Assembly (NCBI GenBank): GCA_019720975.1
Contig: JAGVSJ010000003.1
Coordinates: 1 to 64,000, forward strand
Length of the DNA: 64,000 nucleotides
DNA from: Candidatus Sysuiplasma superficiale
GTDB lineage: Archaea; Thermoplasmatota; Thermoplasmata; Sysuiplasmatales; Sysuiplasmataceae
Direction of reading: 5' to 3'
Part shown: piece by piece, positions 1-64,000 of the stretch
Layout of the letters: every line of letters begins with the position of its first letter
Position numbering within the stretch: the stretch's first letter is position 1
The notes under the pieces: model-generated
The model's input: only the letters and a program-made list of their open reading frames with translations
Database searches by the model: none
Told to the model about the DNA's origin: nothing
Program-made: the position numbers and the translations under genes

Positions 1-81
1 AGCAGGAAGGCAAGACGAGAGGGTGAACGCCACCTACAAGAGGATAATGCACGGAAGCAGGATTTCTGGGGGCAGTTTTAG
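1..81 (+). CDS. 3' end of an upstream CDS, truncated by the window edge
   Basis: Frame 1 is open from base 1 to TAG at 79-81 (SRKARREGERHLQEDNARKQDFWGQF*). No homology visible. Confidence 0.3.
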   Translation, partial: SRKARREGERHLQEDNARKQDFWGQF

Positions 82-87
82 AGGCTT

Positions 88-315
88 ATGAAAATCTCAC
101 CGATCACGGGGTTTGTATTCAGCATTCTAATTCTTGATCTGTTATTTTACGGCATCTTCTATGATATCGAAAAGCATGGATTTGTGCCTTCTCGCTTCAT
201 ATCACAATATCAAAATTCCATGGGTTTCTTTCTTGATATTGCAATCATTCTTGCGATATTATTCGCTCTGGCTCTGACAAAAGATATTGTTCTGGGGAGC
301 GAATGGAAGAAGTGA
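88..315 (+). CDS. small membrane protein, 75 aa
   Basis: Short ORF with two hydrophobic segments, just downstream of the partial ORF. Confidence 0.5.
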   Translation: MKISPITGFVFSILILDLLFYGIFYDIEKHGFVPSRFISQYQNSMGFFLDIAIILAILFALALTKDIVLGSEWKK

Positions 316-411
316 GCACTCACCACTATTTCTGGCGACACAGGGATGACACAGGGATATCTATTATGAGGCTGTGTCTGAATAGGAAATTATCTGGAAC
401 GAAATGTAAAA

Positions 412-484
412 TGCTCCCGTCGGGATTTGAACCCGAGTCCCAAGCTCGAGAGGCTTAGATGATTGGCCGCTACACTACGGGAGC
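412..484 (-). tRNA. tRNA-Glu (CTC)
   Basis: Minus strand reads GCTCCCG...CGGGAGC-A acceptor, anticodon arm TAAGC-CTCTCGA-GCTTG, T-arm GGGTTCAAATCCC. Confidence 0.93.
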
Positions 485-752
485 AATATTGCTAATCCGC
501 ACTGGTATAATGACTTCAGCTTAAAACTTCCTCCGAAGACACTTCAGCCGGCCGCTCTTCCGTTGAGTTGCGCACAAGGGTGGTTGCTGCCCCATTTCAC
601 AATTTTCAACGGAAGGCAGGGGTGAGTCCCTCCTCAGCCCTTTTGCAATATAGGCGATGGCCATGGCATTGTCCGAGCCGGAGTGATATGCAGAAACAGA
701 CCGTCAATGCTGTTCGGATACGGGATGAATCACCCATGGGCCATTATTGGGG

Positions 753-1577
753 TTATAAACGGGCCGGGTTAGCCACTCGTTTAGCTTTGTCAGTCTTCTC
801 AGTCTCAAATATCTGAAGAGCTTCCTTTGCATTTGCATTTTCGTGCGTAATAGCCCTTATCGCCTTTATCACGGCAACGGGGTTCTCGTTCTGCCATATG
901 TTCCTGCCCATGTCCACTCCCACCGCTCCATCCTCGAGTGCATTGTGAACCAGATTGAACACATCTTCCACTGAGTTGAGTTTGGGTCCTCCGGCAACCA
1001 CAAGGGGCACCGGAGAGCCGTCAACAACCCTGGTGAAGTCCTCACAGTAATATGTCTTCACCATCTGCACCCCGATTTCAGCCGCCAGTCTGCATGCGAG
1101 AGCAAGGTATTTTGCGTCGCGCTTTTCGAGTTCCTTGCCAACTGCGGTGATGGCCATGACCGGCATTCCATACTCCTCCCCTTCATCCACCAGTTTTGAG
1201 AGGTTGATGAGCGACTGCTTCTCATGACTGCTACCGACGAAAATGGAAAGCGCAACCGCTGATACGTTCAGTCTGAGGGCGTCCTTTATTGAAGTAGTGA
1301 TCTCTTCATCGCTCAAATCCTCTTTGAGGATGCTGGATCCACCCGAAACCCTCAAAAGAATAGGTATATCGGCTCTCGGATCAACCGAAGTGCGAAGCAC
1401 ACCCCTGGTAACGCCGAGCGCATCGGCATAGGGCAGTAGCGGCTCTATGGTCTTGCGTGGATTTTCCAGTTTGTGTGTCGGCCCCATAAAGTACCCATGG
1501 TCGCAGGCCAGCATAACAGTGCGCCCGGTAGAGGGCTTGATCATTCTCGAGATCCGGTTATTCATTCCCCAGTCCAT
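753..1577 (-). CDS. DhnA/LsrF-type class I aldolase family protein
   Basis: MLACDHGYFMGPT..LE, VVAGGPK, GAVGVDMGRNIWQ motifs of the DeoC/FbaB/LsrF aldolase family. Confidence 0.85.
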   Translation of the reverse strand: MDWGMNNRISRMIKPSTGRTVMLACDHGYFMGPTHKLENPRKTIEPLLPYADALGVTRGVLRTSVDPRADIPILLRVSGGSSILKEDLSDEEITTSIKDALRLNVSAVALSIFVGSSHEKQSLINLSKLVDEGEEYGMPVMAITAVGKELEKRDAKYLALACRLAAEIGVQMVKTYYCEDFTRVVDGSPVPLVVAGGPKLNSVEDVFNLVHNALEDGAVGVDMGRNIWQNENPVAVIKAIRAITHENANAKEALQIFETEKTDKAKRVANPARL

Positions 1578-1768
1578 TTGATCTCCCTTCGATTGTGCTG
1601 TTCATATTTCTGTGGATTAATAACCTTTCTGCTTTCCGTGTGCGCTGTTAGGGTAAAGCATCCGTCGATAAACGGTCCAGGCGCAATGAAAGCGTTTCAT
1701 GCCTACCTTTGCCTTTCAGCCTGGCAGCGCACAAGGATTATGAAAGTTAAAATAAAGATACTGTTTAA

Positions 1769-2668
1769 GTGCCAGGCATGGACAGATGCAAGTCGTGCAC
1801 AGGAATTGTCTCATGTCCTGTTTGCGGCTCGCCAATATCATCCTTTTCGCATGTTGGTGTGAGGGGAAATGAAACATCATTCAATATACCTGTCATAGAT
1901 TATAAATTGAAACTTGGCAGCAATCCGTCTGGCATAAGACATTATGCTCAACCATGCGATCACAGAGTTATTACTCAGGCAGCATCCCCGGACCTCGTCT
2001 ACAATGGCGGACCATTATGGGGTAACGGCTACTCATGGATTAACGTTTACTGGGGCAAATTTTACACCACTGAGGCTGGAAAGGCATGGGTTGCGAGAGT
2101 CGACAGAGCAACATCGGATATAGAGACCAATCCAAGCTATTCGGGCGGACTCCGTCAGTACAACGTGGGAATGGGAAAGCTGCTTGAAAGCATTACGATT
2201 CCTGCAGAGCCCCCTTCCTCAATGAGCAACTCACAGTTGAAGGAGCAGATACTGTCGTGGATAAACTCGAACGAGATAAGGGACGTCAGCAACAAGGGTG
2301 CATACAATCTCTTTCTTCCTCCCGGCATGACCGTTACACTGTCAAGCGAGACCTCATGCGCATTCTTCTGCGACTACCACGATACAGTTGATGCGGAAAA
2401 GGGACCATTCTATACAGTAGAGCCGTATCCCTGCAGCAGCGGGTGCAATAACTGCACCTCTTCGGAATTTGATACGCTGACAATGGGGCTCTCAGAAGAA
2501 ATGGTCGAACTGAAAACAGACATGGATCCGGGAACAGGATGGGTTATAGGCAATGAGGAACTGTGTGACTACTGCGATGCCCATTTTGTATGCAACAGAA
2601 TATCCACCGGCGAATATGTAAACGCGTGGTATGACAGGGCAAAAGATGCCTGCTGGTCATCAAGATGA
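1769..2668 (+). CDS. Cys-rich protein resembling the EXORDIUM/phosphate-induced protein 1 family
   Basis: YNGGPLWGNGYSWINVYWGKF resembles the plant EXO/PHI-1 N-terminal signature. C-CDYH, PYPCSSGC, LSEEMVELKTDMDP, EELCDYC and YVNAWYDRAKDACW resemble its C-terminal half. An N-terminal CxxC...CPVC zinc-ribbon-like pair is also present. Confidence 0.55.
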   Translation: MPGMDRCKSCTGIVSCPVCGSPISSFSHVGVRGNETSFNIPVIDYKLKLGSNPSGIRHYAQPCDHRVITQAASPDLVYNGGPLWGNGYSWINVYWGKFYTTEAGKAWVARVDRATSDIETNPSYSGGLRQYNVGMGKLLESITIPAEPPSSMSNSQLKEQILSWINSNEIRDVSNKGAYNLFLPPGMTVTLSSETSCAFFCDYHDTVDAEKGPFYTVEPYPCSSGCNNCTSSEFDTLTMGLSEEMVELKTDMDPGTGWVIGNEELCDYCDAHFVCNRISTGEYVNAWYDRAKDACWSSR

Positions 2669-3381
2669 CAGGTGTGAGAGACGTGACTCGGAAACTGTTC
2701 TGGGAAGATGCGTATATCAGAGAGTTCAGTGCAATTGTGGAGGAAATAGTCGATAACAGGCTTGTTCTGGATCGAACAGCCTTCAATCCGAAGGGAGGCG
2801 GATTGCCCGGAGATACAGGGTCGCTCAATGGCATCAGGGTGAGTGAAACGCTGAAGCGAGCGGATACCATCGAGCATGTTGTCGACGATATATCCAGTTT
2901 CAGCAAAGGGATGGAAGTGAACGGTTTGCTTGACTGGGACAGGAGATACAGGGTGATGAGGATGCACACCGCTGCTCATGCCCTGAGCGCAGTTTTCAAC
3001 AGGGAAGCCGGTGCACTCATAACCGGAAACAAGATAGATCCGGCGGAATCAAGGATAGATTTCAGCCTGGAATCACTGGACAGGGACAGAATGAACGAAT
3101 ACATCGCAATAGTCAACAGGGAAATACTGAGAAATCCGGATGTGCGTTCATATTTCATGCCCCGCGATGAAGCAATGAAGATACCATCAATGGTAAAACT
3201 TGCCGGAACTGCGCCACCTGATGTGGAACAGTTCAGGATAGTCGAAATAGAAGGGCTAGATGTCCAGGCGGATGGCGGAGTACATGTCAGAAGCCTCGGC
3301 GAACTAAGGGAAGTTGTGCCACTGAGGTTTGAGAACAAGGGGAAAGCAAACAGACGTATATATTTCACGCTTAAGGATTGA
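2665..3381 (+). CDS. alaX: alanyl-tRNA editing protein AlaX
   Basis: FNPKGGGLPGDTG, MHTAAHALSAVF, QADGGVHVRSLGE: the AlaX/AlaRS editing-domain pattern. Start overlaps the previous stop (ATGA). Confidence 0.9.
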   Translation: MTGVRDVTRKLFWEDAYIREFSAIVEEIVDNRLVLDRTAFNPKGGGLPGDTGSLNGIRVSETLKRADTIEHVVDDISSFSKGMEVNGLLDWDRRYRVMRMHTAAHALSAVFNREAGALITGNKIDPAESRIDFSLESLDRDRMNEYIAIVNREILRNPDVRSYFMPRDEAMKIPSMVKLAGTAPPDVEQFRIVEIEGLDVQADGGVHVRSLGELREVVPLRFENKGKANRRIYFTLKD

Positions 3382-3390
3382 ATTTTGGCG

Positions 3391-4191
3391 TCAACTAAGC
3401 TTATTTCCCGTGTTCGCACCTTCACAGATTCCGTGTGCCAGACCCACGCACGGGGCCGCGACCTTTGCTGGATTCTGACCCCGCCATCTGTCATCCCGAA
3501 AACCATTCCCCTTGCGCCGGCTGCCATCGCATCCCGGACCATATTGAACGCTTCCCTTACTGACCCTGCACTTGGTGCGGCCTCTAACAGGGACAGCTCT
3601 GTCGGAGCTCTCCCTGCGTCCCGCGTAATCGACCTTGAGAATGCCTGCTCCGGCCTCAAATCCAATCCTGGCCGCGAGAGGAATTAAAACCTGTCATCCC
3701 GGACAGCCCGGCAGCTCGGGGCAACTCCGATGGACTCGACAATTGGCAGCACGACCAGATCATCCCATTCCTCCGCCGCAGCTGTCACATCCTGAAGTTT
3801 GTCTCCTTACTGTGCGTCTGACTGATAGCCGACAGGCAGGAAATACATAACGGCACCAGCTCCTGCTCTGACAGCGCTTGATATCGAACAAAGCATCCGT
3901 CCGCAGCCTTCCTTTGGAGAAGAATTGTCCTTCCACAGATTCGATGAATCGATCCGGGCGATGAAGGCATGGCATTCCATTCCTACAAAAACTCCCTTTA
4001 TCATCCTGGCAGCAAGAGATGCACACTGTAGGCATCGGTTTTGCCCTTCAAAAGATCCTTTGCTGCACTGTCCGCCATGTCGCGCCCGCCGAGGGACTAT
4101 GAACAGGACCTGATCCACTGCAATCACAGCCTTGCCTCCATCGCTGCACAGTTCTTCTGATTCTTCTCTGTTTTCCAAGGATACTCTGCAT
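3391..4191 (-). pseudogene. decayed DhnA-type class I aldolase (frameshifted)
   Basis: Minus-strand aldolase segments fall in different frames: MQSILGKQRRI; DGGKAVIAVDQVLF; ARMIKGVFVGMECHAFIARIDSSNLW; LCSISSAVRAGAGAVMYFLPVGYQSDAQ; AARIGFEAGAGILKVDY; EAFNMVRDAMAAGARGMVFG; NPAKVAAPCVGLAHGICEGANTGNKLS*. Confidence 0.82.
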
Positions 4192-4192
4192 T

Positions 4193-5218
4193 TCAGTTTT
4201 CCCCTCTCTCGATAATGATCTTTCGTGCTGCCTCCCCCTTTTCGGCTATATTGAATGCCTTCTCAGCATCCTCCAGCCCGAAGACATCCGATATCAGCCT
4301 GCTGAATTCTGCCTGGTGCGATGCGATCATTTCTATGGCGGCCGCAACTTCCCTCTCGACTGCCGAATATGTGGGCATTATCGAAATCTCCCTCTTGAAT
4401 ATTTCCGAATAATCCGCAGGAAGGTGCGTATTTGGAGGCGGAAGTCCGAACTGTATCATTTTCCCGCCCTTTCTCAGCATCTTGATCCCGGTACCAATCG
4501 CGCCAGAGCTCCCTGATGCCACAAAGACAACATCAGCTCCAATCCCTCCGGTGGCCAATTCAACCTCTCTGACAGCATCAGCCGGGGTAACGGCCATGTC
4601 AGCTCCAATCAGCGATGCAAACTTCAACCTGTCTTCAGAGATGTCGACAGCAACAATCCTGCAATCACTAATTATTTTCAGTGCGGTGACATGCATCATA
4701 CCAACAGGCCCCACACCCACAATCCCAACAGTATCGCTGCCTGATACTGGTATCTTGCCGAGTCCGCGCAGAACACAGGCTAGAGGTTCGATCATCGTGG
4801 CCGTCCTGAAGCCAAGTCCTTCCGGGAGTCTGAAAACACCTCCCTTCTTGATATTCCATGCAGGAACGCGGAAGAATTCGGATAGACCTCCGGGGTCCAG
4901 ATTCGATTTTGAAAATTGGGGGCACATTGTTTCGCTTCCGCTCATGCAGTAGTGGCATTCGTAGCAGGGGACATGATGATGGGGGAAAACCCTGTCTCCT
5001 GCTTTGAAATTACTGACGTTCTTTCCTGTCGAGGCGACGATTCCAACGGCTTCATGTCCGAGAATCCTTGAACTGTAATTCCCACGTATCTTTTCCACAT
5101 CGGTACCGCATATCCCGCACGCCCTCATTTCAACGAGTATTTCATCGTCGGATATCTTCGGTACTTCCTGCTCTGATATCACAAGGTTGTTTCTGTTGCC
5201 TACAGTGCAGGTTTTCAT
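4193..5218 (-). CDS. zinc-dependent alcohol/polyol dehydrogenase (MDR superfamily)
   Basis: GHEAVGIV, CGICGTDVEK, C-x2-C-x2-C structural zinc region (PCYECHYCMSGSETMC), VGIVGVGPVGMMH Rossmann motif. Confidence 0.93.
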   Translation of the reverse strand: MKTCTVGNRNNLVISEQEVPKISDDEILVEMRACGICGTDVEKIRGNYSSRILGHEAVGIVASTGKNVSNFKAGDRVFPHHHVPCYECHYCMSGSETMCPQFSKSNLDPGGLSEFFRVPAWNIKKGGVFRLPEGLGFRTATMIEPLACVLRGLGKIPVSGSDTVGIVGVGPVGMMHVTALKIISDCRIVAVDISEDRLKFASLIGADMAVTPADAVREVELATGGIGADVVFVASGSSGAIGTGIKMLRKGGKMIQFGLPPPNTHLPADYSEIFKREISIMPTYSAVEREVAAAIEMIASHQAEFSRLISDVFGLEDAEKAFNIAEKGEAARKIIIERGEN

Positions 5219-5436
5219 TCGTTATGGATAAAACAGCGGCATGACATATAACTGTCTGCTTCCAGGCATACCGCTCTGACCGGATGTTGAAAGGGTATGG
5301 GATGGGATCAAACAGGATGGCGCCTCGCGTGAGGCATAATATTTAAGCTAATGTGCCTTTCTTTCATCAAACATCATCAGAATGGTGGCTGTTGAAATAG
5401 TATAAATCAATTCAAAGACCGGACTTCAAGGGAGAA

Positions 5437-7038
5437 GTGTCAATAGTGACAGTGTTTCCGTCTGCCAGCCTCGTCCTTCTGTTTGCAACTTACCTCATAC
5501 TCATGGGTTCAATCCTTGCATTTGCCATATATGAGTTCAATTCGGGTGTTGCATTCCAGGTCATCCTTCTCATCTTTGGTGGGCTGCTGTTTGCCTTTCT
5601 CATTGTTCACAGATTTTTCGTCCTGCCGAAGTCATTCGTGACATTCCTTACTGACTTCTCGATACCACTCGTGACTGACCTTGTCCTCGTCCTCATTTAT
5701 GCTGGAATGGGTCTCAAGCTTGGCGCCGACGCCAAAACTCTTCGTGGCTCAGGTCTCCGCGTTGCAGCAGCCGGGATTGTAATGGCGTTTGTGGACATCA
5801 TACCTTCGGCCATACTATTCGGTTACGTGTGTGAATATCTTCTCGGGTGGCCATGGGTTCTTGGAGCTCTGCTTGGTTCTATGATAGGTGAAACATCTGC
5901 GGCTGTTGTGGTTCCCTATCTGAATCACCTGATCGATCTTTCCTCCGAGCGTGGAAAGAAGACTGAACACCTCACCAAACTGACCAGCGTGCTCAAGCTT
6001 GAATCCACGGTAAACAGCGTCGTGCTGCTGCTTTTTGTTGCAATCTTTTACAATCAGATTTACATAAAGAATTACAATCCAACATTCACCAGTTTCCTGG
6101 GCACGACATATTCTTCACTTGCAGGTGTCGTCCATTACCATCTGATTGTCCTTCTGTTTGTGGTGGCAGGCATACCTGCAATTGTTTTTGCAGGCTCGAG
6201 CATAATCGTCTTTTTTGTAAAGAGAAGGATCATTGACAGGGGAAGATCCAAACTCAAGGCGTACGCCGTCTTCTCAATGAATGACATAATAGTTCCGAAA
6301 TCTCAGGACTCTGGCGACTTCAGCGAGAAACAGCTGCGAATGGGCATGATACTTTACGGTATCGTTCTTGGCATCGCGCTCCTTGTTTTCGAAGAGATAC
6401 TCAGCCTTACTTCATTTGCAGGTTTTGCAAATGTTCTCTTCGCCCTTCTTGGCCTCATCTATCTCGGTTTCTTTATTGGCTATCTTTTTCCGGGTGGAAA
6501 CAGGCTTGCGCTTGACAGGGAGACGGACAAGACCGGAAGCAGGACGTTCACCGGACTGATGCTCTTTCACGATGAATTTGAGCTCCTTGTGAGAATAGTG
6601 TTTTACTTCAGCATAGGTGTGGAGCTTGGTATGATGCTTTTCAACCCTCCACACGGTGTCGAAGCTATATCCCCGGCCGAGCTTCCGGGGGCCGTGATAC
6701 TCATGATAGCCATGGGCCCCATCTTCCTTCTACTAAGGTACATCACAGGATCCGCAGGCCTGCCGGTAGCATTTTACAGCAGGTATTCTGGTGAGGGCTT
6801 CAGGGGTGACTACAGGCTGGTCGCCGCGACAATGCCGAAGGGAGTCACAGTCGCTGCAATATCTGTTCTGATACTTCAGACGGGTATTGAGTTCGGCAGC
6901 ACCATCTATGTCCTTGCGCTGGTTGCGATAATAATTTCAACCATAGGATTCACCATAATATCGGCAATGGGCTACAAACCGATGCAGGCTAGGTCACCAA
7001 AGGAAGAAATCGCAGGGGCAGCATCGGAAAAACCCTAG
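5437..7038 (+). CDS. cation:proton antiporter family membrane protein
   Basis: About 12 hydrophobic helices; GSMIGETSAAVVVPYLNHL resembles the CPA core motif. GTG start. Confidence 0.7.
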   Translation: MSIVTVFPSASLVLLFATYLILMGSILAFAIYEFNSGVAFQVILLIFGGLLFAFLIVHRFFVLPKSFVTFLTDFSIPLVTDLVLVLIYAGMGLKLGADAKTLRGSGLRVAAAGIVMAFVDIIPSAILFGYVCEYLLGWPWVLGALLGSMIGETSAAVVVPYLNHLIDLSSERGKKTEHLTKLTSVLKLESTVNSVVLLLFVAIFYNQIYIKNYNPTFTSFLGTTYSSLAGVVHYHLIVLLFVVAGIPAIVFAGSSIIVFFVKRRIIDRGRSKLKAYAVFSMNDIIVPKSQDSGDFSEKQLRMGMILYGIVLGIALLVFEEILSLTSFAGFANVLFALLGLIYLGFFIGYLFPGGNRLALDRETDKTGSRTFTGLMLFHDEFELLVRIVFYFSIGVELGMMLFNPPHGVEAISPAELPGAVILMIAMGPIFLLLRYITGSAGLPVAFYSRYSGEGFRGDYRLVAATMPKGVTVAAISVLILQTGIEFGSTIYVLALVAIIISTIGFTIISAMGYKPMQARSPKEEIAGAASEKP

Positions 7039-7829
7039 GAATGGCCGCCGGTTCTGAGTGGTGCAAAAAACCTCCCCATGGCAGCTATATCCGGATGCTG
7101 TATTGATTTGACGCTGATAGGTGTTATACTTATCTCAGACCTGCCCAGCACTGCATTGAGATCTGTATCCTTTTCGAATTTCCTCTTCCGTGTTCCTGCG
7201 AGCCAGTAATATGTGTTGCCTCTGGGATCCTTTCTCTCCACAACGTAATCTTCAAACATCTCACGCGCCATGTGGGTTATCCTAATTCGCGTGTTCCTTC
7301 TTGTGTTGACGGGGAAATTAACGTTGAGCAGATCCACTTCCTCAGGGAAGCCGTTATTCAGCAGAAGCGAAACAATCCTTCCGGCCCACCACGCCGCATT
7401 CCTGAACTCCGACATGTTCAGCTGTTCGTCTTCTGACCTTATCTCCTTTGAGAATGCAACGGACTTTATGCCGATTATGGAACCGGACATCGCCGCTGAA
7501 ACCGTTCCGGATGAAAAGAAGGACTGCATGCTGATGTTCCCCCCTATGTTGATGCCCGATACAATCATGTCAATCTTCCTCCCTCTCAGAAGTTTATGGA
7601 CAGAAAGAAAGACACAGTCTGCAGGCGTTCCTCCGACAGCTATGGCTTCATACCCCTTAGACTTCACCCTGTTTATTCTCACCGGCCTGTGGAAAGTTAT
7701 GCTCATTCCCGTGCTGCTCTGTGGTCCGCGCGGTGCCACAACCCTCAGTGGCGAAATCTCTGACAGTGACTTCGCGAGGGATATCAGACCCGGACTGTAC
7801 ACTCCGTCATCGTTTGTCAGCAGCAGCAT
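7035..7829 (-). CDS. surE: 5'-nucleotidase SurE
   Basis: MLLLTNDDGVYSPGLISLAKSL, APRGPQSSTGMSIT, VSGINIGGN motifs. Confidence 0.96.
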   Translation of the reverse strand: MLLLTNDDGVYSPGLISLAKSLSEISPLRVVAPRGPQSSTGMSITFHRPVRINRVKSKGYEAIAVGGTPADCVFLSVHKLLRGRKIDMIVSGINIGGNISMQSFFSSGTVSAAMSGSIIGIKSVAFSKEIRSEDEQLNMSEFRNAAWWAGRIVSLLLNNGFPEEVDLLNVNFPVNTRRNTRIRITHMAREMFEDYVVERKDPRGNTYYWLAGTRKRKFEKDTDLNAVLGRSEISITPISVKSIQHPDIAAMGRFFAPLRTGGHS

Positions 7830-8005
7830 ATTTCTTCATATCAATCGCTGTATTATTTCATTATCTATTTAGTTCAGTTCCGCTTCTGCCTCCTCATCAC
7901 TCAATTTTCAGTGATATTGCAGCGAGCACGTCGTGCATTTGCCCGTGCCCGTGAGCCATTCCTGTCCTGCTAACATTTTAATAAGATACAATATACGCTA
8001 AACAC

Positions 8006-8098
8006 GGGCCCGTAGCTTAGTACGGATATAGCACTGGCCTTCTATCCTGCGGACAGGAGGTGAGCCAGATGTCCCGGGTTCGAATCCCGGCGGGCCCG
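8006..8098 (+). tRNA. tRNA-Arg (TCT) with an 18-nt intron at position 37/38
   Basis: GGGCCCG/CGGGCCC acceptor, CTGGC/GCCAG anticodon stem, loop CTTCTA + intron 8045-8062 (TCCTGCGGACAGGAGGTG) + A, T-arm CCGGGTTCGAATCCCGG. Confidence 0.93.
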
Positions 8099-8150
8099 CT
8101 TAAACAGGCTAACGGACGGTATGTCCACTGGAGATTTTCTCATCCTCCCA

Positions 8151-8210
8151 ATCAATACCGACGATTCTTCACAACGCGTCAGGACAGCAGCATGCGGCAA
8201 CGGTATTGAT
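8151..8210. repeat. perfect 10-bp inverted repeat with 40-bp spacer
   Basis: ATCAATACCG at 8151-8160 and CGGTATTGAT at 8201-8210. Confidence 0.8.
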
Positions 8211-8508
8211 ACCCTTGAATCGGACCAGAAACAAGTGTCATGTCTGTAGTGCAGGCTCATTTCTGCTTGCGTATCGCAGCTCATCTGAAACAGGGAGCTA
8301 ACTGTGCTGAAACATCATATCCATGGAACATATATTCGACCCACTCGTGGGCATACTGAAAACAGATGAGGGATGATGCGTCAGGAGGTGCGACTCTGTC
8401 CTCAAATTGGAAGACCATTACAGACCAGGTTGGAACTCAATGATCGGTGCAATGAAACAAGAGCTCACCACAACCGCTTAGTTTTTAAGTAATGGCATCA
8501 ATTATCGC

Positions 8509-9237
8509 TTGATAATGCTTGATGTTGGTATATTCCTGGCTGCAGCGGGCATAACACTGCTTGAAATGGCTGAGGCTGCAGCAGTCGGCATAGCACTCTA
8601 TGGACAGACACGCGATTCGTCAGCCTTTCTGGCAGTTGCCGCGGGTGTACTGGTGATATTCATTCCTACCGCAATCATAGGAAATTATATTTCGCTTCTT
8701 CCACTGATATTTGTCCGGCTCATTTCCGCAACCCTCCTCCTTTACTTTGGACTGAGACTTACAAGGAGCGCAAGAAGGGCTGTCAAAACTTCACTCGGTT
8801 TGAATAAATGGAAGGGAAGCCACGGCAGCGAGGAAGAGAAGGGATTGCTTGCTACAGGCTTCTCCGTGGGCGCAGTCGAGGCGTTTGAAGCGGCAATAGT
8901 CCTCGTGGCTCTGTATCCCAACAGCTACAGTTCCACACTTCTCGGACTGATTTTTGGCGTGCTGGTTGTTCTTATTGCAGCAGCTGCGCTGCATTCGCAG
9001 GTAAGGAAGGTGAAACAGGCAAACATGAAAATACTTGTTTCCGCACTTCTGCTGACATTCTCCGCGTTCTGGTATGCAGAAACAGTGACAAACTTCACAG
9101 ACCTGCTGCTCATTCCATTTTTCGTCGTCTTTCTGCTGATTGTTCATTTTGTGTCACATTACGGGCTGCATTCCCCCGATATCGCACACAAAGAAAATGT
9201 GCAGAAAAAAGTCAGTGAATCCGATGGAAAGGAATGA
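8509..9237 (+). CDS. COG4280-like multi-pass membrane protein with internally repeated Glu motifs
   Basis: About seven hydrophobic segments; LLEMAEAAAVGIALYG and AVEAFEAAIVLVALYP look like a duplicated unit. Confidence 0.65.
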   Translation: MIMLDVGIFLAAAGITLLEMAEAAAVGIALYGQTRDSSAFLAVAAGVLVIFIPTAIIGNYISLLPLIFVRLISATLLLYFGLRLTRSARRAVKTSLGLNKWKGSHGSEEEKGLLATGFSVGAVEAFEAAIVLVALYPNSYSSTLLGLIFGVLVVLIAAAALHSQVRKVKQANMKILVSALLLTFSAFWYAETVTNFTDLLLIPFFVVFLLIVHFVSHYGLHSPDIAHKENVQKKVSESDGKE

Positions 9238-9381
9238 CGGCCAATCTCGGCCCCGGAACGGAGCAAATCATTCACCGCCAGTCCAGCAATCCACAAAGGC
9301 AGCATGCGCAGGAGCCCGCATGGCGCACAACAGGTTTTTCCTGATGAATTTAAATAACGGATTGCATGGGAAGCTTTTGCA

Positions 9382-10584
9382 ATGAATTTCCGCAACGGCG
9401 ACCTTCACATGCAGCTGTTTACAAACATAGCCTATACTTCCTCCACCCTCTTCATACCTGTATACGCCTCCGATATTGGAGCGGACAGTGCTGAGATAGG
9501 CGCAATAGTTGCTGCCTATAGCGTCGCCCTCCTTTTGAGCAACTACACGCTGGGCCGTCTCTCAGATATCTATGGAAGAAGGTCAATACTCGCTTACAGC
9601 CTCCTGTTTGCTTCTGCAATGGCATTCCTTCAGCTGCTTGCTGTTGACCCGGCAGAACTGCTTGCCGTTCGATTTCTCCTTGGCCTGTCGGCCGGTTCAA
9701 GCAGTTCGCTTATTGCATACGCTATCGATCTCAAGAGGGATCTTGGCAGTTTCAGTTCATTTGCATCTCTAGGTTCAGCGATAGGGCAGGGCATGGCGGG
9801 CATCGTGATCTATCTGTTTGCCGGCAAGTCAGTGGGAAGGGATCTGCTCTCTCCTGTCTTCGCCCTTTCCGCAATCCTTCTTCTTTTCACCTTCTTTCTG
9901 TCACTGGGAACCGCTCCATCAGGGAGGAGGCGCGGTTCAATGCGTTTCTTTCCGCCAGGTGTTTTCAGAAGGGGAAGAGCAGCATTCATATCCCTGTCGC
10001 TCCGGCACTTCGGTGCTACAGCGATCTGGGCACTGTTTCCGCTTTTCTGTTTCGCTCTGATGCCGCCTTCGTATTCCTATGGGGAGAGGCTCGCTTTGGT
10101 TTCGCTCATATACGTTCTGAACTCGGTCGTTCAGGTTCTGTCCATGCGTTTTCTCACACATGGTATGAGTTCCGCGCTCCTTGTGCAACTCGGAATAGCG
10201 CTCTCGTCCGTCACCTTTCTCTCATTCACATTTGCAAGGAATTTCTATGAACTGGCGGCAACACAAATACTGCTCGGAATCGCGTGGTCTTTCATGTATG
10301 TAGGCGGTCTGAGATATGTGGTGGAACGTTCACCTGACAGCGGTGCGTCCGCTGGAATGCTCGCCTCGCTTATGGCACTTTCCGGAATCGGAGGTCCTGT
10401 TGTCGGTGGCGCACTTGCAAGCACTGTGGCCAGCTTTGGTTTCGGAACATTCGACGGTTACATTGCCGTGATGTATATGGCAAGTGCACTCACCGCGCTT
10501 GCCGCGTTTGTTTTCTACCGGATGGAGTACAGAAAAGCTGGCGACAGGACGGGAAGACAGCATAACGCTTCATCATCACTGTGA
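9382..10584 (+). CDS. major facilitator superfamily transporter
   Basis: About 12 TM; GRLSDIYGRRSILAYSLL is the MFS loop 2-3 motif. Confidence 0.9.
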   Translation: MNFRNGDLHMQLFTNIAYTSSTLFIPVYASDIGADSAEIGAIVAAYSVALLLSNYTLGRLSDIYGRRSILAYSLLFASAMAFLQLLAVDPAELLAVRFLLGLSAGSSSSLIAYAIDLKRDLGSFSSFASLGSAIGQGMAGIVIYLFAGKSVGRDLLSPVFALSAILLLFTFFLSLGTAPSGRRRGSMRFFPPGVFRRGRAAFISLSLRHFGATAIWALFPLFCFALMPPSYSYGERLALVSLIYVLNSVVQVLSMRFLTHGMSSALLVQLGIALSSVTFLSFTFARNFYELAATQILLGIAWSFMYVGGLRYVVERSPDSGASAGMLASLMALSGIGGPVVGGALASTVASFGFGTFDGYIAVMYMASALTALAAFVFYRMEYRKAGDRTGRQHNASSSL

Positions 10585-10601
10585 GGCGTAATGCAAATAC
10601 T

Positions 10602-11639
10602 TTACTGTCGCATCTCATTCCAGTCTTCCCTTCCGCGCCACTGCTGCTGCTCAGCGGGAGCATCGTAGGGGTACGAAACTTCAGGCATGCTGATCCTGTT
10701 CAACTCTTCCATAGCCTCCCTGTCAAGCTTCCAGCCTGCAGCACCGACATTCTCCCTTAGCTGTTTCTCGCTCGAGACGCCAATTATCGGAGCAGTTACT
10801 CCATCCCTGTTCATCACCCAGTTGAGTGCAACCTGCGAACATGTCCTTCCTGTTCTATTCGCTATGGCCTCCACGGCTTCCACGACGTCCCAGCTTCTGT
10901 CTGTATTGTATCTGTCCCATACATCCCTGCGCCCCTCCCTGTAGGAAACACCGAGGCGTCTTTCTTCAGGAGGCACTTTCATTCCCCTTCTGTATCCGCC
11001 GCCAAGCAGACCACCTCTTAGCGGGCTCCATACGATTACACCCAGGCCATTGTGCCTGCAGACAGGCAACAGCTCGAATTCTGTTGCCCTGCATAGAAGG
11101 TTGTACTGCGGCTGGAGCGAAACAAATTCATTCCAGCCATTTCTCCTGCTTATGTCAATGGCCATCTGCAGCTGCCAGGCCCTCAGATTGCTCGCTCCAA
11201 TGTACAGCACCTTTCCATCCTCGACAAGTCTGTTTAGAACCCTGAGTGTCTCCTCGATCGGTGTCGCCGGATCCCACGAATGAATCTGGAGCAGGTCGAT
11301 GTAATCGGTGCAGAGCCTTCGGAGGCTTTGTTCGACAGAAAACAGTATGTGTTTACGTGTCAGGCCAACTGAATTTGCCCCATCTGAATGTGGGAAACGC
11401 ACCTTCGTTGCCACCACGAAATCTTCCCTGTTGTTATCGTCGAGCCATTTGCCTATTATTTCCTCGGATCTGCCCTGTGAATAGACATCTGCCGTATCTA
11501 TGAAATTGCCTCCCTCTTCCCGGAAGGCATCCAGTATCTTCGAACTCTCGGCTTCATCTGCCCTCCAGCCAAAAGTCATGGTCCCGAGGCATAGCTCACT
11601 CACACGGACGCCTGTGCGTCCCAGATATCTCGTCTTCAT
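10602..11639 (-). CDS. aldo/keto reductase
   Basis: MKTRYLGRTGVRVSELCLGTMTFGW, FIDTADVYSQGRSEEIIG, DYIDLLQIHSWD, PIIGVSSEKQLREN. Confidence 0.96.
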   Translation of the reverse strand: MKTRYLGRTGVRVSELCLGTMTFGWRADEAESSKILDAFREEGGNFIDTADVYSQGRSEEIIGKWLDDNNREDFVVATKVRFPHSDGANSVGLTRKHILFSVEQSLRRLCTDYIDLLQIHSWDPATPIEETLRVLNRLVEDGKVLYIGASNLRAWQLQMAIDISRRNGWNEFVSLQPQYNLLCRATEFELLPVCRHNGLGVIVWSPLRGGLLGGGYRRGMKVPPEERRLGVSYREGRRDVWDRYNTDRSWDVVEAVEAIANRTGRTCSQVALNWVMNRDGVTAPIIGVSSEKQLRENVGAAGWKLDREAMEELNRISMPEVSYPYDAPAEQQQWRGREDWNEMRQ

Positions 11640-11842
11640 GAGAGTGCCTATGTGACTGTCTGATAAAAAAATTGGTCATGAAGCGATTCTGAATCAATCT
11701 CTTGCGTTGATGTGCTTCCGCAATTGCTACAATGAGCACTTGGCACATCCCCTTCCTGAAAATGAGAACCAACGGTCCCGTATATGCAGAAAAGTGGAGA
11801 ATTAAATGGTTTGCGAACAGATACGGCGCCAGACTCCATGAA

Positions 11843-13804
11843 TCAGTTTTCTTCAGGAGCCTCCGATGCGCCGACAGCCGGTGCAGGAACGCCTTCTGTA
11901 GCCAGTATATCGGTGATGTCCTCTGTCTTGTACCCGCTCATGACGGCAGCGATGTAGAATACTATGCCCAGCACTATGGCCACAACGTTGTCCCAGGGAA
12001 AAGGCACAACTGTATCATATCCAAATGCACCGAAATAGGACAGGAATAGCATTCCAAGGGAAAAGGCCACGAGCCAGTACCCTGATGAAATCTCCTTCCT
12101 CTTTTCCCTGTCCGTCAGCATGTGAATTATTGCGGTTGTGCCAAGTGTCAGTATGGCCGTAAGCACAAAGAACAGGAGGAAGCGACCGTCCAGGGTTGCA
12201 GCGGTCATGCCATTTCCGATCGAGCTGACAACGCCAGGGGTGCTCTCACTGACTCCGAGTGTTATTATACCATATCCGTAATCAAACAGCACACCCAGTA
12301 CTATCCAGAATACTATGCCGATGGCGGCAGCGACTCCCCGTTTGATGCCCAGCTTTGCGGGCCCGTAAAGTATGATATAGAGAGGCAGCCCGGCAAAGAT
12401 TGCATAAACCAGGAATATGACAAGTGTTATACCGGACCAGTAAACGATCATCGATGCCGCCACAAAACCTATAGGCGCGAGGATCAGCGCTCCAGGAAGC
12501 CTGAACGGCCTCTTCATAGTGGGTGCTGTCTTCCTGAACACCTGGAGGGCCACTCCTCCCATCACATAGGTGAAAACAGTTGCGCTCGAGATGAAACCGA
12601 CAAGCAGATACCAGCTGGGGAAAGGCAGAAGGAATATGAGTCCGACTATCAGTGCAGCTATCAGTGATATCCAGGGTATCCTGTACTTCGACAGTTTAGT
12701 GAACCACTTCGGGAAATATCCGTCAGCACCGAGACCGTAGAACGTCCTTGTGCCGGTACCCATATATACCCATCCTGTTCCCGAAGGTGAAACCCATGCG
12801 TCGATCAGCAGGAATACAGCGAAGGCGGCAAGAAGGGAAAGGCCGGAGGATTTGAGTGCATTGTAGAACGGACCGGATGCCCAGGTGGATGTTTTAAGTG
12901 CAGCCCAATCGCCAGGCCTTATGGGTCCGATGATGGAACCGGCTGAATTAACGAGCTGTATGTGTGACCAGTTGATTGAGCCTGTGAAAGCGATCTGCAG
13001 CAAGGTATAGAGCCCTATGCCGATAAGTACCGAAACAATTGTTGCCTTAGGAACATCCTTCTGCGGATTCTTTGCCTCCCCTCCGTACTCAAGCGCCTGC
13101 CTGAAACCAAGGTACGAGAAAACTATGCCCGCCGTCGGGATCGCGAGGAAGACAGGTCCCCAGCCGAATGGTGTGAACCCTCCGTAGGAAGCGTTTGTGA
13201 AATTGCTTGCGTTGAATACGCTGAAGAGCAGTATGAATGTCAGTGCAGGGATGATGAATTTCCACCACGTTATGTACTGGTTGAATCTCCCAAGGAATCT
13301 TATGCCGTAGAAATTCAGGAAGAAGAAGAACACGAGAAGAACCAGTGCAAGTGCAATCCCGGAGGCGCTGAGCACAGTTACCGGACCAAAAAGCGTGGAA
13401 GTGGTGTATGTGAAGCTCGGGACATATGTGGCAGCATAACCAACCACAGCTTCCGCCTCAATGGTTGGAACAGTCACGGCCGAAAGCATGTATGTCCAGC
13501 CGAGGATGTACCCGGTATAGCTACCATGCGACAGATGAGGATACCTCACTATCGCCCCGCTTCTTGGTATCATGCCTGAAACCTCTGCGTAGTTCAGCGC
13601 TATGAAGAGCACAAGTATTCCCCCTATGATCCAGCTAACTGTCACAGCAGGACCGGCATCAGCGTTCGCAGCGAGAACCGCAAAAAGCCATCCTGACCCT
13701 ATGATTCCCCCAAGGGAGAGCATTAGCAGGTCACGGAAGGTCAGTTCACGCCTCAGTTTTCTGTCCGACTCAATAGTACCGGTGGTACCGCTACTTGAAG
13801 TCAC
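11843..13804 (-). CDS. APC-superfamily amino acid permease
   Basis: LTFRDLLMLSLGGIIGSGWLF, SGAIVRYPHLSHGSYTGYILGW; about 14 hydrophobic helices. Confidence 0.9.
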   Translation of the reverse strand: MTSSSGTTGTIESDRKLRRELTFRDLLMLSLGGIIGSGWLFAVLAANADAGPAVTVSWIIGGILVLFIALNYAEVSGMIPRSGAIVRYPHLSHGSYTGYILGWTYMLSAVTVPTIEAEAVVGYAATYVPSFTYTTSTLFGPVTVLSASGIALALVLLVFFFFLNFYGIRFLGRFNQYITWWKFIIPALTFILLFSVFNASNFTNASYGGFTPFGWGPVFLAIPTAGIVFSYLGFRQALEYGGEAKNPQKDVPKATIVSVLIGIGLYTLLQIAFTGSINWSHIQLVNSAGSIIGPIRPGDWAALKTSTWASGPFYNALKSSGLSLLAAFAVFLLIDAWVSPSGTGWVYMGTGTRTFYGLGADGYFPKWFTKLSKYRIPWISLIAALIVGLIFLLPFPSWYLLVGFISSATVFTYVMGGVALQVFRKTAPTMKRPFRLPGALILAPIGFVAASMIVYWSGITLVIFLVYAIFAGLPLYIILYGPAKLGIKRGVAAAIGIVFWIVLGVLFDYGYGIITLGVSESTPGVVSSIGNGMTAATLDGRFLLFFVLTAILTLGTTAIIHMLTDREKRKEISSGYWLVAFSLGMLFLSYFGAFGYDTVVPFPWDNVVAIVLGIVFYIAAVMSGYKTEDITDILATEGVPAPAVGASEAPEEN

Positions 13805-13950
13805 CTTTTAAAACCCCCATTTGCTTTCAGTTTTATGGGATTATCAGATTTAAAAGTTTTTACTGAATATCGTAATATTTTAGAAATTTGGTTTAATAAA
13901 TTTGAATCGACCTCCGCGTCATGTGACGGTATGCCATTGAACGGTCAGTA

Positions 13951-15144
13951 TCAGACCTTTGTAATTACATCAAAGGAATCCTTGGCAGGAGGGAATAGGA
14001 GGGAGTATATCAGCGTCCCCCCTTCATAAAGGGCGACAGGAAACTGGAGCAGTGCCATTGGCAACATGTATTTCCTTGCTGTCCTGGCCGAACCGTACTG
14101 ATAGAAGAGGAAATAGCTCAGCAGATTGAAAACAAGGACTGCCTCAATTGGCCACGGCAGCGTGAACCCGTAAATGATGCCGAGAATGAAAACTATGAGG
14201 CCAACAACACCTGTCCATCCGACTGCATATCTGTAGAGAAGCCAGTCCATTGTTCTGGAATCTATTTCCCTTATCTTCTTGCTTGACCACAGTATAGACA
14301 TTATCCACCTGCGCCTTTGTTTGTAGAAGTCCCTGGCGGAGACTGGGGGAGCTATAAAAATGGGATGAGGTATGAAACCGAAGCTGTATCCCGCCCTTAC
14401 TATCAGCTGCCCCATTATGAGATCGTCCGCACCGTAGGTGGAATAGTCCCAGCCGAGTGCATATTCTATATCCGCTCTAATGACAAGGCCCTCCCCGTGG
14501 ACAGACTTTGGATGGCCTGTGGAATTGAAAAAGTGACAGAAGGAGTCGCAGTTTGACACTCTGACCATGTCTGCAAGGGTGGAAAGCATGTGTATTCCGG
14601 TCTTTCTGAGCCTCAGGTACCCCTGGCCGGCATGTTCCTTCATCCTGAATATGTGTTCGATGTACTCTTCGGTGACCAGTGAATCGTCGTCAAGGTGGCA
14701 TATGTAGGTCTCGCTTCCGTAACCGCGGTCATGAAGATACTGTATTCCGTATTGCAGTGCCCTCATCTTGTTTTTCGTATTATTGACAGTTCTGTAATCT
14801 CTTGGCACGATTATCTGAGAGGCAGAGTATGAAAACCTGTCTTTCTCCTCCTTTATAACAAACAGTTCTACAGTCAGATTGTATGAACGCAGCACAGAGA
14901 GTATATGTTCCACGACCATCGGATTCTGACCATTTGTTGTCACGACACATATGACTCTCCTCCCCTCCACCTTCCCCCCGTCGTGTGTGCACTCACTCCT
15001 GAAGGTATTTCTGTTTCTGACCAGGAGCCAGTCCTGCATCAAAGCGATTGGAAAATAGAGAAGAACTAGAACGGCCGCAGCGATTGAGACAGCTAGGGAA
15101 AGCGAATGCATTGTGGAACGGAATACGAATTTCATATTTACCAA
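13951..15144 (-). CDS. membrane-anchored family 2-like glycosyltransferase (egghead-like pattern)
   Basis: N-terminal TM; VTTNGQNP, ICHLDDDSLVTEEYIEHI, YGADDLIMGQLIVRAGYSFGFI, QRRRWIMSI; C-terminal TM helices. Confidence 0.78.
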   Translation of the reverse strand: MVNMKFVFRSTMHSLSLAVSIAAAVLVLLYFPIALMQDWLLVRNRNTFRSECTHDGGKVEGRRVICVVTTNGQNPMVVEHILSVLRSYNLTVELFVIKEEKDRFSYSASQIIVPRDYRTVNNTKNKMRALQYGIQYLHDRGYGSETYICHLDDDSLVTEEYIEHIFRMKEHAGQGYLRLRKTGIHMLSTLADMVRVSNCDSFCHFFNSTGHPKSVHGEGLVIRADIEYALGWDYSTYGADDLIMGQLIVRAGYSFGFIPHPIFIAPPVSARDFYKQRRRWIMSILWSSKKIREIDSRTMDWLLYRYAVGWTGVVGLIVFILGIIYGFTLPWPIEAVLVFNLLSYFLFYQYGSARTARKYMLPMALLQFPVALYEGGTLIYSLLFPPAKDSFDVITKV

Positions 15145-15404
15145 TTTTCACATTTTCGAAATTGATTGCCCTGATGGTGTCGCACCGATTCCGTCCCGTA
15201 TGCGATCCCCCGGCAGACATATCGTCTCATGACTGTTCCCAGCCCGTGTTGATGGACGTGTTAAGATTCCGAAGTCGATGGTCCACTTTCAAGCCGTTGC
15301 CATGTTCAAATGGCCATCGTCACGCCAGTGAAGCATCAGTATACCACAGTTCATTGCACAACTGGTCTGAGAGACAATGAAACTCATACAAGCGGAATGC
15401 GCTG

Positions 15405-15430
15405 TCTCCGTATATATTATAAATACCATC
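15405..15430 (+). promoter_or_regulatory. TATA-box region upstream of smc
   Basis: AT-rich TATATATTATAAATA about 90 bp upstream of the smc start. Confidence 0.45.
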
Positions 15431-15513
15431 CGTAATTATCGTGAGAGAGTGGGATGCACGCCAAAGTCTGTTTGCAGAATGACATTTTTTCACATTGGTA
15501 TGGTGATCGCTGA

Positions 15514-18500
15514 ATGTATCTGAAGGAGATAACACTCGAAAACTTCAAGTCGTTCGCAAGAAGGGTAAAGGTGCCGCTACATCCGGGTTATACAGTGATC
15601 ACCGGCCCTAATGGTTCAGGGAAATCAAACATATCAGATGCGATACTGTTTGTTCTGGGACCAAAGAGTTCGAAGGTTATCCGTGCCGGCAAGCTCACAG
15701 ACCTTATATATAATGGCGGCAAGTCCAAAAATCCTGCATCCTACGTCACAGTTTCCGTGACATTTGACAATACCGATCGGACAATACCGATAGATGCCGA
15801 CGATGTAGTCTTCACCAGAACAGTGAGACGATCCGGCGAAGGTGACGGTTATACATCCTATTTCTATGTAAATGACAGACGTTCCTCACTGAGTGAATTT
15901 GACACACTGCTCAGGGAGGCAAAGCTCAGTGCCGACGGCTACAATTTTGTCCAGCAGGGTGACATAACACGAATAATCGAAATGGGCAATACAGAAAGGA
16001 GAAAGATACTCGACGATATTGCAGGCATCACGGCGTTCGATACGGAAATAGAGAACGCTGAGAAGGAACGTGTTCAGGTTGAGAATAACCTGATGGCGGC
16101 AGACACTGTCCTGAGGGAACTCAACAGTGAGCTGAGAAAGCTGGAGTCGGAAAAGAAAGCCGCAGAAAGGTACGTGGCCGAGAAAAGGAGACTTGACAAT
16201 GCGAAACTGACGCTTGCAATGAAAAGACTGGCGACGGCCGAAGAAGAGATGAGATCAGTCAGGGAGCAGATCGACAGCTATGAGAAGCAGGCGGCTGCGT
16301 TGAAGGAAGGCGTTGAAACCAGAAAGACGGAGTTGCTCCGTATTGAGGAGGAACTCAGAAAGAAGGATGAAGAGCTCAACAACTCGGGCGGAAAGGAATC
16401 AAGGGAGCTCAGGGAAAAGCTGGATGCTGCAAAGATTGCACGCGCAAGGAATTCCGATGCAGCGGCGACATCACGTATTGAACTTGAAGAGATGAAGGAT
16501 GAACTCAGGAACTCCCGTAAACTTTTCAGCGAGAGAGAGAAAGAGCTCGGACGTTTCAAAAAGGAACTTTCCGAGGCTGATGAAAAGCTTTCCGTTCTGC
16601 AGGATTCACTTTCCCGGAAGAATGCGGGGCTTCAGGATCTGGAAAGGAACCTTGTCGAGGGGGACGACATATCGCTCAAGATCCAGAAAGAGCGGAACAG
16701 CCTGCTCATCACCCTGACCGACATCCAGGGAAGGATAAGGGACATGCAGCTTGATCTCGACAGGCTTTCCGACAGCATAGACAGGGACGCAAGAACACTT
16801 GCAACGTTGGAAGAGAAGAAGAGTGCAAAGGATTTCGAATTCAGAGATATTGTCTGGCAACTGAAGGAGGCGGGAAAAACAGGCAGGGAGAAGGAGGACG
16901 AACTTAAGAGCTGTCAGGATTCGTTCAACCTCAAAAAGAGGCAGGAGGAAACGCTTTCATCATCAGTTGCCGAACTGGAGAAGGAGATAAAACAGCTTAC
17001 CAGGGAGTATGAGAGGGCAAAGGCGCAGATTGATGCAAAGTCAGATGTGAGAGGCGGGGGCACACTTGCTCTGAGGGCGGTGATGGAGGCAAGGGACAAG
17101 GGCGAAATACGCGGAATTTATGGCACAATTGCCGAGCTCTGCAGGATTGAAGATGAATACGTGGACGCGGTCTACTCTGCATCAGGCCAGAGGATGCAGG
17201 CTGTCGTTGTTGAGGACGACGCAGCAGCAGCTGCGTGCATAGCTCTGATCAAAAGGGCAGGCCTTGGCAGGCTGACGTTCCTGCCTCTGAACAAGATGAT
17301 CGAAGGAAGACCGAGGGGAAAGGCTGTGATGGTCAGACCGCAGACCCTCGGATTCCTACTCGATCACATACAATTTGAAGAAAAATTCCGCGCTGCGATG
17401 TGGTATGTCTTCGGAGATACGCTGGCAGTAAGAAACATGGACGAACTTCGCAGGCTGATGGGAGGAATCAGGCTTGTGACGGTTGACGGTGATATTGCCG
17501 AGGCAAGCGGTGCAATGATCGGCGGCTCGGTTGACAGGTCCACTGGAAAGGCTGCCTCAGAAAAGAGCAGGCTTGATGAAATCGGTTCAAGGCTCAGATC
17601 AGCTCTCAAGGAATCGGAGGAGAAGTCTTCTGAGCTCAATTCCGTGCGGTCCGAGCTGCAGCTCATTGAGGAAAGGATACGCTCAATTCGTTCAACCATG
17701 GGAGAGAGCACGGTGAGTGTGACAGCCCTGGGAAATCAGAAGGCTCAGATTGAAAAGGAACTGAACTCACTGACTTTCGAAATAAGCAAACTGAAGGGAT
17801 CACTCGCTGAGGCTGAGACGCGGCAGTCGGAGATGAGGAAGGCGCTGGAGGCGGCAAGAGGCCAGGAAAGTCTTCTGGAAGGTCAGCTTGATCTGAAATC
17901 AAAGGAACTCCTCAATGACAAACCGAAGGATATAAGCAACCGCATCACGCAGTTGAGAGAGGAGGTCCGCTCGCTCAGTGAAAGGATTCAGGAACTGAAG
18001 GTGGATGTGGGATCCAGGCGGACAGAACTCCAGTACAAGGAAAGGGAAGTCGCGGAGATCGAAAGAAACATCTCTTCTCTGAGCGACCGCATCAGGGAGA
18101 AAGAGGAGAAGATCAGGGAATATGACGCTGCAGCCGAAAAATCCGGCATCGAAGTCTCGGCGCTTCAGAAGATGGAAGACGAACTCTTTAGATCCCAGTC
18201 GGCCATAAGGGAGCAGAGGGACAGGCTCGTACAGTCGAGAATATCAGTCAACGCTGAAATTTCAAGGATGTCAGAAAAGATCGAGACAATGTCCGATTTA
18301 AAGGTAAAGCTCAAGACCGCCATTGTGGAGATAGAGGGCCGGATGAAGGAGATCAGGACAGAGATTGAAACACTCTCAGCTTCCGGTGCGCAGAGGATAG
18401 AGGAAGGCGCGACAATGGATAAATTGAAGGACATCATCTCCGAGGCAGAAAAGAATCTTGCTGCGATTGGCGGTGTGAACATGCTCGCAATAGAGAGCTA

Positions 18501-19104
18501 CGATCATACCAGGGCAAGATGTGAGAGCCTTGAGGCAGAGATATCCTCCTTCGCTGAGAGAAAGAAATCCCTGCTGAATCTTGTGGAGGAGATAAACAGG
18601 AAGAAGAGAAGCGGCCTTCTCAGTGTCTTCTCCTCGATAAACAGCAACTTCTGCACAATTTATTCGCAGCTCTCTGGTGGAAGTGAGGGTGAGCTGGTCC
18701 TTGAAAATTCAGCCGATCCGCTGCAGGGCGGTCTACTGATACGTGTGAGGCAGAAGGAACGCAAGACGCTGAGGATTGAAGCCCTCAGCGGCGGGGAGAA
18801 GAGCCTTGCAGCACTTGCATTCATATTTGCAATACAGCAATATGATCCGTCACCAGTATATGTTCTTGATGAGGTCGATATGTTCCTGGACGGAATCAAT
18901 ACGGAGGCCGTTTCGAAAATGGTAAGGGGTCTCTCACACACGGCACAGTTCCTTCAGATCTCTCTGAGGAAGGTGACGCTCAACAGTGCAGACAGGCTGA
19001 TAGGCGTCACAAAACAGCTTTCAGGTGTTTCAGAGGTCTTCCTCCGTGAAATGCCAGAGGAGAATGAGGCACAGCGGCCGGAAATGCAGGGAGTTGAGGA
19101 GTAA
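15514..19104 (+). CDS. smc: chromosome segregation protein SMC
   Basis: Walker A GPNGSGKSNISDAILFVLG, long coiled coils, hinge region, LSGGEKSLAALAFIFAI, PSPVYVLDEVDMFLD. Confidence 0.98.
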   Translation: MYLKEITLENFKSFARRVKVPLHPGYTVITGPNGSGKSNISDAILFVLGPKSSKVIRAGKLTDLIYNGGKSKNPASYVTVSVTFDNTDRTIPIDADDVVFTRTVRRSGEGDGYTSYFYVNDRRSSLSEFDTLLREAKLSADGYNFVQQGDITRIIEMGNTERRKILDDIAGITAFDTEIENAEKERVQVENNLMAADTVLRELNSELRKLESEKKAAERYVAEKRRLDNAKLTLAMKRLATAEEEMRSVREQIDSYEKQAAALKEGVETRKTELLRIEEELRKKDEELNNSGGKESRELREKLDAAKIARARNSDAAATSRIELEEMKDELRNSRKLFSEREKELGRFKKELSEADEKLSVLQDSLSRKNAGLQDLERNLVEGDDISLKIQKERNSLLITLTDIQGRIRDMQLDLDRLSDSIDRDARTLATLEEKKSAKDFEFRDIVWQLKEAGKTGREKEDELKSCQDSFNLKKRQEETLSSSVAELEKEIKQLTREYERAKAQIDAKSDVRGGGTLALRAVMEARDKGEIRGIYGTIAELCRIEDEYVDAVYSASGQRMQAVVVEDDAAAAACIALIKRAGLGRLTFLPLNKMIEGRPRGKAVMVRPQTLGFLLDHIQFEEKFRAAMWYVFGDTLAVRNMDELRRLMGGIRLVTVDGDIAEASGAMIGGSVDRSTGKAASEKSRLDEIGSRLRSALKESEEKSSELNSVRSELQLIEERIRSIRSTMGESTVSVTALGNQKAQIEKELNSLTFEISKLKGSLAEAETRQSEMRKALEAARGQESLLEGQLDLKSKELLNDKPKDISNRITQLREEVRSLSERIQELKVDVGSRRTELQYKEREVAEIERNISSLSDRIREKEEKIREYDAAAEKSGIEVSALQKMEDELFRSQSAIREQRDRLVQSRISVNAEISRMSEKIETMSDLKVKLKTAIVEIEGRMKEIRTEIETLSASGAQRIEEGATMDKLKDIISEAEKNLAAIGGVNMLAIESYDHTRARCESLEAEISSFAERKKSLLNLVEEINRKKRSGLLSVFSSINSNFCTIYSQLSGGSEGELVLENSADPLQGGLLIRVRQKERKTLRIEALSGGEKSLAALAFIFAIQQYDPSPVYVLDEVDMFLDGINTEAVSKMVRGLSHTAQFLQISLRKVTLNSADRLIGVTKQLSGVSEVFLREMPEENEAQRPEMQGVEE

Positions 19105-19977
19105 TTGCTTGGGGAAAATGAATTCAGGAACGTGTTCAACGAGCTCCTCTTCCAGAAATCGCTTCTTGTGGAGGATGCAAAGCGCTATGCGCAGCTTGAC
19201 AGATATATTGAAATCGCGCGCTCTCTTCCTGAGGCAGACCACCACTCCATCAGGGATCCATTTGACAGGAGCATTGCCATACTGTTTGAACTTGTCATAA
19301 GCAACAACATGGACCCCCGCTCCATAGACATAGTGAATTTCTCCAAACTCTACCTTGAGAGGATTAAGGGGGACGCTTCAGTAAATTTTGTCGTTGCAGG
19401 TCGTCTCATATTCATGGCATGGAACGTGCTGCGCCTCGAAAGCGACATGATACTCAGCAGGATTGTCAAGACCAGGGAAGAGCAGCAGGAGGTGGACCCG
19501 AATTTCTTCTACGTATTCGATGATGAGCCTGTATCCTTCGATGATGATTTCGATCTTCAGCCAGCAATAAGGTCGAATTTCACAAGGGATGTCAGCATAA
19601 TGGATCTTCTGGACGCATTCAGTGAGGCACAGAAGGAGATAGAGGAACACCTTTCCAGGGCATCCTCCACCCTTCCCCAGTCAGATAGAAAGTTCAGTGA
19701 CAATGCACACAGGGAGGACCCGGAGAAGGAGATCAATGCAGTGCTGGAAAGACTCTATTCACTCGGACCCGGTCCAGTTGCCTTTTCGGATATGGCAACA
19801 GGCAGGGATGAAACGGTCACCGTCTTTCTGGCGATGCTCTTCCTTGCAAGAATGGGAAGGATAAGGATATGGCAGACGGAGGAAACAGGAGGAGAAATAT
19901 ATATGGAGACAACCGGGCAGCAGAGCTATGTCACAGTAGAGTTCAGGGACGAGGTACCGCAGGAACCGGGTCTCTGA
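19105..19977 (+). CDS. scpA: segregation and condensation protein A (ScpA)
   Basis: Position directly after smc (TTG start abutting its TAA); kleisin-like helical sequence (FSKLYLERIKGDASVNFVVAGRLIFMAWNVLRLES). Confidence 0.88.
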   Translation: MLGENEFRNVFNELLFQKSLLVEDAKRYAQLDRYIEIARSLPEADHHSIRDPFDRSIAILFELVISNNMDPRSIDIVNFSKLYLERIKGDASVNFVVAGRLIFMAWNVLRLESDMILSRIVKTREEQQEVDPNFFYVFDDEPVSFDDDFDLQPAIRSNFTRDVSIMDLLDAFSEAQKEIEEHLSRASSTLPQSDRKFSDNAHREDPEKEINAVLERLYSLGPGPVAFSDMATGRDETVTVFLAMLFLARMGRIRIWQTEETGGEIYMETTGQQSYVTVEFRDEVPQEPGL

Positions 19978-19994
19978 ACGGTAATGCGGACTGA

Positions 19995-20510
19995 GTGGTT
20001 TTGATGGACGAAACAATGCTGACAGTCGAAGCGATGCTCTTCTCATCGGGCAGGCCTCTCCACCCTGACGAGATAGCCTCCAAGTCCGGCATTGACGTGA
20101 AGGAGGTCAGGAAATCTCTGAGAAAGCTCGTGGCAGTATACAGGGGAAGAAGGACGTCCGTGGAGATAGTGAAGATAGGCGACAAATATTCAATGCAGCT
20201 CAGGAAGGATTTCAGGAAGAGCGCGGAAACAATGGCGCCGACAATGCTGTCAAAGGATCTGCTGAGCACAATATCCGTGATAGCGTATTATCAGCCTGTT
20301 TTGCAGAGCGAACTGGCCAGGAAGATTGGCCCAAGGATTTATGAAAACGTGGCGAAGCTGCGGGAGCTCGGGCTGGTGAATGTGAAGGCAAGGGCGCATT
20401 CACTGGAACTCACAACCAGCAGCAGGTTTGCCGAGTTCTTTGGCATTGAGGCAAAGAGCAGCGCCGAGGTCAAGCAGTTCTTCGAGAAACTGTTGTCAGA
20501 AAGAAGCTGA
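19995..20510 (+). CDS. scpB: segregation and condensation protein B (ScpB)
   Basis: VEAMLFSSGRPLHPDEIA, LLSTISVIAYYQPVLQSELARKIG winged-helix pattern; follows scpA. GTG at 19995 or ATG at 20004. Confidence 0.92.
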   Translation: MVLMDETMLTVEAMLFSSGRPLHPDEIASKSGIDVKEVRKSLRKLVAVYRGRRTSVEIVKIGDKYSMQLRKDFRKSAETMAPTMLSKDLLSTISVIAYYQPVLQSELARKIGPRIYENVAKLRELGLVNVKARAHSLELTTSSRFAEFFGIEAKSSAEVKQFFEKLLSERS

Positions 20511-20512
20511 GC

Positions 20513-20905
20513 TCACCTTTTCCCTGGCCGCCTTCTCCGGTACTTTGTTTCAATGTATTCCCTCAGCGCCACTGCGTTGTTTGCGTTAAGTTCCTTTGTG
20601 GAAAAGAGGAGTGTGACATTTCCCTTCTCCGACATATCAATCAGTCGTCCTACGGGCTCCGGCATCGAATCAAGTTCCTTCCAGTATCTTTTCCTGAATT
20701 CGTCCCACAGCTCGACCCTGTGTGAATACCATTTCCTGAGGTCATCGGATGGCGCTATTTCCCTCATCCAGGCTGTGATAGATGCTTTTTCCCGCGACAG
20801 ACCCCTGGGCCACAGCCTGTCAACCAGGATCCGCTCTCCGTCCTCTGCTGAGGGCTCGTCATAGACCCGCTTGACGCGTATTGTCATTTGCCGCTTCGAA
20901 TCCAT
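20513..20905 (-). CDS. DUF488-family protein
   Basis: IRVKRVYDEPSAEDGERILVDRLWPRGLSREKASITAWMREIAPSDDLRKWYSH. Confidence 0.92.
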   Translation of the reverse strand: MDSKRQMTIRVKRVYDEPSAEDGERILVDRLWPRGLSREKASITAWMREIAPSDDLRKWYSHRVELWDEFRKRYWKELDSMPEPVGRLIDMSEKGNVTLLFSTKELNANNAVALREYIETKYRRRRPGKR

Positions 20906-21048
20906 CTGCGATGTAATATAGTTATCTTCTCAGTGCATTTTTTCAGGTAGGTCCCACAGAAGCATTCTGAAGGAATATGCAGTATGGCAGAAAGCTGAGT
21001 GAAGCGACACGAAATACCTGTTGCAGTCTTCCGCTTCTTCTGTCGGTG

Positions 21049-21122
21049 CGCCCGAGCCGGGATTCGAACCCGGGTCCGAAGATCCGCAATCTTCAAGGAT
21101 ATCCTAGCTACCCCACTCGGGC
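21049..21122 (-). tRNA. tRNA-Arg (GCG)
   Basis: Minus strand GCCCGAG/CTCGGGC acceptor, anticodon arm GAAGA-TTGCGGA-TCTTC, T-arm CCGGGTTCGAATCCCGG. Confidence 0.93.
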
Positions 21123-21264
21123 TGCGCACTTCCTGAAAACGAATGCAAGGCTGTTCTTATTCTTATCCATCTGCAGCGCCATCTCTTCCTGCGCCGGTCA
21201 GGGACAGAACATAAGTGTAAGGTAAAACTACATATCTACGATCAGTAAGCCATATCGGATTGAT

Positions 21265-22455
21265 TTGGATACTTCGGGCAGCATCAGTGAAAGCGCGGGG
21301 AGCAATGGGGTTCTTGCCTCCATACTTTCGGCCAGGGTTGCCTACGCACTTAACTGGTACACGACAGCTCCCGCCCTGATAACAATCGCGGCAGCATACG
21401 GCGTGAGTTCCTCCCTCTCTGGCCTTATTACTTCATCCTTCCTGCTGGCTGTTGGTATATTCCAGATACCTGCAGGTCTGCTTTCGTCGCGCTACGGTTC
21501 GAAGCGCACTGCCATGAACGGCCTTCTCATCCTCTCTGTCTTCAGTATACTGACACCTTTCGCTCCTCTCTATTCGGTGCTTATAGCGTTCAGGTTCATA
21601 GCCGGCATAGGTGCCGCACTGTTCTTTGCGCCCGGGGTGGGAGTGCTCTCTTCCTTCTTCACCAGGGACAGGAGAACGAGCGTCATAGGCTATTACAACG
21701 CGGCATTCGACATCGGAGCCGGTTCCGCCATTCTTTTCTGGCCCTATATTATCAGGGTGACCAGCTGGCAGGCCGGCATCATTTCAGGTGGTCTCCTTTC
21801 ACTGCTCACGTATTTCGTCTCAGTCTATACGGTCAGGATGGAAAGGGCAGTGGAGAACAGCTCGATGGGCATAACACTTTCAGAGATAGCCGAGGTGCTG
21901 AGAAACAGATATGTCTGGTTCATCGCACTGGGTTTCGTAGGCGTATGGGGGGCATTTACCGCTGTCAGTTCCTATCTTTATATCTACTCCGTGAACGTAC
22001 TCAAAATGGATACACTTGATGCAAGCATACTTTCATCCCTTATACTCTTCATAGGGCTCATCGGCGGAGTGCTCAGCGGGCCTCTTCACAGGAGCATGAG
22101 GAATTCGAGGAGACTGATGGTGGCAAGCGTATCCCTCTTCACCCTGTCGCTCCTTCTATTCCTGTCAGGAACTGAAGCAGGAGCGCTCGCAGGGAGCATA
22201 CTCACGGGGATACTGTTCACCGCAGGTGTTTCGCTGACCTACGCACTTCCGGCGCACATGCCTTCCATCGGACTCAAAAATATACCGCTGGCGGTAAGCC
22301 TTGTCAACGGAATACAGATAATGGGCGGCTTCTGGGTGCCTTTCGCATTCAGCGATATCGCCTTCAGTTACGGTTTCGATTATGCGTGGCTGGCGATGAT
22401 TGTCATTTCAGCAGTATTTCTTCCTTTCTATCTTGCCCTGCCGCAGAACTCTTGA
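21265..22455 (+). CDS. major facilitator superfamily transporter
   Basis: About 12 TM; GLLSSRYGSKRTAMNGLLILS motif. Confidence 0.9.
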   Translation: MDTSGSISESAGSNGVLASILSARVAYALNWYTTAPALITIAAAYGVSSSLSGLITSSFLLAVGIFQIPAGLLSSRYGSKRTAMNGLLILSVFSILTPFAPLYSVLIAFRFIAGIGAALFFAPGVGVLSSFFTRDRRTSVIGYYNAAFDIGAGSAILFWPYIIRVTSWQAGIISGGLLSLLTYFVSVYTVRMERAVENSSMGITLSEIAEVLRNRYVWFIALGFVGVWGAFTAVSSYLYIYSVNVLKMDTLDASILSSLILFIGLIGGVLSGPLHRSMRNSRRLMVASVSLFTLSLLLFLSGTEAGALAGSILTGILFTAGVSLTYALPAHMPSIGLKNIPLAVSLVNGIQIMGGFWVPFAFSDIAFSYGFDYAWLAMIVISAVFLPFYLALPQNS

Positions 22456-22465
22456 TTGGGGGACA

Positions 22466-22657
22466 TCAGAGCTTCGGTCTCTTTCTGTATGTGGTTGCAT
22501 ATCCTGCAATCTTATTCCGCATCATTATCGACTTGACGTCCGTGATCTTTGCTACAATCTGCTTGTTGTGTTCATAATCTGATGTGAATAGTGTCGGATA
22601 GCGGTTGACAAGTTCCACCGCAACCCTCTTTATGTATGTAGGCCTGATGTTACCCAT
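22466..22657 (-). CDS. rps17e: 30S ribosomal protein S17e
   Basis: MGNIRPTYIKRVAVELVNRYPTLFTSDYEHNKQIVAKITDVKSIMMRNKIAGYAT. Start moved to the internal Met. Confidence 0.95.
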   Translation of the reverse strand: MGNIRPTYIKRVAVELVNRYPTLFTSDYEHNKQIVAKITDVKSIMMRNKIAGYATTYRKRPKL

Positions 22658-22741
22658 TCGGAGGCTCTCCTGTGCAGGATAATCGGACAATGGCCTCTGT
22701 ATTTAAAGGTGTCGAGCTCTTTGCGCCAATGCTCCCTTGCA

Positions 22742-23488
22742 TCATTTTTCCCTCCACCTTGTGAATACCATCGCTATCAGAATGAATACCAGTGTGGCGA
22801 ACAGCAGGCCGGATATGTAGAGGAACTGTGTCGCTGCCGTCACATGTGTTATGCCGACAACACTGTCGCCCAAAAGGGCGGAATATGTTGTCGGCGCAAG
22901 GTAGGCGAGCCAGCGGAACGATGAAGGTATTGCGGTTATCGGATAGAAAATCGGCGGTATTATTGAAATCACAGAAAAGACAAGGCTCGCTATTGGCCAG
23001 ATTTCCCTCAGCTGCCTGAAGAACGATGATATCATGAAACCGAGGCTTGAAGACATCACCCACGTCAGGAAGATTATGCCAAGGAGTGACAGAAAGACCG
23101 GGATGGAAAGCCTGATGACAAAACCCAGCACGATGAAGAGCACCGTCAGTGGAGGAACTATGAAAACAAGTTCCGACACAGCCATTCCGGTGGCATAGGA
23201 GAACGCACGCACCGGCGATGCCACATAGAGCGCCTGAAGATGCCGTTCGAGTCTGAGATAGGCAGCATCGTTGAGCATCATGTTGCCCGTAAAAACCGTT
23301 GTGAAGACAATAGCTCCAACCACGCCGTACGGCAGTTCGGCCCTCGTGCTCACAAGGTAGAGGAAATAGATGAATGTGAAGGGGGCAAGTGAAATGGATA
23401 TCAGTATTGTTGTCTGCCTCCTAAGTGCAATCACGCCGTTTATTATCAGGAAGGTCATCATCGCCCTCAGCTGAAGCCTAAGATTCAT
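22742..23488 (-). CDS. ABC-2 type transporter permease
   Basis: Hydrophobic, six-TM ABC-2 pattern; follows the ATPase gene. Start set at the internal Met. Confidence 0.87.
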   Translation of the reverse strand: MNLRLQLRAMMTFLIINGVIALRRQTTILISISLAPFTFIYFLYLVSTRAELPYGVVGAIVFTTVFTGNMMLNDAAYLRLERHLQALYVASPVRAFSYATGMAVSELVFIVPPLTVLFIVLGFVIRLSIPVFLSLLGIIFLTWVMSSSLGFMISSFFRQLREIWPIASLVFSVISIIPPIFYPITAIPSSFRWLAYLAPTTYSALLGDSVVGITHVTAATQFLYISGLLFATLVFILIAMVFTRWREK

Positions 23489-24398
23489 CTTCCTCAGAGC
23501 TCCCCACAAGCTGTATGAATGCTTCTTCAAGCGTTACGGGTCCCACGGATATCTCCACATTTGCCCTGCTCGCAGCCTCTGCGAGAGAAAGTGCCCCCTC
23601 CCTGTCGGTGAGAACGAGTATCCGCCCCCCGTCCTCCACAATGTTGGTAAAGCCGTCAAAGAGCGTCTTCGGTGCATTCCTGTTCAGTATTGCACGGTAA
23701 TCGAATCCGACCTCAACCTTCAGTTCCGGCACAGTGCCCTTGAAAAGTATCCTTCCGCGGCTTATCACAGCCAGCTGTTCCGAAAGGCGCTCAGCCTCGT
23801 CCAGGTAATGTGTTGTCAGGAATATGGTTGATCCCTTCTGCCTGATCTCCTCGATCAGTTTCCAGACCTCCCTCCTTGCCAGTGGATCCATTCCGAGAGT
23901 CGGCTCATCCAGGAAGATCACAGGTGCCATGGTGGCAAGTACGGTGGCAACCATTGTTCTCTGCTGTAAACCCCCAGAGAGCTGCAGGGAAGGTATGTCG
24001 GCAAAGCGCTCAAGCCCCATCTCGTGCAGCACCCAGTCCGTTCTGCTCTTTGCCTCCTCCCTTGAATGCCCTCTGATCCTGAGGTAATTGTACGAATGCT
24101 CCCTTGGCGTAAGGTGGAAATAAGGCCGCACATCCTGGGGGACCAGAGCAATGCTGTCCCTTACCGCTGCTGTTTCCTTAACGACATCGTGTCCGAGAAC
24201 GAAGGCATTTCCCGATGTGGGGAGGAGGAGTGTGGAAAGTATCTTGACAAAGGTGGTCTTGCCAGCTCCGTTCCTTCCAAGGAATGAAAAGAGCCTGCCG
24301 GTTTCCACTGAGATGTCCACGCCATCCAGCGCTACAACCCTCTTCCGTCTTGAGTTGTATTCTTTCCTGAGCTTCACTGCCTCTATTGCAACAGCCAT
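23478..24398 (-). CDS. ABC transporter ATP-binding protein (ABC-2 exporter)
   Basis: LGRNGAGKTTFVKIL, LSGGLQQRTMVATVLA, VIFLDEPTLGMDP. Confidence 0.95.
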   Translation of the reverse strand: MAVAIEAVKLRKEYNSRRKRVVALDGVDISVETGRLFSFLGRNGAGKTTFVKILSTLLLPTSGNAFVLGHDVVKETAAVRDSIALVPQDVRPYFHLTPREHSYNYLRIRGHSREEAKSRTDWVLHEMGLERFADIPSLQLSGGLQQRTMVATVLATMAPVIFLDEPTLGMDPLARREVWKLIEEIRQKGSTIFLTTHYLDEAERLSEQLAVISRGRILFKGTVPELKVEVGFDYRAILNRNAPKTLFDGFTNIVEDGGRILVLTDREGALSLAEAASRANVEISVGPVTLEEAFIQLVGSSEEDES

Positions 24399-24455
24399 TT
24401 GAGATTGTGCCGTCCTGAGCCTTTACTTTAGCGTGTGAGGTTCGCCGGTAAATCA

Positions 24456-25199
24456 TCACCTGTAGCTGAAAGAGAAGGAGACCTCGCTGTTCCCCTTGTT
24501 GCCGGAGATGTCTTCAGACCGCGTCCCATCCTGCATGGCCCGCAGCTCCTTCAGTCTTATAACCTTAACTGGTAAATCCGCAATGAGTTTTCTCACACCG
24601 TCGACATGGCCATCTCCTATTACGGCAACAACATCTATTTTCTCAGCAGCTATCTCCCTGAGCTTTGAAGCCATGAACGCATTCCTTTCGTCTATCAGAA
24701 CCCTCTTCAGCGTAGGGAAGCGTTTTCCGAATTCATTTATGTACTCTGCGTCGTTCTCCTGGAACTGTTCAATTTCCCCCTCAATCTTCCTTCTCCCGGC
24801 AAACCTCGCCGTAATTGAATTCAGTGCGAGGTATATCTTTTCTCTGAGTGACATTGACCTGAAAGCCTTGTTGAAAAATTCACTTGCATTCATGTCGATG
24901 CAGTATACGGGAATTCCCAGAAGGGACGCAGCCTCATGCGCGGCAAGCATCTCTGATCCCACAGTCGTACCGTATCTCTTTGCTATCTTTGACTGGAAAT
25001 CGCCCAGTGAGCGGTAAACCATACTGTGGCTGCTTCCCCTCTCCCTCATCATCAATCCGACAAGCCTTTCTTCATCGAGTTCAAGGCAAACAGCGGCAGG
25101 CCTGCTCTGAAAAATGATTGATTTTACCGAACGGCCTATGTCGAATACATGGCCCACTCCCACAAGCGTGATCAATGTCAAACTATCCCCCATGCGCAC
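24456..25199 (-). CDS. TraB-family protein (TraB/GumN-like)
   Basis: LTLITLVGVGHVFDIGRSVKSIIFQSRPAAVCLELDEERL, DERNAFMASKLREIA, VVAVIGDGHVDGV. Confidence 0.88.
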   Translation of the reverse strand: MRMGDSLTLITLVGVGHVFDIGRSVKSIIFQSRPAAVCLELDEERLVGLMMRERGSSHSMVYRSLGDFQSKIAKRYGTTVGSEMLAAHEAASLLGIPVYCIDMNASEFFNKAFRSMSLREKIYLALNSITARFAGRRKIEGEIEQFQENDAEYINEFGKRFPTLKRVLIDERNAFMASKLREIAAEKIDVVAVIGDGHVDGVRKLIADLPVKVIRLKELRAMQDGTRSEDISGNKGNSEVSFSFSYR

Positions 25200-25285
25200 A
25201 CATCAATATTGCCCCTGCACTTTTCCCTCGAGCATTGGTGGCTGTTTTTCCTGAATGAGCCACTCAGATAAAGCAAATCCGCAGA

Positions 25286-26380
25286 TCATTCCTCCTTCCA
25301 GCTGAATTTTGCCATGGCGATAATAAAGAAGAATGCTGCAAGCACAACGCTCACCGTTATGTCCACAAGTGCAGCGCTGTAGTTTGAATACACCATCACT
25401 GCGTTCAGTCCGTCGATGATGTAGTAGAGAGGTAGGACATGTGCCACCGCCTGAAGCCATCCCGGCATGATGGAGACGGGAAAGAATGTACCCGCAAGAA
25501 ACATCATGGGAAACGTGATTATGTTTCCAACAACCGATGCCCCCTCTTCCGTCCTCGCTACAGCACCTGCGAACGTGCCAAGTGAGACGAAAAGCACGAC
25601 ACCCGTTATGAGGAAGGGAATGATATAGACTGTTAGCGTCACGTGCGCACCAAACAGGAAATACCCCACAGCTATCATCTCTGCTGCAGACACTAGCGCT
25701 ATTATGGTGAACCATATGAACTTGGACAGCATCCATTCCCCCCTGGTGAGAGGTGTCAGGGAAAACTGCCTGAATATCTTCTCCTTCTTGTACGAGCTGA
25801 CAATGTATGTCATTGAGAACATGGGGGATGTAAGTATTGTGAAGCCGATGAGTCCAGGCACAAGGAAATCGATGTAACTCGTTGCGACCACCGAATTGCT
25901 GTGCTCACTAACGCCCACTATCGTGTGTGAGCCGCTTAGGTGCATGTTGAAGTTCTCCACTACACCGTTTATTGCCTGTGCTGCTATCTGGGATGACGAC
26001 TCCGCAGGATTGTAGTAGTATGAAAGATTGACAGGCGAACCAGTCTCCACACTGCTTGTGAAATTCGCCGGTATGACAAGGGCTGCCGTGATTGAATTGT
26101 GTGTTATGTATGATTCCACGTTGACAGTTTCTGGTATGAAGTGGAGCTTTACAAGGTGTGTGCTGTTCAGCGCGTCGAGGAATTCTGAAACGGCAGGTGT
26201 ATGGCCATTGAGATTCTGCACGTAGAGAGGAACTGCTCCGGAACTGCCTCCGGAAAATATTGCACCAAAAACTGCTATGAGTATGACAGGAAAGATGAAG
26301 GTGAAGAATATTCCTTCCCTGCCTCTCTTGAAATTCCTCGCGTAGACATTGAGGTCGCTCAGCACTCTTGAAAGCTTCAT
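25286..26380 (-). CDS. ABC-2 type transporter permease
   Basis: N-terminal TM, extracellular domain, then a five-TM bundle; directly follows the ATPase gene. Confidence 0.9.
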   Translation of the reverse strand: MKLSRVLSDLNVYARNFKRGREGIFFTFIFPVILIAVFGAIFSGGSSGAVPLYVQNLNGHTPAVSEFLDALNSTHLVKLHFIPETVNVESYITHNSITAALVIPANFTSSVETGSPVNLSYYYNPAESSSQIAAQAINGVVENFNMHLSGSHTIVGVSEHSNSVVATSYIDFLVPGLIGFTILTSPMFSMTYIVSSYKKEKIFRQFSLTPLTRGEWMLSKFIWFTIIALVSAAEMIAVGYFLFGAHVTLTVYIIPFLITGVVLFVSLGTFAGAVARTEEGASVVGNIITFPMMFLAGTFFPVSIMPGWLQAVAHVLPLYYIIDGLNAVMVYSNYSAALVDITVSVVLAAFFFIIAMAKFSWKEE

Positions 26381-27298
26381 TCAGTCAGCCTCCACCTTCC
26401 CGACCATCCTGACAAACACATCTTCAAGTCCCTCCTGTCTCAGTTCCAGCCTGCTCAGATCATTTCCCCTTGAAGCCGCCATTTTCAGTATCTCAATTAT
26501 GTCGCTGTTATCCTTTATCCTGATGTCTATGATGCCATTTTCTGATATGCATTCTCTTCCCGTTGCCGCGCTGATATCACGTGCGAGTTCGGCATCTCCG
26601 TTGATGCTGAGCACCCTTCCGGATCCGTGCTCCCTGATTATATCTGCCGGACTCCCTTCCGCTATCATCCTTCCATGGTTGACTATACCGACCCTGTCAG
26701 CGAGCATTTCAGCCTCCTCCAGGTAATGGGTTGTCAGAAGGATGGTTCTCCCTTCAGACCTGAGCTTCCGTATTACCTCCCACATGTTCCGCCTCGCCTG
26801 CGGGTCAAGCCCTGTTGTGGGTTCATCCAGAAATATGAGTTCCGGGTTATTGACAAGTGCGAGGCACAGCCCGAGCTTCTGCTTCTGCCCTCCTGAAAGT
26901 CTTTCGAAGTACATATCGGACATGTCCCTGAGATCAACGAGTTCCAGGAGCTCTCCGGAACGGTCCGGAATACCGAAAAGCCTGCAGTAGTGCCTGATGG
27001 CTTCCCCCGGCTTTATTTTGCCCATGAAGTTGAAATCCTGTGGAATTATCCCCACCTTCCTTCTTATGCGCTGTGCATTTTTCCACGGATCCAGACCAAG
27101 AATCCTTATGTCTCCAGACGTTCTCTTGCGCATTCCCTCGAGCATCTCTATCGTCGTTGTCTTTCCTGCTCCGTTTGGCCCGAGAAGGCTGTATACCTCC
27201 CCCTTCCTTATCCTGAGGTTGAGGTGATCGACTGCGACCAGGCTGCCGTAGTTTTTCACCAGATCCACTGTCTCCACAGCATAAGCATAGTCGCCCAT
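26381..27298 (-). CDS. ABC transporter ATP-binding protein
   Basis: LGPNGAGKTTTIEMLEG, LSGGQKQKLGLCLALV, LIFLDEPTTGLDP. Confidence 0.97.
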   Translation of the reverse strand: MGDYAYAVETVDLVKNYGSLVAVDHLNLRIRKGEVYSLLGPNGAGKTTTIEMLEGMRKRTSGDIRILGLDPWKNAQRIRRKVGIIPQDFNFMGKIKPGEAIRHYCRLFGIPDRSGELLELVDLRDMSDMYFERLSGGQKQKLGLCLALVNNPELIFLDEPTTGLDPQARRNMWEVIRKLRSEGRTILLTTHYLEEAEMLADRVGIVNHGRMIAEGSPADIIREHGSGRVLSINGDAELARDISAATGRECISENGIIDIRIKDNSDIIEILKMAASRGNDLSRLELRQEGLEDVFVRMVGKVEAD

Positions 27299-27401
27299 AG
27301 TTCAGATCCCTCTGTAACACGGCTTTCATTTATTTAGGCATGCCGTATTTCCGCTTCATTGCAGTCGCACATCGTTATCCCTGCCCACGGCTCGTGACAT
27401 T

Positions 27402-28226
27402 TCACTGTCCGAGTTCTCTCTCCATGAACTGCAGTACCTTACCTGAAAGCCTCCATCCCGAGGCACCGAAATTCTCCTTGAGATGGTCGATGCTGCTGGC
27501 CTTTGGTATAGGCACTGCACCCCTGCTCATGATCCAGTTCAGGGCAACCTGAGCCTCCGTCTTGTGGGCCATCTCCGCAGCCTTCGCCAGCACTCTGCCT
27601 GTCCTGCCCTTGAACACCTTTCCTCTCGCAAGTGGCTCATATGCAATGATGCCGATCCGCTGTTTTTTGCAGTAATTGAGAAGGCCATTCTCCGCTCTTC
27701 TGTCAACAAGGCTGTATGATATCTGGTTTGAAAACAGTTCATTCCTTGAAAGATGACTCATCGCATCCTCAATCAGTTCCACGTCAAAATTGCTCACGCC
27801 TATGTGCGCTATTTTGCCTTCTTCAACCAGCTTTTCCATCGCCCTCATTGTATCGCGCAGGGGGATGCTGTCATTCGGCCAGTGGATCTGGTACAGGTCA
27901 ATCGTCTTCCGTCCCAGTCTGCGGAGGCTTCTGTCTGCGGCCTTCAGGACATCATCATATCCAAGGTTGGTCTGCCAGACCTTAGTTGCAATGAACACAT
28001 CTCTGCCTGAAATCGCCCGGCCAACAAGCTCCTCAGCGTGTCCCGCACCGTACATCTCTGCAGTGTCAATGAAACTGTATCCGATATCCAGACCCGCCTT
28101 CAGCGCTTCTATCTCCTCGGTGTCCCTGGAAGTATCGGCTGTGAACTCTCCACCCATCTTCCATGTGCCCATACCAATGTCCGGCATCCTGACACTGTGT
28201 GAGGAACCGAATTCCATAATTCCCAT
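27402..28226 (-). CDS. aldo/keto reductase
   Basis: MPDIGMGTWKMGG, FIDTAEMYGAGHAEELVG, DLYQIHWPND, IPKASSIDHLKENF. Confidence 0.94.
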   Translation of the reverse strand: MGIMEFGSSHSVRMPDIGMGTWKMGGEFTADTSRDTEEIEALKAGLDIGYSFIDTAEMYGAGHAEELVGRAISGRDVFIATKVWQTNLGYDDVLKAADRSLRRLGRKTIDLYQIHWPNDSIPLRDTMRAMEKLVEEGKIAHIGVSNFDVELIEDAMSHLSRNELFSNQISYSLVDRRAENGLLNYCKKQRIGIIAYEPLARGKVFKGRTGRVLAKAAEMAHKTEAQVALNWIMSRGAVPIPKASSIDHLKENFGASGWRLSGKVLQFMERELGQ

Positions 28227-28461
28227 GCAATCTGTTGTGGATCTAAGTGTCAGCAAATATTAATCCATTGGCCTGTCCGCATCAATTCGCATCATTCTGC
28301 CGTAAACGGGAGAGCTCCACGTCCTTCTCAGAACAGGTCATAAGCAATGCGCACAGTAGGAAAGGGAATGGCAAAGGAAAACGGCGCAGTCAAACCTCCC
28401 AAAAGACATAATAAACTGTAAATTCTTGGTGGATGAGCTTTCATGCGAGTGGTATGGGCAG

Positions 28462-29412
28462 ATGAAGATTGTCAGATTGCGTGATTTCGATGCTTCGTTG
28501 CGGCTTCAGGATGCCCTGCTCGTCCATTCATCATTTGGTAGTACATTCAGCCATGCATATCCCGAGGGGAAGGACGAACGTGATGGTTACCCTATTTCCT
28601 CTGATTACGGCGGGCTGGCAATGATCGAAGACGGTCGTCTGCTCTCCAGGATTTCTGTATGCAGATTGGAGCTGTCTTCGCCGCATGGTGTAATCCGGTG
28701 CTGTGGTATAGGCGGGGTCGGAACAAGACCCGGCAGCGGAAGGAGGGGCCTTGCCCGCAGTCTTCTTCGCGAGGTGCACCGCGTGGAACGGGCTGCGGGC
28801 AGTCGCTACTCCCTTCTCTACACCTCCAGATCCATAGTGGCGCATGGGCTGTACGAGTCAATGGGTTACCATGATATTCTTGATTTCCCGCGTGCCGTGC
28901 GCCGTGTACCGACTGACCACCACTATGAGTGTGGGGATGATTTTGAATGGGGTGTAGCAACCCCTCCCGATTACCCTCATCTGCGAATAATACATTCTGT
29001 CTCAACGCATGGCTGGTCAGGTTTCACACCGCGTCCTCCAGGATGGACACCGCAACATGGTGATGTCTTCCTTCTCAAGGAACGGGGAAAGCCTTCCGGT
29101 TACGCTGTAATTGAAAGGCAGGGGACTTCGACAGCCTGCTGGGAGGCGCTTGCTACAGATGCATCTTCCTCAATAGAGCTCCTGCGGAGAGTGGAGGCAG
29201 AGGGAAGAGGGCAGTGGCTCGTTATAGGTGGAGGACCATTCAGGATGTGGAGCGATTTGCTGCAGGGTCCTGAATGGATAAGCGAGGAAACCAGTTGGGG
29301 CGTACTGATGGCATGCTCATTGCAGGAAAACAAATCACGTGAAGAGCTTGTGGCTTCCCTCGGTGCGGGTGATGTGCGGAGATTTGCCTGTTTCGCTCTC
29401 GATACTTTCTGA
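28462..29412 (+). CDS. GNAT-family N-acetyltransferase
   Basis: GIGGVGTRPGSGRRGLARSLLREV resembles the acetyl-CoA-binding motif; LYESMGYHDI. Confidence 0.8.
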   Translation: MKIVRLRDFDASLRLQDALLVHSSFGSTFSHAYPEGKDERDGYPISSDYGGLAMIEDGRLLSRISVCRLELSSPHGVIRCCGIGGVGTRPGSGRRGLARSLLREVHRVERAAGSRYSLLYTSRSIVAHGLYESMGYHDILDFPRAVRRVPTDHHYECGDDFEWGVATPPDYPHLRIIHSVSTHGWSGFTPRPPGWTPQHGDVFLLKERGKPSGYAVIERQGTSTACWEALATDASSSIELLRRVEAEGRGQWLVIGGGPFRMWSDLLQGPEWISEETSWGVLMACSLQENKSREELVASLGAGDVRRFACFALDTF

Positions 29413-29467
29413 GCGGCCGCTATCGGACTGACAGCTGAGATTCCTCTCAGTAATTGGGTGAAACGAA

Positions 29468-30145
29468 GTGGTGAGGCGGCTCCAGTTTCCCATGTTAAAT
29501 AGTTCATTGCTCATCTTGCATGCACGGGATGAAACTGACTTGCTCTATAACGGCTATTTCGGCATACCGGATTTCATTATCGCCCTCACCGCTGTCTCAA
29601 TGTTCGCATCCACTGTAAGGAAACAGCCGGGAGATCCTACCTATTGGATACCTTTCAACTCACTGTCTCTCCTGCGCTACGCGGCAGGAGCGCTTCTCCT
29701 TGCTGTATCCCTTCTCTTCAGCCTGAGGAGGGACGAGGTTACGTACTATCTCCTTTCACTCATCGGTATGGCTGTCTTCATAGGGGGTGCCGTATTTTTC
29801 TTCGGAGCGAAATCTCCCCTCTCCAGGATAATAGCAACCGGAGGCGAGAATGGAACCGAATTGTCTCCTTCAGGCTTCTACAGATACTGCAGGCATCCAC
29901 TGTATTTCGGTCTCCTTCTATGTGCTGCTGGTCTCGCAACTGATCTTGCAAGTCCAGCCGGCATTGCTGTTGTTGCTGCTGTTGTTCTGCCTGTTTTGCT
30001 CAGGTCATCACGTTCTACCGACATATACTGGCGGTCCAAGACAGGGGATGTCTACCTGTCATACATGAATAGCGTCAACGCGCTCATCCCGTCATTCAGG
30101 AAGAGATGGAAAGGAAGCAATTCGCAAGTTGTGGAAAAGATTTAA
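29468..30145 (+). CDS. membrane methyltransferase-like protein (ICMT/PEMT family pattern)
   Basis: Several TM; GFYRYCRHPLYFGLLLCAAGLA resembles the RHPxY signature. Confidence 0.75.
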   Translation: MVRRLQFPMLNSSLLILHARDETDLLYNGYFGIPDFIIALTAVSMFASTVRKQPGDPTYWIPFNSLSLLRYAAGALLLAVSLLFSLRRDEVTYYLLSLIGMAVFIGGAVFFFGAKSPLSRIIATGGENGTELSPSGFYRYCRHPLYFGLLLCAAGLATDLASPAGIAVVAAVVLPVLLRSSRSTDIYWRSKTGDVYLSYMNSVNALIPSFRKRWKGSNSQVVEKI

Positions 30146-30172
30146 TCTCTGCCACAGGCTCTCTTCGGGCAC

Positions 30173-31099
30173 ATGATGAGATCATATTCGGCCCCGGCAA
30201 AGGTGATATTGTTCGGTGAGCACGCTGTAGTCTTTGGCGAGCCGGCGATATCTGCTGCAATCGATCTCAGGAGCAGGGTCACTGTAAGAGATTCTGCCGA
30301 AAATCTTCTGAACGGAATGCCACTCAGGAGGGACAGCAGCCCTTATGCTTTTCATGCACTCGAGCTGACAGAATCCAGCCCGATGGAGATAACTGTCGAA
30401 TCTGCGATCCCCGCCGGTGGCGGTCTCGGCTCCTCTGCTGCCTTCTCTGTTTCGCTTGTGGCTTCACTGCTTGGGAACGGCAGCCCGGGCAGGGTGGCTG
30501 AACTCGCATTCAACGTCGAGCTCAGATCACAGGGCAGGGCAAGTCCGATAGATACTTCCACCGCAGTCCATGGTCAGGGAATTTTTGTAAGCAGGGAAAC
30601 TGTTGCCAACGAGCTATGGCAGATATCCGGTCCATCGGGCATCTGGCACATTGGAGATCTCAGGATAGGAAGGATGAACATTGTCATCGGCTATTCGGGC
30701 CAGGGGGCGGCTACAGGACCGATGGTTGAAAGAGTGCGTAAGTTGTGTGAGAGATTTGAAGTCGCGCGCGAAGCTATCTCCGAAATAGGATCCATCTCTC
30801 TAGAAGCGAAAAGAGCGCTCGAGAGGAATGATATCGTAACTCTTGGAAGTCTTATGGACAGGAATCAGAAACTGCTCTCTGTGGTCGGTGTCAGCACCAG
30901 GAGGCTTGAAAAACTGATTCAAGCCGTCGCGCCATATTCATACGGGGCAAAACTTACCGGAGCAGGCGGAGGAGGGAGCATAATAGCGCTTACTGACAGA
31001 CCGGAGAAGGCTGCAGGTGCAATTTCATTGCTGGGCGGCGTGCCGTATATATGCAGGACTGGAGAGACAGGATTGAGGAGGGAGGAAGATGAAGGCTGA
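30173..31099 (+). CDS. mvk: mevalonate kinase (GHMP kinase)
   Basis: SAPAKVILFGEHAVVFGEPAISAAIDLR, PAGGGLGSSAAFSVS, SPIDTSTAVHGQGIFV, KLTGAGGGGSIIAL. Confidence 0.93.
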   Translation: MMRSYSAPAKVILFGEHAVVFGEPAISAAIDLRSRVTVRDSAENLLNGMPLRRDSSPYAFHALELTESSPMEITVESAIPAGGGLGSSAAFSVSLVASLLGNGSPGRVAELAFNVELRSQGRASPIDTSTAVHGQGIFVSRETVANELWQISGPSGIWHIGDLRIGRMNIVIGYSGQGAATGPMVERVRKLCERFEVAREAISEIGSISLEAKRALERNDIVTLGSLMDRNQKLLSVVGVSTRRLEKLIQAVAPYSYGAKLTGAGGGGSIIALTDRPEKAAGAISLLGGVPYICRTGETGLRREEDEG

Positions 31100-32327
31100 T
31101 TTGTTGATTGAGTGCGGCCAGATGGTCACACCTTCCGGAAGCGGTCCGAAGTGTGGGGAACAGATGAACGACCTGCTCGTTGTGGACGGCGCAGCAATCG
31201 CAGTCAGGGAAGGCAATGTCATAGACTTCGGAAGAAAAGGGGAAATGGAAAACAGGTACGGCGGCAAGAGGAGGGATGTCGGGGACAGCGTTGTGTGCCC
31301 GGCATTCGTGGACTGTCATTCTCACGTTGTTTTCAGCGGAAGCAGGGAGAACGAGCTTTCCAGGAAGCTCAGAGGTGCAACCTACATGGAGATACTCAGA
31401 GAGGGGGGAGGCATACTCAGCACAGTCAGAAGTTCGCGCGCGGCAGATGAAACCAGCATCCTCAGGGAGAGCATGGGCAGGGCAGCGGCTATGCTTAGAA
31501 ACGGTGTGACATGTCTGGAGGCGAAGAGCGGTTACGGGCTGAATCTCGAACAGGAGCTTAAGCTTCTCCGTGTTGCGGGCATGATGAACAGCGGTCTCCA
31601 GAGGGTGGTGCCTGTCTATCTGGGAGCGCATGCAATTCCACCGGAAAGGAGCAGGGAAGAGTACGTGGATGAAATCGTGAAGAAGCATCTTCCCGCTGTA
31701 ATTGAGGGCAGGTACTCAGGCATATGCGACATATTTGTGGAGGAAGGCGCATTCACGCCGGACGATGCTGTCCAAATTCTACTTTCAGCAAAGAAATTGG
31801 GATTTGCGATCACCGCCCATGTGGATGAGTTCAAGTGCTCCGGCGCTGCAGAAACTATATCATCTCTCGGTGCTTCGAGTCTGTCCCATCTTGCCCACAC
31901 CCCGCGCAGCAGTTTCTCGACCCTTGCGGAAAATGGAACAATAGGCATAATCCTGCCTTCCACACCACTCTTTTCTATGAGCCGCGTATTTCCGGATGCG
32001 TCAGGCATGGTCTCTGAAGGAATGGCGATTGCAGTCGGAACAGATCTAAGCCCGAATTCATGGAATGAGAGTATGATGCTTTCAGCTCTCCTTTCCGTTT
32101 ATGATTGCGGCCTTTCGCAGGAGGCTGCAATCACTGCAACCACACTCAATGCGGCGTGTGCAATAGGCGTTGCCGGGGAAAGGGGCAGCATCGAGAAGGG
32201 AAAGAGGGCAGATATCCTCTGCCTTGACATAGACAGCTACAGAAAAATGTTCTACAGACATTCCGATTCCATCATCAAACATGTGTATTCCGGAGGGATG
32301 GAAGTCTTCTCCCCATCATCTGCATGA
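31089..32327 (+). CDS. hutI: imidazolonepropionase
   Basis: VCPAFVDCHSHVVFSGSRENELSRKLRGATYMEILREGGGILSTVRSSR; ITAHVDEF; AVGTDLSPNS. Confidence 0.93.
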   Translation: MKADLLIECGQMVTPSGSGPKCGEQMNDLLVVDGAAIAVREGNVIDFGRKGEMENRYGGKRRDVGDSVVCPAFVDCHSHVVFSGSRENELSRKLRGATYMEILREGGGILSTVRSSRAADETSILRESMGRAAAMLRNGVTCLEAKSGYGLNLEQELKLLRVAGMMNSGLQRVVPVYLGAHAIPPERSREEYVDEIVKKHLPAVIEGRYSGICDIFVEEGAFTPDDAVQILLSAKKLGFAITAHVDEFKCSGAAETISSLGASSLSHLAHTPRSSFSTLAENGTIGIILPSTPLFSMSRVFPDASGMVSEGMAIAVGTDLSPNSWNESMMLSALLSVYDCGLSQEAAITATTLNAACAIGVAGERGSIEKGKRADILCLDIDSYRKMFYRHSDSIIKHVYSGGMEVFSPSSA

Positions 32328-32448
32328 GGACAGGGTGACTTTTTCACCGGATATTTTGCTGCATAATTTTATTATCATATTGCCAGGTCAGACATTCAGT
32401 TCCCCTGACGCGGTTCATTCCGCAGAGGGAATTCAACTGTTGGTGTAC

Positions 32449-35082
32449 ATGCAGCCGGGCAAAATGCTGGGAAGACTGAGTATTGATGCTCTTATACAAT
32501 CGATGACAGAGGCTGTTGTCATCACAGATAGAAAGCTCTCAGTCATCTGTTTCAACACCGCAGCATGCGATATACTCGGTCCGTTGTCAGTGGGTTCGGA
32601 ACTTGCGGTTGGATCAGGCTGGCCGGACTTGAAAGCTGATGCGATGATGCTTGTTTCTACAGGCAAGAGTTTCGAATTCGGATTCAACTCATCCGCGGGT
32701 GCCTGCACTGCAACTCTGATGCCTGTTGCATCTGCAGACGGCAATGATTTCATCTACTGTACGTTCAGGAGAGTCGGAAACGATGATGAGTGTATTGGCT
32801 CAAATGCAAGTGCAGTGGAGGCCATACCTTTCCCGGCATTCATAATCGACTCAGGTTGCAAGGTGGTTTATGCCAACCAGGAGGCCAGGAGGACATTTGA
32901 AGAAACGGGCTCTGTCTGTTCCCCCGGAACCTCCGTCATTGATATGTTTGACAGGTCAGGCGGGCTGGCGTTTCTTGAGATGTTCAGGCGATGCGCAGAT
33001 GGAACGGGAGCACAATCCGGTATATTCGCCTTTTCCGGAACGAAACCGGATCAGCATATGCAGGAATTCAGGGTGGACATATCCAGTTACATGAGCTCCG
33101 GCGGAAAAAGGTATTATCTTGCAGTCGCAAGTAGGCACTGGCAAATACGGCGTCCTGCCGTTATCCCGGCTCATTTCCCGGACGACGGCAAGAAACAGAT
33201 GCAGAAACTGATGGCTGAACTCGAGGAAGCTGCAGACATGGACAGTTATTTCAGCCTTCTATCGGAAAGAATTGCCAGATCATTCAACACGGGCACAGTG
33301 CTTGTGTTTGAACTCGCCGATGGCCATGTGTCGGAGATTGCCGAGGTTTCGTGCCCTCCGGACATTTCAAGGCACCTTCTCGCTCCCGGCAATGACTTTT
33401 CATTCGAGATAGCACTCATGGAACGCGGCGAATTCACCGAGGTGGGTCCGTCGAGTCCCTTTCACGCTGCAATGCAGAACATCTATAAGGGTTATCACAC
33501 GCTGATGTCATTTCCGATGATGAGCGGCGGCAGGCCGATCGGCGGTATATTTCTTCTCAATTCGTCATCCGAAAAATATGCCGAAGGAACAGTATCGGCA
33601 GTCAGCGCGCTTGCGCAGACTGCCGCGTCCAGGCTGGTTCTTTTCAGGATGATGCGCAATCTCAGAGTGGAGGCCAGACTTCATTCGGAGGCGCTCGAAA
33701 TGCTGAGGAGGCTCCGTCTTTCTTCAAAAGCCTCAGGCCTGTACCAGTCGCTCTCCACAGAGTTGCGAGCATTCCTCAGGGGAACGGCCTCATTCACATT
33801 CGTCAGGATCGGGCGGAAGGAACGTTTCGTGCTCGCATCCTCGGATCCGCCTGTTCGGACGGACCGGAATATTCCCCGTGTCCTGGATGGTGCACGTTTG
33901 TTTTCCCCTGCCGGTGGCGTGCAGCTGCTTCCCGGCGGGGAAGGACTTCCAGTGTCGCTGCCGGGCGGGCGTTCACCTTCGGATACAGTCATAATTCCGT
34001 TCAGTTCGAAATATGTCTCAGGTTTCACAGCTGTTCTTTCAGAGAGGACTGTCAATCCGTCAGCTCCGGAACTTTTTGTGCTAGGCAAATTGCTTCACCA
34101 TATAAACCACATAGTCGGTCTGGTGACAGCGATCGACAGGTACGAAGCCAACCTCTTCAGATCCAGGCTGCTAAATGTCGCATTCGAAACGTTCGCAACC
34201 GGACTGGACGGCGACAGGAAGCTTTCCGAGTTCGTCCGCTATCTTTCCGACGCGCTAAGGCCTATTTCAGTTGCCGTCTTTTCAGTAGCCGGCGGGAAAG
34301 CATTGACGGAGCAATCATATCTTCCAAGGGCAAAGGATTTGCCCTTCGCCTCATCTGTGATGGAGAAGCTTCAGTCGGCCATCGTGTCGAGCGCAACTCA
34401 GAGGAAGGTCAGCCTGCACGAAATAGCCGGCACCCCCGGAACGTCTTCATCCGCCCTGCCTCAGGATGTGCTTCTGGTACCCGTCGGGAGGTGCAGGCAG
34501 AAGGAATTTGTGATAGCTCTTGCGCCAAGGCCAGAGGAGCAGTTTGACGATGACGGCATCGAGTTTGCCTCGTTTGTGGCAAGTATAGCTGCAACATCTG
34601 ATCAGCGCAATCTGGAAATGATAAAACTGTCGGAGTCAGAGTCTTTCTACAGATCCCTGTTTGAAATCGCCTCCGGCCTTCTTTCCCACTGTTCCGACGG
34701 AACGGGTTTCGGCGCATTCAGGCAGCTGCTTTCCAGGCATGTCGGATATGATGGCATCCAGCTTCTTGAGGAAAGGGAAGATGGATTTGCCAGGAGGATA
34801 CCGGCTGACGGCGACACTGCAAACACATCACTTATACCTGTATCGGAACTTCCTGATGAAAGGACCTCATGCGGAGAGGATCCCGCCCTGGTAACTGGCG
34901 TCAGGCTTCCCGCACTCTTCGGACAGCAGTCAGGCTCTGCGCTCATTTCCAGGGAGGAGGCGGGAAACGGCGCACGTCTCGTCTGTATACTCTGGAGGCG
35001 CTTCCCCTGGACATTTACGGAGCAGGAAAGGAGGCTTTTCGGTTCGGCATTCAGAACGTACGCTGGCGCTTCCGGGAGATGA
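32449..35082 (+). CDS. PAS/GAF-type multidomain sensor-like protein
   Basis: N-terminal PAS-like segments (MTEAVVITDRKLSVICFNTAACDILG; FIIDSGCKVVYANQEARRTFEETG) then GAF-like repeats. Start moved downstream of the hutI stop. Confidence 0.7.
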   Translation: MQPGKMLGRLSIDALIQSMTEAVVITDRKLSVICFNTAACDILGPLSVGSELAVGSGWPDLKADAMMLVSTGKSFEFGFNSSAGACTATLMPVASADGNDFIYCTFRRVGNDDECIGSNASAVEAIPFPAFIIDSGCKVVYANQEARRTFEETGSVCSPGTSVIDMFDRSGGLAFLEMFRRCADGTGAQSGIFAFSGTKPDQHMQEFRVDISSYMSSGGKRYYLAVASRHWQIRRPAVIPAHFPDDGKKQMQKLMAELEEAADMDSYFSLLSERIARSFNTGTVLVFELADGHVSEIAEVSCPPDISRHLLAPGNDFSFEIALMERGEFTEVGPSSPFHAAMQNIYKGYHTLMSFPMMSGGRPIGGIFLLNSSSEKYAEGTVSAVSALAQTAASRLVLFRMMRNLRVEARLHSEALEMLRRLRLSSKASGLYQSLSTELRAFLRGTASFTFVRIGRKERFVLASSDPPVRTDRNIPRVLDGARLFSPAGGVQLLPGGEGLPVSLPGGRSPSDTVIIPFSSKYVSGFTAVLSERTVNPSAPELFVLGKLLHHINHIVGLVTAIDRYEANLFRSRLLNVAFETFATGLDGDRKLSEFVRYLSDALRPISVAVFSVAGGKALTEQSYLPRAKDLPFASSVMEKLQSAIVSSATQRKVSLHEIAGTPGTSSSALPQDVLLVPVGRCRQKEFVIALAPRPEEQFDDDGIEFASFVASIAATSDQRNLEMIKLSESESFYRSLFEIASGLLSHCSDGTGFGAFRQLLSRHVGYDGIQLLEEREDGFARRIPADGDTANTSLIPVSELPDERTSCGEDPALVTGVRLPALFGQQSGSALISREEAGNGARLVCILWRRFPWTFTEQERRLFGSAFRTYAGASGR

Positions 35083-35095
35083 GTGTGTTCGGCGG

Positions 35096-36310
35096 TTATA
35101 TCAGATCTTCGAATTCAGCAACAAGTTCAGGGTACTTCATTCTCACAGCTGTCAGTATCTCCTTCGTCGACAGGTTCTCCATCGGGACGGAAGAGAGGGC
35201 ATCTATCAGCTTGTCCAGTGTCTCATCATCAAGCGTGATCAGTTTCTCCTTTGCCATGTAGTCCCTGTACAGCTTCTCTTCAAGAAGCCCTCTCCATCCC
35301 TCCTCATAGCGCTGCAGATACTCCGACGAAACATCACCTGCAGCCACGGCCTCGGCTGCAACCCTTCCGCAAACGCTCCCCGCTATGACACCGTTGCTTA
35401 TACCTCCACCGGTAAGCGGGTCGATCATCCTTGCCGCGTCACCGACAAGCATAACCCCGTCTGCAACAACGCTGTCGAGCGGGGCGCTTACGGAAACACC
35501 TCCACTTACCGTTTCAAGTATGTCAGCATTCCTGAAACGGCTGTCTCTCTCAATGAATGCATCAAGATAGTCCTTTGCCTCGCTGGGTCCCCTGATGCGT
35601 GAAAGCAGAAGGCCAATGCCAACATTTGCGACATGGTCACTCTTGGGGAAAATCCAGACGTATCCCCCCGGAGCCACGGAGCCTATGTAGAAGTCAGTGA
35701 ACCTCCTGTCAAGATCCAGGCCAGTCATCCTGTACTGAAGATTTGAGGTGGTATCCCTCGTCTTCAGGTTTGTGTTTATGCCGGCCCATCTTGCCACTTG
35801 CGATTCAAAGCCGTCCGCACCTATGACCAGTTTTGAACGTATATCATGGTATTCCCCCATCCGCCTCACTGTTACACCGGATATCGCGCCGTCATCACGC
35901 AGCAGTGCAGTGACGGACGTCTTTGTCGATATCTCAGCGCCGGCTCTTGCAGCAAGCGTAGCCAGATGCTTGTCGAATGCATCCCTCTCTATGACGGCCC
36001 CGACCTCATCTCCCGCATTCTTTGCGTCGATGAGCAGGTGCTTCCCGGAAGGTCCGAAGATCCTTGCACCTGTTACCTGATTCACGAACCAGCTTGGATC
36101 AGGCTTTATGTCGACGTGCCTGAATATCTCCATGGAAACGCCCTCACCGCACCGGACCGGCGAGCCTATCTCCTGTCTCTTTTCAATGAGCAGGACATCG
36201 GCACCGTGCATGGCTGCGTACCGGGCAGCAGTGCTTCCTGCAGGTCCGGCACCGACAACAATCACGTCGTATTCATCTCTGAAGAACATGCGCACACCGG
36301 CAGGCAGCAA
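35096..36310 (-). CDS. geranylgeranyl reductase family flavoprotein (archaeal lipid saturation)
   Basis: YDVIVVGAGPAGSTAARYAA, GCGEG-like RCGEGVSMEI, MLVGDAARMIDPLTGGGISNGVIAG. Confidence 0.94.
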   Translation of the reverse strand: MLPAGVRMFFRDEYDVIVVGAGPAGSTAARYAAMHGADVLLIEKRQEIGSPVRCGEGVSMEIFRHVDIKPDPSWFVNQVTGARIFGPSGKHLLIDAKNAGDEVGAVIERDAFDKHLATLAARAGAEISTKTSVTALLRDDGAISGVTVRRMGEYHDIRSKLVIGADGFESQVARWAGINTNLKTRDTTSNLQYRMTGLDLDRRFTDFYIGSVAPGGYVWIFPKSDHVANVGIGLLLSRIRGPSEAKDYLDAFIERDSRFRNADILETVSGGVSVSAPLDSVVADGVMLVGDAARMIDPLTGGGISNGVIAGSVCGRVAAEAVAAGDVSSEYLQRYEEGWRGLLEEKLYRDYMAKEKLITLDDETLDKLIDALSSVPMENLSTKEILTAVRMKYPELVAEFEDLI

Positions 36311-36365
36311 TCATGTGTCTGAAGCACTTAATCTTTTCAGCACAGTCATCTGCAATCCGTCAGGT

Positions 36366-36560
36366 TCAGGCAGGTATCTTGATTCCCCTTGTCCTGATGA
36401 GGGAGAGAGCACCCACTGGGCACGCCCTGACGCAAAGACCGCAGTCAGTGCAGTCGTCATTAAAATCAAGTATGACCTCGTTCAGGTAAATTGCGTTTGC
36501 CGGACACGCTCCGACACAGGCACCGCAATGCATGCATTTGTCATCGTTCAGTTCTATCAA
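36366..36560 (-). CDS. 2x[4Fe-4S] ferredoxin
   Basis: CMHCGACVGACPANAI and CTDCGLCVRACPVGAL. Confidence 0.97.
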   Translation of the reverse strand: MIELNDDKCMHCGACVGACPANAIYLNEVILDFNDDCTDCGLCVRACPVGALSLIRTRGIKIPA

Positions 36561-36695
36561 TGCAATACCTCAGCCGACATTATTCGCTCAAGTATTAAAC
36601 ACTGATCATCCGGCCTTCTGAAGAATCAATGGGTTCCTCTGCTCACTGTTTCATAATCCAGCCATCACTGAACCGCTGAATAAGTTTAAATCACC

Positions 36696-36714
36696 TGTAG
36701 CCATTGGTGCTACA
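36696..36714. promoter_or_regulatory. perfect palindrome, candidate operator for the TrmB-type regulator
   Basis: TGTAGC-CATTGGT-GCTACA between a TTTAAAT box (about 36684) and the ATG at 36720. Confidence 0.6.
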
Positions 36715-36719
36715 AACAT

Positions 36720-37493
36720 ATGAATCTTATAAAACTGCTTGGCGAAAATCTCGATGAGCTCAGGAAGGAATATGAAAGCGTGATTGCTGTTCTCAGAAAC
36801 TGTGGGCTGTCCGAATACGAGGCACGTTCGTACATGGCTCTTGTTGTGCTGAATTTCGGTACTCCGCAGAGGGTGGCAGAAGTGGCCCAGATACCTCGCA
36901 CCTCTGCCTACAAGGCGCTCACGCTTCTTGAGAGCAAGGGATATGCCACCTCCACCCAGGGAAAACCCCGCGTCTTCCAGCCGGAGGATCCGCTCTCCAA
37001 AGGGGATGAGGTCGCAGAACAGATCAGGGAGGCGTTCAGGAAACTGTCGCTTGTCAGCGGCATGCTCAGCGAGAAGGGTGTCCCGCAGCTTATCTATACA
37101 ATAGTGGGGCAGGAAAAGGTGATGGAGAAAATAGCTGAACTGATCGATTCATCAACAACAAGGTTCATAATATCGACACCAGCGATAAGGGAAATACGAA
37201 AGAGGATAGGGAAGAAATTCTCTGATGCGAAGAAGAGAGGCGTCCTCATAACAGTGATCACAGCCCCTTCCGTGAAACTGCCCGATCACACGGATAGTTA
37301 CCGTGTCACAGAACTGCTTGCGACTGACATTGTAAGTGATGGGAAGAAGGCCCTGATAGCTGCGCCTGATCTCAATGCATGCGGTTTCACTGACAACGAG
37401 TCATTGGCAGAGCACCTTGAATCCTTTCTCAGGATGCTGACGACAAAACTTGCGATACGTCCGCCTGCATCGGATGCAGAGCAGTCAGCCTGA
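36720..37493 (+). CDS. TrmB-family transcriptional regulator
   Basis: CGLSEYEARSYMALVVLNFGTPQRVAEVAQIPRTSAYKALTLLESKGYA winged helix; PLD-like C-terminal domain. Confidence 0.92.
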   Translation: MNLIKLLGENLDELRKEYESVIAVLRNCGLSEYEARSYMALVVLNFGTPQRVAEVAQIPRTSAYKALTLLESKGYATSTQGKPRVFQPEDPLSKGDEVAEQIREAFRKLSLVSGMLSEKGVPQLIYTIVGQEKVMEKIAELIDSSTTRFIISTPAIREIRKRIGKKFSDAKKRGVLITVITAPSVKLPDHTDSYRVTELLATDIVSDGKKALIAAPDLNACGFTDNESLAEHLESFLRMLTTKLAIRPPASDAEQSA

Positions 37494-39059
37494 ATTCTTC
37501 ATGGACCTGACGATCCTTGTCATTTTCCTTTCCCTCTTCCGGCTCGCACGGAAATAGGCCTCATCCCTGGTGCCCGAGGCAACAAGTATCACAACCCTGC
37601 CAAAGGAGCTTCTTCCAGTTCTTCCCTTCCTCTGTATGTACCTTATCTCGCTCGGAATCGGTTCGTAGAAGACAACAAGATCAACATCCGGCACGTCTAT
37701 TCCCTCTTCGCCTATGCTGCTCGCGAGAAGCACGCTGAATTTGCCCGCAGCGAAATCTGTTATTGTCTTCTTCTGTTCCTTCTGGCTCATTCCCCTTTCG
37801 CTTCCCCGATCAGACTGCCCGATGAATTTTGCAAACCTTATCCCCTTTTCAGAGAGATGCGCGGATATGCTCTCTATCGTGTCCCGGTACTGTGTGAAGA
37901 CCATTATCAGGCTGTCAGGTTTAAGCTCCAGCTGTTCAGATATCACATCGTTCAGCGCCTCAATCTTCGGGTGTGAAATACCGCTCTGTTCGCTCAACAT
38001 CTCCAGAACAGCCTTTGTCCTCTTATCATTCAGAAATCCGCGTTCGACCCTGCTCAGCTTTTCGGAGGATGACATTCTCTCAAGGTACAGTTTGAGCGGC
38101 ACTATGCCCTGCGTCTCCAGCAATTCAGAACAGTGGTAAGCGTGCATTGCGACAACGCTGTTGTGCATTGCGCCGAAGAGATAGCCGCTCTTCTTTTTCC
38201 TGCCCATTATTGCCGCTCTCACTGATAGAAGATCCTTCCTCGAGACAAGGTTCGCCTTCTTGTATCTGAGGAAGCCCATCTTCTGCAGTTTCACTATCTT
38301 CTCATGCAGAAGATCATCTATTGGCCCGAGAAGGGCGTTCATCTCCTCGCTTAGCTCCACCCTGACAACCTCCTCCTTCACGCTCTTGACGTAATCTTCC
38401 ACGTCGATGTCGAGCCTTTCCCTTATCTCGACTCTCTCTATGCTCAGCGCCGCCAGAATGTCCTCAATCTTGCTCCTCTTCGAACCTGGTGAAGCTGTCA
38501 GTCCGAGTATCCTTGCACCGCTTTCATGGCAGGCCTTCGCAACGTTGACATACGAATAGTTGCCCACAGCCCTATGCGCTTCATCAAAGATGCAGAGCGC
38601 CACGCCGGACAGATCGTAGATACCCTCCCTGAGATCATTCTCAACTGACTGTGGCGTGGAAAAGATTACTGTCTTCGACTCCCAGAGCCTCTTCCTCTCA
38701 TCCGAACTTACGGATCCTGTGAAGAGAGCGAACGATTTCAGCACGAATTTTCTGCTGAATGTTTCGAGATGCTGCATGACCAGCGGTCTCGTAGGTGCAA
38801 GGAAGAGCACCTTCTTCCCTCCCAGCCTTAGCATTTCGGCTGCGGCTATCAGTGCAATCAGCGTCTTCCCCAGACCCGTGGGTATCACGACCAGCAGGTT
38901 ACTGTCCACAGCGGCCTTTGCGAGTTCGACCTGGAATTCCCTGTATTCAACTTCCCTTGGCTCTATGTAGGGATGAGAGAGGAATCCTTCCGCCTCCTCA
39001 ATACCTCTGCTCCTGTCTATCTCAGTAAAGTCAAAAAGTGTGGACTGCCCCTTCTGCAC
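37485..39059 (-). CDS. Hef/FANCM-type SF2 DNA helicase, no nuclease domain
   Basis: VVIPTGLGKTLIALI, FLAPTRPLVMQHLETF, FDEAHRAVGNYSYV, QRKGRTGRSSFGRV; ends shortly after motif VI. Confidence 0.92.
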   Translation of the reverse strand: MQKGQSTLFDFTEIDRSRGIEEAEGFLSHPYIEPREVEYREFQVELAKAAVDSNLLVVIPTGLGKTLIALIAAAEMLRLGGKKVLFLAPTRPLVMQHLETFSRKFVLKSFALFTGSVSSDERKRLWESKTVIFSTPQSVENDLREGIYDLSGVALCIFDEAHRAVGNYSYVNVAKACHESGARILGLTASPGSKRSKIEDILAALSIERVEIRERLDIDVEDYVKSVKEEVVRVELSEEMNALLGPIDDLLHEKIVKLQKMGFLRYKKANLVSRKDLLSVRAAIMGRKKKSGYLFGAMHNSVVAMHAYHCSELLETQGIVPLKLYLERMSSSEKLSRVERGFLNDKRTKAVLEMLSEQSGISHPKIEALNDVISEQLELKPDSLIMVFTQYRDTIESISAHLSEKGIRFAKFIGQSDRGSERGMSQKEQKKTITDFAAGKFSVLLASSIGEEGIDVPDVDLVVFYEPIPSEIRYIQRKGRTGRSSFGRVVILVASGTRDEAYFRASRKRERKMTRIVRSMKNSG

Positions 39060-39061
39060 GC

Positions 39062-40042
39062 CTACTGCGATTGATTCACCAATATTTGATTGTCGCTGCT
39101 TGTTCCGTCAGTAACCTCTGTGCCGGGACCTATTATAGAATTGGTTATCTCGCATCCCTTTCCGATTACAGCCCCTCTCATCAATGTGCTTCTCTTCACC
39201 ACACATCCCTCTGAAACAGCACACTTTTCCTCGATGTATGTATTCGGGCCTATTCTCGATCCTCTGACAACGGCTCCTCTTTCAATGCCCACAGGCCTGC
39301 TTATGACGCAACCTTCCACCCTTGCGCCGTTCCTGACAACCCCCGCCTCGCCCGACACCAGTATCTCTTGGGCCGTGAGGTATGAGTCAAGCGAACCGCA
39401 GTCCACCCAGTAGCCGCTGAATCTGAAACCGTAAAGCCCCCTTCCTGAAATTGATGGGAAGACCTCCTTTTCCATTGAGCTTGAGTGGCTGTCCATGTAA
39501 TCGAAAACCCTGTCGTTCATTACGTAGGTCCCCGCGTTTATGAGCCTGCTGAAAGCATCCTCCCTCTTCGGCTTTTCCTTGAATTCTGTTATCTGCATGT
39601 CCTGTCCGAGTCTCACTATGCCGAAGTTTTCAGGGTTGTCGACCTCCCAGAGTGATATTGTCGCGATGCCTCCGCATTTCCTGTGGAAAGTGAACATTTC
39701 ATTGACAGGTAGGGAATTGATGACGTCGCCATTGAGCACAATAAAATCGCCTTCGAGCCTGTTTCTCAAACTCCAGAGGGCCCCTGCTGTGCCCAGCGGC
39801 TTTTCCTCAGCGATGACATTCACAGCGAGACCATTAATGCCTTTCCCGTTGAAATGCGATCGTATGTCCTGAGCCCTGTAGCCTGCGGCAATGAAAGCTT
39901 CATCGACAAAGGAGGGGAGCGATGCCAGCACCCTGTCAATCATGGGGATGCCGGCGATACGCACCAGAGGCTTGGGTGTTGACAGAGTGAGCGGTCTCAG
40001 CCTGGTACCGAACCCGCCGGCAAGAACCACAGCACTGACCAA
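39062..40042 (-). CDS. sugar-phosphate nucleotidyltransferase
   Basis: VVLAGGFGTRLRPLTLSTPKPLVRIAGIPMI; C-terminal left-handed beta-helix hexapeptide repeats. Confidence 0.94.
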   Translation of the reverse strand: MVSAVVLAGGFGTRLRPLTLSTPKPLVRIAGIPMIDRVLASLPSFVDEAFIAAGYRAQDIRSHFNGKGINGLAVNVIAEEKPLGTAGALWSLRNRLEGDFIVLNGDVINSLPVNEMFTFHRKCGGIATISLWEVDNPENFGIVRLGQDMQITEFKEKPKREDAFSRLINAGTYVMNDRVFDYMDSHSSSMEKEVFPSISGRGLYGFRFSGYWVDCGSLDSYLTAQEILVSGEAGVVRNGARVEGCVISRPVGIERGAVVRGSRIGPNTYIEEKCAVSEGCVVKRSTLMRGAVIGKGCEITNSIIGPGTEVTDGTSSDNQILVNQSQ

Positions 40043-40080
40043 CCGGATCGCATCTCCTGATGTTCAGCAGTCTTTCAGTT

Positions 40081-40293
40081 TCACGGCGATATGCAGACGA
40101 CGTTGTTTCCTCTTAGTATGACAGAACCTATCTTTCTTGTCTGTTCCGCAGTTCTTTCTTCAGTGTCCTCAAGCACAACATTCATGAACTCATCGTATCC
40201 GATGAGCCTCCCCTCCAGGACACGGCTGTCCTTGAGCGTGAGGGTAACACGCTTGTTGAGCGATTTCTCAAGCAGCGCCAATGGCATTACCAT
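40081..40293 (-). CDS. Sm-like archaeal protein (LSm)
   Basis: LTLKDSRVLEGRLIGYDEFMNVVLEDTEE ... GSVILRGNNVVCISP (Sm1/Sm2). Confidence 0.95.
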   Translation of the reverse strand: MVMPLALLEKSLNKRVTLTLKDSRVLEGRLIGYDEFMNVVLEDTEERTAEQTRKIGSVILRGNNVVCISP

Positions 40294-40440
40294 AAAATAA
40301 CCATTTGATTAACATTGCTTCTCAATTTAATCCTTTCGCTGAACACATGCAACTTTTCGATGCAATAAAGTTTCAGAGGAAATTAAGAGGTTTCAAAGGC
40401 GTTTCTGCATCTCACAGGAGTATTCCTTGCGTTTGCAGGC

Positions 40441-42084
40441 TCAGTATTCGTCTCCGCCCATTCCGCCGGGTCCCTGTCCGCCTTTCGGTGGCGTGAGATC
40501 CTTTGCCTTTGCCGCAATCACGTCATCTATCTTCAGTATCATGACCGCTGCATCAGTAGCTGAGTGTATTGCCTGTCTTCCAACCCGTATGGGCTCGATT
40601 ACCTTTTCCTTCTTCATGTCTCCGACCTTACCGGTGATGACGTTCACGCCAGCGGAGACCTGTCCGTTCTTGTGCGCCTTCCTTATGTCGATCAGTATAT
40701 CTATGGGGTCAAGACCTGCGTTCTCGGCAAGTGTTGTCGGAACAACTTCAAGCGCCTCGGCATATGCCTCTATGGCTATCTGCTCCCTGCCTCCGACGGA
40801 TGTTGCGTAGTCTCTCAGCTTCAGTGCAAGCTCGGTGGCAGCTGCTCCGCCGCCGTATGTCATTCTCCCGTCCTCGATTGCAACCGATACGACACTGGTC
40901 GCATCTACGAGAGAGCGTTCAATCTCATCGACCACATGTTCTGTTCCTCCCCTTATGAGGACAGAGACTGCCTTCGGGTTCTTGCATCCTGTCACGAAAG
41001 TCATCCTGTCATCAAGAACCTTCCTTTCCTCAACTGACTGAGCGTTGCCCAGGTCAGCGGATGTGAGATCGTCAATGCGGCTTATGATGTTCGCGCCGGT
41101 GGCCTTGGAAAGCTTCTCCATATCCGATTTCTTGACCCTCTTCACCGCATATATCTTCTCCTTTGACAGGTAGTGGGCTGCCAGATCGTCAATACCTTTC
41201 TGGCAGAAGACAACGTTGGCACCGCTGTTCTTTACCTTTTCCACCATCCGCCTGATCATGTTTTCCTCCTCATTCAGGAACTGCTGAAGTTTGGAGGGGT
41301 CTGTGATCTCGATCTTCGCATCTATCTCAGTCTTCTTGATCTCGAGTGCAGCGTCAAGGAGTGCGATCTTCGCCTTTTCCACCTGTTTCGGCATGGCAGT
41401 GTGGGCGGCCTCCTTGTCGACTATAATGCCGGATATTAGCTCCGTTTCGTCTATGCTCGCACCGTGCTTCTTTACGAACTGTATGTTGTCGTCGTCAACG
41501 ATATATTTGCCATCCCTCTCCTCTGCCACAGCTGTCACGGCATCGACAGCTACCTTTGCCAGCACATCCATGGAGCTGCTTGCGCTCTTGCTGTACATGG
41601 CTGTCTTTGCAATATCCATCAGCACATCCTTGTCCTTCACTGAAACGGGAAGCGATATCTTCTCCAGGAATTCAACAGCCTTTGCCTCAGCCATCCTGTA
41701 GCCCTTGATTATCACTGTAGGATGCACATTCTGGTCAATGAGCGATTCTGCCTTCTTCAGGAATTCGCCTGCCAGGACCACCGATGTTGTTGTTCCGTCA
41801 CCGGCCTCCTCGTCCTGGGTCTTTGCAACCTCTATAATCATCTTTGCGGCGGGGTGTTCCACCTCAAGCTCCTTGAGTATGGTAACACCATCGTTTGTTA
41901 TGGTAACATCACCCAGGCCGCCAACTAGCATCTTGTCCATTCCCCTCGGTCCAAGCGTTGTCCTGACTGCATCCGCAATTGCTTTTGCTGCAGCGATATT
42001 CTCGAACTGCGCTCCCTTTCCTTTCTCCCTTCTCGTTCCTTCCTTCAAAACCAGTATTGGTGTATTTCCTGCCTGTCCTATCAT
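40441..42084 (-). CDS. thermosome subunit (group II chaperonin)
   Basis: [42 protein letters not shown], Gly/Met-rich tail [13 protein letters not shown]. Start at [17 protein letters not shown]. Confidence 0.98.
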
Positions 42085-42115
42085 AATTTTACCCCTTTGT
42101 TCGGATATTGTGCTG

Positions 42116-42137
42116 GCCTGCCTGTTGAATGGCAGGC
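42116..42137 (-). promoter_or_regulatory. perfect 7-bp hairpin in the thermosome 5' leader
   Basis: GCCTGCC-8 nt-GGCAGGC, about 31 bp upstream of the ATG and downstream of a TATA-like TATTTTTATA (about 42171-42180). Confidence 0.6.
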
Positions 42138-42293
42138 AAGTTCGCTGATTGAAAGTTGTTAAGTAAGCACTTCTATAAAAATACTTCGGTTGCTTCTTCC
42201 ATTTCAACTGCAGTCGCCACATACCCCCGGCTAAAGCGCCGGTGCGTTTATGTCTGCGCGGCTGCGGCAATTGCAGGAGAGGAGGCGAGTCTC

Positions 42294-42878
42294 TCACAGC
42301 CTGAACACTTCCACTATGCCTGTGTCAATCATCTTCACCGCCTTTTTCCTCATCAACCCAAGATCAAAGCATTCGTACATCTTCTCTTCCCCATTCAGCA
42401 GGGAGAGAGCCCTGCCTAACATTCCAATTGCAGTCTGCATCTCATTCTTCTGGTAATGCACATAGGCTGCTGCGTACAGTATTATGCCCTGCAGGATCTG
42501 CCTCTCCCTCCCGGCAGCCTTCCTCCACAACCCTTCTACCATCTCATGAACCTCCCAGAAGCGTTCCTCGTTGAACAGCCTTCTTGCTTCCTCCATGACC
42601 TGAGCTGCCGTCCTCTCATCCCTCTTTTCAACGGACAGTATGTCATAGCTTAGCACCTTTCCTATACCTGACAGTATTCTCCTGCCCCTTTCAGCACTCT
42701 CGGTATCGGGCGCAAAGAAATCAACCTCAACTGCAATTCCTGTAATGCGCGAACTGTTCACTCTGCACCCTGCGCTTCCCAGTGCGGCAACAAGCCTCTG
42801 TCGCAAAGGCCTGTACTGTGATACGTCCAGATGGCCTGAGTTCTCAATTCTTACCAGATAACGAAGTCCCTTTCTCAT
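42294..42878 (-). CDS. DUF309-domain protein
   Basis: EARRLFNEERFWEVHEMVEGLWRKAAGRERQILQGIILYAAAYVHYQ. Confidence 0.85.
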   Translation of the reverse strand: MRKGLRYLVRIENSGHLDVSQYRPLRQRLVAALGSAGCRVNSSRITGIAVEVDFFAPDTESAERGRRILSGIGKVLSYDILSVEKRDERTAAQVMEEARRLFNEERFWEVHEMVEGLWRKAAGRERQILQGIILYAAAYVHYQKNEMQTAIGMLGRALSLLNGEEKMYECFDLGLMRKKAVKMIDTGIVEVFRL

Positions 42879-42965
42879 CCCTCCGCTGATGGGCCAGTCG
42901 CCTTATAACAGATGCGTAAAACCACCCGGAAGGATAAGCCCGGATTTGTAAATGAATAAATTTCT

Positions 42966-44084
42966 GTGCAAAACACTCAACATACATATACCTCTTCACC
43001 TTTTTTTGCGCTTATGAGGAAGACACCCGGCGACGGGGCTTATTCCGGCACTCTTGCCAGTGGTTGCAGGCAATGCATAAGGGGTGCCAAGATGGTCCTG
43101 TTCGTAACAGGGCTCTGTGACGTTGGATGTTTCTACTGCCCGGTTTCCTTCAGGAGGGCCAACCATGATGTCGTCTATGCCAATGAAAGGCAGGTATTCG
43201 GCGATGACGACGTCATCGATGAGGCAAGGAGAATGAAAGCACTCGGAACCGGCATAACGGGCGGAGATCCGCTCATGGTTCCGGAAAGGACAGCTCATTA
43301 CATACGTCTCCTGAAGGAGAACTTCGGACCGTCCCACCACATACACCTCTATACCGGCAGGCCCACAATCGGCGCGTTGCAGCCCCTCGCCTCCGCCGGA
43401 CTCGACGAATTGAGGATACATCCTCCCGAGACAACATGGCGCCGCTTCAGGGGAAGCAATTTTGACAGGATGCTAAGAGAAGCACGCAGGCTGGGAATGA
43501 GGGTCGGCATAGAGGTTCCCGCAATACCGGGGTTCGAGAATGATCTCGCCAGTCTCATTACAAGCGCAGCTGAATCAGGGGCCATGTTTGCGAACCTCAA
43601 TGAGCTAGAGATGTCGGAAAGCAATGCCGACAGCCTGAGGGAAAGGGGATTTGAACTCGCAAACGACTACACAAATTCAATAAGCGGCAGCAACGAGATG
43701 GCTCTGAACACCGTCCGCCAGCGTTTTCCGATACCTGTTCATTACTGCCCTTCAGCGTTCAAGGACTCCGTTCAGCTCCGCGGCAGGATAAGACGCACTG
43801 CTTCTGTTGTGAGATGGAGCGGGGAGGTTGTGACGGAAGACGGCACGTTGCTCAAGGCGGTGATTGAAACAGGCAGACCGGAAATATCGATGGCTGAACT
43901 GAGGTCCAGGTTCGGCATCCCTGGCAGATATATTAGAATCAACGAGGAAAAGGGAAGGCTCGAGCTTGCGCCATGGATAGCGGAGGAGATAGCCCCAGCA
44001 GTCAGCGAGAGGATATATCTTGTGGAGGAATACCCCACTGTGGAAAGGACAGAGGTGGAGAGGAGCGAGATCAGGCAACACTGA
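42966..44084 (+). CDS. radical SAM protein (COG2108-like)
   Basis: CRQCIRGAKMVLFVTGLCDVGCFYCPVSFRR: Cx3Cx2C cluster motif plus an extra upstream CxxC; ARRMKALGTGITGGDPL. Confidence 0.9.
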   Translation: MQNTQHTYTSSPFFALMRKTPGDGAYSGTLASGCRQCIRGAKMVLFVTGLCDVGCFYCPVSFRRANHDVVYANERQVFGDDDVIDEARRMKALGTGITGGDPLMVPERTAHYIRLLKENFGPSHHIHLYTGRPTIGALQPLASAGLDELRIHPPETTWRRFRGSNFDRMLREARRLGMRVGIEVPAIPGFENDLASLITSAAESGAMFANLNELEMSESNADSLRERGFELANDYTNSISGSNEMALNTVRQRFPIPVHYCPSAFKDSVQLRGRIRRTASVVRWSGEVVTEDGTLLKAVIETGRPEISMAELRSRFGIPGRYIRINEEKGRLELAPWIAEEIAPAVSERIYLVEEYPTVERTEVERSEIRQH

Positions 44085-44496
44085 CGCTCTGTATGTTGTG
44101 ATGCCTGTTCACAATATCTCTTGCAATCCTGAGATTCTTGCCGTCCTTTCCGATTGCCCTCCCCTTGACGGCGGGGTCGACCGTGACAGTTGCATGTATT
44201 ATGTTCCCCCTCTCCTCCAGAACGACGTCCCTGACGCCGTAATTGTGGAACACATTCTTGACGAACTGCACAGGTTCATCTGAGAACTCTATTATCTGTA
44301 TGTCCTTTCCCGTAAGCTGTTTCATCTTTATCGCGTTGGCACCCTTTCCGCCGACCGCGCGTTGTGCCTGGCCCGGCATGACGACGAAAACGAGTTTGTC
44401 AGGCGTTTCAAGGCAATCCTTGACCTGGCAGTGCGTGACGTTTTCAAAGAGTGAGATGTAGCGCAATGTGTCTGAATTGTACTTCATCTTCTGCAA
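44071..44496 (-). CDS. nusA: NusA-like transcription factor (KH domains)
   Basis: VVMPGQAQRAVGGKGANAIKMKQLTGKDIQIIEFS, DPAVKGRAIGKDGKNLRIARDI; end of RNAP operon. Confidence 0.94.
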   Translation of the reverse strand: MQKMKYNSDTLRYISLFENVTHCQVKDCLETPDKLVFVVMPGQAQRAVGGKGANAIKMKQLTGKDIQIIEFSDEPVQFVKNVFHNYGVRDVVLEERGNIIHATVTVDPAVKGRAIGKDGKNLRIARDIVNRHHNIQSVSVA

Positions 44497-44502
44497 GGGA
44501 AA

Positions 44503-48921
<4,419 letters not shown>

Positions 48922-48925
<4 letters not shown>

Positions 48926-51900
48926 TTCAAATCCTCCAGCTGAAGGCGCATCACGACGCCAAGCGACATCAGTTCATAAAGAAGTAGAAGGAAAGCATAG
49001 CTCGTCTGTATGATGTGTATGTTTGACGTGTTGCCGCATGCGGGGCAGCGCACAAGCCCTCTCCTGTCCATGTAGGCTATATGGCCGCAGTCTGGATTCC
49101 CGCAAACATACTGGTATGTCCCATCAGACTCATCGAGCAGCCTGTCCTTTATGACCATTGCAGCGCCGTGTGCTATCAGTGTGTCCCTTTCCATCTCACC
49201 AAACCTGAGCCCACCCTGCCTGGATCTCCCTTCGGTGGGCTGCCTTGTGAGTATCTGGACAGGTCCTCTGCTCCTGACATGCAGCTTCCCTGAAACCATG
49301 TGGTGGAGTTTCTGGTAGTAGATGACACCGATGAATATCTCTGCCTGTATCATCCGGCCGGTAATGCCGTCGTACATGACCTCCTTCCCGTTGTTCCGGA
49401 AGCCGAGTCTCTGAAGCTCGCTGCGAAGTGCTTCCTCGCTCTCTCCGGAAAATGCTGTGCCGTCCACAAACCTCCCGGAGAGCGAAGCGACCTTCCCTCC
49501 CACCATTTCAAGGACATGAGCAACCGTCATCCTGGAAGGTATGCTGTGAGGGTTGATGAGAAGATCAGGAACGGTCCCATCGCACGTGAATGGCATGGAC
49601 TCCTGCGGAACTATCAGTCCCACCACCCCCTTCTGGCCATGCCTTGAAGCGAATTTGTCACCGAGCTCCGGTATCCGCTCATCCCTGACCTTCACCCTCA
49701 CAAGCCTGGAACCGTTTTCCGATTCTGTGAGAATGACGCTGTCAACATATCCGGATTCACCAGCCCTGACAGTTATGGATGTCTCCCTTCTCTTCTGGGG
49801 TGTCAGGAAGTCCGTCTCCTCCTCGAGGAATCTCGGCGGCGATGTCTTGCCTATGAGCACGTCACCTCCGTTCACAAAAGTTTCCGGCGATATCAGACCG
49901 TCTTCACCCAGATTGCTGTAAGCAACATCAGCCCTTGCTCCCCTCACGTCAGGACTCGGAATCTCGAAATGATCCTCCTGTCCGCCCGGGTATCTCCTTT
50001 CCTCCGCCCTGTAGCTCCTGAGAAAGCTTGATCTGCCGAGGCCTCTTTCTATTGAGCCCCTGTTCATTATAACTGCGTCCTGCATGTTGTATCCATAGTG
50101 GGAAACAATTGCAACAACAAAATTCTGGCCTGCAGGCCTCTCATTGAATCCTGTAAAATTCATCTGTGTGGTCTGGACAAGAGGCTTCTGCGGATAATGG
50201 AGAAGGTGGCCCCTGGTATCAGGTCTGAGTCTGTAGTTGGAAGCCCCGAGCCCCAGCGACTGTTTCGCCATCCCCGCCCCCATTGTCACACGCGGCGAAG
50301 CATTGTGCTCGGGGTACGGCACAAGCCCTGCGCAAACTCCGAGAATGACCATCGGGTCTATCTCAAGATGTGTGTGTTCATTCGATATGAGCAGTTTTGA
50401 TGGAAACGAACTGCCGCACCTGCTGCATTCGAGTGTTGCGTTCTGCTCCCTCTGCCCCATATTCACCCATCTGACATCTCCGGGTGAGAGGATGAATGAG
50501 CAGTTCGGACATTTCTGAGGAATCTCGAAAGGCTCAACGCATACGTAGCTGTCTTCCTCCTCTTCAGCATCTATCCACTCCACCAGTCCCCCCCTTATCA
50601 GATCCCCCCAGCTCCTTCTTCCTTCGCCAACCTCCTGGAGCTGCTGGTATGTCAGCAGGGTGCTTCCGTTTTTGAGAACAATCAGCGGTCTCCTCAGCCT
50701 TCCCTCGTCGCAGTTTATGTAGACATCATTTGTCGTCCTGTCATAATGCAGATTGAGTTCATGGGATCGCTGCCCGGCGATCTTGCCGGCCCTTCTCCTT
50801 TCCCTTATCTCGCTAACCAGTCTTTCCCCGTCCCTGACAACGCCTATCAGGTCACCGTTGACATATACTCTTGTCTGCTCCATCATCTCGGAGAACCTTG
50901 CCTCCCTCACTCCAAGATCCCTGAGCTGCGTAATGACTTCGGCATCGGATATTCCTTCAGAAACATCAACAATGAGAGCTGCATTCTTTACGAGGCCGCA
51001 GTTCTGCCCCTCAGGTGTCTCATTCGGGCAAAGCCTTCCCCACTGTGTGGGGTGCAGATCGCGTGCCTCAAAGTGCGGCTGGCTCCTGGTCAGGGGGCTG
51101 GTGACCCTCCTCAGATGGCTCGCAGTGGACATGTTCGATGTGCGGTCGAGAAGCTGGCTAACACCCGCCCTTCCTCCGACCCAGTTGCCCGTCGCCAGTG
51201 CGTGAAGAAGGCGGTGTGTGAGCAGATCAGGCCTGATCGCGCTCTGTATCTTTATGTCCTTCTTTCTTGCAACGCTTCTCTCAAGCTGGTACTTCAGATC
51301 CTTGATAAGGTTTGTGAATGCGACTCTGAAGAGGTCCTCCATCAGATCTCCGGCCAGTTTCAGTCTCTTGTTTGCGTAATGGTCCTTGTCATCCTCACGC
51401 CTCAGCCCTAGCGAAAGCTCGAGCACATTTCTCGCAACGCGCCCGAGGAAGACCGCCTTCTTGAGCCTGTCTTCGGAGGTATCTCCAAGGTGCGGCAGAA
51501 GCGAACGGTCTATTATCGACTCTATCTTTTTGACCCTGAATTCCTTTGCCTGACCGGTGGCGAACTTCTTCTCAAGGTATCCGAGGGCATCCTCTGTTGT
51601 GTATATTCCGTTCGGAGGATAGTTCTTCTTGTCCTGCGCATCCTCTATATTTGCGTAGACAATTTCCTCCATCCTCGGATCGCTTACAATTGACTCAAAT
51701 ATTTCGTTGTCCTTTTCCATTCCCAGCGCTTTCATCAGGATGACAAGCGGTATCTGCCCTGAAGCCGCGGGGACGGTAACCATCAGTATTCCATCCTTCT
51801 TTTTCTCGACAACTGTAAGTGCCCTGTATCCCTCCCTCTGGGAGAACACCTTGGCAACCTGTATCTTTGTGCCGTAGCGTTCATTGTATTCCACAAGTAT

Positions 51901-52548
51901 CCTGTTGGGTGCAAGATCCTCGAGTGTGATCAGCACCCTTTCGGTACCGCCAATTACGAAGTATCCGCCTGGATCGAGGGGGTCTTCGCCCTCCTGCTGG
52001 AGCTTTGCTATGTACTCCTTCTCTGTGAGTTCACGGTCGCTTCCCTCCTCAAGTATATTGTCCTTCGTCAGGTTGCAGGCGCGGCTCTTCACCATTATGG
52101 GGAGGTCGCCTATATGCACATTCTCAGGCTCTCTCTCAATTCCGTCCTCCACGACGGTGAATTCAAGATATATGGGAGCCTGGTAGTTGAGGTTTCTCAG
52201 CCTCGCCTCCATTGGCTTCAGTTCATGGCTTGCACCGTTAGCTTCCCGCACGACTGGTTTACCAACCCTGATCGTCGGACGGGCAGACGGATCTATCTGT
52301 CCTGTTTTCTCGTCCCTCTTCCTGCCAATCCTTATCTCTATCAGCTTTCCTTCAGTCTTCTCCGGGTCAAGCCTTATGACCCCCCTCTCCATGTCTTCAG
52401 GGCTGACCCTCGCATTGTCGACGATCCTCTGCATCCTGCTGTTTGCGTTTGCGTAGCTGCTCAGAAAATCATCGAACGACGCAATATGGTGGTTTACTAT
52501 GCTCCTCTCTCTGAAATAAGAAAATACGAGTTCCTTCAAACAAAACAC
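48922..52548 (-). CDS. rpoB: DNA-directed RNA polymerase subunit B (unsplit)
   Basis: [65 protein letters not shown] in one ORF. Confidence 0.99.
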
Positions 52549-52579
52549 ACTCCGAAAAGATTCAAGAGTTTCATTCCGT

Positions 52580-52840
52580 CTATCTCGTGATCAGCCGGTA
52601 TGCGACAAACGTGTCCGCAGTCTTGCTCTTCCTTCTGATTTCGACTATCTTCCCTTCCTGTATGACACCCTTTTCCTTGGCGGTTGCTTCAAGAACCCTT
52701 ATCGCGGGATCGCCGAGTCTTATCTTGGGAAGCTGCTCCCTGGTTATGCCGAGTTTTTTAAGGATCCTTTCAGCCTCAGCCTCATTCAAAAGACGATGCT
52801 CGGGTACCATTTCATGATTTAAAATATTAAAAGGGGGCAT
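52580..52840 (-). CDS. rpoH: DNA-directed RNA polymerase subunit H
   Basis: [48 protein letters not shown]. Start moved to be consistent with the upstream TATA box. Confidence 0.95.
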
Positions 52841-52876
52841 GTCGCATCTCGTCCGGTATTCCAAAGCTAAGAGTAA

Positions 52877-52889
52877 TTTATATATATAG
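52877..52889 (-). promoter_or_regulatory. TATA box of the RNA polymerase operon
   Basis: Minus strand reads CTATATATATAAA about 40 bp upstream of the rpoH ATG. Confidence 0.65.
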
Positions 52890-52969
52890 TATTCGGTATT
52901 AGATTCTCCTTATTCGGCCGGCCCAAGAGGAAAGGCGCACCGACGCCTCCGTGGTAGAATTATCGGCGG

Positions 52970-53485
52970 TCAGTTTGCACGTGTTCTCAGTTGTTCGGCG
53001 CTTACAAGTGATACGAGCTCTATCCCTTCCGCGCGCAGTAAGTTCTCCGCTCCCTCGCCTCTGTCCACGACCACAATTGCTCTTTCCACACTCCCGCCTG
53101 CCTGTCTCACGGCGTGTGCGCTCTTTATGATTGAGCCGCCAGTCGTGCTCACATCCTCGATTATGTCCACAGTCTCTCCGCCCCGTATATCTCCTTCAAT
53201 CAGCTTTCCAGTTCCGTGTTCCCTGCCCTCTTTCCTTATCATTGAGAAGGGTTTTCCTGTCTCAAGTGCTACAGCGACAACGATCGGTATTGCCCCCAGC
53301 TCCATTCCGGCAACCCTATGCGCTTTCACATGACGGGCCATCTCCCTCGCTATTCCTTTGAGCACTACGGGCTCCGTGTATGCCTTCTTTATGTTGATAT
53401 AGTAGCTGCTCTTCTTTCCGGAAGTCAGGCGGAATTCTCCGAACATGAGAGCACCACTCTCAACAAGCATGTCAATCAGTGCCAC
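52970..53485 (-). CDS. pyrE: orotate phosphoribosyltransferase
   Basis: FGEFRLTSGKKSSYYINIKKAYTEP, VDIIEDVSTTGGSIIKSA. Confidence 0.96.
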   Translation of the reverse strand: MALIDMLVESGALMFGEFRLTSGKKSSYYINIKKAYTEPVVLKGIAREMARHVKAHRVAGMELGAIPIVVAVALETGKPFSMIRKEGREHGTGKLIEGDIRGGETVDIIEDVSTTGGSIIKSAHAVRQAGGSVERAIVVVDRGEGAENLLRAEGIELVSLVSAEQLRTRAN

Positions 53486-53531
53486 CAGACCGTCTCACCG
53501 GCCTTCTGGATTGCGCATGCATTAATAAAAC

Positions 53532-54095
53532 CTACCAGGGAACGCTTTTGAGTCCCTGCCTGTACCCTATGTAGTTTATCAGTCTGTGCAGCGGGTATAT
53601 CATTGCGAGAGCCACAGCGAAACCGACTGGGGCGTAACCCGTCAGAAGGAAACGGAAAACGTATGATGGAGCTACAATTAACGACAGCAAGAAGGCGCCT
53701 GCGGCAAAATCGTACTGGTCCAGTACGGGAACATGCGCTCCCTTTTCCAGTCCCATCCTTCTCTTCACAAACGCCCCGCCCATATCTCCGAACATTGAGC
53801 CGGCGGAGAGTGCGAGTAGCACAGGGAGTATGGTGGCAGATGGTATGTAGACCACGCTTGCCGGACTCGCGAACAGTGTGCCTATGATGCTTTCAGCGTA
53901 TCCGAGAAGAACACCTGACATTATGCCTACTGCGAGCCCCCTCCAGGTCTTCCCGTCTCCAAGTATCCTGCGGCTCTTCCACATTCTGCCAAAATCAACC
54001 GGCATCCCCCCGCCGAATATCGCCGCGCCCGTGTTTGGCAGCATTGCAGGGAGGAAGAACCATACTGCCTCAATTACGGGGGAGACAAGATTCAC
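53532..54095 (-). CDS. carS: CDP-archaeol synthase
   Basis: MLPNTGAAIFGGGMPVDFGRMWKSRRILGDGKTWRGL; multi-TM. Confidence 0.95.
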   Translation of the reverse strand: MNLVSPVIEAVWFFLPAMLPNTGAAIFGGGMPVDFGRMWKSRRILGDGKTWRGLAVGIMSGVLLGYAESIIGTLFASPASVVYIPSATILPVLLALSAGSMFGDMGGAFVKRRMGLEKGAHVPVLDQYDFAAGAFLLSLIVAPSYVFRFLLTGYAPVGFAVALAMIYPLHRLINYIGYRQGLKSVPW

Positions 54096-54175
54096 GTCAG
54101 TGCATTCCGATGGTGTTAGTTAACGGTATCGAAAGATACTGTCTCCACGCCAGGGCAATGATGGCATGCTTGCCT

Positions 54176-56023
54176 TCATCCGTTTTCACAGTTTTTGATC
54201 GAGAAGAAGGAGGCGGCGGCCTCAGCCGCATCCTCCACCCTCTCCGCTTCAATACCGCTGAAATACGACATTCTCTTATCCAGCACAATGGCGATTCCCC
54301 TGTCAGTCTCGCTCCTTATCATCCTTCCGGCAGCCTGCAGCAGTCTTCTCAGAGCAGGGCCCCTAACCGCGTAGTCCCACCCCTTCCCGTAGAGTATGTC
54401 GTAGTAGTTCACAAGTGCCCTCTGTTTCGCGGTCGGTCTGGGATATGGTATGCCCACAATTATCACCATTTCCAGCGATTTTTCAGGAAAATCTAGCCCT
54501 TCGGAGATTCTGCCGCCAATCACAGAGAGGAACACTGCATCCTTCGAATTCTTGAATCTCTCGACAGCGTGCATAAGCTCTTCCTGCCTCATGTCCCTCC
54601 TTTCGATGAGGACAGAAGATGCCATCTTTCTCTCAATTCCGAGATCAAGCAGGGATTCGAGCAGACCGAAAGAGGGAAAGAAAACGATTGTGTTTCTCCT
54701 CACCCTGTTGCATATATCCACTATTCTGGTGCATATCGATGACAGCATAGCCGCATCTCTGGCCAGGACCTCGTACCGTGTTGTTATATCATCCACATAC
54801 ACGATCCTCCTGTTCTCGGGAGGGAAATCGGAGGGTAGCGAAAGCATTATTGTGTCTTCCGGAAGCTGGAGGAGTGCCCTGTAGTCCTCAAGCCTGCCCA
54901 GCGTTCCGGACATGTGTATTGTGGTCGACGCCTCCATCAGAGGTGAGGCGGCTATGGCAGGATCAAGACAGTATGCTTCAAGCGACGGATTCTCCCCGCC
55001 GTTTACCAGCTTTACGTAGTGCTGCGGCTCCACCTCCACCCAGAAGCGGAGGAAATCGCTGAACGACCTTATGTACGATCTGGGGAGTTTGCCCTCCTTG
55101 AGTTTCGCATCTCTGACAACATCCCCCTGGTTGGACAGCACAGCCGAAATTACATGGAAGGAACGAGAACTAACGCCTAGCTCCTCCATTATCTGTGTCT
55201 CCAGTTCATCTTCAGGCACGATACCATCCTCATCCAGAACAAACTCATCCGAAATCGTTCTGATCACTCTTTCGAGAATTTCAGCCAGATCCCTTACGCT
55301 CACACCAGATATTACTTCTGGGTCGCCGAATTCTTCAGCCTCTTTCTTCATACCCTGAACGGCGCGCAGAGAGAAACGAATGCTTTCCACCTCCCTCAGA
55401 TAATCCGGAAGGTTGTGCGCCTCATCCAGGACAATTATGAGATTTCCGGGCTGGGTGCCCATCCATTCGAGCAGTCTCCTCCTTATGAATGGGTCAAAAA
55501 AATAAATGTATGGTGCAACAACTAGATCGGCATCCGACATAAAAGACTTGGACAGCTCGTAAGGGCAAATGCCTCTGTCTGCACCGAAGTCTATCGCCTC
55601 CTCGGCATCCGGGAGTTTCCTCCTCATCCAGTCAAGCAATTCTGCCTGGTCGGCAAGCATCAGTCCGGAGTAGTATCTGCACCCCTCAAGGCCTGACCTC
55701 GTCAGATCCTTCAACCGCGCACAGTAGGATGACAGTTCCTCTGCGGATCCGGTCCGCATTTCCTCGCTCCCGCGCGCAAGCAGGCAGCTGCTGTTCCTTC
55801 CCTGAATGGCAATGGCGAAAACCTTTCTCCGTGCAGTGAGTTTCCGCAGCTCTATCATCACCTGCCGCTGCTGGGAATTCGTTCTTGTGAGGTACAGTAT
55901 CTTTCTGTTCCCGGCATTCTCGATTATCGATGAAAGGACACTTGCTGTTTTCCCGCTTCCCGTCGGGCTCTCCAATATGAGATGTCTGCCCTGCGATAGC
56001 GCATCGAAGACAGCCTTCATCAT
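54176..56023 (-). CDS. XPD/Rad3-family ATP-dependent DNA helicase
   Basis: ILESPTGSGKTASVLSSI, Cys residues of a putative FeS domain (CLL..C..C..CPYE), VLDEAHNLPDYLRE, GRMIRSETDRGIAIVLDKR. Confidence 0.95.
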   Translation of the reverse strand: MMKAVFDALSQGRHLILESPTGSGKTASVLSSIIENAGNRKILYLTRTNSQQRQVMIELRKLTARRKVFAIAIQGRNSSCLLARGSEEMRTGSAEELSSYCARLKDLTRSGLEGCRYYSGLMLADQAELLDWMRRKLPDAEEAIDFGADRGICPYELSKSFMSDADLVVAPYIYFFDPFIRRRLLEWMGTQPGNLIIVLDEAHNLPDYLREVESIRFSLRAVQGMKKEAEEFGDPEVISGVSVRDLAEILERVIRTISDEFVLDEDGIVPEDELETQIMEELGVSSRSFHVISAVLSNQGDVVRDAKLKEGKLPRSYIRSFSDFLRFWVEVEPQHYVKLVNGGENPSLEAYCLDPAIAASPLMEASTTIHMSGTLGRLEDYRALLQLPEDTIMLSLPSDFPPENRRIVYVDDITTRYEVLARDAAMLSSICTRIVDICNRVRRNTIVFFPSFGLLESLLDLGIERKMASSVLIERRDMRQEELMHAVERFKNSKDAVFLSVIGGRISEGLDFPEKSLEMVIIVGIPYPRPTAKQRALVNYYDILYGKGWDYAVRGPALRRLLQAAGRMIRSETDRGIAIVLDKRMSYFSGIEAERVEDAAEAAASFFSIKNCENG

Positions 56024-56183
56024 ACGGATCTGTCCGGTGCGCGGTCTGTATGGAAAGAGATCAGCGCCTGATCCGCCGCGCGTATTCTGAGGATTCCTGT
56101 CTATATTTCCACCGAGCCTGAATGGCAGCGATGCGTGAAGTGTATTAAAAGTGTATTGAGCGGTTCACTGAAACATCTTCGCC

Positions 56184-56618
56184 CTATCTCTTCGAATGGG
56201 TGTGCTTCAGCATTCCCCAGACGTCTTCCGGCACGCTGTCGTAGACAGATGTGTCTGTCTTTTCAATTTCCCCTTCTTCCTCCAGCCCGTTTATAAGTTC
56301 CCATATCCTTTCCTTTCTGAAGAGCCAGTAGTGAATACGCCATTCCCTTCCGTCGTAGAGTGTGGTCTCTTCCCTCTCTGTCGTGAGTATGCCGCTGTCT
56401 TCAAGCATATAAAATGCATCCCTGTCTTCAGGCTCAAGCATGTTGTCTATGATCCTCTCACTGTAGCCGAAGAAATTCATTATGTGCTGTGCCATTGCCA
56501 TGGCCTGCTCAGCAGGCATATCGTTACGGTCAATGCTGTTGCGGATGGCCATGCTGAGGTGATCGACGGTCAGTGTCTTTCCACGGAACGAACTGCTGTC
56601 CTTTGAAGAAGGCATCAA
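56184..56618 (-). CDS. DUF6015-like conserved protein
   Basis: LTVDHLSMAIRNSIDRNDMPAEQAMAMAQHIMNFFGYSERIIDNMLEPEDRDAFYMLEDSGIL; family assignment from memory. Confidence 0.6.
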   Translation of the reverse strand: MMPSSKDSSSFRGKTLTVDHLSMAIRNSIDRNDMPAEQAMAMAQHIMNFFGYSERIIDNMLEPEDRDAFYMLEDSGILTTEREETTLYDGREWRIHYWLFRKERIWELINGLEEEGEIEKTDTSVYDSVPEDVWGMLKHTHSKR

Positions 56619-56781
56619 AACACATCCAGTGGCCGGAAGTCATATTGCGTAAGAACCAATTGAGCCACAATGGATAATCTAGCGAGCCTTTGTATTTAAA
56701 TATTGCCGCAGAACATCTTGACCATACACGACCAATGTCCGAAATGGACTCAGCCTTGTGCCTTCATCTCTCCGGTCACGT

Positions 56782-57132
56782 TCAGATGAGGCGCATCGTA
56801 GCTATGAAGACGAGACCGGCAGCGATAAGGTACGCAACCCTCATGTAGTCAGATGAGTCCCTCTTCACGATACCCGCTATAAACAATATTGCAAGTATTA
56901 TGAAATTGCCGAATATCGAAAGTATCAATCCCGCCGTATATCCAGAGGTCCCGGGTCCGGAGCTCACGACAAGTATTATCTGTGCTATGAAGTCCAGCAC
57001 AAGACCGAAAAGTATGCCCGCCACCACTATTGTTGTGTGTGTGGCGGTCTCAATCATCGTCGCGACTTCGCTCTCAATGTTCCCCCTCTTCTGCTCGGCT
57101 TGCTGGGGCGCCGTGTTTTCGCCAGAAGTCAA
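56782..57132 (-). CDS. small multi-pass membrane protein
   Basis: Four hydrophobic segments. The tracked ATG (57201) lies upstream of the TATA-like element at 57165-57175, so an internal start (TTG 57132 or ATG 57057) is more likely. Confidence 0.55.
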   Translation of the reverse strand: MTSGENTAPQQAEQKRGNIESEVATMIETATHTTIVVAGILFGLVLDFIAQIILVVSSGPGTSGYTAGLILSIFGNFIILAILFIAGIVKRDSSDYMRVAYLIAAGLVFIATMRLI

Positions 57133-57237
57133 ACTTATACCCAGATATCTGTAATTGATTGATGTATATAAAATACAGCGTATTGTCAGGGACACTTTCA
57201 CCTTGATATGTTCTTTTCACGAAGGACTGGATTGATG

Positions 57238-58209
57238 TCAGCGTGTGCGCGGGATGGCTATTCTGCCTTCATTCACAACATTTAACAGCTGATGCCTGTT
57301 GAAGAATGCATCTATCACATCAACAACCTCCCTTCCAACCCTGTCCTGGGCTTCCCTGGTCTGGGCGCCTATGTGGGGTGTCATCACTATCGTAGGCAGC
57401 CCGGTAAGCCTGGGATCTGCCATCTGCTCCTTTTCAAATACATCAAGGCCTGCCCCTGCCAGTTTTCCTGATTTCAGCGCATCAGCAAGCGCTTCGGTAT
57501 CGATCATTTCGCCGCGTGCAGTGTTGATGAGAATTGCGCCGTCCTTCATAGTCTCAATCTCCTTCCTGCCTATGAGATGGACGTTTCCGGGCATCATTGA
57601 CGCGTGTAGTGTCACTATATCTGACTGCGTGAGCAGCTCCTCCTTGGAGACAAGTTTCGCACCTGCCGACTCAGCGACATCTCTTCCTATGTACGGATCT
57701 GAGGCGAGAACAGTCATCTGGAATGCCCTTGCCCTCTTGGCCACTTCCCTTCCTACGCGACCGAGCCCTATGATGCCGAGCTTTTTCTCGCTGAGTTCAG
57801 TCCCTGTGAATTTGAGTGTCTCCCACCTGCCGGAATGCATCGACGCATTCGCTTCGTGCAACCTTCTGCTGACGGTCAGCATCATCGCAAATGCAAGTTC
57901 GGCAGCTGAAATCACGTTGGCCCACGGTGTATTTGCCACCGGAATGTTGCGCCTTGTTGCAGCTTCGACGTCTATGTTATCCACCCCAACGCCTGCTCTA
58001 ACAATCAGCCTGGCCCTTGTCGCCTTCTCTATTATATCGGATGTCAGTTTTGTCCTGCTGCGCACTACGACGCAGTCATAACCGCCGATAATCGAGGAGA
58101 GCTCGTCCTTTGTTATGCCATTCCTGAAATCGACTTCAAAGCCGTCCATAGATCTCAATTTATTCACGTGCTTTTCGTCTACAGCGTCGGTCACAATTAT
58201 TTTTGTCAT
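57238..58209 (-). CDS. serA: D-3-phosphoglycerate dehydrogenase-like (no ACT domain)
   Basis: RAGVGVDNIDVEAATRRNIPVANTPWANVISAAELAFAMML, LGIIGLGRVGREVAKRA, NTARGEMIDTEAL. Confidence 0.93.
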   Translation of the reverse strand: MTKIIVTDAVDEKHVNKLRSMDGFEVDFRNGITKDELSSIIGGYDCVVVRSRTKLTSDIIEKATRARLIVRAGVGVDNIDVEAATRRNIPVANTPWANVISAAELAFAMMLTVSRRLHEANASMHSGRWETLKFTGTELSEKKLGIIGLGRVGREVAKRARAFQMTVLASDPYIGRDVAESAGAKLVSKEELLTQSDIVTLHASMMPGNVHLIGRKEIETMKDGAILINTARGEMIDTEALADALKSGKLAGAGLDVFEKEQMADPRLTGLPTIVMTPHIGAQTREAQDRVGREVVDVIDAFFNRHQLLNVVNEGRIAIPRTR

Positions 58210-59327
58210 TTCAGCACCTCTGAAAGTGCTTCGAGGAGTCCTTTCATTTCATCTGTAGTCAGGTCACCCATGTGTCCTATTCTAAATGTCTCTGGCTTAA
58301 GCCTGCCATAACCTTCTGAAATTTGGTAACCTCGTCTGCCTAGTTCCCTGTCAATTGTGCTGTATTCAATTCCTGCCGTATTCTTCACACAAGTCACCGT
58401 ATTTGAGTAAAAACCGTCACGGGTGAAAAGAGCCATATTCTCACTAGCCCATTTCCTGGCCATTTCGCCAAGTGTTCTGTGCCGCTGCGATCTCCTTTCC
58501 ATCCCCTCCTGCTCTATCTTCTGGAGCTGATAGTCCAGCGCATACATAAGTGATATCGGCGGCGTCGTCGGTACTAGGTCCCTGTCCGCAAATTCCTTGA
58601 TCTCGAGAAGGTCAAGATATCTGCCTCTGTTTTTAACCATCTTTGCCTTTTCAATTGTTCTGGGTGAGACTACAGCGAAGGCGAGGCCTGGGGGAAGCGC
58701 GAGGGCTTTCTGCGTACCGAATATGAAAACGTCAGCCTTAACCTTCCGCAGATCAATTGTATTTGCAAAAGCTGATGTTACAGCATCCACCAGGAGCAGC
58801 GGATCACCTTTCTTCCTTACGGCACTCGCTATCTCCTCCAGCGGATTCATGACACCGGTGGAGGTTTCATTGTGCGTGATAGCCACACATTCTGTTTCCT
58901 CAATGCCTTCTGCTTCCTCCAGCAATTCCGCGGAAATTCCGTTTCCCCATTCTGTGCTGATCTGTGTCACGATTTTTCCGTTGCTTTTCGATATCTCTAC
59001 CCATCTCTCCCCGAACGCGCCGCAGGTCAGGTGCATTATTCTCTCCGAAACAGTGCTCCTGACGGCCGCTTCCATTGCGCCTGTGGACGAAGCCGGCAGC
59101 ATCAGTATGTCATTTTCAGTATGGAGTAGTTCCTTCATCCTGTTAACGATGTTCCTGTGAAGTTTCTTGTATTCAACGCCTCGATGTGTTATCATCGGCG
59201 CCGTCATGGCATTGAGTACATCCTGCCTTACTTCCACCGGTCCCGCAGTGAAAAGTATCCTTGACAATCTATCTTCCCGGTGTGTGCAGCAATGACAGGT
59301 AATTATATGTTGCGCCTGATAATCCAC
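58206..59327 (-). CDS. class V aminotransferase (alanine-glyoxylate/serine-pyruvate type)
   Basis: LFTAGPVEVRQDVLNAMTAPMITHRGVEYKKL, FIFGTQKALALPPGLAFAVVS (PLP lysine); overlaps serA by 4 bp. Confidence 0.93.
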   Translation of the reverse strand: MDYQAQHIITCHCCTHREDRLSRILFTAGPVEVRQDVLNAMTAPMITHRGVEYKKLHRNIVNRMKELLHTENDILMLPASSTGAMEAAVRSTVSERIMHLTCGAFGERWVEISKSNGKIVTQISTEWGNGISAELLEEAEGIEETECVAITHNETSTGVMNPLEEIASAVRKKGDPLLLVDAVTSAFANTIDLRKVKADVFIFGTQKALALPPGLAFAVVSPRTIEKAKMVKNRGRYLDLLEIKEFADRDLVPTTPPISLMYALDYQLQKIEQEGMERRSQRHRTLGEMARKWASENMALFTRDGFYSNTVTCVKNTAGIEYSTIDRELGRRGYQISEGYGRLKPETFRIGHMGDLTTDEMKGLLEALSEVLK

Positions 59328-59400
59328 AATGTCAGTGTATTTGTCACTCTGGACCGTTATAGGACAGTGCCACTATCATAATGTGAGCAGGACTGCAACT

Positions 59401-60279
59401 TCAGATACGCTTCATCTTGCCGAGCACCGGTTCATAAACCATTCCCTTATCAAGAAGTCCGCCAACCGCTTCCGCTATTCTCTCCTTTGTAAGCTTCTTC
59501 TCGATTGCAATTCTCTCGACTTCCTTCCATTCAGCCCCTCTTGAATTATTGCTGTCAAGTGAACCTATGATCAGAAGAAGCGCTTTTTCGTCTTCGGTTA
59601 GCCTGTCGCCGTCCTCGGTTTCTGCAGGAGCGGTCTGCTCAATCTCCTCAACCTTCTCTTCTATGCCAGGTATCGAACGCATAGCCTCAACAAGCATGCC
59701 GCGGTATGAGTCAACATCCACTCTACCGTAGTGTTGTACAGCCAGTACTGCACCCTCTGCATATCTCTGCCTGATGCCAAGTTTACTGAGCGATTCGATG
59801 GTTGGGGGTGAAAGTTCCATCGCAGCTGAAACAGCCTCAATACGATGAAGTGTTTCACGGCAGGTTTCATATATCCACAGGTCACGTTGTTTCTCGCCTA
59901 TCTTTGCGATAGATTCAACCCGGATTGAGACGTAAACTGCGCCTTCCTCAGTTGTGAATGTTCTCGCCTTACCCACAGCAGCTACGTACGCGGGCGGTTC
60001 TATTGATTGAAGTGCCTTTGCGGCATTCTCCTGATACTGCCCTGCGGATATTCTGAATGTTCCAGTAGGATCAGACACCTGCGCAGTGTACATCTTCCAG
60101 TTCTCCCCCTGGTTCTCCTCCTTTTCAGTAATGACACCTGCTATCATGATTCTGTTGATCTTTGCGCCGAGCGGCGTGACCACATATACAACTCCCTTTT
60201 CATCTCCCTCCCTGATCTCGTAATTGGAAGAGCTGAACTCGGCTGCGAAAACACGTTGCGCCATTTCCCTCATCTTCAC
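59401..60279 (-). CDS. RPA-associated (COG3390-like) OB-fold protein
   Basis: NRIMIAGVITEKEENQGENWKMYTAQVSDPTGTFRISAGQYQENAAKAL; overlaps the RPA stop. Confidence 0.88.
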   Translation of the reverse strand: MKMREMAQRVFAAEFSSSNYEIREGDEKGVVYVVTPLGAKINRIMIAGVITEKEENQGENWKMYTAQVSDPTGTFRISAGQYQENAAKALQSIEPPAYVAAVGKARTFTTEEGAVYVSIRVESIAKIGEKQRDLWIYETCRETLHRIEAVSAAMELSPPTIESLSKLGIRQRYAEGAVLAVQHYGRVDVDSYRGMLVEAMRSIPGIEEKVEEIEQTAPAETEDGDRLTEDEKALLLIIGSLDSNNSRGAEWKEVERIAIEKKLTKERIAEAVGGLLDKGMVYEPVLGKMKRI

Positions 60280-61898
60280 ATCCCCAGGGATTGAATCACC
60301 TTCTGGTAAAGCTGCGTAGCCATTTCAATTACTTCGCAGTTGTCGGTCTTTACTTCGCGGCAGGACATGTTGAGTCCAAAATCGTCGCTGTATACATTGC
60401 CTGTAAATAACAGTCTGGAAAAGAGCAGTTTCGATGAAATATCTGCGATCACGGCATCCTGACTCAGTGTTACCTCGCTTCTCTTCCTGACATCCTCCAG
60501 CGTGAAGCCGGAAAGAGCTTCGGAAAGTTCACGGTTGAGATTCACTGTCATTGAACCTGTTCCATCATCCACCACGAGTCTTATCCTGAAATCAGGTACG
60601 CCTGAAACGGAACCATGCACCCTGCATTCGCCAGCCTTCAGCCCCCTGCTGCATACCGGGCATCTCAATACCAGCCCGGTTCCCTGCCTTATGTCTGTCA
60701 CAGTGGCTCCGACTGTTGCGTCGACAGCGCCTCCCCTTTCCTCCAGCGATCCTATCTCAAATTTCGTATTACCCTCTTCAGCGGAAACATCAGATTCTGA
60801 AATGGAAATCTCTGACTTCTCATCAAATTTCAGCTGGGGCACTCCCTTCCATGACCTTACATATGCCCCAGAGATTGTCACGCTCTGTCCCTCGCTGTAC
60901 GGGAAAGTCCTCCAGCCTGTGAATGCTATTTTCCCTGTGGAGTCTGCAATCATTCCGGAATACATTGTAACTGTCTGTCCATTATGCTGTATTTCCTTCT
61001 TTTCAGACTTCAGCAGTTTTCCGGAGACAGTGACATTTCCCATGCCGTCTCGGAGATCTGTGATGTTGTACTTCCGTGGTTCACCGAACCTTGCTACACT
61101 CTGTATGATGGTACCAGTCAGTTTCTCAACGGTTGTCCTTTCGCTGAGGTTGATCTGTATCTCTCCATTCCTCTCCCGTGTGTAAGCGCCTTTGATACTT
61201 ACAACATCTCCCTTGACAATGCCAAAATCCTTCCAGGCTGTGAATCTCACAGTCTTTGTCTCATCACCTATAAGGCCGTAGTGTATGTCTATTTCCCGTC
61301 CCTTGCTGACAATCCTCTTTGGGGTGACAGAGACAATCTTTCCAACGAAATCAACGCTGACCTCGTTCCCCCCAATGCTGGCAATCTTCTTTGGTTCCCT
61401 TGCCCAGTTTTCAATCCTCTCACGCACCCAGATCCTGGATCTTGAAGATATGTTGAGCTGCGGTCTATCTCTGTAGGCTGTAGTGTATGCGTTCCTGATT
61501 GAAACGCTGTCACCTTTCGCTATTGTTTCGCCTTCAAAATCCCATATTGTAAACGGTATGCTTCCGGTTGCGTCTTCCAGCAGTCCAGAGAGGAGCCTTC
61601 TCTTCTTACCGTCGATTTCTATTTCCTTCTGCTCAGAATACACAACCGTTCCGCTGGTGTCGACACCGCTCTCACCCGAGAGGATCTCTGCAATATTCTT
61701 CTCAACCCCAACGGAAAGCGAATCAGGATCGCCGCCATATCGCTTTACGATGCTTCTCTTTGCAGACGGGAGAGAAACTCTATATTGTTTCACGTAAAGC
61801 TCAAGATCGTTCTTCAGAACTTCTCTTTCGACCTTCCCCCCGAGCACGCCATACATGTCTTCGACATGTTTTGTCAAATCCGATTCCAACCAGATCAC
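60276..61898 (-). CDS. rpa: replication protein A (multiple OB folds plus zinc finger)
   Basis: Repeated OB modules (GMIADSTGKIAFTGWRTF; GLIGDETKTVRFTAWKDF) and CPVC-x8-C-x-V-H zinc finger. Confidence 0.94.
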   Translation of the reverse strand: MIWLESDLTKHVEDMYGVLGGKVEREVLKNDLELYVKQYRVSLPSAKRSIVKRYGGDPDSLSVGVEKNIAEILSGESGVDTSGTVVYSEQKEIEIDGKKRRLLSGLLEDATGSIPFTIWDFEGETIAKGDSVSIRNAYTTAYRDRPQLNISSRSRIWVRERIENWAREPKKIASIGGNEVSVDFVGKIVSVTPKRIVSKGREIDIHYGLIGDETKTVRFTAWKDFGIVKGDVVSIKGAYTRERNGEIQINLSERTTVEKLTGTIIQSVARFGEPRKYNITDLRDGMGNVTVSGKLLKSEKKEIQHNGQTVTMYSGMIADSTGKIAFTGWRTFPYSEGQSVTISGAYVRSWKGVPQLKFDEKSEISISESDVSAEEGNTKFEIGSLEERGGAVDATVGATVTDIRQGTGLVLRCPVCSRGLKAGECRVHGSVSGVPDFRIRLVVDDGTGSMTVNLNRELSEALSGFTLEDVRKRSEVTLSQDAVIADISSKLLFSRLLFTGNVYSDDFGLNMSCREVKTDNCEVIEMATQLYQKVIQSLGM

Positions 61899-61962
61899 TT
61901 CCTTTCATTCCAAAACATGAGGAATTATTTAAAAAGGAATAATGGGATGGCCGAAAACACTC

Positions 61963-62625
61963 TCATTCGCTGTAAGGTGTCCCGGCCGGATAGTGCACCT
62001 TAAGATGCTCTAGGAATGAGTCCCTACTTCTCCGCAGGTGCGACTCAAACCAGGCCTTAACTACATCTGCCAGTATCTCATGAAATTTTGTTGCGTTGAA
62101 AGCAGAGATGGATACGTCGTAGAGAACATACTGGCCAAAAAGGCGTTTCCACCCAGAATATTTATAATAATGTTCCCCCTCGAAATATTCAAACGTGAGT
62201 CTGAGGTAGTTCTTCCCTTCCAGTGTGTAATAGAATAGCCTTAGCCTGTCACCCATTCTTCCCTCCTCACTTGTCCTGTCAGTCAGTTCTATCGAATTGA
62301 GGGAGGAAAATCTGAAATCCTCCTTCAGCTGCCAGCCATCAGGAAACTCCGTAAAGCGCAGGAATTCACTGTACTCAGGCTGGATTGAGAAATGTATGTT
62401 TGACCTATTGAAACGCAGCCATATTCTCCAGAAATCCTGCAGCGCCTCCCTGTTAATTTCAGCCTTCTTCCTGTTCAGTTCGACGACATCTTCCCGTATG
62501 GAGGAAGCTTCCCTGTCAAGTTCCGCTTCCAGAGCTTTGAACCAGTCTTCTTCCTTTGGTTTCGACCTGTTCGGCATCCTCATCTCTCGCAACTGAATTG
62601 GTTTTGTGTATTTAAGACGCTTCAC
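61963..62625 (-). CDS. hypothetical protein upstream of RPA
   Basis: Soluble ORF with charged N-terminal coiled-coil; same strand as rpa, 64-bp gap. Likely starts at an internal Met (about 62577 or 62571). Confidence 0.65.
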   Translation of the reverse strand: MKRLKYTKPIQLREMRMPNRSKPKEEDWFKALEAELDREASSIREDVVELNRKKAEINREALQDFWRIWLRFNRSNIHFSIQPEYSEFLRFTEFPDGWQLKEDFRFSSLNSIELTDRTSEEGRMGDRLRLFYYTLEGKNYLRLTFEYFEGEHYYKYSGWKRLFGQYVLYDVSISAFNATKFHEILADVVKAWFESHLRRSRDSFLEHLKVHYPAGTPYSE

Positions 62626-62748
62626 GCTTTTCCGGTACTTCCGCAGACATTGGCCGGCAGAGGCGCGTGACGGCAGGTTTCCCGCTTCATACCGCTATTC
62701 CAGAATTGCGATATCGGACAGAGAGAGAATACTTGAGTTGCAAAAGAT

Positions 62749-62765
62749 GGTTTAAAAGGCGCACT
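62749..62765 (+). promoter_or_regulatory. orphan TATA-like element
   Basis: GGTTTAAAAGGCGCACTTTTAA upstream of a region with no convincing ORF. Confidence 0.3.
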
Positions 62766-64000
62766 TTTAACGTTACATCCCGCACATCCGGCGGCTAGGC
62801 TGGGACGAGTCAGTCAGGAACAGGGAAACATAACACAGGTAGATTCTTTAAGCACTCATCTAAATTCTCAAAGTTCATGCGTTCAGGTTATGTTGCGTCC
62901 TCCAAGGACGAAACTCTGACTGGGGGCTGGATGAGCTCTTCAGCGACAGGTATCGCAATCCGAAAGGCCAGCATGAATTTTGTATCTACTCATTGCGTGT
63001 GGTCATCAGCCGTCACTTTCATCGATGGTTTCAGCGATACGGAAATGTCAGGACCCGTTAATGCATTATGGATTCGTGGAGATTATGTTCTATCAGACGT
63101 GCTAATGATACAACATTGGGAGAAGCGCATCATCTCGGCGAAATCATTGGTGCGCTACGTCAGCAGGATGTCAAGACTTAGGCTATTACATGAATTGAGA
63201 CTCTGTGCGGACAAAAGCTTAATCGAATTGCACGAGTTCAGATACCTCCAGAACAGCGCGTCCGGATGGTTGAAACAGATAATGCAGTTATGCCTATTGA
63301 CTTTCAGTTTCGATGCAATTCTGCAGCATTTTGCGATCCCTCTACTTAAACGAAGAATTGGATGCAATGGAATGCAGAAATATTTTCTCAGTTAGATAAG
63401 GAATATTGTCTTTAGGTCAATAGCCGGGCATATGACTGCACCAGGAACCAAGTTCCGTGTCAGCCGATACCTGACTTCATCAGAGACATAATCGGATCAC
63501 TTGCATTCGTTGATAGCACATTGAATCTGACTAATAAGACTTATTCAGCGTCAATCTGCAGGTATAATTTCCACGGGAGTCGTGGCGTTTCAAATTTCAC
63601 GACAGAACTCCGCTTCGTCACCTTGCTGTCTCACTGGCAATCTCAATCCTGTTTCCGATGCCAGTTGCGTCATCGGTTCAGTATGACTATGAGTTCATTC
63701 CGACAGATCCTGGCGCGATAGTACGCGCAGAACAATAACACTGAATACTGCACCTCTTCTCGTACGGATACGTCCACCCACTGCCTTAGGAGGGACGTTA
63801 CAACTAATCTTCCGTGGATGTTCCACCAGAGATGAAATCGCATTCATCTTTGTCTCAATAAGGAGGAGCCCTTCAGGAAACCCGACACTGCCGTTCTGTC
63901 CGCCACTGAAAGACGCAGATTTAGACAAACTTTTTCCGACAGGACCCGACTGTATCACATAGCCAAACCACAGGTACAAAGATAAGGTTCAGTTCATTCA

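Follow-up and report, generated by a model that had tools for sequence, protein, structure and literature searches.

An archaeal protein of predicted zincin fold, apparently non-secreted and remotely related to plant EXORDIUM

The window, that is, the whole analysed stretch of 64,000 nucleotides, encodes an archaeal protein that is a genuine superfamily-level homologue of the EXORDIUM/PHI-1 family (PF04674), connected to it via intermediates, and that has a predicted zincin fold in which glutamate takes the place of the first metal-ligand histidine. EXORDIUM mediates cell expansion in plants, and we know of no biochemical activity assigned to it. Tying it to HExxE proteins of zincin fold leads to the hypothesis of a metalloprotease-like fold whose active site many microbes have kept, plants have lost and archaea have remodelled. 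The His-to-Glu exchange throughout the archaeal clade raises the question of its present chemistry, and these small proteins lacking a signal peptide are suited to asking what a zincin does after such an exchange. A 2009 study reported one bacterial homologue of EXORDIUM and no archaeal one (PMC2661892). Novelty is judged here against the permissively licensed literature and family libraries.

The gene, its neighbours and its distribution

The open reading frame at 1769..2668 (+) comprises 299 codons from a GTG and contains every string quoted in a preliminary description of this DNA. It is a real gene rather than a chance frame: it occurs in 8/8 sampled genomes of its own taxonomic family at 59-76% identity, and dN/dS of about 0.06-0.17 among close homologue pairs indicates purifying selection. 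Relatives align with it from the ATG at 1778, and both the window and 7 other family sequences (8 in total) have a box of the form TTAAAATA/TTCAAATA 27-29 nt before this ATG. These two observations argue for a product of 296 aa beginning MDRCKSC. Judged from the sequence, ATG 1778 is almost certainly the true start and GTG 1769 probably is not, and the box-to-ATG spacing, read with knowledge of archaeal promoters, suggests that the mRNA is probably leaderless. The features are as follows.

753..1577, reverse strand: DeoC/LacD-family aldolase, divergent upstream neighbour (Pfam PF01791, 1.4e-26)
1747..1754, forward strand: TATA-like box TTAAAATA, centred 27 nt 5' of ATG 1778, conserved in 8 family sequences
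1778..2668, forward strand: EXORDIUM/Phi_1-superfamily protein of predicted zincin fold, 296 aa (relatives' alignment, upstream box, profile comparisons)
1787..1852, forward strand: N-terminal metal-binding-like cluster C4xxC7-x5-C13xxC16 ... H25, invariant in full-length archaeal members
1955..1963, forward strand: C60-x-H62, candidate extra ligands, invariant in archaeal members (PCGH in most relatives, PCDH here)
2000..2065, forward strand: YNGGPLWGNGYSWINVYWGKFY, where the zincin domain is predicted to begin, with its first core strand; counterpart of EXORDIUM Y-x-GGP...WYGK
2357..2380, forward strand: C194...C198-D-Y-H201, from the superfamily alignment
2432..2455, forward strand: C219...C223xxC226, invariant in archaeal members, C223 also in several HE-type relatives
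2492..2521, forward strand: motif S239-E-E-M-V-E-L-K-T-D248 of the putative remodelled active-site helix, aligned to SHExxExxTD, within AlphaFold helix 230-247
2558..2575, forward strand: E261-L-C-D264-Y-C266, aligned to ExxDxC of HE-type relatives
2665..3381, forward strand: AlaX-type alanyl-tRNA editing protein (Pfam tRNA_SAD 5.9e-9, tRNA-synt_2c 3e-7)

The ATG of the AlaX gene overlaps the stop codon of the zincin-fold gene (ATGA, 2665), and the two genes adjoin in 8/8 genomes of the taxonomic family, where they are likely co-transcribed; as a clue to the substrate, this is a weak hint. The aldolase occupies the same position in G001, G005, G006 and G007, and the neighbourhood as a whole (aldolase, zincin-fold gene, AlaX, alcohol dehydrogenase, antiporter, SurE) is maintained, with local variation, only within the taxonomic family. 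In other genomes the gene adjoins one for an AsnC regulator, histidine phosphatase, cyclophilin or PF04185 phosphoesterase, and the neighbourhood comparison revealed no conserved neighbour outside the taxonomic family pointing to a substrate. The defined gene context described earlier is therefore a matter of synteny inside the taxonomic family and does not extend beyond it.

Each of the 8/8 searched genomes of the taxonomic family carries a single copy (59-76% identity), and a first search round found the gene in 0/52 other members of the class. In deeper scans, Thermoplasmata MAGs, Bathyarchaeota-labelled MAGs and one thaumarchaeal MAG proved to carry close relatives (50-62% identity). The gene is patchy in other Thermoplasmata and is also present on a single virus contig. 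Two genomes, G285 (C155, C90) and G290 (C154, C114), have two copies each, either paralogues or the product of mixed bins. Broken remnants, fragmented, stop-containing or truncated, are present in other Thermoplasmata (G626:C31, G214:C42, G662:C24, G612:C7); they suggest gene loss in these genomes and, hence, that the gene is dispensable there.

Kinship with the EXORDIUM/PHI-1 family

Direct comparison did not place the protein in any known family. Searches of Pfam, NCBIfam and PDB sequences with the window protein were negative or insignificant, PADLOC and PHROGs returned nothing for it, and tblastn found no match to it in plasmids and phages, nor any match to the PF04674 consensus in plasmids. 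The PF04674 profile, with which the preliminary description proposed to check its assignment, gave no match at E<=10 to 8 family members or to the family consensus, none of which reached its cut-off (25 bits), and true membership by that family's own model is ruled out. Run against 243 and 349 archaeal genomes, the model found nothing over the cut-off, and its sub-threshold matches were short. Direct alignment of the archaeal profile with the plant consensus, a sequence that scores 423 bits against PF04674 in Pfam, gave E 0.025 (hhalign), better than 500 shuffles, but covered just 22 columns, so that the link to EXORDIUM needs intermediates.

A search of virus-type contigs for such intermediates, with a pair of DNA patterns that encode HE[L/I/M]xExxTDP, yielded, among chance matches, the ten distinct relatives used here. 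L108 (104 bits) and L130 (76 bits) are clear PF04674 members, L123 lies just above the cut-off (26 bits), L117 and L116 fall below it, and L107, L111, L119, L122 and L126 have no PF04674 match. By hhalign, the archaeal profile aligned with L116 at E 7.8e-20, L122 at 1.6e-16, L107 at 5.1e-8 and a five-protein HE-type alignment at 1.5e-16 over 192 columns, compared with 0.34 for an unrelated control. An HMM built from HE-type proteins only, leaving out L108 and L130, matched the window protein at E 1.1e-14 (HMMER) and found the archaeal clade in whole genomes at 1e-20 to 1e-24. The plant consensus scored 17.1 bits against this HMM (shuffle maximum 5.3) and 42.5 bits once L108 and L130 were added (shuffle 15.5). 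In the tree, a branch with support 100/99 has every archaeal row on the same side, but the groups are set apart by long branches. Since the genome search starts with a loose first filter and missed the window's own gene, which HMMER found, the counts of archaeal HE-type homologues are lower bounds.

The EXORDIUM/PHI-1-like identity claimed earlier thus survives as remote superfamily kinship, through intermediates and a predicted fold, and not as a match to the PF04674 model. The window protein and PF04674 have a common domain plan, namely the Y-x-GGP strand, C...CxxH, a Cys loop, the motif helix, E-x-x-[DS]-x-C and a C-terminal Cys. They differ in that the window protein is, by its sequence, apparently non-secreted, has an extra N-terminal Cys/His module and leaves the Pfam model unmatched; at the motif, archaeal EExxE...D stands against HExxE...D in bacterial members and ASLLAGTVTNP in the plant consensus. 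The nearest relatives by profile are unnamed HE[L/I/F/Y]xExxTDP proteins (L107, L111, L116, L122, L126, L134, L135, L139) from bacterial/phage contigs and other Thermoplasmatota, which have the motif helix, the E..D.C segment and H201 in common with the archaeal clade but retain the His, lack the Cys4 module and mostly begin with signal or lipoprotein-like N-termini.

HE-type proteins are also encoded by other Thermoplasmatota (L134, L135, L144, L145, L139, L141 and L142, in G026, G097, G092, G015 and G261), with motifs such as SHEFMESITDP, GHEYAEAVTDP and GHEFTEMATDP; most of their N-termini are secretion-like, one lies in a 1274-aa open frame, and those tested had no Pfam match. In L122:7219-13241, on a phage contig, the HE-type protein is flanked by a GH25/amidase endolysin on one side and a PF04185 phosphoesterase on the other, and the thaumarchaeal homologue L028 also adjoins a PF04185 gene.

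Predicted fold and conserved residues

With archaeal rows alone, AlphaFold gave a model with pLDDT 70 and pTM 0.67; with ten HE-type rows and the viral N-extein added, these rose to 92.5 and 0.91, which argues that the alignment is right. For either model, nearly all of the top 50 Foldseek matches in the PDB were metzincin-type metalloproteases (probability mostly 0.9-1.0), with target-normalised TM-scores of about 0.4-0.49 for the small ones and at most about 0.49. The window protein is accordingly predicted to have a zincin (metalloprotease-like) fold, with helix 230-247, which holds the motif, placed after the core sheet, and the earlier guess of a metzincin-like fold agrees with this prediction. 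The likeness to metzincins (adamalysin/ADAM, ADAMTS, fragilysin) lies in the predicted fold and the placement of the motif helix; there is no sequence-level match, and HExxHxxGxxH/D of metzincins contrasts with EExxExxxD here, the alignment showing no HExxH zinc site in the window protein.

HE-type proteins carry [S/A/V]HE[L/I/M]xExxTDP followed by E..D.C. In register with SHExxExxTD, the window protein reads S239-E240-E241-x-x-E244-x-x-T247-D248, so that relative to HExxExxTDP the first-ligand His is missing, being Glu240, whereas the catalytic-type Glu241 and the remaining positions are retained. The preliminary description had read the usual HE dyad as SE, which is off by one, the aligned register being EExxE against HExxE. 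Among the tabulated key positions, this His is the sole metal-ligand position at which the archaeal clade departs from HE-type proteins; Glu occupies it in 19/19 full-length aligned archaeal rows and in the virus. E240, E241, E244, D248, E261, D264 and C266 are likewise identical in 19/19 full-length aligned archaeal rows, and H201 is invariant in 30/30 aligned superfamily rows and the plant consensus. In the plant consensus the His, both Glu and the Asp of the motif are gone.

CLCA_X zincins have the spacing HExxHxxxD, with Asp eight residues past the first His (PMC3650047), and the same spacing of D248 leads us to propose E240, E244 and D248 as candidate ligands. CLCA sites are, moreover, often substituted, a first His replaced by Glu is over-represented among substituted zincins, and some zincin site substitutions abolish activity (PMC3650047). 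CLCA/CLCA_X proteins nevertheless form a separate family, likened here by description rather than sequence, and the second ligand in their consensus is His.

The viral homologue, L092:4962-6989 on the 94-kb virus contig IMGVR_UViG_3300027706_000007, adjoins a terminase large subunit gene and is devoid of the N-terminal Cys module. Its LAGLIDADG intein is inserted at SEEM|C...HN|CELATD, within the motif helix, whereas the homologue L029:1-1467 from archaeal MAG YF1.bin89 has an intein at a different site, EELCDY|CLPPDEI...VVHN|CDKHF, in the E..D.C segment (intein-splicing Pfam match E 6e-5, below the curated cut-off). Inteins favour conserved sites, and the two insertions therefore fit, circumstantially, with the motif region being the functional core.

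At the N-terminus, MDRCKSCTGIVSCPVCG, the pattern is kept in all full-length archaeal members, and the Cys4 cluster is found in none of the HE-type relatives or in the viral homologue. No hydrophobic signal segment can be read from the N-terminal sequence, while most HE-type relatives have signal or lipoprotein-like N-termini; the window protein is apparently non-secreted, and CxxC-x5-CxxC with H25 and CxH suggests a metal-binding module of a cytosolic protein. No zinc-ribbon model matches this region, which gave a weak match to the MYLIP RING (E 0.017) and scattered Pfam matches at E 0.3-4. Sequence and conservation thus bear out the absent signal peptide and Cys-rich N-terminus noted earlier; of the zinc-ribbon-like character also claimed, the invariant C4, C7, C13, C16, H25, C60 and H62 stand, and a zinc ribbon proper is putative.

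Possible functions

We regard the ORF, its homology, its predicted fold, the His-to-Glu exchange and purifying selection as established; what we say of metal binding and the metal's identity, of catalysis and substrate, and of what the N-terminal module does is inferred. On balance we lean, by a little over even chances, towards a soluble, apparently non-secreted protein of zincin fold whose remodelled, all-carboxylate metal site is used on a cytosolic peptide-like substrate. In secreted HExxExxTDP members, three residues would probably hold the metal: the first His, the second Glu, which aligns with the second His of HExxH, and the Asp eight residues past the first His; the neighbouring Glu would serve as general base. 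Fixation of the first His as Glu in the archaeal clade would create a cluster of E240-E241-E244-D248, followed by E261/D264, and might turn the old active-site cleft into an all-carboxylate site better suited to a harder metal (Mn2+, Fe2+, Ca2+) than to Zn2+ and still acting on a peptide-like substrate in the cytosol. The N-terminal Cys4/His/CxH module may bind zinc structurally, either to stabilise the protein or to recruit a partner. Several observations count against this proposal: Glu for His weakens zinc binding, and activity is lost with some zincin substitutions (PMC3650047), TM-scores to metzincins are no higher than about 0.49, no neighbour is conserved outside the taxonomic family, and the gene is dispensable where it is degraded in some Thermoplasmata.

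The main rival, which we consider plausible while holding it somewhat short of even, is a pseudo-zincin in which hydrolysis has been lost and the cleft and Cys-rich zinc sites serve as a scaffold or sensor that binds a peptide, a partner protein or a metal; plant EXORDIUM would then be a parallel case gone further, with all motif positions lost. The clade-wide absence of the His ligand, ASLLAGTVTNP at the motif of the plant consensus and the presence among the PDB matches of ADAM22, an inactive ADAM, fit this reading. Pseudoenzymes, however, usually let active-site residues drift, as the plant consensus does, whereas the four acidic motif residues, E261 and D264 are invariant across archaeal members. 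Together with C266, these residues appear to be under a constraint that would be unexpected for a discarded active site, and because a dead site is expected to drift while the acidic residues are fully conserved, we favour the remodelled site. Decoy or accessory roles of inactive zincins have nevertheless been discussed (PMC3650047), in keeping with a pseudo-zincin.

Spread of the gene by archaeal viruses or mobile elements, its true role being in virus-host interaction, would accommodate the homologue beside the terminase gene, the phage endolysin adjoining HE-type L122 and the patchy distribution with remnants, but we regard it as improbable given the stable single copy and conserved synteny with housekeeping genes in the taxonomic family, the single viral contig in our scans and the empty PADLOC and PHROGs results for the window protein. 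Even less credible is a true PF04674 secreted growth regulator of EXORDIUM type: Y-x-GGP, C...CxxH and the motif helix are in common, yet the PF04674 searches of the protein and of archaeal genomes described above came back empty, and the window protein has an extra N-terminal Cys module and no signal peptide. Chance similarity of an unrelated Cys-rich archaeal protein, towards which the failed direct searches might point, is refuted by E-values of 1e-14 to 1e-24 in reciprocal profile searches and by the rise in pLDDT on adding HE-type relatives, and retains next to no credence.

A more far-reaching reading, to which we give less than even chances, is that a clade of intracellular archaeal zincins has turned the His site of a metalloprotease into an all-carboxylate metal centre for a new reaction, and that plant EXORDIUM stems from the same superfamily, which Pfam mostly fails to recognise and which extends across bacteria, archaea and phages. 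EXORDIUM would then have a metalloprotease fold in which the site has been erased.

Elsewhere in the window, at 8006-8099 (+), ARAGORN reports a tRNA-like gene with a two-base anticodon left undetermined (tRNA-???), which is perhaps intron-containing or spurious.
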